Source of the DNA: Trebouxia sp. TZW2008
Lineage: Eukaryota; Chlorophyta; Trebouxiophyceae; Trebouxiales; Trebouxiaceae
DNA: 64,000 nucleotides
Direction of reading: 5' to 3'
Assembly: GCA_002118135.1 (NCBI GenBank)
Contig: BDIU01000189.1
Coordinates: 248,001 to 312,000, forward strand
The notes beneath the pieces were generated by a model. The model saw only the letters and a program-made list of their open reading frames with translations. It searched no databases and was not told the origin of the DNA. Below are positions 1 through 64,000 of this stretch, piece by piece; the stretch's first letter is position 1; every line of letters begins with the position of its first letter. Both the position numbers and the translations under genes were made by a program.

Positions 1-773
1 GGGCAGCTGCATTGTTTGACACTGCCAAACGAGCCAAGATCCTTTCTAGCTCCCAAGCTTCCAAGCCCATGTACAAGTGCTGTGCTGGCTGTGCATGCTC
101 AGGAGAAACATATTCTCCAAATGGCAACAACTCTTGCATCATTGGATCCTGCAATTAGATTATGCTGGGCCCCACAGCATTTGGTGCACCGTCAAATGGC
201 AACTCATGCAAAGACACTGGTAGAAATCACAGCCAGGACACATCATATACCAAGGTATAAGCCTTAAGGGCCAGCACTTTTGATGAGCAGATGTGAGTGT
301 GCAGCTTGCAGCTTGGCGGACATCAGATTACAAGAGCAAGGCAGAGGGATATACCTGCAACTGCAAAGTCTTGAAGCACATCGGACACTCCCGACTTCGT
401 TGTGCCCATTGCATAATACACTGGAGGTGATACTGGTGTCTGCATATCAAGAAAGTCAATATACAACCGGTATGTCACAAATTCGGACGTTTCGCAGACC
501 AATAGCTCACCCACAGACGGTCGGGTTGCCGGGATCTTCCTCCGTGAACTCGTCCAAACATATGCTACAGATATCTTCCTCGCCCTCGAGCACCGGTACA
601 GCTCGTCTGCACATGTCGATGCTGCCTCGCCGTTCAAGTGGACACTCGGCCGAGCTTGCTTCCCCGCAGGTTGAGCTGGTTGCCTGGGACTGAGTGTCAC
701 CGTGCCCGTCCCTGTGAACGACACTAGACCCGGTATCGGTGTCCATGTCAAACACGCCTGTGTCATGCGCCAT
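1..773 (-). CDS. RHF-type RING-H2 E3 ubiquitin ligase, 3' end outside window
   Basis: Three exons on the minus strand: 773-511, 439-355 and 148-1, with the last running off the left edge. The phases join cleanly (2, 0) at GT-AG borders. The spliced protein has a RING-H2 finger split by intron 1: CSIC, then TVCGHQYHLQC, then RECPMC, giving the C3H2C3 ligand set. The finger is followed by a segment beginning DPMMQELL. The spacing and the QCI-x-W-QRS-ECP stretch match plant RHF1A/RHF2A ligases, which ubiquitinate cell-cycle regulators in gametogenesis. The first ATG in frame is at 773, and the N-terminus before the finger is about 70 residues of Ser/Thr/Asp-rich, probably disordered sequence. 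The RING identity is firm. The RHF assignment is by remembered similarity, and the target is unknown. Confidence 0.8.
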
Positions 774-1332
774 CGCCGCTGCACTCAACGAGTCACAATC
801 AGGCCAATCCTTGGCTCAGGCTATGAGAACAGAGAGTGTGGCGAAGCGCTGAGAAAGAAGCACAATGATGCCGAGTAAATTACGGTACTCGTAACGCACG
901 TGCAAAGCGGAGATTTTGGGACAGCCTGAGCCGCGTTGGGGTATCTTTAAAGACCCCCCTAAACCCCCTCTGAGTTCTGCGTTCCAGCACAGTTACTCAT
1001 CATCAGTCACAGCTTTGTGACATGGCATTGCGCAAGTTTGCTGAACTCGCTGAAAGCTCGGACAACATCGCCAACGGCTTGATTTGTCGACTCGCCTGAA
1101 TTGCGCGACAAGACAGCAGACTACTTCGGACTCCTAATCTGCCGCCGCAGTGGTCAGATTTTCACACGATCTGCTGTGTCAGGTCTGAAGTCAGCGGAAC
1201 AGAGTCGCAGGTATGAGCTCACAGCTTTGTTACGTCCTCACAAAGCCAACAAGTTGCTGATAATGCCTGTATCGATTGTGCAGGGACGCGGCGCACGTTT
1301 AAAAAGCTGTTTCGGCGGTGAGCTGTGTAGGC
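774..1332. promoter_or_regulatory. Shared 5' region of the RING ligase and SDR genes
   Basis: About 560 bp separates two divergent start codons. No supported reading frame lies here; the plus-strand frame at 1101-1355 lacks a start context and overlaps the SDR start. A C-rich tract sits near 952-970. I see no convincing TATA box. Confidence 0.4.
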
Positions 1333-2464
1333 ATGGCGAACTGCAAACGGTTTGAAGGCAAAGTAGCCCTGGTCACAGCTGCTACAGCAGGCATAGGCTT
1401 AGGGATCGCCCAAAGGCTTGGTCAGGAAGGCGCGAAAGTGGTCATCTGTTCAAGGAAGCAAAACAACGTCGATGACACCGTCAAAGCTCTGAAGGACCAA
1501 GGCATTGATTGTGTTGGTTGTGTTTGCCATGTTGGCCATCGGCAGCATCTTCAGAAGTTTGTCCAGCTAGCTATTGACACCTATGGCCAGATTGATGTGC
1601 TGGTCTCAAATGCTGCGGTCAACCCAGCTTCAGGCCCTCTACTAAGCATCCCTGAATCTGCCATTGACAAGACACTTGAGATCAACATCAAGGCTGCAAT
1701 CATGCTTGTCAAAGAGACAGCGCTACACTTGAAGAAGGGAGCATCAATTGTCTTTGTCTCCTCCTTCACAGCTTTCAATCCTTCACAACCTCTAGCCATT
1801 TACGCTGTAAGCAAAACAGCAGTGGTGGGACTAACAAAGGCCTTTGCCAATGAACTAGGCGAGAGAGGCATCAGGGTCAACTGTGTTGCACCTGGTAAGT
1901 GCAAGCATGCATATATGCATATAACTGATGTCTATTGCACAGGAAGCCAATACTTTGCAGCTTTGCCTAGAGTCAATCATTGGGACTGCAAACATGGAAT
2001 TGCTAATGAGTGCACCAGCAACACTGCAGCTGGGCAAGTGCATATATGTCATGCCTGTGTCTGCTGTCTTGTTGCGTGTATGAAAGCATAGGCTGCAACA
2101 GCACTGAATACCCATGTATGCAGTGACAATGCTTTGCACATTCAGGCATTGTACCAATCAGAGATTGTACCGGTCAAAGTCTGCAATTCTTTGTTTATAT
2201 GTGCCACTTGTTGCAACAGCACCAAGCGCTCATGTTTGCAATCATGTAATTTTTGCGCTTGCAGGTATTGTACCAACCAAATTTGCTTCAGCTCTGGTGG
2301 AGAATGAGGAGCTGAGAGAGCAGCAGCGCACAGCCAACCTACTCAAACGGCTTGGCACTCCTGAAGACATGGCAGCTGCAGTAGCCTACCTGTGTTCAGA
2401 AGACGCCTCATATGTCACAGGGGAGACAATACCAGTCACAGGAGGACTTCAGACCCGATTGTGA
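1333..2464 (+). CDS. Short-chain dehydrogenase/reductase, DHRS4-like
   Basis: Two exons, 1333-1894 and 2265-2464, joined at G|GT to give about 253 residues, the normal length of a classical SDR. NAD(P)-binding glycine motif near residue 17 (TAATAGIGLGIA), the NAA-type structural motif (SNAAVNP), catalytic Ser in VSSFTAF, catalytic YAVSK, and the late PG-x-V-x-T segment (APGIVPTKF) created by the splice. The C-terminus GGxxVTGG is also present. The fingerprint resembles DHRS4/peroxisomal carbonyl reductases of plants and animals, which reduce quinones and carbonyls with NADPH. The protein ends in TRL, which is close to but not a canonical peroxisomal PTS1. The ATG at 1333 is preferred because homologues begin just before the glycine motif. 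The substrate is not evident. Confidence 0.85.
2140..2172 (+). repeat. Decoy acceptor: copy of exon 2 start in the SDR intron
   Basis: The stretch reading cag-GCATTGTACCAATCAGA within intron 1 repeats the true acceptor and first exon-2 bases (cag-GTATTGTACCAACCAAA at 2262-2281) about 122 bp upstream. A further ATTGTACC follows at 2164. It looks like a short local duplication across the intron/exon border. Confidence 0.6.
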
Positions 2465-3295
2465 TGTACCATAGACCATTGAGTCTATTCTGCCGTCAGT
2501 GTCAATAGGAGTGCTGGTGTGAGCTTTGCATCAGTTTGTGTTCACTGTGTCATGTGAGTTATGTGCAGGAAGGTGCTTGCTTATTCTGATCGCAGTTTGT
2601 CTCAAACAAGCGGCAGCAGTGCATACCTGTAGAATGAATCACAGCCAGACATGTACAGCAGAACCAGTCAGACTTTCAAATGAATGGCTCCCGCTACAAT
2701 GATTATGACCTCGTTCCTGCCTTTGCTAAGCAAAGTTTGCTTGTGCATCTGGCATCAATCTTTGGCTGCAATGTGCACCATACCTTGAATAGGCATGTTC
2801 ATCTCCTTGCCATTCCAGCTCACAGAGCGGGCGTTCTCAACGTCACATCTGGTGCTGTACCAAGCAGCTGGGATGAGCTGCAACAGCTGAATAATGTTTG
2901 TGGAGCTTTGTACCCGTTGCAGACGCTGCCAGCATGAAATTGCACATTCAAGCAACGACGTTTCTGGGGTTGCAGCTGTTTCACAAGAGACTCACACAGC
3001 ATGTGCGAAAGTTTAGTCAGTCATTCCAGCAATCATGTGCATGCTGGCGAAACTTTGGCCATTTAGTAATATACGGACGAAGAAAAACAAAGAGCGCTCA
3101 AGTCACAAAAGCGCAAACTGATGCTTGCAAACTTGATGATGGAGTAATAATGGAGCGAAAAGCTGATGGTGCTGGCCCTACTCAAGCTATAATGTACAAG
3201 TTTGCCATTGCTGTTATACAGCGCAAGAAGTGATTAAAGAGAATCTGCCACGCGTCCTGCATGGCAATACACTATTTTGCTAAACCCTAAAAGGA
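2465..3295. other. Convergent intergenic region, nothing recognised
   Basis: This separates the SDR stop from the F-box gene stop. Several short frames exist on both strands (for example 2898-3233 plus), but none has domain-like content, a splice partner or a start context. It probably holds two 3' UTRs. Confidence 0.5.
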
Positions 3296-6200
3296 TCACG
3301 CAGAGTCACACGGGAATGGCACTGGTGTGAAGTCCATGATGTGCTTGATCCTTTCTCCTCTGTCATCAAACAAAACTGAGAACATTGGCTCGGGCCGCTC
3401 ATATAAGATCAGTTGAGCTGGCACCCATAGAGGCCTGTAGTTAAACGGATCATGATTGATCCGCCCCTGACATCGGAATCTGGCCAAGACTGGGCGTGAT
3501 CGCATGTCCACCAATGTCGGCAGGCCGTTGAAGTTGACTGCAAGCAGGGGAGAGAGCACAGGGTAAGCCTCATGTAATCACAGCAGCATGCAGTGTGTGC
3601 TTTTGCAAGATTGACTGCATAGCTTGTACATGTGTACCTTACATTCAGATGCAGATGCAGATGCTGCAAAACAGCACAAGTAATCATCACAATGTTATGC
3701 ATTGAGAAGCAGCATGTTTGCAGTCACAAGCAATAGTGAGCAGTGGAATGCACAGCTATTGGACATGGTATCATCTGCAGGCACAGCAAGGAAGGGAAGC
3801 CAATATTCTGCACAGCATAAATGCCGCAATGCAAAGATCGTGATGCAACGCAGCTTGATGGAGGCTCATGTCAGGCTCCTTACGGATTGGGCGGAACTCT
3901 TCTTCTTCTTCTTCCTCCTCTTCTTCTGCCTCATGCCAGGTGCCTATTCCATTCCATCTGCCAAGCCTCATGCCAGCTGCCTGTAACAGCATTGCTGATC
4001 CTTTACATGCTGAAAAAGCTACCAATGCAGCAATGTCATGAGGCACTTGTTAGTTGAAGAGATTCATGGCACAGGACTGGAAAGTGCACGGTCAACAATA
4101 GGGTGCAGCTGATGCAGATAAGCTAGCTGCCTGTAACAGCGCTGCTGTCAATATCAACTTCAGCCTAGGATGGTGTCTTCCGGCACTGAAGAAGCTGACA
4201 ACGCAGTGTTTTCACATGAGTTATTCTTTACTCAACAAATCATCGCAGACTTGAGAACTGCACACATGAATCTAGAGTGTGGTTATTGCCAAAAAGCTGA
4301 CTGCAGTTCATGTTCAACTACAAGCACCAGCGCAATCCAAGTCTGGTGCTTTATAGCTCAGCAAAGGAAGAGACCATGATAAAAGGCTTTCATGAGGGAC
4401 ATGGCTGTGTCCGGCAGGGCTAACGTGCTGTGACGAGCGTGCTGCAGCTCTCAGAACGTTCATTTGCATACAAAGTGACAGCTTGCAGCATACACGGATG
4501 TAGAATGATAAGCCCCATGTCCATGTCTGTTATGTATGCATGAGATACATTGTGACAGGTGAGAGCATTGTCTGAGCCCTAAAGCTGGTTTCATTGGCAC
4601 ACACATTGGGATCCCCTGTCACTTTGCAGGCCACCAGATGGGTTCAGGCCATGCGTGTGTTTACACGTATGCATATGTTCATGACGCACAGATGCAAATC
4701 AATTGTGAACCTTGACAAGTGGTGCCATTACCTGAGCCCTGAAGCTGGTATAATTGGCGGGCACATTGGGATTCCTCGTGACCTTGCAGGCCATCAGGTG
4801 GGTCTAGGGCGTGCATGTACATACACATATGCATATGCACAGATACACAATATCCAGGTGGTAATTGATCATGAAGCTTGACAGGGGACAGCATTACCTG
4901 AGCCCTGAAACTGGTTTCATTGGCAGGAACGTTGGGGCCCCCTGTGACTTTGCAGGCTACCAAGGCAGTTGCGAGGCATGCATCTTCATACACACATGCA
5001 TATGTTCATAAAGCACAAATGCAGATCAAGTGTGAGTATTGACACATGGCACCATTACCTGAGAATGGAAGCTGGTTTCGTTGGCAGGCACGTTGGGATC
5101 CCCTGTGACCTTGCAAGCCAGCAGGCGGGTTCAGGGCATGCATGTATTTACACATATGTATATGTACATTGTGTTCAGATGCTGATTGAGTATGAACCTT
5201 GACAGGTGATAGCATTACCTGAGCCCTAAAGCTGGTTTCATTGGCAGGCACATTGGGGTCCCCTGTCACTTTGCAAGCCACCAGGCGGGGGCGAGGCATG
5301 TAGTCTGGTTCATTGGAGGGCGAAGAAGGCTGATGTGATTGCAGCGAGTCCTCAAACCAGATGTGCAGGATCTCAGGACCATGGCCGCCGTACCAAGCTG
5401 TCCACAGACCCTGCAAGCAAAGACTTTCTTACTAAGCCCATGTGAAGTATCAGCGCCTAGTCAATCTAGTTGTGTTGCAGGCAGCACTGCAGACAGATCA
5501 GCAGCAGCATAACAGGCGACGCACACCTTGTGCATATGCACATGCATAGGCATCTCATTGGTTTGGTCTGTCTGCAGTGAGGCCGCTGATTTGGGGTTAC
5601 TACACTGACTGATGGCTGCCACGGCCTACTGTCTGCTATCTCTGTGATCACTGTTGTATCCCAGCAGATCAGTAGCACTGACGTCAACACAGTCTGTGCA
5701 ATCCATGGATGAGAAAGGAGATAATGTAAAACGCCCAAAGGCCAATGCAGATGCACAGGTGCTGCCACTTACGCATTGCACTGACCAAGAAGCATCATGT
5801 TGATGCAGGGCATTTGACAGGACCAGCTGCAATAATTGCAGCCCTCAAGGCTAAAGTCTGGGAGACAGGCACAGGCAGAAGGACAGGGGAAAAGTACCGC
5901 AAGGCGCTGAAGAGCGTTAGCAGCAGTAAAGTCTGCGGTCAGGGGCACAAGGGGCCGTCTGGGGTGAGGCAGGGGGTTGGGTAGCGGAATTACTCTCCTC
6001 AGCATCAGTGGGCAAAGGGACTGGTCACTCGGGTCATCACCATTGAGCCACGTTTCAAACAGTGGCAGCCAATTGAGTTGGACTGTTCTGCCTGGACTTG
6101 AAGGGATTGCTTGAAGCGAGGGATTGCTTTCTAATGGCAGAAGGGTCACCTCATGACTGCCTTGTCCATTGCGCCTGCATTCATGAAGGGCCATCATGCT

Positions 6201-7668
6201 GCAAAACTTACAGTCAAGATACAAGTGTGCACCATGTATCGCCCAATCAGCTTGCATCAACTTGTAGAGTTCCAAATGACCTGACATCAAAACTTGTGTT
6301 TGTGTGCTGAACATGGCATCAGTGCACATGCATGAACGTTGTTTTGAGAGGACTGCCTGATTGCCCAAAGAGGCATTCTTTAGGTACAGGCTGTCCGTAT
6401 CTATGTTCAAGGCTCTAGACCACGCTTGAAAACAATTTGGCCAGACTTAAGATGGTAAATTATGTTGGCAATATGTATGACCAGGGTTCATGCTGTGTAT
6501 GTGCACCTGCTTGTGCAGATGCAGATGCATGCACAAGTGCCCAAGATCGCAGCAGCGCTAAGCTAAAGCAGCATGTTTTGCAACTTATGCATCAGCCATG
6601 GGACGAACCACTCCCCAACAGCTCAATAATGTCAGTTTCATACACAATCGCACAGGGTGCAAGAATCTCTGCACGTACATGATGACAGGGGCCTTCTCTG
6701 CAGAGTTCTGTTGATGTGCAAGCTGAAGCTTCAAAGTGCCTGCCCTGCTGTTGACATGCATGAAGCTTCTTGGCAATATCAGATGATCGCCATCTGCTGC
6801 TCCAATGATAATCTGGACCTGCATGCAAACACAAAGCTGTCAAAAGTCAGGACACTTGCCTAGCAGTACTGGCCAAGGCTCAATGATTGGGCCACCATTC
6901 GATGTTCATGCATATACTGTGCTCAGTCAAGGTTCATCACATAGCAGGTCATGAATGTTTGCATTGCACTTGCTGGCTGGCTGTCAAGGGAAACCTGGGC
7001 CATCATTTGATGTACATGCATACACTGTGATCAGCCAAGCTTGATCACATGGCAGGTGGTGGTTGTTGGCATTGCACTCACTGGCAGCCTGTCAAGGAGG
7101 ATCTGGAAGAATGAGCCAAGTTGCATAGCAGCTGCGTCCAGCTTGCATACATGAAGAAGGCTGCCGACCGACTTGATTTGCACCAAAGACCCATGAGGTT
7201 GTCCTCGATAGTCAACCCTATACCAAAGACCTTCTGGCCATCCGCCAAGAGAGCTGAGGACCTATACGTGTCATGTTATGATCTTATCAGTAATAAAGCA
7301 TTGAAACTTGAATTTGACATGGCTTGACTCTGAGTCAAGATGCCCACCCGAAATAAGGTTGTAAATGAAGGACAGGCTAGCTGTGCGCGAAGATTTTCAG
7401 GAGATGCTTCGGACAAGCTGGTGTGCTGGCCATGGCGCTTGAACCACCGACGACATTGCGCTTCCCAGACGCTGTCCTGAAATCCCACAAAAGCCATGTC
7501 GTCCGGCGACAATTCTATCAAGAAACACCTAGGGCGGGACCATGATGTACTCACTTCGCACGCAAACTGTCTCAGCTTCTTACAGGCAGCTTGGCATCTA
7601 CACAAGTCTCGAGGTTCTAGGTTTTGCAATACGGTTCGTAGAGCATCGGCTGGTATCTCTGTCAACAT
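3296..7668 (-). CDS. F-box protein with EXECUTER/At3g12350-like C-terminal domain
   Basis: First exon 7668-7348 encodes an N-terminal F-box (MLTEIPADALRTVLQNL, then CRCQAACKKLRQFA and a WEAQCRRWF segment). Firm later exons are 5410-5219 (GLWTAWYGGHGPEIL to NVPANETSFRAQ), 3980-3884 (with a run of ten Glu) and 3537-3296 (ARFRCQGRIN to stop), with phases 0, 0 and 1. The last three match the domain at the end of plant F-box proteins such as At3g12350/At5g39450, also seen in EXECUTER (KVTGD-NVPA--FRA, then FR--GRI--). F-box proteins are SCF substrate receptors. Exons between 5411 and 7347 are unresolved; a minus-strand frame around 5850-6090 and one around 6600-6840 are candidates. The intron after exon 5410-5219 is filled by repeats of that exon's own end. 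Confidence 0.75.
3894..3930 (-). repeat. GAA/GAG tract coding poly-Glu
   Basis: A run of (ttc/ctc)n on the plus strand reads as about ten consecutive glutamates on the minus strand inside the F-box exon 3980-3884, so it is a coding microsatellite. Confidence 0.8.
4571..5300 (-). repeat. Five tandem ~162-bp units made of an exon end plus its donor
   Basis: Copies begin near 4571, 4731, 4898, 5059 and 5219. Each minus-strand unit carries the coding end (roughly L-V-A-C-K-V-T-G to F-R-A-Q), the donor and the start of the intron. Only the 5219 unit belongs to the full exon. The others have drifted but two or three still read openly in the same frame. They lie in the intron just downstream of the true exon. 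Confidence 0.85.
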
Positions 7669-8465
7669 TGTGGAAAACTACTGCTTAGCTATTGCGCACA
7701 ACGAGATCTTTCGATCAACCAAGCATTGAGTGTGCATGCATGGCTGAAAGGCACTGAGTCGTAACTTTGTCTCGGTGATGCTCCCTTCAGTGACGTCGAG
7801 CCAGAAGTCAGACCGTTTCGAAAGCGCTCCGAAGCCATTGCTTGATCGCGACCTGACCTGCAAGGGCGACTTTTTGTCGCCTCGAAGGGCATTGCGTCGC
7901 TGCCCTGAATCCAGATTCGATTGGTGCCAGATTTGGTTGCGCCAATGAGCAGATAACGCCCAAATTCCGTGTCTCCCGGTACTGCGCAAAGTACTAGACG
8001 GCACGGAAATTGCCGAAAAAGGTTCACTGCAGTCGCTGTGCGCAAGGTTGTGCGATAAGGACTGTATCCAGCGGCAAGCTTCTTTCGAGTCGGGCTGCCA
8101 AGTTGTAGTTGTGGTACATCGGACGAGACTGTGGATTAGGGGCGAGCGGTAGCTTGACACACAGGTGAGATAGCGCAGCAGCTCGTTCGCAGCAAGTCGC
8201 CTCTTCACTGGTCGGACAGCGCAGCAACAGCAACCGGCATTGCTTCAAGCTCTGCATTGCACTGATGCGGCTCCGTCATCGTCAAGCGTATGAGCAGCAT
8301 CGGCCCAGGCTTGGTCCCGTCGCACGCATTTTCACCCACCGGTCTCCCGTGTGCACGATGGTCTATGCAGATTCACAGCACATTCTGCCGCTATCGGAGG
8401 CAGTTCATGCAGCGCGTCGTTACCAACAGCGTTTTGATCAGAGTTCTGCTGCCGCTGCAGGCATC
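7669..8465. promoter_or_regulatory. Shared 5' region of F-box and Lhcb4 genes
   Basis: About 800 bp between divergent start codons. A 176-codon minus frame (7678-8208) and a plus frame leading into Lhcb4 from 8265 are present, but neither has recognisable content. I treat them as chance frames in 5' UTR/promoter DNA. Confidence 0.4.
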
Positions 8466-11400
8466 ATGAGCTTCGCCTCTGCCTTGCTCAGTGACAAGGC
8501 GTTTCTAGGCAGTACCGCTAGAGTCAGCAGAACCACAAACGGTGTCAAGACAACTGCCCTGTTTAAGAAGGCAGAGAAGTCTGCCAAGCAGACTGCCCAG
8601 AAGGCAAAGAGCAAGGTGACTTGCAGACAACAGAACCCAGCACTGCAGTTTCAGGCCCTTGCACCCTAGTGCTGCCAAACCTGCCAGGCGACACAAAAGC
8701 AAACATTGCCAGTCATCACCACCTGGCTAGTTGAACCCACTTGACAACTCCACCTGGTTTTGCATGCAAAAGCGCCGTGAAGTTGGTTTGCTATGTCCTT
8801 GCAGCCATCAAGCAGCAGGCGCGTCACATGCACAGCACAACTACAGACTTGATGCAATATGTGCATATAGTGTGTTCGCTGCGTCGTGCTAGCCGTTCCA
8901 TTTCATACCAACAATATATGATCAAGTTAATCAAAACCCTTGTGCATGTAGGCACCATCAAAGAACCCCTTCAAGCCAGGCACAGCGCAGATCAAGAAGG
9001 CACAGAGCCCCGTCAGGAAGAACTTCCCTGCCCCCCAGGGCACCCGCAGCACCAAGAGGTACGGCAAGCAGGAGCAGCAAGACCAGCTGTGGCTGCCCAA
9101 CACAGAGCGCCCAGAGTGGCTAGATGGCTCCATGCCAGGTCAGCCCCTGTGCTCTGTTACTGAAGGGCAATACCCGTGACAGTGTTGCTCTGTTACTGAA
9201 CAGCAACACCTAAGCAGTGGAGACTCAAAGCTCAGTGTCTCAGTGGTCCAACACTCAGAATCTTCATGGGTACAGCCAATGGCCGTTGTATGTTCTGGGC
9301 CACGTAGCCATGCTTCAGTCTATCAGTCACTTGCAGGTTTTGTTTTTGTGTGCCTGATTTCATATAGCTCGCCAGCTTTAGCATTTGACAGAAGGCAAAG
9401 CAGGTCACAGCCTAGTAGACATCATGTGTGTCCTGAAGCAACGGCAAACTCACCATTTACTGTTGCCTTGAGAGACACCAAGCTTATGGGCGCCATGCGG
9501 CAGCACTTACAACAGCAACATATTGCAGAGTTGCAGGCTACCAATTTGTCAACAGTGGCAGATTGCTAGTCTGTTGCTCTGCAGCAACATCGCAAGTTGC
9601 TTTTGGGACTTGTATTGCAACATGTCTCAGTCAAGAGCATGTGCCATAAGACAGGCCAGTTCAAGAGGTAATCATCCAAGTATGAGTGTGGTTGTATGTC
9701 GGCCATTTCAGCTTTTTGACATGATGTACAGGGCTACTTCAGCGCTAAACGATTGCTGTATGCAGCTTGCCCTATGACAAATTTCTCCAGTGTGTGCTTT
9801 TCCTTTCTTTGCTTCTTATAATTCAGAATCTGGAGCTGCTGGCACTGGAGCAGTGGCAGTTATATTGCCAATTTCGCACAGGATTGCAATACCTTTTCTA
9901 GCATGCACACAGGTCCCTGTCCTCACACAGCATGTTACACTCCCTGCTACAGCTTGTGCCACAATCATCAGAATTTGACTCTGCTTGACAAGCTGCACTG
10001 ATGAATCTCTCTACATGACCATACCATAGGATAGAATTCCCTTTTGGTTCTGCAAGCTTGCAAATCATTGTAGTGGTTTTGGAGGGTGAGGCTTTTTCTG
10101 AGCGTAGTCACGTTCCGTAACCACTGTGATGGTCTGCAAGCCTGCAGAGTTTTATTCTTGCTATGGTCATGTAGAAAGTATATGAGTGAAATTTGCAGGA
10201 GCATATAAGTGCAGGCTTAGGCAGACTAGAAGTACAGTCTGTCGTGCTGTGCCAGTCTGCCAATATTGCAATGCGTGATGTTACACACCTGTGCACATGC
10301 CGCTGAGGCAGAGGCAAGCAAAATGTGGCCAGGCAGCTTCATTAAAGTCAGCTATGCAGGAGCGTGGTACGTCTTCACTCAGAATGCAATAGTCTGCAGA
10401 CTGGCATTTATGTTTGTCGATGTGATGACATGCATTCTACGCAGGTCAGAGAGTGAGTCAGATTAGCAGACAAACAATCAGTTGTTGTGTTCAGTCCCCA
10501 GCCCCACGCCCCCCCTCTTTGCCCCTGTTTCAACACCTTGTACATGCCCAGCAAGATTCATGTATCAGAAAGTTGATTGCCTTTGTATGGACTTTGCTGT
10601 CAGGGGGGCCAAGGTGGGTGGGGTTTATGATTCCAGAAGCCACCAAAAAGTCCGAAGCAAAACAGTTCAAATCAAAAACAGTCCAGACTCACATCCATGC
10701 TGTGCTTCCAGGACACTTTTGTGTAGCAATGTTGCGCTATGCTGTCACAAGAACGTCAAACCATGTTCATCCCCATCTGTCGATCCTGATGTACTCCTGC
10801 AGGTGACAGAGGCTGGCATCATCAGCGCAAGTTTGCCAGGATGTGATTTTATTTTGTTTGCCCATGCAGGTGACAGAGGGTTTGACCCCCTAGGCCTAGC
10901 CAAGCCTCAAGAGTACCTGCAGTTTGGCGGTGACGAGCTTGATCAGAACAAGGCCGTCAACAAGGCCGGACAGCTGGTGGGTAACTTCACGCCGGGGGTC
11001 AAGTCAACAAACGACAGCCTCGCACCTTATGACGATGTCTTTGGCCTGGAGAGATTCCGTGAGACCGAGCTGATTCACGGCAGATGGGCTATGCTTGCCT
11101 CCTTGGGAGTCTTGATCGGCGAGGCCTCAACCGGTGTCTCATGGTAAGCTGTTTCCACCTCACGGAATTGAACAGCTCAAAATGCAAAGCGCGTCGCAGA
11201 GGTTGATGTGCATCTCATGCACGAGATGCATTGGCTGCAAGACAGCTGTTTCAGAGAAAGTTTGGCTTGTACACCACAGACACCTGATATAGCTGGTCTG
11301 TTACAAGACTCCAAACACCTTGGCAACACCAAAATTTGCTGTAAGACAGCAGGTTGTGCATTTGCAGCGGCTGAAACAGCCTGGACGAAGAACAGCTGTA

Positions 11401-13847
11401 GCGCAGAATGTTTTCCAAGTCTAATTCCTGCAGCTGGCTCAAGCTAACTCAAGTTCTAAGCTGCTGAGGTTGGACATGCAAAACACTATGTAGTAACAGC
11501 TGTTTGGCTGCCAAGCTGTTTGATGACAATTTGATATAGCTTGAGTTTGAGTATGCAACAGCTGTTACAGAAGCTGCAGTAATATTCATGCACAGTGGGC
11601 TGAAGTCAGAAATTTCTTAAGGTGTTTTGGCCAGTCTCCTGCTAGATCTCGCTGGCTTGGCTGGCTTGGTTGCTCTGCTACCAAAAATATCGCCATCTGA
11701 GTAGCTGTTAGCAGGAGTACTACGCTGGCGGCTATTGCCACATGAGGGGCTGCTAGCAGAAGGGCTACGCTGGCGGCTATAGAGGCCAAAACAGTCAGCC
11801 CTATGGGCTGCCCAGATTACAATGCATTGTTGAGCTTCCTGTACTCTATCCTGTTGTGCATCACAATGACTCATTGCATCATTATTACAGCTTACAGATT
11901 GCAGAGTCGGCCATTGCAACAAGGCAGGCCAAGCTCCTTGACTTGCCTGCAGCATTGATAAATTGTTCACACGGTATAGGGTGGACGCTGGCAGGCTAGA
12001 TTTGCAAAGTGCTCGATACCTGGGCTACCGCCATCAGCCAGCTGGTCTGGATGGAGGCCTTGCTGGTCTGTTGACACAGTCAGCTTTTTCCATCCTGGTG
12101 ACGTTGTGTTTCTGATTGTGAAACTTGTCCTTTGCCATGGTGCAGGGTTGACGCTGGCAAGGTAGAGTTGGACGGTGCTCAGTACTTGGGCTACCGCATC
12201 CCCTTGACTATCAGCCAGCTGGTGTGGATTGAGGCCATCCTGGTCGGAGGTGCAGAGATCTACCGTAACAGAGAGCGCGACCCTGAGACCCGCCTGTACC
12301 CTGGTAAAAACCCCCTAACCCCCCCTGTTTCTAACTCCCAGGCACAGCAGCTCAAGCTGGCATTTCACTATGACGGGGCCTTGCTCACTTGTAATGCAAA
12401 TTTGAGGATATGCTTCTGCATGTTCCGTTCTGTGAGCAGCATTGCCGAGCCTGGTATTTGCAGATGCTGTTGCCTGCTTGCCTACCATTTGCTTTACTTG
12501 ATCTTTGCTTGGTGCCAAACTTTTGCTACATCATGCTCGGTACTTGCCATGCCCTGTCCCGATGATGCTTTGCATTCTGCAGCATCTTATGCATCTGCAT
12601 TGTGCACTAGCACCTCACAACAGATTGTTGGCAGCAACATCAGCATGTACAGATCCTTAATCGGTCTGTTGTATCATTGAGCCGTACAAGCTGATGTAGC
12701 TGCCAGCGTTTCTGTTGATTCTGTCCATCAAATCACCGTACATTTTTCTCAGTACCAAACACGCAATGCATGGTATCTGATAGTGTGGATGATTGACATG
12801 CAGTGCAAAGTGTAAATATGCATCACATTGGCGCCGACACGTGCTACAGAATGCACAAACATGTGATTGATTGACCACTGAAAGTTGAGTATAATGATTT
12901 ACTGACTTTAGAGTGCGCTGAAGCTGAGTGAGATGCATCATCATGGTCTTTGACATGTTTAGATCAACTGCAGGTGGTGCCTTTGACCCCTTGGGCTTGG
13001 CCAGTGAGGATGACGCCAAGGCCTTCCGCCTGAAGACTGCTGAGATCAAGCATGGACGTCTTGCCATGGTTGCCTTCCTTGGTAAGGGGTTCTACAGCTT
13101 AGCAACACATTTGTCAACAACATTATGTCGTGTATAGTGCTACACATAGCGCATCCATGCTGACTCTGGCAGGAATTTGCTTATGTGAAGGTCTTGTGAT
13201 GGTTGGACAAAGAGCCAGCACGGCACGCAGCTGTCCTTAGTCTTGCATGATGCCATGGAATAACAGGAGGCTGCAGAGCGGTGGCATGGCTTCTGAAAGG
13301 CTGCATTCCCACATCATGTTTTGCATTGCCTACCAGCTGTACACCAGTCTTGACCTATTCAAGCATTGTTGATGGTCTTGGCAAACCCAGTTCCTGCTGC
13401 AGTCAATAGTCCTTGTTGCTGACAGCCAGCCAGGCAGTGTATGCCTGTGACACTCAATGCTTTGAAGCATTGCACTGTATGTCCTCAGCATCCAGCGCCT
13501 GATGGTCATCAGCACCTGACTGCTTGGCAGCAACCAAGCTGCACAACCCCCTGGTAAGCCACAGCAGATTTGCCTGGGCACATGTTCCACACATGCATCT
13601 GAAGTAAAGCTTCACATTTCAGCTATGTGGTGAAGTGAAGTTGTCTTGTATTGGCAAAAGCGAGATTGTGCATGTGTTCAAAGGATCCCAGGAGTTTTGA
13701 CCTGACCAGATGTTGACATGTGCAGGATTTGGAGTACAAGCACTCGCAACTGGACAGGGTGCATTGGGCTCACTAGCACAGTTCTCCAACACCTTCGGTG
13801 TAGATGTAGAAGAGATTGTGGAAGGGGTAGAGAAGGCTGTGAGCTAG
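8466..13847 (+). CDS. LHCB4: Chlorophyll a/b-binding protein CP29 (minor PSII antenna)
   Basis: Six exons: 8466-8615, 8952-9138, 10870-11143, 12146-12303, 12974-13081 and 13726-13847. All phases agree and give about 332 codons before the stop. The first helix is [14 protein letters not shown] in exon 3, with the chlorophyll-ligand ExxHxR pattern. The middle helix is in exon 4 ([19 protein letters not shown]), followed by [13 protein letters not shown], and the third helix is [16 protein letters not shown]. The [19 protein letters not shown] segment and the extra loop between helices 1 and 2 are CP29-specific. The Lys-rich N-terminus is the stromal face and transit peptide. CP29 links trimeric LHCII to the PSII core. 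The start at 8466 (MSFASALL) is chosen over upstream in-frame codons because it gives a transit-like N-terminus. Intron 2 is 1.7 kb and intron 3 is 1.0 kb. Confidence 0.95.
10794..10818 (+). repeat. Decoy copy of the Lhcb4 exon 3 acceptor
   Basis: The bases tgcag-GTGACAGAGGctgg recur 70 bp upstream of the true acceptor tgcag-GTGACAGAGGgttt at 10865-10882. This is another duplicate of an intron/exon border. Confidence 0.55.
11979..12068 (+). pseudogene. Dead partial copy of Lhcb4 exon 4 within intron 3
   Basis: The stretch from gtGGACGCTGGCA through TACCTGGGCTACCGC, CAGCCAGCTGGTCTGGATGGAGGCC follows the true exon 4 (12146-12240) almost base by base. It lacks a block of about 12-15 bases and contains an early TAG. 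It lies about 165 bp upstream of the real exon in the same orientation. Confidence 0.8.
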
Positions 13848-15054
13848 ATCATTAGTGTTGTGTAGAACCTTTCTGTTGTGCGCTTTGTGTCCTCAACCCA
13901 GGGAGCACATGTAAATTTATGCAGCGTCCTGTGTAGTTTTGGCTTCCTACAGGCAAGGCAGTGCAACTATGCACTGCATTTTGAGAAGACCAGTATAATG
14001 TTTCCGCTACCTTCTATGTTATACAGCGTCCTGCATCGTTTGTGTTGATGCAATGACCATTCTGTAAGCTTGTAAGCAAGCTGTCCTGGTCTATGCAAAG
14101 CAGTACAGCTCATCATGGATGCAAAACCAATCATGACCATCAGCCGTCATGAGCAACACGTTTCATGATCATGAGGTCCTTTTTTGCATGTTCTTTACAT
14201 CGAGTGGCTAGTAATCTCATCCCTTGAGCGTACATTCTATTGTGAACTAGCCTAATGCTTGGCCATCAAAGGAGTTGCGCACCAGAAACCACACTTGTAG
14301 GATATCTGCAATGCTGCACTGGGCAGGTTGCAAAGCATGGCTACAGAATGTCGATGTGTGAATGGATATCAGGCCATACATGGTCATACTTTGCACAAAA
14401 GCGCTCTCTCAATGTCTCTGCGCAGTCCAATTGCAAGTACATGTGTTTATTGCAATCCGATATAATGGAGCCATCTCAACTGTCTGCTGGAAAAGCAGCA
14501 ACCAAATGCCATGCTGTTATGGTCCTCGACCCTGCTCAACAGGTAGCCACTAATTGTGCTGCATATACAAAGAGGGCACTACCTAGCCTAAATCTGTTAT
14601 CTAAACCAATGGTACCCAGCATAATTTCCTAAGAAGCATGAGCAAGGGGATGGGAAAGGGATATCAAATCTAAGCATTCATCAAAGCAGCATTAGCAGGG
14701 AAATGGGACACCTACAGTGACCAGCATAAGCAACAAGCCAAAGCATAGTTGTAGAGCTCCCATCTGTAATGTACAGGACACTACATATACAGCCAAGGTG
14801 CAATCAAAGTTCACTACAACCAGGCCAAAGCAGCAGTGCCTGCAGCATCAATATGCATTTATGCAAATTGTTGTTGCTAATTAGCATGCTGCGCAGCTGT
14901 CAGCAGAAACAGCTCAAATTCCAGTTTTGCCCATGTGGCGCTACACTGAACACAATCCAGAAACTTGGACTTTATAGGGCTCAGAAACCAACATGCAGCC
15001 GTGCAAGGCATTTGCATATGCTGCTCAGCATTAATGCAAAGTCAAGCTGGGTCG
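13848..15054. other. Convergent 3' flanks of Lhcb4 and the P450 gene
   Basis: Contains the Lhcb4 3' UTR, with a TGTAA motif near 13910 that could be the green-algal poly(A) signal. No supported gene is present. Frames at 14255-14632 and 14769-15101 have no recognisable content or start context. Confidence 0.5.
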
Positions 15055-18000
15055 TCAGGACAAGTCTTTGGCATCAAATTGCTGTCCAGATCGGGGCTTG
15101 ATGTTGAGCCAGATTCCATCCCTGGGAGAATACGTGATGAGGCTGTTGTGCTGTAAACGCTTGCCGCCATGCTTTGCAGCATCCAAGGAAAAAGTGAAAC
15201 GCTGCAGTAGCCGAACAAGGGCAATGGTTCCCTCTTCCATGGCAAATTTGTGGCCGATGCATTTTCTGGGACCCACCCCAAAGGGGATATAGGCATAGGG
15301 ATGGCAAGAGGAGGTCCCTTGAGGCCCATCTAGGAACCTTTCTGGTCGGAACTCCTGCATATCACAAGTGGGTTTGAGCCATTGAATGGTGAATGAGGCC
15401 CATCTAAAAACCTTTCTGGCGGAAATTCCTGCATGTCAGAAGTCATTTTCAGCCAAGATATGGTGATGAAGGCAGCATTTGAAACACACTCTGACAGGCG
15501 TCCAGGCTGAAGGTCTGCAGAGGCTTGAGCTTGCCATAGGGTCTCTTCAGCCTTTGGCAGGAAATTGTAACAACATCTAAGACACACCGCAAAGGTCATA
15601 CAAACTAGGCATTTCTGTACGGCGGCTGCTGCCAAAACGCTGCGCATTGTCAAAATTGCATATGCATTGCATGCATGATGGGGCAGTGTACAGGTATCCT
15701 GAGAGGTGTATGCTGTAGAAGGCATGCTGTGTCAGCTTCATCGCATGCAGCCTGACATGTGCAACCTATGTACAGAATGACACATGCTGCAAGACAGTGA
15801 AACGCATTGCATGCACGCATGCACATGCGAGCAAGGGTGAACCTGGGGGTCTGGGAAGTGGGTGGGGTCATGGTGCATCCCCAGCACATTCATGCCCACT
15901 TTGGTGCCAGCTGGCAGCTTGTGCCCCCCTAGCTCTACTTCTTCACTGCACTCCCGAATCTGCAGACACCAACACACATTGTAAATGCATGACTCAGTGT
16001 CAAACAGTGATGCAAACAGCTTTTGCGCGCTCTCATGCAACTATGACATCACAACACAACGTTTGATGACCAGACGGGACGCTGGCCCTTCAAGCTGTGA
16101 TGAGCTTGCTGTTTTGCTGCTGCATATGCTGTCAAGAAGCAGCGCTATTTCAGGTGACACACCTAAAGCAGCGCCGGCAAACTGTGAGCCTTCAGCCAAT
16201 CCTGTCTGCTCACACACGTGCCCATGCTTCAGTCCAGGCCGTGCACAATCACAGTGTCCAACAACGACCGTCCATGCTTGAACAGCCCGTCTCACACAAA
16301 TCCTGTCAAGTCTATAAAGTGTATAAAATCAACTTGAATTCATGAAAAAGGCTCACAACGATGAGGGGCTGACCAGGGCTATGAAGGGGGTGACAGAGGG
16401 TCGCACCTGCATGCCCTCCAAAAACACAGCCTCAGAGTATGAAAAGCTGAACAAATCATCAAAGTTGGGCTATGCAAGAACCCAAATTGTGACGGAGGGC
16501 CTTGAACAATGATGCGGAAGACAGGCTTTGATGATGAGGACCAGTCATGATGAAGGGCATGGGCAAAAGGGGGGGGGGCAGGGGCTATGAAGGGGCTGAC
16601 AGGGGGGAGCAGCCGCATGCCCTCTAGGAACACAGCCTCACAGTACAAAACGCTGGACAAATCATCAAAGTTGGGCTATGCAAGAACCCAAATTGTAACG
16701 GAGGGCCTTGAACAGCGATGCGGGAGACAGACTTTGATGATGAGGACCAGTCGTGATGAAGGGGATCGGCAAAAAGGGGGAGGGGATGGTGGGGCTGACC
16801 AAGGCTATGAAGGGGGTGACAGGGGGATGCAGCCGCATGCCCTCCAGGAACACAGCCTCAGTGTATGGGAAGCTGGACAGGTCATCAAAGCTGGGCTGCC
16901 TGTGTGCTCCAAAGGCATCCATCTCCTGGTGCAGACTTTGCTGCACTACTGGGTTGCGGGCAATCTCATATAGAGCATAAGATATGGCTGTTGATGTGGT
17001 CTCATAGCCTGCCAGAACAAAGGTGAAGGCCTGTGCACAGATGTGGAGGTCTGAGAGGGGCTGCCCGTCATCCTTGCGCTGTGCGTTCATCAAACTGTAT
17101 AGCAGGCTGTGGTCCTCTGGCACTTGCCCCACATATGCTGCCCCGCCCTCTGCCCTGCCCCTGTAGCATCATCACAATGTAGATGTTGCAGTGACAACAC
17201 CACTGACAACAATGATAATGATCATTGTCACAATAATGAAGATAGTGAGGCTGTACAGCGGGTTGTGGTCCTCTGGCACCTGCCCCTCATATGTTGCCCC
17301 ACCCTCTGCCCTGCCCCTGTACACACCAGCACAAATTTTATGAGACAGCCGTAAGGCGGGTGCTGCAACATGTTTTGTGTAGAAGGGCTTACTGGTGCAC
17401 TGTGAGCTTTGTGCCAATCATACTTTGCGGGTTGAATGCTAGTTGTTATGTCCATGTCAGTTCATGGCAAGGACACCAACTTCATTCAAGACGCTACACG
17501 GGAAGCGATGAAGGGCTGCGTCATGCTTGGCACAGTGCAAAGCTTTACCACAGAGCACAACACAGAAAGCTGCAGCAAGTCAGGAATCAAGGATTCTGGC
17601 CTGATCATATGTACCTTCACCTTCAAATCTGTGTCTGCAGGGATATGAATTATCATGCAATGCAATGCAATGCAATAACAAGAGAAAAATTGTTCACCTT
17701 TGGAACTGTCCCTCGGCAGGTGCTGTGAGCCAGGAGTCCAGCCTCCACCAGGGCTGTGGGGTGCTGCCCTGCCCTGTCAAAGCATCTGCTGCCTGCGTTG
17801 CCTTATACCATTCAGGCACCCATCTGCTCTGTATATTTGACTGGTGATGGGCATCTGCTGCTGCTCGCAAATGGTTGTTTGCCTCTGTGCTGTTCTCAGC
17901 TGCTGCTGCTGCCTGATCCTCCGCTGGTGCCCGAACATCACTGCCTGCACGTGTGTTTTTCTCAGCTGCTGCTGCCTGAACATCACTGCCCATAGCTGTG

Positions 18001-21000
18001 CTGTTCTCAGCTGCTGACATTTGAGCAGTCATGGTACTTTCTCCATTGCTGTCAGCTTGATGAGCTTTCATGACATTAGGTGCAGTAGGTTTCATGTTGC
18101 TGTCAAGAGTTGGCTGCTGATTAGCATCAACTGAGACTGAGCTACTGTCGAGTGGTGTCTGAGCGTTGCTGTTTGTATCTCTGCTGTCTTGAATTGCTGC
18201 TAAAGCATCAGGCAATAGCGTGCCTGTGATCTGACCAACTGCTGTTGCGGCAATCAGTGGCGACACATGAGCTTCTGGGCCAGCTTCAGACTCTGCTGCC
18301 GCGTCAGACTCACAGACGGACTTAGCCCCAACTTTGCACATGGGATGACTCAAGTCAGCAACCCTATGTGGTGAAGAAGCAGAAGAGCTGCTTGTGAGAC
18401 TGGACGCAGACTGACTGCGCAAACTAGACCTGCTGCTGCTGCTGCAGCTGCAGCCACTGATGTCATTCTTTTTCGTCTGAGCAGTGGTTTCAGAGTCACC
18501 TTCATCATCACTGCTTGAGCTGCTGCCATTGCTATTGGTGCTGCTGGAAGACAAGCCCGCACTTGCCTCTCTTGCATTGTGTAAGAGCCGCTGCAGCAAA
18601 CAGCCATTGCATGAACACAGCCAAGTAACAACTCATGGTATTAGCAGCAATCAGCTGCACACATCTGCACACAGGAGTTGTCACTCACAAAGTGCGCTGT
18701 TGCACAAGCAGACTAGCTCATGGCAGCCTGCCCTTTTTGGACTGCCTGCTTGGTAGTCATGCTTTATTGGCGTGTGTTTGCAGCTTGAAGGTCTATGTCT
18801 GCATGCACCTTGCCTTCATGCTGGACACTGTGTCCGTTTTTGTTGGTTGTCAAATCATGATAATATGGTGACAGTGAGCAAGCATGCATACCTAGCTGGT
18901 GCCCATGATATAGCCTTTGGCCTGCTACACTTGAAGACATTTGAATGCTGTGATCATTGCTGTTACATCAATTCATAACGGTAACGAGCAAGCATGCACA
19001 TCAGATCCTCCAAGTCGCCCAAGGAAGATCTGGAATGACATTGTTTTGTCTGACCTTCAACCGTTGAACATCAGGCGGCGATATCGCGATGCTCAAGACA
19101 AGCCTGCCTGGCAAGATAGGACTTGTGCCACACATACCTAGCAGTATATGCTGGAATATGTAATTATTATTACTATTGATTTATTATGCACACCTGGCTA
19201 GTGCCCATGATGTAGCCCTTGGCCTGCATGACCGCTTCAATGCGCTTTGCTCCCATCCAGATAAACAACCTGTACATCACAGGCCTGCAGCAAATGGCTC
19301 ATTGTCAATGGCTGCATACCGCTGAGGCGGGCAAACAAATGAGATCGCTACCATGTCTGGAATTGCACCATGCTGATGCAATTTGGGCAGGCCTGAACTG
19401 TGCAAATGCACACAGCCGATACACTTCACCACGTCATTTTGCTGCAGCGCACGGCATTGCCAAGTGTGACATGTACAGACAACAAGCGTGACCCAAACAA
19501 TGTTGCCACAGTGCAGTCAACAGTGCAGACAGGGTTGTGAAGAGCTTCAGAAGATAGACTGTGGCATGCACAGTCAGTCATCTTGATGCAAGCACATGCA
19601 ATGCAATGCAGTGCATGCAGCAACAAGGTGTTCAGAAGCTCAGGGGCGTACACAATGAATGGGAAGGCAAACATGAGGAAGCGCATGGCTGCAAAGCCGC
19701 TGCTGTTAGGCGGCTGGAACAGGCTCTGCGCATGCTGCACAATGGGACTCTTGCTTTCCTTCTGAGCGCCAAAGTCAACCCTGCAGCGCACAGCAACTGA
19801 GCATGCAGGAAGGACATAGAAGGCATCGTGTTTGGGCATGGCAATGGAAGCCTCCGCACCAGGTATAGCTCAGGCATACGTCTGCCAATGCAGTACTGTA
19901 CGCAGCTGATACAGTTACAGCGATGCTTGCTAGCTGAGACACCAGCCGCAACTTACCCCAAAAAACAGGTCAAGCGGCACTTAATGTGCTACATGCCTGG
20001 GACCCTGAAAGAAGCAATACAAGGTTGAGCATCATTGGAAGAATCAAACAGTGTTCACAAAAAGCTGCTTACTTGTATATGGGCTCGCAGGACTTGTGGG
20101 TGGGCGTGCAGTGAGGGCACAGACACGTGCACATGAGCAGTGTCAAGAGACTTGCCCCAAAGCTGCTTCTCCTGTGACTCTGATTGTCAATCGGTGCCCA
20201 CAAACCAAGCGCGACACAAGGCTTGAGCATGAGCAAACAAATAAAGCACAGACGCATATGCATTTGCATTTGCATGTGCGTGAGCTGGTGCTGGTGCAGC
20301 AGCACAAGCCCCACCCAAATGCTGCTTCTCCAATGTTTTCCATTGTCCTGCCAGCCACGGCGTCATTGATTTGCAGTGCCAGTGCTTGCTGCACCTGGCC
20401 AAAGCGATCTGCAAGGCGTGCTGCTGCCTGATTGGTAAATGGCGCATGAGCGCGCAGCATGTGCATGTGCATGTGCACGGGCATATGCATATGTTGGTGC
20501 AATGTCAAGAGCCCTACCCAAATGCTGCTTCTCCAATGACTTCCATTGTCATGCCAGCCACAGCGTCGTTGATCTGCAGCGGCTGGGCTTGCTGCACCTG
20601 GCCAAAGCGATCTGCAAGACGAGCTGCTGCCTGGTTGATAAGTGGCGCATGAGCACGCAGCATGTGAGAATGGAACAGCTTCTCACATGTAGCCCTGATA
20701 CCTGCCCAGAACTTGTCTCTGCAGTAGACAAAGGCATCTTAGTCTGTGATTTGCAGCCAGTCTGCTGTTATGCATGTGCAGCCTGGTCAGTAAGCACTGC
20801 ATGAGCCCACATCATGTGAGAACGGAACAGCTTTTCATATGTGATCCTGATAACAGCCTAGACCTTGTTTCTGCATTGCCGATAGGCATCTCGATGTGTG
20901 GCCTCCATGGTTGATGCAATATAGCTGATGTCCCTCGCATGCAGGGCGACCCCAAGCTGCGGGTGTGTTGTCATACATGCAACACAGCCCAAACTGCGGA

Positions 21001-21959
21001 TGTGATAAGCCATGGAGCCACAGCAGGTGAGGCCCAGTCAAACGTCTGTGACAGCCCGTTGCTCTGGTGACATCAAACTCAGGTACATCAGGTACACATC
21101 AGCACAAGTGGCTGTGACAGATGACTCACTTGGCAAACAGCATGCCTGTCTCTTCAAACTCAGTCTGATAGCCATGATGGAAGCGCATGATTGGCTGCGG
21201 GCGGTTGTGAAACTTCATGAACGACTTGGTCCCCACCTGCCTGACCAGATCTGGATCTGCGTGTGTGCATGATCATGAGTGCTGTCTCAGCATGCATCAC
21301 ATGGAGCTCAGCAAGGTCAAAAACTGATTGCATCAATGCAGCATATGCATCACCAGTCAAGCCAGGCTATTGCATTGAAGCTTACATTGATGCATGTCAT
21401 GCGGGTTGAGCATCGTACAAGCATGCTGACATGCATTGTTACCTGTCAGGATGACAACAGGTGTGTGACCCACAAAGATCTTGAAGAGTGGCCCATACTG
21501 ATGTGCCCATTCATTGATCTTTGTGTGCGATTCGAATGGCACATTCAGCTGCATCATCACAGGATTTTGACATCTTTGCTTTGACATGGCGGACCAGACT
21601 AATGCACACGGATGACAAACTGATGAACCTGATCAAGGTCTCCACCGAGCCACGTCGGTTTTGGTCCGGGGATGTGTCGGAAGCGCCATCGCTGGTATAC
21701 GTTGAACCCATAGACTACAATCTGCACGATGCATACATCTTGTGATGCACATGTTCCGTGTCCGGAACCAGACAACAGTCTAGTCGCTCTCAACGTGAAC
21801 GCAAGGTCTACGCTCGTCTGCGACCGCACACAAAGCCAAGCTCACCAGCAGTGCTGCGCATGAGACTGCCAACGCTCCCAAGGCAAGAATGTGCCCGGCA
21901 TGAACTCTCGATGACGAGCTCAACCACGTCAAACTGCAGAAACTGTTCTCAGTCTGCAT
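15055..21959 (-). CDS. Cytochrome P450 with ~280-residue Ser/Ala-rich insert
   Basis: Eleven phase-consistent exons: 21959-21846, 21721-21629, 21548-21443, 21256-21130, 20718-20518, 19780-19625 (weak donor), 19269-19194, 18590-17698, 17160-16800, 15959-15843 and 15354-15055, giving about 847 residues. N-terminal membrane anchor (HILALGALAVSCAALL joined to IVVYGF), proline-rich hinge RHIPGPKP, C-helix KDKFWAGIR, I-helix AGYETTSTA, ExxR in EGMRL, PERF, and heme loop PFGVGPRKCIG with the cysteine near residue 780. This is a heme monooxygenase of the endoplasmic reticulum or plastid envelope. It looks nearest to the CYP711/CYP3-type clans by remembered sequence. Exon 8 adds a Ser/Ala/Asn-rich block between the F-G region and the I-helix, making it about 1.7 times the usual P450 length. 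The substrate is unknown. Confidence 0.88.
15396..15433 (-). repeat. Copy of the start of the P450 last exon with acceptor
   Basis: On the minus strand tgcag-GAATTTCCGCCAGAAAGGTTTTTAGATGGGCC repeats the true tgcag-GAGTTCCGACCAGAAAGG at 15354. It lies immediately upstream in the intron and still encodes EFPPERFLDG, so it is a competing acceptor. Confidence 0.8.
16375..16794 (-). pseudogene. Two decayed copies of the 3' half of P450 exon 9
   Basis: Two units of about 210 bp (roughly 16375-16581 and 16582-16794) repeat the ExxR-helix part of exon 9 and its donor (SYTEAVFLEGMR-like, then PFIA). They lie just downstream in the intron, with substitutions and lost donors. The true exon keeps TTG|gtcagc at 16800. 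Confidence 0.85.
17215..17340 (-). pseudogene. Copy of the 5' end of P450 exon 9
   Basis: The minus strand reads tgtacag-GGGCAGGGCAGAGGGTGGGGCAACATATG and continues for about 100 bp in parallel with the true exon start at 17160, then diverges into an ATT/AAT-rich stretch. It lies in the intron upstream of exon 9. Confidence 0.8.
17650..17680 (+). repeat. (TGCAA)n short repeat
   Basis: Four copies of atgca just downstream of the P450 exon 8 donor, in intron 8. A related CAATG-rich stretch lies at 39590-39630 in UBP intron 4. Confidence 0.8.
18886..18928 (-). repeat. Decayed copy of P450 exon 7 end
   Basis: The minus strand reads CAGGCCAAAGGCTATATCATGGGCACCAGCTAG, against the true exon 7 end CAGGCCAAGGGCTACATCATGGGCACTAGCCAG (19194). 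The copy has a stop where the true exon has CAG and the donor. Confidence 0.75.
20125..20462 (-). pseudogene. Two copies of P450 exon 5 downstream of the true exon
   Basis: Block 20300-20462 repeats most of exon 5 (LRAHAPFTNQAAARLADRF, then a copy of the EAAFG end). Block 20125-20190 is a more decayed tail only. The true exon is 20718-20518. A further weak copy lies upstream at 20755-20890. Confidence 0.8.
20755..20890 (-). repeat. Third, upstream copy of P450 exon 5 5' half
   Basis: The plus strand around 20800-20865 (GCATGAGCCCACATCATGTGAGAACGGAACAGCTT) parallels 20647-20680 of the true exon, with matching spacing to a degenerate acceptor. Confidence 0.65.
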
Positions 21960-22859
21960 GTCGTCAGTGCCGCTTGTCACAGACCGCAACTTCTGTCAGT
22001 CTTTGAGCGGATGCATGATCAAGCAATTTCGAACGGGCGTGTTGGGTGATGTCGATGGCGCAAGCAGCGCCTGCATGTGGCCGCAAGCAACCTGCATGTG
22101 TTTCGGACTTTGATGCAGTCAAACATGATTTCAACCGCACACGCAGTGCAGTACGAATTCTGAAGAGCCTCTTCTTAAGGTCTGCTTGAGGACTGTCTGC
22201 ACAGCGTATTTGAGCGCAGAATGACATCTCTAATAGGCATTCAACTGTGCATTGGGCCCTGCGCATGTTCTACAGCTGCAACTTTGTGTGACATAAATAA
22301 GTATCAGTGCTGCAAATTGGGTATTGATGTAATTGACTGCAAGTACAAGGTGCGCAATTGATGGCATTCAACAGCATTTGGCACGCACGCAGCATGCACA
22401 TGCTTCGCACCAGCAGTCACGTCACAATACAATAGAGGTGCAAATCACAGTGGAGCCCGCAGCAGCACAAGGCATTGACAAAATGCGTGAGCAGAGACTC
22501 ATACAGCATGAGTCAAGCTCGTACCAGAAGAAGAAGACAGATTCAGCCAGTACTTTGCAACCTGGTCAGTCAAATCTTGAGCATCGCGTGAAAAAATCTG
22601 GCAAAGACTCCGACATCAAGTGCGCAACCAGGGAACAGTCTGTTTGCAATTGCCCACTAGCGGCTTTGCAACGAGTTATACACCTTTGTCTTGTCAGCTT
22701 CCTGTCTTCCTGCAGCTCATTGTGCTGAAGCGGTCAGTGGTAGATTATTCCGATCATCACCAAGGCTCAGCGCTCCAATAGTCTACCAATCCGGGACTTG
22801 ATTTGACCGAAGCAGCTCGAATCAGCGCACTTGCATTGTCAACAAGAACAGTGAGCAGT
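21960..22859. promoter_or_regulatory. Shared 5' region of P450 and USP genes
   Basis: About 900 bp between divergent ATGs. The frame 22333-22728 (plus) has no recognisable content. A plus frame runs into the USP start from a TTG at 22803, so some of this is 5' UTR. Confidence 0.35.
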
Positions 22860-25800
22860 ATGAGGTGCTTGGGTCGCACGGGAGGCGTGTCCCCAAATCC
22901 GCAAGCTCACCACAGTTGCCACTTCCCAAGAGCTCTGCCCGCGATTCGGCCTCAGCGCTTGGCTTCTTGCCACCAGCCTGCAAAAGCGCTGCCACGTCAG
23001 CGACTTCAGAGGAAAGTCACCAGCCAGGCCAGCTCAGGCAGCAGTCAGGCTTCTGTCACTTTGAGAGCACCTGTCGGAGTTCAGCAGTCCGCTCCACAGC
23101 AGAAAGACATCACCATCCCTCGTGCTATCTTGATCTCCATTGCCTACACCCAGGATGCAGATCAGGCACTGCAGTGGGCGCTAGACTTTGTCGTCAAGCC
23201 TGGTGAGTGTAACAAACCTAAACATGCTACTTCTGAACAGCGCAGCCCTGAATGTGGACTCTTCCTTCTGACTTTACTAGCGTGTCACACACCTAGCGTG
23301 CTGCAGGGGACAAGGTGTACTTGACTCATGTCATCTGCAACCCTCGAGCGAACAGCCATGAAGGTGAGCTTTGCGTGCCGGTCTGCCAATTGCCTCTTTG
23401 GTTGTCTCTGGTTCCAACAAAGTGTTCAGTTTGTGAAAGCATTGCTGCTGATGGCCTGTGATGTCTTGCAGCTGGGCATGCATTCAGCAGGAGCCCTTCC
23501 TTCTCAGAAATTGAGGATATGAAGGCCTACATTAAGCGCCTCAAAAAGACTGAGCAGGACAAGCTTCACAAGCGCTTTGAGCCCATGCTTCAGGCCGCTG
23601 GCGTCTCATATGAGGTGTCACCCAATTTGCAGCATCTGCAGTGTAAATGCACTTGTGCATACGCACTGCTGATCTGTACCTTGGTCACCTTTCATTGCCA
23701 AAATGTATATGTGTCCTGACTTGCGTATTTACGTTCTGCACCCTCATCTGAGCATGTAGCGTCTGCTACATTCCATCAACAAATGGCCTCAACATCAGTA
23801 TGGCAGGTGCGCATTTGTGTTGCGTCAATTGTCCAATTGCACAAAGTTTTGCCAGCAGCACGGTCTGCCATACATACCATTGTGCACATGTCAAACCCTT
23901 GCACAATCCTTGTGGAAGCAAATGCCATTGACAGTTCTGTCATTTACAGGTCAAGCTGCCCCTGCAGAAGGGCCAGAAGTTAGCACAGGCCATTGGCAAG
24001 GCCCTAAGCCGCACCACTGCAGAACTCAATTCATGTGGGAAGTCTCTATGATAACCTATGCCATGCTTACTAAAGCTAGACATGTTCCTGTGATGTACAG
24101 GTCAAGTTGCCCCTGCAGAAGGGCCAGAAATCAGCACAGGCCATTGGGGATGCCCTGTGCCGCACAGCTGCAGAGCTCAATGCAGCTGTCATGCTCATTG
24201 CCAGCCACGGAGCGTAAGCACCCTTTCTGCGTTCTGTACATGCCACCGATTGATGTACTTGAAGTGCTGCGTCGCTGCTCCATCTGTTGAATTTTTCTGT
24301 CTGTGCTATGAACCCCACCACACAGGGCGGCCAGGTGCTCTCATGGGGTCTTCGTGCTTTGGGCGTTATGCGCACCCTGTGAGCTTTACAGCAGTCATTG
24401 TGCAGCCTTGCAGACTGTTTGATATCATGACAATTTGCACACGCTGCATCCAGATGTGACTCCAGGCTGAAAGGCGTTTGCTCATGCTTGTCTTGTCACA
24501 ACATGCATGGCAACCGCAGCACAACAGTGGTGTTTATGCATTTTGCTGACTGAGCTGACAGAAGCTTCATGCTTTGCAGAGGGGTTCTGGCGGACTATGG
24601 GTCTGTTGCCAGCTACTGCTCGCAGAACAGTCGGGCGCCTGTGTTGATGATGCCGCCCAATGTGGCGTCCCTCCACACCACGCAGCCTGGTATGCAATCA
24701 CCATTGCAGCAACAGCCAGCATCAACGCTTTGGTGCTGCAAGCAGTGTGTGATATACATGATTGAAGCATACTAAACTGTTGTCTTGACTCAACGTGCAT
24801 CTAGCATCATATGCAAGGTTTGCATTACAGGACAAGGCTGATATAGAGACAGCCTCATTGCCTGATGATTGGGCATAATCTGCTTGCATGCAAAGCCACA
24901 CTTCATGGTCATCAGCCTTGCTGTGGCCATCAGCCATTTCAGGGCTCTATGCATTGTTGGCTGGATACATGGTTTATAGCTGCTGCAGCGTTTGTTTGGA
25001 GGAGCATGGCAATGATCACAGTGCAGACCCACACTCTGTACGCACGGCTTGTGCATGGCTTCCCTGTTTCGTCCATTTGGCACTCAAGCACTAATTTAGG
25101 CTCTGAAAAAAAAACAACTGGATCGCTACATTGCCATGCTATTGCTGGCAAGCAATCATGCTGGAAGCTATTGTGTTGCAGGCAAGCTGATGGTGGTAGC
25201 GTTGGCTGACATGGCAGGGCTGCAGAAGGTGGCATCCTTCACCCTGAACAACCTGTACAAGCCTGGGGACACCATCCACACCACCTATGTTGAGGACACT
25301 GCCAACTCAGGTGAGACCCCCTGTGTGGTTGGCATCACCTGTATCGAGACTATTGATAGCTCAGGCAAGACTCTCATGTCTGCTTTGAAGCAGGCCCTGA
25401 GATTCAGCAGCACTCTGGCAAAACCCATCTGTGGTGTAATACATGCTTAGGCTGATGCAAAATGCCCTACAATTCTATACAAGAGGAGTTGTCACGGCTG
25501 CAGATTCTGAAGAAGGCTTGGTGCTTGCTTGCTGATGTCACAGCTGAAGTCAGCTCTGATGCACCAATGCATGTTTGCCCAGCTTATCTGCTGTGACATT
25601 CACTTTCTGTCTTGCACAGGCTAAAAGTGATTTGACTTTGCGTGCTGTCATGCCCAAAACCATGCAACAAAGCAGCTTCTTCCTGCATGCAGAGGAGGCA
25701 GTCTTTAGCCAGCATGGTTTGTCTGACCAGATGGAAGAAGCTGCTAAGGAGTGGTTTTTTGCAGGGCCCCATGGCAAGGTATAAACTGTCTTTCCATTGC

Positions 25801-26440
25801 CAAGATGCCAACTTGTGTGTTGCCTGCAGAGGAGGCAGTGCCTAGCCAGCATGGTCTGTCCGATCAGATGGAGGAAGCCGCCAAGGAGTGGTTCTCAGCT
25901 GGCCCTCACGACAAGGTCAAGTTTGAGGTCAACCTCATGGTAGCTCCAGGACCACTTGGTGAGCCTCTTTAACGCATTCAACACGCTTGCTGCTCGGCAT
26001 GTCCAGCATGCAGGAGCGGCGCTGATGTCGTCAAGAGTTGACAAGCATGCATGCATCAAAGAACCTGTGGGCCTGCTGTTGACAGACGGCTGGAGTAATG
26101 CCTGAATGTCTGTTTAGATGCTCATCAACGCTTGTCGCAGCACATCATTTCATGCCTCTTGCACACAAGTTGACTGTGTTTCATCATAAAGTCTTGGGCT
26201 GTGACTAGTGCTCTACAATATCTCTTTATAGCATACTGACCTGACAAATGAGTTGTGTTCACAGAGTCCTCTGATCTGGATCTTGGTGAGGAAATCTGCG
26301 CAATGGCAGACAAGATGGATGCCCGCACTGTTGTGCTGTTGCATCATGGCAAGAGCCTCATGAAGGAGATGGTCTTCGGCAGCATTACTTCTTTTGCCAC
26401 AAGGAATTGCAAACGGCCGCTTGTAGTGTACTATCCTTGA
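22860..26440 (+). CDS. Tandem universal stress protein (USP), probably plastid-targeted
   Basis: Eight exons: 22860-23202, 23307-23363, 23472-23614, 24101-24213, 24580-24689, 25182-25310, 25830-25958 and 26265-26440, with phases consistent and about 399 residues. Two USP-like halves are visible. The first has ILISIAYTQDADQALQWALDFVVKPGDKVYLTHV and ends AAVMLIASHGAGVLADYGSV...APVLMMP. The second has MVVALADMAGLQKVASFTLNNLYKPGDTIHTTYVED and ends ARTVVLLHHGKS---MVFGSITSFATRNCKRPLVVYYP. The ATP-type G-2x-G-9x-G(S/T) motif is only partly kept (HGAGVLADYGSV in half one, HGKSLMKEMVFGSI in half two), so nucleotide binding is uncertain. The Arg/Ser/Gln-rich first 60-70 residues look like a transit peptide. 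The role is presumed stress-related. The start is the first ATG, at 22860. Confidence 0.8.
23950..24035 (+). pseudogene. Upstream copy of USP exon 4
   Basis: Reads tttacag-GTCAAGCTGCCCCTGCAGAAGGGCCAGAAG and onward, parallel to the true exon at 24101 for about 85 bp. It then departs before the AAVMLIASHG part and has no donor of the right phase. Confidence 0.85.
25693..25779 (+). pseudogene. Upstream copy of USP exon 7
   Basis: Reads tgcag-AGGAGGCAGTCTTTAGCCAGCATGG and onward, parallel to the true exon at 25830. It ends GGCAAG|gtataa in phase 0, whereas exon 8 needs phase 1, so it can neither replace nor add to exon 7 without breaking the frame. Confidence 0.85.
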
Positions 26441-26882
26441 TCGATTTTGCCCCGGCCTTGGTGTGAGTGCTTCAGAACGCTATATTTGTCACTGTTGATG
26501 TGAAGTGTGCAATTTTGCAGAGTCGAGGTAGTCCTGGGTTTTAGATGGATATCTGATGAGATCATTTCTGGCCAGCACAGCGTGAGCTGTGCTGTATGTG
26601 CAGCATTGCGCATAATAGTGTCACACTGTCAGGCACTGAAACTTAGATAGATGAATGACAGCTAGCAGAGAGGGAGGAACTCTGTAACATTAGCAGATCA
26701 GGTGAGTGAATCGTTTCAAGGACTGCTCAGCACAAGTGGACGATTGCTGAGAACAACGTGCTGAATGCATGCTGACACACAGCGTTAGATGATAAGCTGA
26801 AGAAGATGGTTAAAAAGCTGCAGTATTGCCGTGTTTAACCCCATCCAAGAAAACAGACTTTCAAAGACTGACTGCTGTACAA
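26441..26882. other. Convergent 3' flanks of USP and ALAD genes
   Basis: No gene seen. A TGTAA occurs near 26685. Confidence 0.4.
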
Positions 26883-31093
<4,211 letters not shown>

Positions 31094-31206
31094 GCGGTGC
31101 TGATCAGCGATAAAAAGCGTCAACTTGGTGCTCTTCGTAAAGATGCAAGGTAGATTTGGCTTTCGATAGGTCATCGTCTCCTTCGTCTCTACGCTCTGCT
31201 TTCGCA
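31094..31206. promoter_or_regulatory. Bidirectional promoter, ALAD/bL34
   Basis: Only 113 bp lie between the ALAD ATG (31093, minus) and the bL34 ATG (31207, plus), so core promoter and 5' UTRs must overlap or be very short. CT-rich tracts (TCATCGTCTCCTTCGTCTCTACG) precede the bL34 start. Confidence 0.6.
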
Positions 31207-32041
31207 ATGGCGTTCACTCTTGCGGCAGGATTTTCGTGTCTCACGAGATCTGTATTTGGGCGGAGGCGTCAGTCATCAATGCACTCGCACCTTGTACGCA
31301 TGGCAAGCAGCAGCTGCGCATTGGCAAGCGCGCGTCTATTGCCTGAGTTGCCCCTACCCTGCATGTCTCGGTTGATCCTCCCGACGGTGCTCGAGGATCC
31401 TACTTCTGTGCAGCAAATGAACCTGCATCATCAACCATTGAGCGAAGCAACTTGTCTCGATGGACCTCAGCAAACAGCTACCGCACTCCCTGAGCTAAGT
31501 ACAGCCGAATCTGTGGGGGCTCCCGCGCTGCGTTACTCGCCTTTATGGCCAGTTCAAGTTCAAGCAGCTGTCAGGACAGCTCAGATACAGCAGCTCGCCA
31601 TGCAAGCTTCTGAAGCCGTTGAGGCGCAAGGTCAGGAGGACTGCAAGCGGCATCCATTGTGCCTATGGCCTATCAGTCACATGCTGCTGGTCGCCTGCAT
31701 GTTCAACACACGATTGCTCCACTGGTAGACTTGAGCTTAGTTGGGCTCCTGCAGATGACATCCTGGATGCACAGGATCCTGTTGCAGAAGGTATGGTGTG
31801 TGCTACCAAAAGAACGTATCAGCCCAGCGTCATCATCAGGAAAAGGCGTCATGGCTTCCTCAACAGGTACTGGTTTGTGTGTACGGCAAGGCGTGAATGC
31901 CGTGTCATGATGACACAGAACATGATGGCGTATAACGTGCACCTCTTATGCTGCTGCTTGCTGTGCAGAATAAGGACCAGGGGAGGCAGAAATGTGATCA
32001 AAAGCCGGAAAGCGAAAGGGAGATACAATATCACACCCTAA
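31207..32041 (+). CDS. Organellar large-subunit ribosomal protein bL34, long N-terminal extension
   Basis: Three exons, 31207-31630, 31755-31866 and 31969-32041, phases 1 and 2, about 202 residues. The C-terminal 45 residues are a full bL34 (KRTYQPSVIIRKRRHGFLNR then IRTRGGRNVIKSRKAKGRY), with intron 2 inside the basic loop. bL34 is an rRNA-binding protein at the base of the large subunit. The RKR-HGFL form is closer to mitochondrial bL34 than to the plastid type as I remember them, but the targeting is not decided. The roughly 155-residue N-terminus is Ser/Ala/Leu-rich, much longer than needed for targeting. An ATG at 31207 starts a plausible presequence. Confidence 0.85.
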
Positions 32042-32430
32042 CAAATACTTGACAAGCACAAAGACACCAGTAATGTGAAGACAGTACTGCTGAGATAGAC
32101 CTAGCTATAGCATGCATGCATGTTCAGCAGCAAACATTGCTCTACGTCCAACCAGACATGCAATTTCAACACCCATCAGCAAAGGGTTGTAATTCAGCAC
32201 CTACATATAATTGCAAATCATGGCATCAGATTTGAGCCATTCGCTACTTTAACACGTTGAACCTTCAATTGCTATGATGATCATTGTGCTACAACACAAG
32301 GCCTCTAAACCAAATTGTTGGAAAAGAAACTATGCCACAAGGTAGCATGAGCCTCTACAAGCAGCTGCAGCCTAAGGGTTTTGCTGTGCTACATCAGAAG
32401 AGCACCATGGCACATGTACTGTACAGTATA
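32042..32430. other. Intergenic, nothing recognised
   Basis: This is the 3' flank of bL34. No supported frames. Confidence 0.4.
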
Positions 32431-33260
32431 TGCTCAAGGTTCGAGTTTCAGGTGCTGATGCATCAAGACATGAAGTTCTGAGGTCAGAAGTGGACACATC
32501 ATTGGCTGACACATATTCAAGCATGAGGCATACGGCGAAGTGTACAGGGCCTGTGGTGCTGCATTGTGGGACTGCTATCCTAGAGAGCTGTTGTTTGCAG
32601 CAAGGCTGGTATGTGTGTTTATCAGCCACTCTGCCGCATTCTTGCCTTCATCTGCAGAATCGCGTCCCCTTGTTGGTATCAAGGTAGAAGCTTTTGTGCA
32701 GTGCATATGCATCAAGCAGCCAGGCATTCTGGGTACACGAGCGTGACTACGGGATGCATTGCCAAGTATGACTGGACAATAAATACTACACAAAACAACA
32801 CTTCAGGCACACGTACAGAAGCAAACTGACTTACACTTGACCCATGGCACAGCATGCAGGCTGGGTTCACCGCTCTTGAGTTGCATCCTCTGCTTCCTTC
32901 TTAGCAAACGCTGCAGCCACCTGAAATGTTGCAACTGAGCTCTACAGGCACGCTGTCTGCATCAGCAACAGATGTTGTAAACGCTCAGTCATGCTCAAAC
33001 AGGCATCAGAACCAACAGCGTCACAGGAGTGTTGTAATCAGCATCATAAATCGCTTGAGTCTGATGGACACTAAGTTGCTGCCATTGTGCGGCACGAAGC
33101 ATCAACCTTGTTGGCTGGCTAAAGCATGCAACCATTTCTGTTCCTTCTATTTAGGCTTTGTAGCATCAGGCAGCAGTAGTGAGGCTACTATATCAGCTGT
33201 ACCTGTCTTCTCCTTGTCATGCATCGCTGCCACGTGTTGATGCAACTCACTGCCTAGCCT
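32431..33260 (-). pseudogene. Truncated duplicate of the AUG5-like gene 3' end
   Basis: About 800 bp here parallels 41870-42690, the last exons, introns and 3' flank of the AUG5-like gene about 9.4 kb away, on the same strand. The last-exon copy still reads EGKNAAEWL to a stop. In the penultimate-exon copy the conserved WW codons have become CGG TGA (32873-32878 region), which is a nonsense mutation. No 5' exons are present. Confidence 0.85.
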
Positions 33261-33360
33261 CGATCAATGCAATAGCAAATGTCTGGCGTTCAGGGTGAGT
33301 GGGGCCTTTTAGACCCGATTTTCCTGTGCACCCGCCCCTCTGGCTGCCCCTCGCATTCAG

Positions 33361-35553
33361 AACAAGAAGCTGTACAGAGTACAGATTCTTGACTGGACGA
33401 GGAAAGAGCATCTGCAAGGTCAGTGCACATCACACTTGTCTACACCTGTCTCAGCAATCAGCAGCGTTCATTGCCTGTCAATCTCATGGCAACAGTCAGC
33501 GTCACTGTCTGTAATACTCTCAGCAACACGCAGCATCATCGTCTGCACCACTCTCAGCAATAGGCAGCATCATTGTCTGTGACACTCCAGCAACAAGCAG
33601 CAGCATTGTCTGTAAAACCTTCAGAGATAGGCAGCACCACTGTTTGTAACACTCCCAGCAACAGGCAGCAGCATTATCTGTAAAGCTCTCAGCAATAAGC
33701 AGCATCATCGCCGGCTGCGCTTTTAGCAACAGGCAGCATCATTGTCTGTGACACTCCAGCAAGAGGCAGCAGCGTTGTCTGTAAGGCCTTCAGCAACAGG
33801 CAGCATCAGTGTCTGTAACACTCTCAGCAACAAGCAGCAGCATTACCTGTAACACCCTCAGCAACAACCAGCAGCACTGTCTATAAACTCCTCGGCAACA
33901 GACATCATCATTGTCTGTAAGTCTTTCAGCAGTAGGCAGCATCACTGCCTGTCAAAAGCTCAGCAACAGGCAGCATCATTGTCCGTTAACTCTCGGCAAT
34001 AGGCAATATCTTGGTTGTAACACTTTCAGCAATGGGCAGCATCATTACCTGCAAATTTTGCAGTAACAGGCAGCAGCATTGCTTGCTGAAGTCTCAGCAA
34101 TAGGCAGCATCACGTTCTATGATGCTCTCAGCATCAGGCACATCATTGTCCGTAAACTATTGAGCATTTAGGCAGCATCATTGCCTGTAAGTTTCTGAGT
34201 ATTAGGCAGCATCATTGCCAGTCAAAATCTCAGCAACGGGCAGCATCAATGTCTGCTAAAGTCTCAGAAGCGTTGCTTGTGAACAGGCAGCATTATTGTC
34301 TGCCAAACACTCGGCAGCAGGCCACATTATTGTCTGCTGAACCCTCAGCAACAGCCAGCACCCTGGTCTGTAACACCCCCACCACCAGGCACCATCAGGG
34401 TCTGCACCCCTTTCAGCAACAGTAAATGGCCTCGCCAAGATGGTGTAGCACTGTTAAAATTTTGGTTTTATGACAAGCAAGAAGCAAGCTCAAACGATGT
34501 AGTTGATGCATAGCAGAAGGGAAGCGTGATGCATGTGCTGATGTGCAGCGATGCTAACACCAAAGTTGTTGACAGGCAACACCAAGACATCCTCAGTAGT
34601 CAGTTTCCATGCAAAGCAGCAGTATAGAAAATTCACCTGGTTGGCTGTGATGCTGCAGATGGTTCAGCTGAAGAGCAAGCACATGAAGCAATCTTCCAGC
34701 CCCTGCAATTTCACTACATTGAGACCTCTGACCTTGACCTTCTACTGTGTCACGCCAAGGATGCCTTTGATGGGATTGACGTGCTGTACAAGGCAAGCCA
34801 ACCACACTCCCATTCTTTGGCCGTTGCACTTGTCCCAGCTTTGCAAATTGTGCTGCTCCTGCTGTCACCAACCACATTCCTGTCAAGCTGGATGGCCAAG
34901 TGCATTGTTCTGATGTGACATGCTATTTGGAACAAATCTCCACCATCTGCGCCCTGCTTCATTCAGGACCAAAGTGCATGTTGTTCTGCCGTGTTGAGAT
35001 GCATCTTTTGGCAAAAAGTGAATATGACATTGCAGACAGCCAATCTTTTGAGAGAAAATCAGACAGGAGCGCTTTCACAAGATACATATGGGGCTGAAAG
35101 CTCTTGAGGGACCCATAACTGTCAAGCTGAACAATGTATCTGCTATGAAGTGCAACATGATTTGCCACTTTTTTCAGGGTGCACTGAATCAGTTCTACAG
35201 GCTGTCCAAGGTGATCAACCATTCACACTGCAAGCTTGACAAGTATCTGAAACAAGTTTTGTTCACTTTGGAGTGCACTGGGGTGTGCACATGCTGTTGC
35301 TGACCATGCATTGCGTACACTGTGGACCTGCTGACGCCCATAAGCAGCACAAGGTACAACACTAGCAGTGTGTACCATCACAAACATCTGTGCATTTTGA
35401 TGGTCAACCTCATTGAATGCACATAATCATGTTGATGCTGTTGTGCAGATGGAGGAGCCAGCTGACATGGGCTTTCTTCGGACTGGAACAAGTGACCAGA
35501 CCCAACAAGAGAACAGACCGCCGCCTAGGCAACTGTGCAGGACACAAATATGA
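33361..35553 (+). CDS. Unrecognised multi-exon gene (partial model)
   Basis: Exon-like pieces on the plus strand are 33361-33418 (NKKLYRVQILDWTRKEHLQ), 34659-34792 (AEEQAHEAIFQPLQFHYIE, then TSDLDLLLCHAKDAFDGID), 35178-35210 (GALNQFYRLSK) and 35449-35553 (MEEPADMGFLRTG to stop). The second has a textbook acceptor and a GC donor (AAG|gcaagc). The last two join in phase 0. I do not recognise the product. At least one exon between 34793 and 35177 is missing from my model, and the 5' end may lie under or next to the AUG5 pseudogene. It could also be a decayed gene. Confidence 0.35.
33480..34430 (+). repeat. Minisatellite, ~33-36-bp unit
   Basis: About 27 imperfect copies of a unit like ctctcagcaacaggcagcatcattgtctgtaaca. 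Individual copies differ by a few bases and small length changes. It lies between two exon-like pieces of the unrecognised plus-strand gene, so probably intronic. Confidence 0.9.
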
Positions 35554-36529
35554 TCTGTTTAAGCTATTTGTCCTGCACATTTCGCTTGTCTTGTTGGTTT
35601 GTTTGTTTCTTTGTACGTTTGGCTCTGTGCGGTTTAGCCTCAAGCTGTCTGCTAATGAAACTTGATATGAGCAGGCACCTTTGTGTCATTTGTTGTCTAC
35701 GCTTTGGCCACTACGTATTATGTGTGCTGTCATGATTGATGTGACTGCTGTATCTAGGTTGTCTAGAGCCAAAGCTTCAAGCTGTGAACACTTGGACGCT
35801 TGTCAGTGAGCTTGGGTCGTCAGCTGTCATTCGCTGCCTATTGAGATCTTTGTGTATAGCGCGCAGAGGCAAGACCAACAGTGCAAGTGTTCAAGATGTC
35901 TGATGTTTCCTTTGCTCAAGCGACCTGAGCATGGATCAAGACACTATGTTGCAGACAGTCTTCTGTTGATCAGTGTGAAGGGCTCAATCAGCTGAGTGAG
36001 CTATATGTTCAGCGTGCATACAAAAGGTGCATACACTTGTTATGCCTTGTCTTGGTGGCATGCGCGCAGAAAGTACAGGTGCGTTCTTTCAGTTGATGTC
36101 TGGGCTGCGCAGTGTAATCATTTACTCGGAATTCTGAACAACTACACATACATACTTACAAGTGTATCATGTTGTGTGTCAACAGTGTGCTATGAGTGAG
36201 GTCACCCAGGCAAACTTCAAGCCAAACAAAAATACTTCCTGTTGAGCAACAGTTTGCAAGTCTCGCAATGAAGGACACAACGTGTATTTACATGAGGACG
36301 ACGTGAGAACTGTGTGTCGATCAGTAGAGCTATTTACTTGAGAGGTCGCTGAAGTGTGGCTAGCTAGCTATAGCAGAGTAGTAAACTGCAGCTGAAACGG
36401 TAGCTGACTGATATGTACAGCTGTCAAACACTACTAAATTGTTCACACAAGACTTGACCAGATATAGTTCAGGTCAATACACCACACCTCAACAACTCCC
36501 AGCACATGACAGTGGGTTTGCTGTGACTC
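35554..36529. other. Convergent intergenic region
   Basis: Nothing recognised; flanks of the unrecognised plus gene and the UBP gene. Short frames only. Confidence 0.4.
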
Positions 36530-39500
36530 TCAGCGCCGCAAAGGTCTGACTGGCTTTCTGCCTTTGCTCTTCTTGCTTTTGGCAGTTTTGCCACCCTTTG
36601 GCGCAGGCTGGTCATCATCCACATCTGGCATGTCAGTGTCCTCCAACTCACAGTAGTTCATGTTCTTAGTCTGTCTAGCAGACCTGCGAGGCGGCATTGC
36701 AGGGGCTGTCTGAGTACCATGTGACGTGACATTTTGCCTCTTGCTTGGCTGAGCGGGCAGGTACTCAGCATCATCTTCAGAGACTTCGTCTGCCCTCTTG
36801 CGCTTGCTGACAGATGCTGGCGCTGCAGACCTGGCAGCAGCTGTTGGCAAGGCTGTGCAGATAGTAGCCTGCCTTGTGTTGCACCTCTTGTTGGGCTGCT
36901 CGGGCACATCATTCATGCCCTCTTCTACTCTCTTGCGCTTGGTTACAGCTGCCCTGTCAGCTGCTTTGCCAGTAGCCCTGCCAGAGGTCTTGTCAGCTGC
37001 CTTGCTAACATGCTTTGCCTGCTGCAGTGGTGTAGGGTGCTGCACAGGGCTGCTGGCAGGTGTCTCAGCTGATGCTGCAGCCTCTTGCGCAGCTTCGGCT
37101 CTTGCCTGTCGTGTCTGAGACCTAGTGATACATCGTGTAGGTTGGAATATGTGAGCTGCCATCTTGGGCCTGATTCTGTCATCTGTGCTCTCTGCAAAAC
37201 AGACACAAATGATTACTGTGACGGTCTTCAATACCTGATAGGTAAAAAGTTGGCGGCAGGATTGCATGACAACTTCGCAGTGCTGTCACAGCAGTCTAGC
37301 TTTGGGGTGACAAACGTGGAGAGTGGCACACAATCACTTGCTGCAAAGACAGCAGATCGGCAGTGCAAATAACTTGTGGCTGTTTGCCCAGATGGGCTCA
37401 AGTTGATTCAATGTGCACCAGCTACAAATCAAGGCGCTGAAGCAGTGTTGTATGGGAAGTGCTGCCTTGTATGATGTCTCTCAGACCTCAAAGAGTGTAC
37501 AGATCAAGAAGCAATGACTGAGTTGGAAGTGACCTTCAATGACGTAATGCCCACTGGCATTGCTGCCAGTCAGTGTGGTGACTGCCGGCTCTTGGGTTGC
37601 ACCTGCAAACAAGGCAAAAAGGCAAATGTCAGCCAAGGTCTTGCAAACAAGTCATGCAAAACTTTTGCATGTTTTATGACTTTTGGACAAAATTCCATAT
37701 AAAACAAAATATCATGATAAACTGGTGATGTAACAACATCATGCAGTGAGTTGCGGAATCTGCCCATACGCTTTGATCAAGCAGTGCAACTCTGCAATAG
37801 CACTTTTGAAACATTGATGAGCAGGGCAAAGAATGCAGCACAATTTGCATATGCCAGGCCATACTGTGATAGCATACAGCATTCCACAGGAGGGCCATAC
37901 CTGTGTTGAGGCCTTGCTGGCCGCAAGCAGAGGAAGGCCTCTCAGACAGCTTGCTGCTGTTGAGCAATCCCTGACCCTCAAGACCACTGGTGCAGGATGC
38001 TGTTGGGCTAGAAGTCGCAGACTCCCCAGACAGTGCAGTGTACAACTCCAGTGCACCAGTCGTGTTTGCCGCAAAGGGGGCTGCCTGGGCCTCAATGCCA
38101 CTGATGACAGATGCTGGCGGGCTTGAGGCAGTAGCCTCAACACGTGCAGCACCAAAGTGAGGAGCAGCAAATGTGGTTGCACAGTCACCAGTAGGGCCAC
38201 AGTCAGCAGCATCAATGGTAGCACTGCCACAGTCTCCAGTGTGCGCAGCGCCACAATCTCCAGTGTCTGTCTCAATGGTGTTACAGCCACCGGTGTTGTC
38301 AGTGGGCTTGGTGAGCGCAGAATCAGTGCTGATTGAGCAAATAGGCTGCTGCTGATAAGAAGTAAGTGATAGTGTGCTGGGCAGGGTGTCAGCATCATGA
38401 GCACTCATTGACGAAGTTGAGGCAGCACAGCAGCAATGCTTAGTATGGGCAGTGGGGTTGTCAGTGACCCCAGAAACAATGCCATGGTCAGGTGACAATG
38501 CTGTGCTAGGTATGCTGACATGGGCATCAGTCAGCTCATGGGTTGAGCAGGGAGGAAAAGAAGAAGGTAGGTGAGGTGAAGAAGAGGAGCGCAGTGCAGT
38601 AGGGAGAGGTGGCAAGGAGTGAGGAGAAGGGTTCTGATGACGGGCTTCAGCAAGAGGAAGAAGAGGAGTGGGTCCAGCAGTCGCCATAGGAGGGCTGTGT
38701 GAGTGGGCTGATGAAGAAGTGTGTACCAGGTCAGCTGCAGGGGGTGCACAGTGAGTGGGCTGAAGTGGAGAAGAGGAAGAAGGGGACGTTGAGGGAGACA
38801 GCCTGACTGAGTCAGCTGCGGGAGGAAGATGACTGGGGGCAATAGGCGACGCTGCTGCTGGGCAGGGTGAAGAAGAAGAAACTAAGATTGGGGCGGCATG
38901 GGGAAGAGGCACAGGGACGACTGGCACATGGGGGATTGTTGCCGTCAGAGAAGGTGAGTCAGGGCTAGCAGGAAGGTGCGGGGCTTTCAGCTGTGGGAAA
39001 GAAGAAGATGAGGGGGCAGAAGACTCTGGGCCAGCTGGATGAAGAGGAATAGGGGCGTTGGGCATCTGGGGAAGGGGCAGGGCCTCTGGTACTGATGCAG
39101 AAGAAGAAGCAGGCTGGGGAGGGCCAACTTCAGCAAGCAGAAGAATACTAGATACAGACTCCAGGTGATCAAGAGGAGCTGCAGGTGAGGCGGGTATTGG
39201 GGCAGCAGGCAGGGGTGGAGGGGCGGGTAGGGAGTTTGATGAGGAGGAGGAAGGTGCATCAGGCTTGGTCAGGATGATCTCTGTGTCCCCATTTATTGGG
39301 ATGGGGTTTTGCCTGGGCAGCTTGCGCTGATACCACAGCATGCACGCCTGGGTGCCCAGAACTTCATCCAGTGTCCTCAGGATGACACGCTCATCATCAA
39401 ATTGGAACCAGTTGCCAAGGCTGCCGTCTGCACAACACGTGGCAGGGTCAACATGCAAGCCTGAATGCTCGACACTTCATCACGTGTTCATGCAGTCACA

Positions 39501-41591
39501 CGCTCATTGTCAAGATGACACCAATCCTCAAGGCGGCCGTCTGCACAACATAACATGACATAGCGTAATACAACATAAGCTGCTGAAAAGATGCAATGTA
39601 ACGCAATGCAATGTAATGTAGTGTAATGTTGGGTCAGCATCTGCACTCTATGATGCGGAGTGCTAAAGCACAAACTTCAGAAGCACGTGCTTGCAAGCGT
39701 TCACTTGTGCTGCATTCATGTGTGTCAGGATAATTCAGCCTTGGGTGACATTGCGCCTGATGGCACTTCCATGACTGGTGGCTGGTATGACGCTGGAGGT
39801 ATGGCCCTTGCAGATGCAGCCTGTGCAGCCTGTTCTTTCAAACACACAAGTAATTATAAAGGAGGAGTTAGAGATGCAGCCGAATCACAAATAATCAATG
39901 ATTGTTGTGAGGCTCAGAAATGCTGGAAGTACCTGGAGCAGCAGTTCTGCAATTGGCAGTGCAGTGACCCCCGGCCGCCTGCTTCCCGTGGTGCTGCACC
40001 ACCCCCACCAGGTCATACTCAGAACCCCCACCCAAGTCAGGGGACCCCGGGTGGAGCCAGCTTGCCAGGTCCAGCACCTCAGAGAAGGCAATACGGTGTG
40101 CCAACTTCCTCAGAGCGTAGACGGTGTACTCTGTCCTTGGCAGGCTGAGCACCAGCACATTTGGCAGAGTATGGAACTTACTCTGCTCAAATGACGTGTT
40201 CTTCCTGCAGACAAAGCTGTCATTTTCAATGGAAGTAATCTCATGACCAGGTTGAGTGCAAGTGACATCAACAGTATGTCACTTCTTATCATTGTCAATG
40301 CCTGTACGTTTTAGCAAGATGCGACGGAGAATTCATCCTGAAATCCTTTGATGGCGCTACTTGCAGCAATAGAAATCGTCATGACAGCATGAAGGTTGAT
40401 GGTCATGTAACCATAATGACAATGATGATAACCGCAATTGCCTCAGTAATAAAGGACACAGACAGCAAGACAAATGCATATAGACAAACATGTCAAAGAA
40501 AATGTCAATAAGCAGAGTATTGCCAAGATGGCTACACAAATGTAGGTAATGTTTCTGGATTGCAAGCTGCATGAGCACAAGCATGCTCATGGCACGCTGT
40601 TGCTGAGTGCATGCTGCAATGCAGAAGAGCATTGGCATGCACAGTGGAACAGCACAGGTACACACATGAGTCAATCTGCTGCACTGACCTGCCACAATGG
40701 TCACACTTATAATTGTGTAAGAGGGACTTGGACGTCATGAAGTCCAGCCCCTGTGCAACACTGCGGCACACACGCCCCTCTTCCACGTACTGGGGCATTA
40801 CAATCATGGCGTCCTCTGTGAAGCTCCTGCGGGTGCAGCAGCCGGGGCAGCAGCGCTCATTCAGCATGCTTGACCCAAAAAAGTGCTGTAGAAACTGTCT
40901 GTATCCCTGTAGGCAAAACACAGGTCAGAGTCGTGCAAAAGTTACTATGTGGTTTTGCTTAAGCGGTGTAGAGCCGCATGCTGGAGAAGACTATGCAAGG
41001 TGAAGGTACCTCAGGTCTGTCTTTTGCGCCAACCCAGCCAATCCACTTGCGCAAAAGCTCATCCGGGTCCTCATGACTGAATCTTCTGGTGTTCCAGTCA
41101 ATCTGCAAGCGTACCAAGCTTCAGTTCACGTGCTACTGTTACGTATGAGCTGTGGACAGCACAGTGGAGCCTTTTGACATATTGAGCAGCAAGCATAGAT
41201 ACTGCACCTGATTGGGCTCAGACGTGTCGCTGGGGGCTGCAGGTCTGTTTCTCCTAAGCCTTGGCTGGGAGGAGCCAGGTAAGAGACCATGAATCCTGTC
41301 TACTGCCCAGACAGGCCTTGCTTCTTTTGCATTGTAACCAGGCGCATTCCTGCCCGCTATCCAGACGCTGGGATAGCACAGCCAGCAGTGACTGTGCAGC
41401 GGACAGCCACAACCAAGCTTCCACGAGCCTGGCTGGACGTTTGCTACCAGCGGCACACGCCCGAAGCATTGTAGCACGGAACTAAAATAACATGTGGCCT
41501 TGCCGGTATTTACGATACCGGTAGGCTGCGCAGGCTTCGTTTGCCAGATAGTACTCAAGATTGGCAACAAAATCGAGGCATACCCTGCCAT
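36530..41591 (-). CDS. Ubiquitin-specific protease (UBP/USP family)
   Basis: Seven exons: 41591-41208, 41102-41010, 40906-40689, 40204-39933, 39427-37901, 37602-37534 and 37191-36530. All phases fit and the protein is about 1074 residues. The Cys box is near residue 34 (TGIVNTGKATCYFSSVLQCF). It has one more residue than the usual N-x-G-N-T-C, but the cysteine is kept. A divergent QQD-type stretch (HEDPDELLRKWIGW) and a zinc finger of two CxxC pairs (CCPGCC, YKCDHC) follow. The His box is GGHCTANCR, and the end of the fold is WFQFDDERVI...LWYQRKLP. It removes ubiquitin from proteins. The fold is followed by about 500 residues of Pro/Ser-rich sequence (exon 5), then a basic KR-rich tail (KRKR repeats, ending KSKKSKGRK) typical of a nuclear signal. 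The substrate is unknown. Confidence 0.85.
39494..39548 (-). repeat. Copy of UBP exon 5 start with acceptor
   Basis: The minus strand reads ttgtgcag-ACGGCCGCCTTGAGGATTGGTGTCATCTTGACAATGAGCGTGTGA, against the true ttgtgcag-ACGGCAGCCTTGGCAACTGGTTCCAATTTGATGATGAGCGTGTC at 39427. It is intronic, upstream and out of use because of the TGA. Confidence 0.8.
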
Positions 41592-41990
41592 GTCAGGGTG
41601 CCCAAAACCAAAGCAGTGCGCAGTGTCACGCGGTCATGCATGCGCAGTAAGGCTTGCACGACTCCATGCTCGGCAATCTTCGCATAAACGCTGTTGCAGG
41701 TCAAGCTACTGCATCGTCTGTCTGCACGGTGTTGTTCCAACTGTTGACAAGGTCAAGCAGAGTGAATGGCGTTATGTTGTAGCGTTACATGCTAGGATGA
41801 GCAGAAGCTTGTGCTCCATCGAAAGAGCACCCTAGCACAGTATTAGTATACGCTGAAAACTCGATTTAGGTGGTGGTGTATCAAGACATGAACTTCTGAT
41901 GTCAGATGTGGACACATCATTGTCTGGTACATACTCAAGCATGAGGCATGCTACGAAGTGTACAGCCTGTGGTGCTGCGTTATGGGACTG
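41592..41990. promoter_or_regulatory. UBP 5' region and AUG5-like 3' flank
   Basis: A 400-bp gap between two minus-strand genes. No further frame is supported. Confidence 0.4.
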
Positions 41991-44900
41991 CTATGAAAGC
42001 GAGCTGTTGTTTGCAGCAAGGCTGGCCTGTGTAATAATCAGCCACTCTGCTGCATTCCTGCCTTCATCTGCAAGATCGCGTCCTGTTGTTGGTATCAAGG
42101 TAGAAGCTTTTGTGCAGTGCATATGCATCAAGCAGCCAGGCATTCTGGGTACACAAGCGTGACTATAGGATGCGTTGCCAAGCATGACCGGACAACAGAT
42201 GCTACACAAAACAACATTTCATGCACACAAACAGAAGCAAACTGACTTACACTCGACCCATGGCACAGCATGCACTGCAGGCTGGGTCCACCACTCTTGA
42301 ATTGCATCCTCTGCTTCCTTCTTGGCAAATGCTGCAGCCACCTGACATGTAACAACTGAGCTCTGCAGGCTAGGCACGCTGTCTGCATCAGCAACAGACA
42401 ATGTGGCCAGTCAGTCATGCTCAAGTATCCATCAGAACCGCCAGTTTCAAAGGCATATTCTCTTCAACATCACAGTCTGCCTGAGTCTGATGGACACTGA
42501 GTCTTTGCCATTGTGCGATACAAATGATCAAGCTTGTTGGCTAGATCAAGTATGTAACCACTTCTTCTTCTCCATGTGTTGTCTGTGGCGTCAGGCAGCC
42601 GTCATGAGGCTGCTGTATCACGCGTACCTGTTTTCTCCTTGTCATGCATCTGTGCCACATGTTGCTGCAGCTCACTGCCCTGCTTTGCAAATGCCACAGC
42701 TGCAGATGTTGTTGTTTCAAGAGTGCGCTTCCACTGATTCACAAGTGCAGCGCCCTGCTGCTGCTGCTTGGCTTGCTCAGTCACATCTTGTAGCAAGGCA
42801 TCTGGACTTTGCACCAAAAGCGCAGGCTGCATTCTGCATGCAGAAACACTTGTCGTGTGTCAAGCCCTTCATCCATGGCATGTGATCTGCAGCTGCACAT
42901 GCATGCAGCATGCAAGATAAAATTAGCCTTTGCAAATGTAAGCATTGATCTTGCAAGACTTGCAGACCATAAGCAACAGAGTGCAACCCAGTGCAGGTGC
43001 ATCAGCAGTCAAGAAAGAAGCTGCAAGCAGCAAGCATCCCTTGAATATGTCTCTGGCAGAGGCACACTGATTGCTAGTCTCAGTGTATCCAGAAAGTTGA
43101 ACAGCATGTAACAACTTGTCGCCCAAAATTGTCATGACTGGAAGGCAGTTGATGACAAGAACACACATGGCAGCTGCACATAATGCAAATGTTGCAATGA
43201 GAAGGGCGTTAGATTGAGGTGTCCAACGAGGACTTTAGCTAAGCAGGGCCCTGGTTTTGTAGGTCACAGTATTGTCACATTTTGACTGAAGAGCGCACTC
43301 ACTTGGCTGCCTGGTGCAAGATGTGGGACAGGCCATCTGCAATTTCTGGGGGGCGTTTGTTCCACTGTGCCGCGCAGACCTGCAATGCACGCTGCCATCT
43401 GTGCTGTGTTGGTACATGCAGAGGTGGCCTCGCATATCCTGCAAAGGGCACCACTTGTCAGCTGTGTCTGTCATCTCTTCACGTGACTTTGCTGAAAAAA
43501 TCAACCATACAGCCAGCTAATTTAGCTGAAATGAAATTTACTCATGAACAAAGCGCTCTGTTCAAGCACACATGCTGTTCTGAGGCTACATAGTCCCCTT
43601 GCCGTAAGCACTGAGAAGGCAGGGCTGCTGGACCTTCGCACTCAAGCATGATACTCAATCAAACGCAGCTATGTCCTGCCTTGTCACAAACAAGTTCCAG
43701 CTGTAGCGTTTGGTGATACCTGAAGCAGATTGCAGGGGTAGCTGGCTGAGCTCTATCTGGTCAAAGGCAGCCTGCTCCTCAGCCATGCAGTCATGCATGG
43801 CAGCAGTGGCACTACTGACTTGATCCACAGCAGGCAACAGGTCAGAGCTCAGATAGTGCTTTGTGTCCGCTCTGGCTGTATCCCAGCGGTGCTTGTTCAG
43901 CATGTTCTCTTTGTGCAATGTCTTGATGACATCATCCATGGCCTGATTGCGCTGCTGGAATGACGTGATCTGGTCCCACTTGAGCAACAACTCTGCCTTG
44001 GCGTTTGCGCCATCCTGAGCCTCATGTTGCAAGTTTGCCTGCAGGCATGTGGACAATGTTGACGCTTGACAAAATTTGCATAGCAAGCGCAGCTGCTGCA
44101 CAGGGTAACATCCTCAATGTCAATCTATAATATGACATTGATGAAAGTACAAAGTGAAAAGCACACTAGGCACAGGCATGAACCTCTGAATATGCTGTGC
44201 CCATGTCATCATATACAAGGTTCGTCAGCAAGACACAGCGCGAGCAATTCTGCGCTAAGATATTTCAAGCCTATCAGCATATGCAAAGATGTCTGGAGGC
44301 TAGACTCAATGCTGTTGCGTCATGTGCTCACCAGCTGAGACTCAAGCACAGATATGACTGCCTTGGCGCCAGCAACCTCGGCTCTGGCATTGTGCAATTG
44401 CTGCTGCAGCCCAGCCTGCCTGCGTGACAGCATTGCAAATGACTCTTGAGCTCGTCCCTGAAGTGCAGCCAGCTTGCGTGTGTTGCAGCGTCTCCATGCG
44501 ACAGCACTAAGCTTACTTCCTTGCATTGCCTGTGGGTGACAGCAGCTGAGATGCAGCAGGCTGCCTCCGTTGCAGCATGTACATTCAACAGCAGCAGGCT
44601 TACTTTGCGGCATTGCCTGTGAGTGTGTGCAGCTGAAGTGCAGCCAGATTGCGTGTGTTGCAGCACCTGCATACGGAACACCAGCAATCTCACCTTTTGG
44701 CATTGCCTTTGGGTAAGTGCAGCTGACGTGCAGCAGGCTGCCTGTGTTGCAATATATATGTGCAACAGCAGCAGGCTTACTTTGTTGCACTCCCCGTGAG
44801 TGCCAGCAGCTGACTCTCAGCAGCTTGCTTGTGGTGCAGCATCAATATGCAACAGCAGTAGGCTTACTTTGATGCATTGCCTGCAAGTGTGTGCAGCTGA

Positions 44901-46572
44901 CTCTCGGCAGCATGGCCGGCCTGCAAGGCTGCTTCAGTCTGCAGAAACTGCTTGACGTGTGCCTCCTGCTTCACCCTCAGCAACTCCTCAATGCTCTTCA
45001 GCTCTGCGCCCAACAGTCTTTAAGCATTGTTTTCTGTACAGCTCTGCAAACAACAGTCTTACAGCTCTGCAACTCCTAGTCACAGTAGTGTGCAATGCCA
45101 CGCTGGTGATTTGCATTGAATTGCTGTGGAGTTGTAATGGCATACTAGTGATTAACGTCAGCATGCTGCCTATATTGGTAAGACTGTCAGACTGTTTGCA
45201 GCAGGTGACAACACGCCTGACTGTGCCATTTGCAAGGGGGATCAGCACAGATTGTTGAGCGCAGTTCAAAGTGCAGTGTCAAGATTGTACTGCAGCATTG
45301 CAGACGCAGACTATCAGGAGCATTGACAGCAGTCACTCCAAAGATTGCAGGTTTAGTCGCAAAGACACCTAATTACCTGAGGTACACTTCTGCTGCACAG
45401 CCTTAGCCTCAGCTTGCAAGTCCAGATCAGCTGTTTTCACTTGAACATCTTCAGCTGCCTTAGCAATGTTGTCTGCGCCACAGCAACACAAAAGTCTGAT
45501 TGAAGAGATCTTGTTGAGTCTGGATGCTACATGCCATCCTGGGTGTTGGGGCTACAGAGTTGCAGTCAGCCAGCTCACCTGCTGAAGCTTTGAGTAGCAG
45601 AGGTGCAGGCTGTTGAATGACTTGTGACACAGCGGCTTTTGTCTCAGGAGTGTGCTGCAAGCTTGGCAAGCCAGAACTTGTGCTCTGCTGCTTGAAAACC
45701 ACATCTTGCAATTGTGCAGCAATAGATGATGATGTCGATGCACAGAGCTGCTCAGTCTGATCCCCTACATGCGACATAGTGTGCTAAGGTCTGTATGCCT
45801 TTTATCTTTTGACGAGGCTTACACAGCGCTGCAACAGACTTGTTTGTAAACAGCATGTTGCCGCAGCAGCATTGCAAATCAATGGGAGTTGCCAGCACCT
45901 TGGGTGACGCTTGAGCTGGTAGGCAGACTGCATCTGTGTGCAGCTGTGTTGAGCCTGATATTGAGTCTCCTCTGCAGTTCAGCTAATAGCTGCAGGAGCT
46001 TCTCAGATCTCTTGGCATAAGCCTCAAGAGTAAGCACCTACAGTCCACCTCACTTCTGAGTACAACCTGACAGGACACAATAGCAGTGTGAACCATGCTT
46101 ATGCAGTACCTGAATATACCGCTCATGTGTCTGATTGGCTTCCAAGGCTTGTTCCCCAGATGAGCACAGAGCTTGAGCCGCCTGCTCATGCAAGCTGCTC
46201 TGCAAGCAGGCCTCATCTGAGTGGCTGACCCAGGTATGATCGTGTGTGCCACAGCACAGAGAATTAGAAACATGCCTGTTGCTTGAGAAGATTCTGCCTG
46301 GCCTGTTCGACGCTAACATTGAGTTTGTCCAATTGGGCCTGATGCTTCAGCGACGCAGGATCAGCCTGATCTATGCGCATGCGGTCCACAGAACCTATCA
46401 TGGAGTCGAGCTGCGCTCGATCTGGCACTGTGCACGTGAACTGCTGCATATATTGCCAAAGTGGCTGCAGGCGCGCGATGTCGAGGCGTTTGCTGGCGAG
46501 TTCTGCCACCTTGTGATCGGGAAAGCCGCATGCCTCCAACCACCTGACAAAGGACTGCTTTTCCGAAGGCAT
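41991..46572 (-). CDS. Augmin complex subunit, AUG5/HAUS5-like coiled-coil protein
   Basis: Exons read with confidence: 46572-46276, 46199-46110, 46037-45899, 45764-45579, 45472-45377, 45003-44881, about 44468-44332, 44038-43720, 43491 downwards (end unresolved), about 42830-42640, 42341-42251 and 42067-41991. The N-terminus (LDIARLQPLWQYMQQF) has the short helical pattern of augmin subunit 5. The middle is coiled coil rich in Gln/Glu/Ala (HNARAEVAGAKAVISVLESQ, NQAMDDVIKTLHKEN). The C-terminus joins EWWTQPAVHAVPWVE to YEGRNAAEWLIITQ, which fits the WW-QPA---WV--G-N---W signature I associate with plant AUG5. Augmin recruits gamma-tubulin to microtubules in the spindle and phragmoplast. Two introns appear to use GC donors, and the exon 6-7 junction is obscured by tandem repeats. 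Confidence 0.65.
44455..44900 (-). repeat. ~88-bp tandem repeat in AUG5-like intron
   Basis: About five units near 44455, 44531, 44618, 44708 and 44796, running into exon 6 at 44884. Each contains a minus-strand copy of the exon 6 end (AGTCAGCTG to CACTTGCAG-like), the donor GGCAATGC and a downstream gtaagcct. This is again a duplicated exon/intron border. Confidence 0.8.
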
Positions 46573-46749
46573 GCAAGCTTGCGCTAGCTGGACACGCACA
46601 CGAAAATCAGGTTCCGATGAAGATCATCGCCGGGTGCTGTGTTGTTTCATGTCTAGCAGGACTGAGCTCGGTCAAAGTCGTGTGTTTTCAAGTTCTCGGC
46701 ATACGCACGACCTACCGCCAGCTCCTGTTGCGCACGATCCGAGCTGTCA
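46573..46749. promoter_or_regulatory. Bidirectional promoter, AUG5-like/PAXX-like
   Basis: Only 177 bp separate the two divergent ATGs (46572 minus, 46750 plus). No obvious TATA box. Confidence 0.5.
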
Positions 46750-48686
46750 ATGGCACTGTGGCCGTTCACTAGTTTTGGCAGACTTCATGACAGTAGTGGA
46801 CGCTGCTACCTGTATCGACTGCAAGGGCAATCTGCAGGACGGAGCTATGACCTGTGAGTGCAATCTCCTTCGGCGTTTGTCTTTGAAAAATATCATGCAA
46901 TGGCGCCCTTGACAAGCTTCTCGTTGCAGGCGCGTGTATGTGACTGATTATGCAGGCAAAGGATGGAATGGGTCCACCACACTGCTAGACTTGAAAAGCC
47001 TGGTGGTAAGCATGAACTGGTCCAGGTGCCACAAACATCAGCACCAAGCCTCAGCCTATGTCTTTAGACTTCACAGCATGTATGCATGAATCAGCTGTGT
47101 GCTAACGTGCAATGATGTCACTCAGCATTGTCCCACAAAGCAAGTGCATCAGTCAAATCAAGACGAGCTCACTCTTTCTGCATTGTCAGGATGACATCTC
47201 TCCTGAGGACAAGCAGATGCTGCAATGGGTTGTGGATGCTGCAAAGCATGACCGCTTCAGGCTCTGCGGAAACAAAGGTGTCATACAAGCTGCACGTGAA
47301 TGCACTATTTCTGTTCATGTGTATGAATGTCTTGGCTGCTTGTGTAGGTGACAAATACTTGGAAACGCAAGTCAAAGCTGGCGCATTCACCCTCAGACTC
47401 AGGTGTCATGCAGCTGAATGTCCTGCGCAATCTGCAATGATGCAGATAATGATGCAATTATTCAACATGTGCCTACATTTGCTGACCTGGTGATGCTGTC
47501 CGCTAGATCAGGCTCCCAGCAGAAGAGTCACTTGAGGCTGCTGAAGGAGACAATTTGCAGCAACAGGATCAGGGTGCGTGCAGTCCATTGCAAGTTGAGA
47601 TGTGGATGCCACCTGTGCAGTAAAGATGTGCCCAGTGAAGTGTCTGCTATCTGTTGCAGTATGTCTGATGGGACATGTGTGCTTCCTGAAGTGCTGTGCT
47701 GATGCTGGTTGGCTTGATGCAGAATTAGCCTTTGGGCTATTTGATGAGAGTAGACAACATAAAGATGACATCACCACAGCTCAGGCGCAGGGACAGGAAG
47801 CCAGACAACAGGTGAGCCATACATGCTGTCGATGTAGCCAATTGAGCTTGCTGAGTTGGAAATCTGCTGCTAATCAGAGGGCGCCATTGCATTCTCAAGG
47901 CATGACAAAGGGATATAGAGGTTCCCGCAGACCTGATCTGGAGTTAGTGCATGCATCTCTCTCTGTGCATGTTGACCAAAAGTGGACACAGCACATGACA
48001 GTCAAGCTTGGCAAAATTGCTGCCTTGCAGGTGGATGACTTGACCAAGCAACTGCAGCAGCTGGAAAGCAAATTAGCTTCAGCTCAGCAGGCCCTGCGTA
48101 ACAGCAGTCACAAATCCCCTGCCAAGAGTCAGCGCTTCTCAGCTTCTCTTGGGTCCCTTGATGCAATCTCCCCTTCACAGACAGAAGCTGCTTCTCAAAG
48201 CACACAGGCTGTGAAAAGGTTGCATGCAGATTCTTCCCTTGTAATGTGTAGTCAGGCACAGGGGCAAACTCAGTTGGCTGATGATACAGCTAGCCAGCCT
48301 GCGGCAACACTGAACAACCACAGTGAACAGCCATCTGCACAAGCAGGTGATATATATTGAGCTGTGCTACATGTGCATTAAGCCGCAATTAGCAGGCTAA
48401 ACCCATGTCTTTGTGTACCCGGCTGAGGGCTCTTTTGCTTAATTTGATTATGATCACAAGTTCCATATGTACACAATAGTTTGTTTCTTCTGGGACGTGA
48501 GCTGTTGTTACGCGACGTCATGGTATGTTTTGTGCAGAGTCAAGCCAAGGTGGCAACCAGTCAGCTGTTGATTATCAACAGGAAGCTTCTGCTCAAGAGA
48601 AGCCTAGTGTAGGCCATGCAAGAAACGTGCAAAGGGGCAGAAGAGGCCGCGGGCGAGCACACACTAGAGCCACCAAGATTGGCTGA
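46750..48686 (+). CDS. PAXX/XRCC4-superfamily-like factor (candidate NHEJ protein)
   Basis: Exons 46750-46853, 46930-47005, 47190-47277, 47348-47402, 47507-about 47573, about 47659-47811, 48031-48346 and 48538-48686; phases agree except at the fifth/sixth junction. The head reads YLYRLQGQSAGRSYDL-RVYVTDYAGKGWNG, then alternating beta/helix segments (DISPEDKQMLQWVVDAA, FRLCGNKGDKYLE, AFTLRL). A coiled coil follows (VDDLTKQLQQLESKLASAQQ), then a disordered linker and a basic tail (NVQRGRRGRGRAHTRATKIG). Head, single coiled coil and basic C-terminal tip are the layout of PAXX, XLF and XRCC4, which bridge Ku-bound DNA ends. The -YVTD----W- core is closest to PAXX. This is structural reasoning, not an alignment. 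The start at 46750 is the only ATG in the frame that splices correctly to exon 2. Confidence 0.45.
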
Positions 48687-49164
48687 CTCTATTTGTGACT
48701 GATAGCCTTGTGATTCTGTGTGACATGAGCAGCATGCAGACTGTCGTGTTTGGCCAAGTGGTGCTGCCCAACACAACTCAAAATTCTTTGGGTCATGAGC
48801 AGCTCGTTCATGATGTCAAGTTGATGACAGTAATTGACTGCTGCCGCTAATCTTGAGGTGGTTTAATGACCACAGGCTGCACAGGTCTACATCAGTATTG
48901 CTGGAAATCCTGACAAAGTTTACAATACTCCAGCATTGACATCGCACCGCATGCAAAGCTTTCACTCAAGTTGACTTACAATGCCTGTCGGACGATAGCT
49001 GCAAACAGCATGACCGGAGCGAAGTTGGGAATGCAAGCTTGCAGCACTCTTACAAAGCCTCCAGCGCACATATTGATTACTTGCACGTGTTGGGAGGACA
49101 CTGTTGTACAACAGGAGTACTGCAGCAGCCACATACAACACAAAAGACAGACCATGGCCTCATG
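48687..49164. other. Convergent 3' flanks
   Basis: Nothing recognised between the PAXX-like stop and the R3H-associated gene stop. Confidence 0.4.
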
Positions 49165-50511
49165 CTATAGGACAACGTAATCTTCAGACGCCACATCAGA
49201 CTCTGTTGAATGGCCCGCTAAGTATCTTTTGAGCACAGATGGGTTGATTCCACCTGCAGGCTGATCTTCAAGCGCCATCAAAATATCTGTACACGTGATT
49301 GCATTTGAAGAAACAGATGGAGGTGCAGTGCCTGCTTGCACAGGGGCTGCAGCTGCATGCTGTGATCCAGGCGGCCACTGTATAATGGTGATACGCTTTT
49401 CTGGATCAGTACCGCTGGCTTGACTGTGAGAGAGCAAGCCGTGAAACTCTGCAAGGCCATGTGCTTGCAACCTGTGAAAGCTGTCATCTAACTCCAAAAC
49501 CAGCTCGCCAGCAGCAGTGCCCTGCGGCCAAACATGGGAGTCAGACCAGAACCAGGTACAACCAGGTGCAAGCCTCAAATGCAGTTGCAAATGTTTACGA
49601 AACTGGCGACAACATTCTGTGAAATATGACACTCTGCTGACATTGAACAGGCACCACGGTTCAGCCATGAACTGTGCAAACTCGTCATGACCGGGCCTCT
49701 GGCTGTGAAGCTGCTTGACATTCAGTCTGTTCAATAGTAGGCAAGCTGACAGTGTGTTTCTTGCCTGTTGCATGAAGTGTAGATACTGCAGCTCCAGATC
49801 TTCAACAGCAGCAGGGTCGGCCTTCTTCAGTGCTTGCCTGCACCGGCGCCCTGTGCCTGCCCATTTCTTCAGTGCTATGAATGCAGCTTCCTGAGGGGTC
49901 ACCTCTGTGGGAGCACTCGACCTCAGCTCATCCTGCTGTGCTCCACTTTGGTCAGAGCGTGCATGCTTGATTCTGTCCTCCCATTTCTGCATTGCATTCC
50001 CAAAGATGCATCAATCTGCTGCTGTCTGTGAGGCCGGGGCAGTTGTTGGCATGCTGGTTTATCACGCTGTAATATAGAGGTTTGTCTGCACCTGTATGAA
50101 GCGTGATTGCTTGTCGTAGTCAATGTTTCTGAATATGTCGAGAATGGTGGCATTTTCTGGTTGTAGAATTTCTTGAAGTGGGCTGGTATGACTATTGTCC
50201 CCAAATGGCACTGGCTTAAACAAACCCTCCATTTCTGAAGCTGTCAATGGCCCAGCCATATCTCGCAGCATTTTGTCATTCAGAAATCTCCTCCTCCTCT
50301 CTCTGCCAACTTTGTATAAGTAGTCTAGCTCGCTCTGCTCTGCCTCAGTAGGAGGCCTGTTCCTGACCATTTTGAAGGAACGCTCCCAACGATCAGCTTT
50401 TGCAGTGCCTTTCCTTCGGCTCCTTTTTTGCGGTTCGTGTGCTTCGTGATCTGTCAACAGCTGACTTAAACTGGATCCATCTGGCATGATGTATGGATTG
50501 TGGCCTGACAT
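49165..50511 (-). CDS. R3H-associated domain protein (R3HDM4-like)
   Basis: Two exons, 50511-50092 and 49986-49165, phase 0, about 413 residues. The first exon has a basic helical segment (RWERSFKMVRNRPPTEAEQ, YLYKVGRERRRRFLNDK, then GPLTASEMEGLFKPVPFG) that resembles the R3H-associated N-terminal domain. The second begins with AALKKW-like helices (ALKKWAGTGRRCRQALKKAD, VEDLELQYLHFM) and continues into a compact domain (LNRLNVKQLHSQRPG, FNVSRVSYFTECCRQF). R3HDM4-type plant proteins are annotated as single-stranded nucleic-acid binding, but their function is essentially unstudied. I do not see a strict R-x3-H motif, so nucleic-acid binding is unproven. Confidence 0.55.
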
Positions 50512-51292
50512 GACAGCGGCGCGACCGCTAACAGGGTGCTCTGATTGCCTGACGCAAATTTAGTCGACAGAATGACAAACCGATCACCGATGTGATCTAT
50601 CAGGTCGCACGTTTGCCTGTGGGCAAATGTCTCGGCCACATCGGCCAAATGCTGCACAGCATGCTGCATGACATGCTTTGTGTCTTCTTCTGAGGAATGT
50701 CTCTGTGCACAAGACATGGCAAAAGCAAGTGCACACTGAGGATCAGAGAAAACTGCCCGCTGTCATGCCGTCAACGGAGAGCTCCAATGAGCAGAGCTAG
50801 CCAGTGAAGAGTGTTTGCATTTGAACATAAAGGAATGCATCAAATGCAGTTGTGACTTGCAAATGCTTGCGCGCCTGCTGCACACTGGCCATGGCTGTTG
50901 CACCGAACTGCCGGCATAGCACTTGAGGCATGCTCTGATTGTTGTCCATGACCTGTAACTTAATCAGGCACAAATTGTGCAAGGCAGCAACATATTCTGA
51001 TTACCAACTTTGTGAAAACAAGCAATGCTGTTGCAGCGTGAGCACCACCAAATCTAGAAATAGCACCTCATCATTTGACAAGCAAGCTACCTTTTTCATA
51101 CGTGCCCTGTGTCTTAGCTTTCCTGTCACACTATACTGGGTTCGGTCAATGCAGCTGCATGTTGCAGCACGACTCAAGCCATGTATATAGAACGCAGTCT
51201 GAACATTGACCACTTGTCTGGACCAACCGCTTGGCAGACCGGTGCAGCACAGATAGCATGCACAACACTAGTTCAGCATAGCAAATTGAGAG
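50512..51292 (-). other. Gap with two unassigned minus-strand frames
   Basis: An ATG-initiated 83-codon frame at 50717-50466 (MSCAQRHSSEEDTKHVMQ..., DLIDHIGDRFVILSTKF) overlaps the R3H-associated start. A second piece, 50979-50797, follows a good acceptor (ttacag-GTCATGGACAACAAT) and ends at TAG. They could be exons of a small gene between CFAP300 and the R3H-associated gene, or upstream UTR. I cannot join them. Confidence 0.25.
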
Positions 51293-53563
51293 CTACCAGA
51301 ACGGAGCGAAAGCATGATACAAGCACCTGCATTGTCTCTTGTGGGTATCAACACTGACATAGCAGAAGTTATTGCGGCCCTTGTGAGGAAATAGCTGGCC
51401 TGCAAAGATATACAAACTATTGGAAAAGGAGTAAGAAGAGCAGCGCCAAGGTTGCGTCAGACAATGCGCTAATCCACAAGCATCATTCAAGTGCTGAGGA
51501 CATCTGCACTGGGCACTTGTGATGCCTAAGGCTTGATGCACATGCAGAACTAGTCGAGAACTATATTATTCAACAGGGTGTCGACACTTGGTTCACATTT
51601 TTACCTGGAGATATTGTTTGTAATTGGTACACAGCTGACGACACCTCTATCTTGTTTGTGGTTGAATTCCTATGAACGCTGCATAGCATGCCAGAGCTGA
51701 CTTGGTGCTATGCACATGCTGCCTGATTTCTGTTACGCTCAGCCACATTCATTGTCATAGTCAAGCAAGCCAAAGCCAGTGAGCAAAATTTGCCAGTATG
51801 AGTGTCACCTGACCAGGTCCTTGTACACAGCCTTGGTCACTTGTATGTACGCATCAATGCTATCCTGCAGTACATGTCAACCTTGCACGTGTGTAATGTA
51901 TGAATTCAGTGTAATGTCAGACATACAGGTCCTTTACATGTGTTGCAATATTTGTGTGCTGTGATTAAGACAGCCAGGTCTCATTCAACAAGCGCCTCGG
52001 AAATTATGCGTGATGATTGAGGGACTAATAAACAAGCCAGAATGAGGTCCCTATGTCAGCAACAATGTTCATGTGCCTGACATGTTTTGCTTTACTCATC
52101 TGCCGTGGGCTAACAGCAACTTCAAATACAGAGCAAAGCTCAATAGTCTGGGCACCAACAAGTCATTAGATGCTGACCTCGAATTGATTGACAGACCCCC
52201 CAAGGCAAAGATGCTGGAAGATGCGGAAGAGCAACTCATGTCTCTCTTCTGGGCTATACAGCTCAGCATTGTCTGAGTCAGGATTCAAGAGCATGTCCCT
52301 CAGCTTGTCTGACACCTACATTGATTGACAATATTCTTACATGCACTGTCAGAGTCCTGTCCCTGACCAGAAACAGCACGAAACCAGTTCAGTTGGTGAC
52401 GCTGCATTGACAAACAGCTCATGCCGCTGAACATGCTGCTTGTGACACGTATGATTCATAGCATGCTCCCAGGAAAATTTAGCGGCTCTTGCCTGAAAGC
52501 CCTCGATGTACTCCTCCATGCATTTGATGATGACACCATCTTTCCGCATTATCCCACTCTCACTGAGCCTGTCAAACATGCTCATGTTGGTGGCGCTTGC
52601 TGATATCATATCATAGGCGACACTGAGTTGAGATTGTTCAGGGTCTGCAGTGCCATCTATGCCCAGTCCAGGCATGCCACTGGCACTGCTCTGCAGAACA
52701 AACAAGGTCAGCCCATGGCCACAGGGAGTGATCAGCATGAAGTTCTTGACAACAGCGGAGTACCAGTGCTGTCAATGCTGGCTTTGCGGCAAACGCAATT
52801 TATTGTGGCTGAGTCAATGATAAGGACAAGTGGTTCTTACCCTGAACTGTGCCCGAACATCTGGGCTGTTCATCATGTCCTCAAGAATCTCTTTTGCTTG
52901 CAACTTGTGGTATGGAATTTGATATGAGAACAACTTGAGCCACAATCCCTGATGCATGTCCCTGTCAGGGTGGACATACCAACAGTTAGGAGGATGCAGA
53001 TATCACCAATTTGTGCGAAAGCATGCTGTGCATGTGATCAAAGTCATTGAGTAGCACAGAAGCTCCAGTCAAGGCAGTGTTGCTAAAATGCATCATGCAG
53101 GTGATCATACCATTTCGTGAGACATGCTTGCACATCTCGATCTTTGAGAGCAGAAGTGCTGGCCTGTCATGTCAGCATTTGTGCAGCATACGTTTATGTC
53201 TAGCCATAGCAGCTGATCAGCAACAATACGAGTGGCGCTGATCCTGCAGGATTGCGTTGCTCACAGCCGACGGATTGCACAGTGTACCTCTTCCAAATAC
53301 ACAAACTTCGTAGCAAGCTCGCCGGGCATGGAAAGCGATACTCAAGTGTGCTTTATCAGCAGGATCTGGTGAAAATCGGTTGCATGCAGTGCGTCTGCTC
53401 GCTTGAATCCAATGCGGGTCAAGTGATTTTCAGCATCTTGTATTCGACTTTCGTGACCACAGACCGTTCACTTTGCTTGATCAAGCGGGGCCGTCGCAGA
53501 AACAAGGACAATTTGGCGCTTGAAGTTGCCGGTGTTGATGGTCTCGGAGCGAGGTATAGACAT
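51293..53563 (-). CDS. CFAP300: CFAP300 homologue (cilia/flagella dynein-arm assembly)
   Basis: Seven exons: 53563-53472, 52961-52841, 52690-52493, 52303-52178, 51864-51809, 51669-51605 and 51399-51293, phase-consistent, 254 residues (human CFAP300 is of similar size). Matching landmarks: LWLKLFSYQIPYHKLQA (near the N-terminus), MSMFDRLSESGIMRKDGVI with IKCMEEYIEGF, SPEERHELLFRIFQHLCLGG, DAYIQVTKAVYKDLV, NKIEVSSAVYQL, and the C-terminal FCYVSVDTHKRQCRCLYH. CFAP300 (C11orf70) works with DNAAF2 in cytoplasmic preassembly of outer and inner dynein arms. The third intron seems to use a GC donor (TTTCAG|gcaaga). It implies that this alga forms motile cells at some stage. Confidence 0.9.
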
Positions 53564-53770
53564 TAAGTCTCTATGGACAAGCGCTGACAGACAAAATGTG
53601 CACACTGCAATGCACGCGTTGGAACATGATCACAGCCTGGATCACAGCTCTGCTTCATCAGAAGCAGAAGATGTTCGATGGCACTTACAGTTTGATTGCA
53701 TGACGAATTTGAAACTTGAGGCAGCTATAGCTTGAGGTGGGCATGCAGGCGTGGATTCGTGATCACATGC
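53564..53770. promoter_or_regulatory. Bidirectional promoter, CFAP300/membrane amidotransferase
   Basis: 207 bp between divergent ATGs. No recognised elements. Confidence 0.45.
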
Positions 53771-56700
53771 ATGACACAAGTCGGTTTTTTGGCAGGCTCT
53801 GCGGTAATTGCTGGACTGCTGTTTGTCGGGCTGCATGCATTCCTCTCAACGCGTTGGAAGTGAGCGATGCAAACGCAGATTTCTGCATGTACATGTGCAA
53901 GATGATCCCAGCTGATGGCATCGGAGTATTTCCACCCTGGCCAAGTGTTCTGCCAAGACGGCAACGTGAATACTCACCTCCTGCATCGCCTGCTCTCTCA
54001 GCTTCTTCAGCTTTCATTCGGATTCTTTGTTAGTACTTTGAGCAAGGCTGTCAAGCAGCAGTGCGCAATGCAAGATTCGAGCGCTACTTCTGCAAGCTTC
54101 TACCGCAGTCGCCGATGTGCTAAGCAAGGCTTGACCGCAGATACGTCTTTTCACGTGTAGATGGGCGTGATGTAAGTGATCAGTGAGCTGCACCAAGGCG
54201 GGTTGCACATTGTGCACAGCATCTGCCGATCGCTCTGATCTCAACTGCTTGCGACGACAGTCGGCGAGAACGCGCCGTCAATACAGTTTGTATGCGCTGA
54301 GCACCCATACAGTCAATCTCAGCCAAAGCAGACCTTGCCATACCTAATGTGGGGTTTGCGCGCTCTGCGATAGCCTTCGTGTCTGCACGTGTTTGTTAGC
54401 ACGAACTGCTCTTGCGCGGCGGCATAAGCCTTGTGCGCGTGCACCGACCAGTGCCAAATGCAACATGCCAACACGAAGACAACATTGCATGCAGCGCCAT
54501 TGCTGCTCACTTGCGTCGTGATGGCGACCGTGTTGGCAGCTGCAGCTGCAGTTGCATGTAGCGGGCATCTGAGCTTGGCCAGCTTGCAATTGAAGGCGCA
54601 ATCGAGTGCCTGCTGTCTCATTGTCGCGCTGAGTGGACACTCGCTCAGCTGCACAATCTGTGCAATTTGCCTTTTCCACGCCTCGTATCTAGAGCTCAGC
54701 TGGGGTGAATTTCATGCTTGGCCTCCTGCAATGGCACTTTTGCAAGTGCATAAAATGGAATCTGGCAATGTGCATTGTCCATCCAATCTTGCTGCATGCA
54801 ATCAACGGGCATGACTTGGGCAGCTGAATGTGCAGGCATACTGGCATCAGTCATGACTGTCATCATGGCGGCTTGCACCTTGCGAGTCTCAATGGTAGTC
54901 AGCACATGGCTGCATGAAGTTGCCCATTTGGCAGCTGCTGTTGCCACATTGCGTAGAGAAGCTGGTCGACTGTCACAGATGACACCTGCCAATCTGACAG
55001 GCAAGTTTACACGTTTGCCTGTGATTTGATGATTGTACCAAAATCTTCCTTAAACTGGTAGCATCAGTGTTGATACTTGCAACTGATGCTTGCTCATGCA
55101 TGACAGCCGCATTGGCTTATAGTCTGAAAGCTTCACGTCTTGCAAGTCCAGGCAAGTCTGCTGTGATTGCAGCATGTTGCTCAACAAAGAAAGCGTTAAT
55201 GCCCCAGCACAGCAGCCCTGCACTATCCTTAACAGCCCCTTGAAACTTGGGATGCATGTCAACAACGCATGATCTGATACGAACATAAGTGTTGTTGCCC
55301 ATTCTGCAGGCAACACCTCTTGGCGCACCTGGATTGCATGCCTCCACCCCTTCCAATCCCTGCCTCATTCTTTCCAGCCGCATATTACAGTAAAAGCAGG
55401 TCAGAGCACAACGCCACTATCCCCAACAAGAAATCCGTGCAAGAAGCAACAAGCAGCAGTGACACAGCCATTGCCAGAGACGGCAGATTTGTGCACAGAT
55501 TCAGTTCCCAACACTGCTGCAGAAGCAGTCATCCATGCAGCTGGCTGGCTTTTCAGCTGTGCAAGCGCTTGCTGTGTACATTTTATGATGTCACAGCTTA
55601 GTGGCCCAGACCTAGAATTTGCAGAGCAGCATTCTAGAGGCCTTGACTTCAGCTGGCGCTATTGCCATAATCAGGTCATTGTAGGCTTTTATGTGACAGC
55701 TGTGGCAGCTCTGGCAACAGATTTGCTGGGCTGTTACCCAGTGACCCCTTTCCATAGTGATAGCCATAGATTTTGCTGCGGCAATTTTGGGATTATGCTG
55801 GCAGATGCGCGCACCCATTGCATTGATGTTGTACAGGTATGCTCTCATACGACTACACTTATGTTGTCACACAACATACACAGGTCACAAAGGCATCTGC
55901 CTGTCAAGTGATATGCTTGCAATTGAACCTGATCATATAGAAATGCATCAAAAAAGATTCCAAATTGAATGCACAGTGATTTGCCATAACGCCATGGACT
56001 GCAGTCATCACCATCCCCCATCTGCTCAACGCATAAAAATTTAGCTGTGAGCGATGCTAGCCTTTGCTCTTTGCAAGATGCGATAGTATAACTGATGCGA
56101 TGTGGCTGTGGTCTTTGGCAGGAGCGACATCATCCTGACACAATGCCACAAGGTTCTGCGCAAAGGCGGCGCCAGCAATTTTACTGACACGTGCTGTTGC
56201 TGCATTTGCAGGTATTGCAAACTATGGCAGAGGTGTGCATGTCCAGAGGAGCACAATCAGGCGGCCTAGTCATGCAGAAAGACTATTCTAGTGACCCTAT
56301 GTATGTGCAGTCACAGCGAGGCAGGTGTGTATTCAAACATTCAGACATCAAAACATCACAGCCTTGAGCGCATGTTCACAAGCAAGCGCATCGTGACAAG
56401 TCAAGAATGTTCTCACAGAACATGCGTGATGCTTATCTGTCATGTAGCAGCGGTGAGGAATTTTGGCTAATGGGCGAGAGCCTGATCCAGCTATACCGCA
56501 TGAATGAAGAAGGCTCAATTGGTTGTACATTTCATCTTTTCATTGAAGATCATATGGTGTGCCTGCCTTGGCTGCTTGCTCCACATGCGCTTGATTGTCC
56601 ACGATGACATCAGCTGCAAGCAATGCCTCTCTGCTTCCAAATTCACAGTTGCTTTGTATTCCCCCTTGCAAACTCCAAGTCAATGCCATGACATGCAACC

Positions 56701-58922
56701 AAACCTTTTTTAAACAGGCAGCATTCCTACAATTAAGATACAGGTAAGCAACATGCTTCTTACAGATGCAGGCAGCAGGGAGCCACCAGAGTGCGTATGG
56801 CGTCATCAAGGCGGGGCAACCTGGCAAAGAAGCTGTCAGCTGCCCTATGCAGAAGGCTGAGCTGGCATCGGCTGCGGCAGTGGTGGAGCGGCACACCACA
56901 TGATCAACAAGCCCTGCTGTGTGCTGGTAAGCTGCCCTTGCAGACCACTCATCTGATGTATAGCTTGACTTGATCTGTACACATTGGCTGTTTGTAAGGG
57001 CTGTTGGTACTGCAAGAGCCAATTTTGTGACATACAACCACTGTTGTTCAAGTTGTTCCAATGATGCTTGCAATGGTCTGCATCAAGCGACTGAATTCAA
57101 GATTTGGTGTCTTGTGACTGTTGAATGTGCTTGTTACTCACTGGTCAACTTGGGTTTACCGACACAAGTCAAGCTTACCAGAAAATACCCATCAGGTTTC
57201 TGCAACAAAGCCCTAACATGAAGGTGTTTGACAGCTTGGGGCTTTGCAGGACACTGCCGCTTTGCAACTTCTAGCGCCCCCACAGCATCTGAGACCCACC
57301 CCCATCAGTGGACCCCCTCCCGCCCCCACACCATTTGGTTCCCTAGCCCTCAATCCCCCAGCAGTGACACCCAACCTTTGCAACCTTCCACCCAACTCGC
57401 CCATCACTGCAACAGCAAGCAGAGCAGTGATGGCATGGGTGAGCTGTCGCTAGACATAACTCCAGAGACTAATACAGAATTAGCAATGCAGCAGACGCAA
57501 CTGCCAAGCAGATGGAACCTACAGTCTGCAAGCTGTGTGCATGGCATCTTTGTCACCCACAACGGCGACTTTGAGTCGTATGACCTGTTTGGTGAGAGGC
57601 TGTCATGTGGGGAGATGATGGGGTGGCTGGGGGCGGTGCTGCAGCGGCCTGCCCCTGCCTGCTGTGATAGCGTCGCCATTGCAGGTGCAGCACCCACTGC
57701 TGTCATGCATGAGTTGCTGCACTTGTGGATCAGCTACATCACTCTCACCGTATTCATGGCCTCAATATTAGAAAGACCTTTCAGCTTTGGCTGCTGCTGT
57801 CTTGTGTGGATTGCAGCACAGGTTGGCTAGTAGAGTGCCGTTGTGCTACATGCCAGCAGTGACTGAGTGTAGCATTTCTGCTCAATATTTGCTATCAAAT
57901 GATCTCTCAATCATTGAACACATGTATGCCTGACATGCTTACAGCCTACAAGCGCCTTCTTTGATCAAAGCATGAGCTGCATCCCTAATCTCCACCTTCA
58001 GCTTTCGCACTGTAAACTCGCAAGCTTCTGGTGCAGGTATGTTGGAGGTGTTGCGCACTCAGGGCTTGTGGGCAGAGTCCCTTCGGCTGGCCTTCCTGCA
58101 GACCATCAAAGGCGCAGTGGCTGTGCTTCCAAGCCCAGACAGCCCCCAGGATGTAGAAGCAGGCCTCAAGAGGTGTCCGGCACCCACTCACGCCCAACTG
58201 CAGGTCAGTGTGGAAAGCAACATTGAGTACTTTGCATCAGTGCCCGTGCAGGTGCTGCCCCGGCTGTGAGATTGTCACCATGCTATATCAGTGTTTGCTA
58301 TGACCAGTATGCTGTGAGGCATACTGGAATGCTAATGTATTAGGCTGTTGACGGTGCGTGAGCAGCATGGCATTGCCTTGATAGGACGGTGCCACATCTG
58401 CCTATACCAATCAGAGAGTGAAGGCTTTCTTGCACATTGTCTTGCTTCTCTTTTCAGGCACAGAGGAACAACAATGGTGCACTTTGCATCAATACCTTTG
58501 TACCTCAATTTGCCAGCAGCAGTGTTCACTGATTTGATGTTGCAGTACCGATCAAAGTGCCTGAAAACAGCAAAGTATGGCAATCCTTGGCAACAATTTC
58601 CTGTGCTGCAGGCATTGGCAAAGGTTGCTGACAGGTTCCTGAGCAGCTGGAGTTGCCGACACGGACAGCAAACTGATCATGGTGGTTGCAACATGCAAGA
58701 GCTACTGTGTGCAGCTCTAGGAGGCAGTGAAGGCGTGCTGGCAGCTGGTGCCGGGCTGCAAGCCGAGTTGCGCAAGCATGCACAGCAGGCAAGCCCGCCT
58801 GCCTTGCATTATTGTGTCATCAGGAGTCTATTGTCCTTTGCATTTTGGTTCTGCAACTTGAGCCAAGCTGCTCAGTCATCTGTGTGCATACAAGGCCAGA
58901 CAAGGTCAGTCACTGTGTGTGC

Positions 58923-59005
<83 letters not shown>

Positions 59006-62000
59006 TCTCATGCCACCTTGACAGACAGCTGACACTGCTTTTCATAATAGCCTATAACAAGTTGCAGTCTTGTTTCTTGACTGGTAAATCAATGTGATAG
59101 AAGCTGGTGTTGCATTAGCTTGTCAGAATGTTGGTTGCTATGCAGGTGAAGGCAAAGCAGCCTTGGTTGCAGTGGCTCACTCTACATAACAGCTGGACCA
59201 AGTTTTGCCACTTGGCCCTGCGCAACTTTGTGCAGAACGACCTGTATTGGGCAGTTCAGCACTTCCTTCATAAGGCCCATGGCAGCTTTGGGCTGGCTGT
59301 GGTTTCAGAGCTGGATGCTGGCTGCTTGGTTTTGGCAGCTTTGAGGCAGCCCATGACAATTGCAGTTGAGCCGCAGTCAGGGTAAGATTTGATGTGCTAC
59401 GCCCCATGCCTTTGTGACAGTGGATAGCATCTTTCTGTTCTGTGGCACTGTAAAGCATGTCTGCATGGTCTCCTGCCATGGCAGTATTAGTGCTCCACGC
59501 ACTGCCGAGCTCTTCCTGACATTATCATATCATCAGCCCTACTTGTAACTCTCTGGTGACCTTGTTGCTGCCTGGCTTGCACAACAGCATAGAGCAGCTG
59601 CTGGTACACAAGGGCAATTGAAAGGAGTCACAATCTGTCAAAGCAAAGCAATTGTGGTATGGGCCATTGCATGACAGGGGTGCCAAATTGACTCAAAGTC
59701 AGCATGTTGTACATGCAGGGCAATGTTATACAGCTCTGAGATTCAAGCCACCCTGCAACCACTGTCACTGCTCAAATTGCATGCTAGCCCATCAGCAGGG
59801 CTCAGACATCAGCTTCAGTCAACCTGCCGCTGGCTGAGACGTGACCCACAAAGTCACAAGGGCGGCAGCACAGCTAGACAGCCCGCATATCGTATTGACA
59901 TGGATGACACAGCTGGTGAAGTCATGATGCTGCGCTACCAAGCCAGAAGCAAGCATGCCTACAGTGCTGGAGCTGCTGCTGTCACCACTATAAGCACTGG
60001 GCATGACCGTGGCCACAGCTTTCAGCATAGCCACGGCAGCGATCAGCATTTGTTGCAAGCAGCCACTGGTGGAACCAATGCTTCAGAACTGTGGTCCCCC
60101 TTTGCAGATACAGTTAGCCATGATCAATTGATCCAGGCTGAAGATAGCGCATTTATGAATGGAAATACAGCCTACCAGAGCAAAGCTGCTCTGCAACATG
60201 CTGACTCAGCAACCCACAGAGCTCAGCCCTACACTTCACTGCATATGTCAGTGTACCGTGTTTCAGACCACAGACTGGTTGGCAGGCAAGAGTTTGTTGA
60301 CAGTCACAGGCTGGTCAGCTTGCAGAACAACCCATATGTGCCATTGCCTGCTGATACAGCCGTGGATTCTGGATCTGCAACGCTCTGGAAGCATCAGGTA
60401 CACTGCCTACATTGACCGCATTTTTCTTTCGCTTTGATTGTTTTGTTGTACACAGGACAATTGTACCCATGTCACATCCCTTGCTGCTGACCAGAAGCTC
60501 GAGGCAATGTGATCCTGGCAAGTGTGAGGTCAGGAGCATCAACTCTGCATGCGCTTGTACTGCTATGAGCTCTTGTGCTCCTGATCTTCATCACAGGCTG
60601 GCTTCTCCCGTTTGAGAACCTGCTTGAATTGCCTGCTGCTTGTCTCTAGATAGGCTGAAGACTGCGCTTGTGACTGCTTTCACTACAGTGTGGTTACATT
60701 ACATGCATGTCTTATCAGTAGCTTTCCCATGAACAAAAAGGACGCATGCTTGCCTCAGCATTCAGGCTGTGCAGAGATATGCATTGGTATCATGCCTGCA
60801 GGCAGAGAAGGATCTGGCTGAGATACCTGCTGTGCTGCATGCATTGAGCCTGAGCTGGCAGAACCCCAACTCCTTCAATTGCACCACTGCTAGGTGCCCT
60901 GGCGCTTCTGAACTATGCTTGAATTTGTTGTCTGCTTTGTCAACAGAGTGCTCTGGCTGCTGCTATCTCTGTCTGTTCATCACATCACAAGACAACTTAG
61001 CAATGGGGTCTGCAAATGGACATGCAGTATTTGAGACACATTGTATGTGCAGGGCTTTTTCAGACATGTTGATGGCTTCTCTCCACCACAATGCAAATTT
61101 ACCTTGGGCTGCAAGTAAGCACCCCATGGCACTCCTTGTGAACTTCAACTACTGCCCTGACCTTGTTCTGCCATTCTGCTGAAGGCATTTTGGCTCATGT
61201 CAACAAGTCTGCTGATAGTACTTGAGAGCAGGCAGCACATGGAGTAGTTGCACTGTTGCTGCATTGCTGACAATTAGCATCACTGGCTGGCGGATTGTGC
61301 AGGGTGGGCACATGTAGACTTGATTTTGACAGGCATGGAGGCTAGTCTGTGGGTAGCTGAGCAGTTTGCCCTTGACCTCAAGGTACTCTTGTGTGCGCAC
61401 CATACTGCTTCTCAACCGTAAATCTGCTTGACTGCTGTTCCCTCTTATGGCATTGCAGTCAGGTGCTGTGAACGCATGTCATGCAGTCACGCAAGCCCAA
61501 TCAGACATCTGGGTCCAGCTCTTCTGACTGCACGCCAAAACAAAGACAGTCTGCATGATGCCCATTCCCAAAGCTCTGTACATGTGGCAGACAGCCCCAG
61601 TGTCACTATTTGGCATTTATGTATAGGCAACTCTGCCAAGGATTCATGTGCTGGTCATAAGCTCAAACAAGCTCATCAACCTTTTAGAAACCATTGGTGG
61701 AGATCCAGCAAACTTGTCAAATGGCAGGTATGGTGTCTGACATGTCTGATATCAGGAACTGCTTGTCACTTGCTGCCAGCACACATCACGGCAAAGATGC
61801 TATACCATTGCGCCATGCCTGAAGCAACATTACACAATGCAGCATTTGTGCCACATGTCCTTGCAGCCAGACAGCTGACAGTGTACATGCACAAGCACAT
61901 GCACAAACACTGCACTGCTGCATGAGCATTGCGCTTCAGTTGATCTTGTGCATGCTGCTTGCTGGCACACAGTCATGCTCATTCAGAGGGTGTCTAGCAG

Positions 62001-64000
62001 TTGTGAAGTGTTGCACAGATATGACAGATGTGGCACTTGGCTCAGGCTAGGCGTCACCCTCAACAGGGACCAGACCACAGTGCTTTGCATTTCCCACTCA
62101 GGGCAGACCTTCCCTACACTGCACGCTGCCCGCCTCCTCTCCCTTCACCTGCCAACTCGTGTCTTTGTGATGTGTGGTAGCCTGGACACCAAGATCAGCC
62201 TAGCTGTAGGCCAGCAAATCTGGAAGGTAGCTTATTTTGCTTTGTTGACCCAGCAAGTCTGCAAGTCATTTACTTTGCCAAGCCAGCAGGTCTGCTCTCA
62301 TGGCATCATTCAGTATTCAGGGGCATGCTGCTCTCATACAGTGTGCAATGCTGGGCTGGCTGTGCTTTTGAAGCACAGCTTGTCTTTCACAGACGCATTG
62401 GTACTGAATAGCTCTGCCACCCGGAAAGAATGTGAACAAGAGAGCTTGGTTGCGGCAGGGGGCAGCATTTGGGCAGCGGGTGTTTGTGACACTAGCGGGC
62501 TGGCGCAGTGCCGAGCCAGCCAGCCTGACTGCAGCGGCCTCCCACCATTGCCTTTCCTTGCTGCTCACCGACCTGGCAAGGCACCTCCTGGTGGCACAGC
62601 GACCCATTACTCACAGCCTTGGTCAGCATAATCAGCCGCTTGAACGCTTGTTCTCGTTTTGCCATTGTTTGGGAGAGACAGTCATGCATAACAAGTGCGT
62701 CTGTAATATGTGCATGACGCAAAAAATAAGAGCTGCATTGAATCCCGCAAGACGGGGCATCACAAAGTCATTCACTTAGAAATTTAGCAGGTCAAGATTG
62801 TTTGCATCAAAAGCACATGACCTCTGCTGCACCGTCAAGTGATGGGCATCAAATATCATTGTGAAGCTATGTGTCACAAATAGAACTGCTATGAATCATG
62901 TATTGGTTGTGCCCTCCAAGAGCTGGACACCTGCTTGAAGTGGCATCCACCTAGGAGAGAAGGGACTCAGCATCTGCCAATGTAACATCACCACATCACA
63001 GCCTTTATCACAAGTACAGGGTTCAGCATTTGCCACATTGGTTGAGCATGCTTGAGGGATTTAGAAAGTCAATTCTGCTAGCAAAGGCAAGTCATGTGTA
63101 CAAGTGCATGCTCTTGCTTACTCTTGCAGGTCTGACGGCAAGTCATGATGACCTGGAAGACTTGCGGCTGATTGAAGGTGCCTGTGTACATTGCGCTCTG
63201 CCTGCCCTGGTTGGCTGGGATGTCACCACACAGCCCTTGAAGTCAAATGCAAACGCCGTCTTAGTGAAGCAGGTCAGCCACTTTACCTCATGCAGCATTT
63301 TCATCTGTGTTTGACAAGTTGTTACATTTGTTTGCTGCTTGATTTCAGTTGCACCAAACACTGCGACTGTCATTCTCGTGCTGCATAACTAATTTGCACA
63401 CGCGCTTGTACAGGCAAGATCTTCATCGATGCATGCCAATCAGCTCACGGATGCTTTGTATACTGCTTGCACAGGCAATATGGTGCCTGTTGATGCACAT
63501 GCCTCTTTGTGATAGGCTCATGTCAGGTATGCTGCGTTGGCGGTGATGCGTCAGAGGTGCCTCGTATGCTGTCAAACAGTCTCAAATGCACCTGTCATGG
63601 TCCGTTGTGCATTTGGCTATTGGTGCAATCAACGTTGAACGCTGCTCAGTTGAAAATCTCACAATCTGTGGTCTCTTGCTCTGGCTCCTGATGCTGCTGT
63701 TACTGAAGTAGCGGGCATTGTGTGGGTGGCAGGGGCGGCGCTGGGCGCTGCATGTGTTGGAGGGCCCCTTGGCCTGGCTGCTGGCCGCCCTCTACATTGC
63801 TGCCACTGTCATCTCTGGCTATCCTCCCTTCAGATCTATCCTGCTGGTACATGGCATCCTCTTCCTTGCTTTGGTGGGAGCAATGCATCACAAGTTTGTT
63901 TGTGAAAAACACCTGCACCTTCATCTGCTGCTGCTTTGGCTTCTGCTCCTTGTGCCTTGCGCTGCCAAAAACAGGTGAACAAGTGAAGTCATGCCTGGGG
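53771..64000 (+). CDS. Giant membrane protein with HEVAH motif, class-II glutamine amidotransferase and SIS domain; 3' end outside window
   Basis: Exons read: 53771-53859, 54495-54704, 54824-55000, 55310-55836, 56212-56324, 56772-56926, 57250-57684, 58037-58203, 58612-58788, 59146-59381, 59719-60397, one near 60750-60893, 61303-61382, 61627-61727, 62019-62226, 62459-62621, 63130-63272, 63733-63846 and beyond. Order: signal-anchor-like start (MTQVGFLAGSAVIAGLLFVG), membrane segments, WLHEVAHLAAAV, more membrane helices, then amidotransferase motifs RFCCGNFGIML (catalytic-Cys position), RGAQSGGLV, GHCRFATSSAPT--ETHPHQW, FVTHNGDFESYDLFG and GSFGLAVVSELDA. Then SIS-like pieces ISSNKL, CISHSGQTFPTLHAARLL, LAGWRSAEPASLT, and a C-terminal transmembrane helix (WLLAALYIAATVISGY). 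The layout resembles GFAT with a membrane module. Product and substrate are unknown. Junctions near 53860-54490 and 60398-61302 are unresolved. Confidence 0.8.
58921..59006 (+). repeat. (GACA)n microsatellite
   Basis: About 21 tandem copies of the tetranucleotide gaca, in the intron between the exons ending at 58788 and starting at 59146. Confidence 0.98.

Follow-up and report, generated by a model that had tools for sequence, protein, structure and literature searches.

A gene on the forward strand of the window, by which we mean the whole 64,000-nucleotide stretch of Trebouxia sp. TZW2008 DNA that we analysed, encodes an M50-like membrane module, a class-II amidotransferase and a pair of SIS domains as one protein. 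The explanation that we find best overall, and to which we give a shade less than even weight, is that this protein is a membrane-anchored relative of GFAT, made as an inactive precursor and activated by a cut before Cys220, with the fused module as the likely cutter. The family to which it belongs is large and nearly unannotated, and a search of the open-licence literature found no description of an M50-like/amidotransferase fusion.

The final gene model has 23 exons and 1466 amino acids with no internal stop (Table 1). Of its 22 introns, numbers 1 and 7 have GC-AG borders and all others GT-AG; the gene continues beyond the end of the window as far as extended coordinate 66756 on contig C181. 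As a preliminary description of this DNA had proposed, HEVAH, FCC-GNFG, RGAQSGG, GHCRFATSS, THNGDFE, SHSGQTFPT and then hydrophobic segments all lie in a single phase-consistent exon chain. Residues 8-1466 of the model align end to end with residues 30-1462 of P0059 from Trebouxia sp. C0004 (740/1491 identical). When the genome was searched with P0059, 21 candidates were scored and 15 exon matches kept, all collinear on the gene's contig, with no second gene copy among those 15. The end-to-end alignment and the ordered exon matches on one contig show that this is a single gene rather than neighbours joined by chance.

The first exon and start codon are provisional, and the start of P0059 differs. 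An N-terminal anchor exon at 53771, part of the preliminary description, was rejected; it is absent from P0059 and the other relatives inspected, and there are stops in the intervening reading frames. Two earlier models were also dropped: one of 1564 residues, the last exon of which was wrong against P0059, and one of 1508 residues that retained an intron in exon 17, the splice end of which is now set to agree with P0059. The Pfam scan of the window protein used the former and the tree the latter. That a wrong exon chain has fused two adjacent genes strikes us as very improbable. The uncertain first exon, and a gene model known from genomic DNA alone, leave some room for such an error, against which stand the full-length collinear P0059, relatives with HExxH and Cys in single transcriptome-derived ORFs (for example P0068, P0072, P0098, P0110, P0119 and P0163) and intron-free bacterial ORFs with the same domain order; in relatives, a joining artefact was already refuted.

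Table 1. The gene and its features, numbered from the first letter of the window
Feature	Position	Strand	Basis
Gene, M50-like / class-II amidotransferase / SIS membrane protein	54811..64000, on to 66756	+	phase-consistent exons, P0059 collinearity
Exon 1 (provisional start codon): first hydrophobic segment, HEVAH	54811..55000	+	
HEVAH, aa 35-39, HExxH metal-site motif	54913..54927	+	
Exon 2: remaining membrane module (HAAGW, TD), junction, CGNFG	55310..55836	+	
HAAGW, aa 139-143, at site of M50 AGP motif	55534..55548	+	
Asp201, predicted third metal ligand, end of third module helix	55720..55722	+	
Cys220, position of GFAT catalytic Cys1; proposed cut just N-terminal	55777..55779	+	relatives' models
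Exon 3, with RGAQSGG (56245-56265)	56212..56324	+	
Exon 4	56772..56926	+	
Exon 5: GHCRFATSS, HPHQW, THNGDFE (57555-57575), CDSVAIAG; glutaminase active-site residues	57250..57684	+	
Exon 6	58037..58203	+	
Exon 7, GC donor at its 3' end	58612..58788	+	
Exon 8: later glutaminase-domain strands	59146..59381	+	
Exon 9: glutaminase domain end and linker	59719..60397	+	
Exon 10	60802..60893	+	
Exon 11	61053..61114	+	
Exon 12: TGMEASLW, first SIS domain	61303..61382	+	
Exon 13	61627..61727	+	
Exon 14: SHSGQTFPT (62092-62118), SIS-1 sugar-phosphate loop	62046..62226	+	
Exon 15	62459..62621	+	
Exon 16	63130..63272	+	
Exon 17: first hydrophobic segment between SIS domains (about 63745-63825)	63733..63846	+	
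Exons 18-23	beyond window, up to 66756	+	

Downstream of the module, the protein is what its motifs had first suggested, a GFAT-type class-II amidotransferase with two SIS domains C-terminal to the glutaminase domain. The predicted models of two relatives match the class-II glutaminase fold, and the glutaminase residues Arg, HNGD and Asp are identical in 63/63 rows of our alignment A3. The family shares with GFAT and GlmS (human GFAT-1, 6r4g; E. coli, 2j6h) a glutaminase domain and two SIS domains over the whole length, the Cys at the same place and the glutaminase residues. It differs from them in its internal Cys, its N-terminal membrane module and a membrane segment between SIS-1 and SIS-2, and identity across full-length P0180 is about 14-17%. 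The membrane helix had been expected after the SIS motifs; hydrophobic segments are indeed present, but between the two SIS domains. All seven bacterial relatives in alignment A4 match the curated GlmS models TIGR01135 and NF001484 weakly (best E 2.6e-7), and P0181 falls far below the curated cut-off (13 vs 381 bits). The GlmS isomerase residues we take to be Lys485, Glu488, His504 and Lys603; the Lys485 position is Lys in 62/63 A3 rows, and the Glu488 position, matched by eye, is Ala or Ser in all 63. Another GFAT-like locus, distinct from this gene, is present in the genome on contig C395.

Could such a protein be a sensor? No cut would then take place: the internal glutaminase-like domain and the SIS pair would respond to glutamine and sugar phosphate at the membrane, with the M50-like module serving as the output, a regulated protease or a metal-site switch. 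Ala or Ser at the Glu488 position, as matched by eye, fits this idea, a version of which was in the preliminary description, as do EF hands in some members and the signalling genes that adjoin some bacterial loci (histidine kinase/response regulator genes at L033/L034, a protein kinase with a periplasmic binding domain at L028, Crp-type regulators at L012/L013). We nevertheless think it improbable. The invariance of the glutaminase residues weakens it, the Cys is present in every A3 row that reaches that position, and the neighbourhoods of 18 of the 47 loci showed no conserved partner and no neighbour common to most. Module-less cyanobacterial members, moreover, start Met-Cys, matching the need of a catalytic Ntn enzyme. 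We infer a catalytic rather than a sensory role.

Class-II amidotransferases require a free N-terminal Cys. To our knowledge there are two routes to it, Met removal and short self-cleaved propeptides, and GFAT itself uses Met removal only. Cys220 of the window protein (FCC-GNFG) is internal, not directly after the initiator Met, as had been noticed from the outset, and it occupies the nucleophile position: in predicted models of two relatives, the equivalent Cys149 and Cys182 align with Cys1 of GFAT/GlmS. Relatives without the module begin Met-Cys, and in the tree the module is absent from several lineages having such starts. A junction motif, [FL][FYH]C, is conserved before the Cys. Together, the Met-Cys starts and the junction motif give strong indirect support to a cut just before the Cys, and from these sequence comparisons we judge that the precursor is probably cut just before Cys220. 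That module-less relatives start at the Cys also suggests that the module must be removed, perhaps by itself, for activation. On whether the fused M50-like module would be the cutter, the same comparisons leave us evenly divided; of the original proposal the cut has gained ground, and the HEVAH module as its agent is unproven.

Our survey took in 228 sequences (181 proteins, the window model and the ORFs of 46 of 47 loci), some of which are duplicates (P0147 is L054; L031 is L056). They divide into 113 with HExxH, 44 with HGxxH, 16 Met-Cys starts, 24 with an internal Cys and no recognised HxxxH, ten with the Cys at positions 3-59, 20 in which the Cys motif was not found and one without an anchor. 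The 24 weigh against the activated-precursor explanation; among them, P0118 has HELLGH and P0152 NEIGH, a clear module is lacking in L043 (Elusimicrobia), and L040 is broken, while the remainder, as far as visible, have a late start or are interrupted at an exon. The ten short sequences carry a junction-like residue before the Cys and look truncated, and the 20 are truncated or of the CGV type seen in P0127, P0147 and P0151. Upstream stops were verified for seven of the 16 Met-Cys members, all cyanobacterial loci; the other nine are gene calls, among them transcript ORFs marked complete (P0150, P0155, P0156) and metagenome predictions (P0116, P0125, P0148). The [ST]D count takes whichever pair comes first in a 75-residue stretch, so that some of the pairs are chance.

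HEVAH, in exon 1, belongs to an M50-like N-terminal module, which in relatives is predicted to have three helices. HExxH (residues 35-39) lies at the end of the first hydrophobic segment (1-34) of the window protein; in P0012 it lies inside predicted helix 7-32, and D124 lies at the end of predicted helix 105-125. Hydropathy flags two of the three module helices in the window protein; the HAAGW helix, predicted in relatives, is unflagged here. The order of motifs over the three membrane helices is that of M50/M50B (site-2 proteases; PF02163, PF13398): HExxH on helix 1, an AGP/HAGW stretch on helix 2 and an Asp where helix 3 ends. Unlike M50, the module is fused directly N-terminal to an amidotransferase, is very divergent, and has HGxxH in a large bacterial clade.

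Profile searches gave few M50 matches. Pfam gave no match for the window protein (1564-residue model); one member, P0042, passed the M50 cut-off (27 vs 26 bits), and 2/40 matched M50B at E <=0.1. Of three bacterial members scanned with consensus modules, L048 matched M50 at 0.01 and L045 and L057 had no match. A PDB sequence-profile search found no M50 match and missed GFAT too, and VIA-align listed no M50 structure for relatives' models in which the module was not modelled separately. The HExxH Glu column of A3, the 63 rows of which were picked for length, reads E 38, G 12, Q 1 and gap 12. Alignments A2 (74 rows) and A5 (40 rows) both give the predicted third-ligand Asp as invariant. H, E, H, Asp and Cys are all listed as invariant in A5, the rows of which were picked for holding HExxH, so A5 tests only Ser, Asp and Cys, and we take Glu conservation from A3.

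The HGxxH clade takes in every cyanobacterial module that was read apart from L052, together with 5/6 proteobacterial modules. It lacks the catalytic Glu, which makes the module hardly an ordinary metalloprotease there, but retains both the internal Cys and the junction motif. Cyanobacterial HG members have a Glu in an LEHRS-like motif that is missing from L052 (HE); a general Glu swap is unsupported, the proteobacterial HG members also being without that Glu. The clade speaks for another agent: the cut may be made by intramolecular autocatalysis or another protease, the module having lost its cutting activity and serving in membrane anchoring, targeting or regulation. We regard this as possible, if on the doubtful side. 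A mere anchor would not be expected to keep Glu in 38/39 A3 rows outside the HG rows, or an invariant Asp; the HG rows retain both His and Asp, and for GFAT itself no processing other than Met removal is known to us. We know of no GPAT prosequence with a membrane or HExxH module; those of GPAT are short and self-cleaved, and where our protein has SIS domains GPAT has a phosphoribosyltransferase as its second domain. What commends this alternative, besides the several Met-Cys lineages without a module, is that PMC7056826 describes GPAT propeptides as removed autocatalytically, exposing a class-II amidotransferase Cys much as we propose here from sequence, and that PMC9140057 says generally of family C44 that a few residues are so removed; a protease is therefore dispensable for a cut before Cys.

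Returning to the activated precursor, we picture an M50-related three-helix module that carries HExxH on helix 1 and the Asp where helix 3 ends, with a short flexible linker between this module and the glutaminase domain. Cleavage would make Cys220 the N-terminal nucleophile, and the glutaminase domain would pass ammonia freed from glutamine to the SIS pair, tethered to the membrane by the segment between the SIS domains. In HExxH lineages, this alga included, the fused module would most likely cut, in cis or in trans; that it does so itself is possible, bearing in mind the internal Cys of the HGxxH clade. More tentatively still, we suggest a self-maturing membrane enzyme, in which a cis-fused intramembrane-type metalloprotease cuts beside the Cys and so creates the nucleophile.

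Relatives had been believed to exist in other protists; we found many, and bacterial ones as well. They occur in cyanobacteria, in purple sulfur bacteria and in algae of both primary- and secondary-plastid lineages, a breadth that hints at an undescribed function common in phototrophs. Members in Celeribacter, Omnitrophota (with HExxH modules) and one Elusimicrobia record show that the family is not restricted to them. A site-2-protease-like module before the Cys suggests a third route to a free N-terminal Cys, and a switch through which the state of the membrane, or signals, could control amination. In bacteria the idea could be tested directly on the Met-Cys relatives that lack the module. 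If it is true, glutamine-dependent amination at the membrane would be switched on via intramembrane proteolysis, a new way to make an Ntn enzyme, spread over algae and, among bacterial phyla, at least the Omnitrophota.

The gene was built as an exon chain on the plus strand of the window and the next 3.7 kb of its contig, and was refined twice against the nearest relative, a protein from Trebouxia sp. C0004 (P0059). The two match over nearly their full length (model residues 8–1466; 740 of 1491 positions identical), and their C termini are nearly the same. When we searched the 68.5-Mb genome (527 contigs) with P0059, all 15 exon matches were collinear and fell on the window's own contig, C181. 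Contig C395 carries a separate GFAT-like locus, where GATase_6 matches once and SIS three times. Intron 7 contains a run of CAGA tetranucleotide repeats (window ~58920–59005).

Gene and domain layout of the window protein
Feature	Position	Strand	Details
Window-protein gene	54811 to extended coordinate 66756	+	Final model: 23 exons, 1466 residues; exons 1–17 within the window; first exon provisional
Membrane module	aa 1–205		HEVAH 35–39, HAAGW 139–143, Asp201
Class-II glutaminase domain	aa 220 onward		RGAQSGG, GHCRFATSS, HPHQW, THNGDFE, CDSVAIAG
Two SIS domains	aa ~890–1466		First SIS: TGMEASLW and SHSGQTFPT
Hydrophobic segments between SIS domains	aa ~1172–1198 and ~1217–1240		Hydropathy

Hydropathy flags residues 1–34 and 185–205 of the module, the middle helix coming from relatives' predicted models, and an extra stretch (634–654) within the glutaminase part. 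Pfam recognized no related domain in the first full model or in the exon translations, where the sole matches were unrelated (E > 0.09).

Protein searches returning 58, 95 and 32 proteins gave 181 distinct relatives. Where names are given, several group names being our reading of labels, the eukaryotic hosts are green and streptophyte algae, a glaucophyte and a red alga (P0133, P0135), a cryptophyte, haptophytes, diatoms and dinoflagellates. Bacterial genomes contributed a further 47 loci, the majority cyanobacterial, the others from Chromatiaceae, Celeribacter and Omnitrophota, plus a single Elusimicrobia record. In the tree, the window protein clusters with two Trebouxia proteins and then with P0063 (Symbiochloris), which points to a trebouxiophyte green alga as the probable source. 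The preliminary description had joined membrane and amidotransferase exons in one chain; the concern that they belong to separate transcripts is countered in relatives by single transcriptome ORFs holding both HExxH and the Cys (e.g. P0068, P0072, P0098, P0110, P0119 and P0163). Some members are far longer: in Omnitrophota and unnamed similar proteins (P0147, P0127, P0146, P0151, P0152, L051) the unit sits within chains of ~2,150–2,700 residues with long N-terminal parts, and those of Chlamydomonas (P0083, with large insertions absent from the window protein) and Volvox (P0091) reach ~2,200. Searches of the open-licence literature listed no description of an M50-like module fused to an amidotransferase.

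The relatives that lack the module begin at the cysteine itself. At all seven module-less cyanobacterial loci an ATG immediately precedes the Cys codon, with an in-frame stop 1–5 codons upstream, so a longer protein is impossible there; about four have, by eye, a Shine–Dalgarno-like stretch. No bacterial locus inspected has a short N-terminal extension other than Met. Nine predicted proteins, mostly of a dinoflagellate-like branch, also start Met-Cys. On a 139-row tree this state requires nine changes, at least six forced by branches with support of 95 or more, the starts of the nine protein rows being gene calls only and P0148 lying on a very long branch. Met directly precedes the Cys in none of the 181 internal-Cys sequences, which have F (107) or L (51) at position −2 and F (53), Y (45) or H (28) at −1, in HExxH and HGxxH classes alike. 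Because Met-Cys starts occur without the module and a conserved junction marks the internal Cys, we read these sequences as requiring an N-terminal Cys, which Met removal would expose where the module is absent and cleavage at [FL][FYH]-Cys where it is present.

Is the fused module the cutter? The module's Asp sits some 20 residues ahead of the Cys (an [ST]D pair lies within 75 residues in 178 of the 181 sequences, at a median distance of 20, some pairs being chance matches), and an Asp so placed makes a cut in cis sterically conceivable. The module resembles M50 proteases: one family member passes the M50B Pfam cut-off, and M50 is the top match for four of five subfamily consensus modules, all below cut-off (E 1.6e-5 to 0.067, a score that a consensus overstates); the fifth, cyanobacterial, has no M50 match. 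In a 63-row alignment of relatives picked for length, the HExxH Glu column reads E in 38, G in 12 (the HGxxH members), Q in one and a gap in 12. Against the module as cutter stands HGxxH, found in 44 of 228 sequences. It is carried by every cyanobacterial module read except L052, and by five of six proteobacterial ones, the sixth being L057. These two (L052:5995-9747, L057:5683-9705) have HELGH amid an otherwise HGxxH clade, and L052 further differs from its cyanobacterial relatives in having no LEHRS-like motif. In HGxxH members either another protease or autocatalysis acts, or the module cuts nowhere. Since they leave these alternatives, we hold that a cut before the Cys probably takes place, and give the fused module an even chance of making it.

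As to context, bacterial neighbourhoods include some signalling genes, but no partner gene was found common to most of 18 bacterial loci. At L033:3817-9045 and L034:1-9006, module-less Met-Cys proteins lie directly 3′ of histidine kinase/response regulator genes in an operon-like arrangement. EF-hand pairs occur towards the C-terminal end of P0072 (1442–1502) and P0111 (1265–1327), and precomputed annotation places EF hands in the named diatom members P0070, P0080 and P0095; their presence suggests that the members bearing them may be under calcium control.
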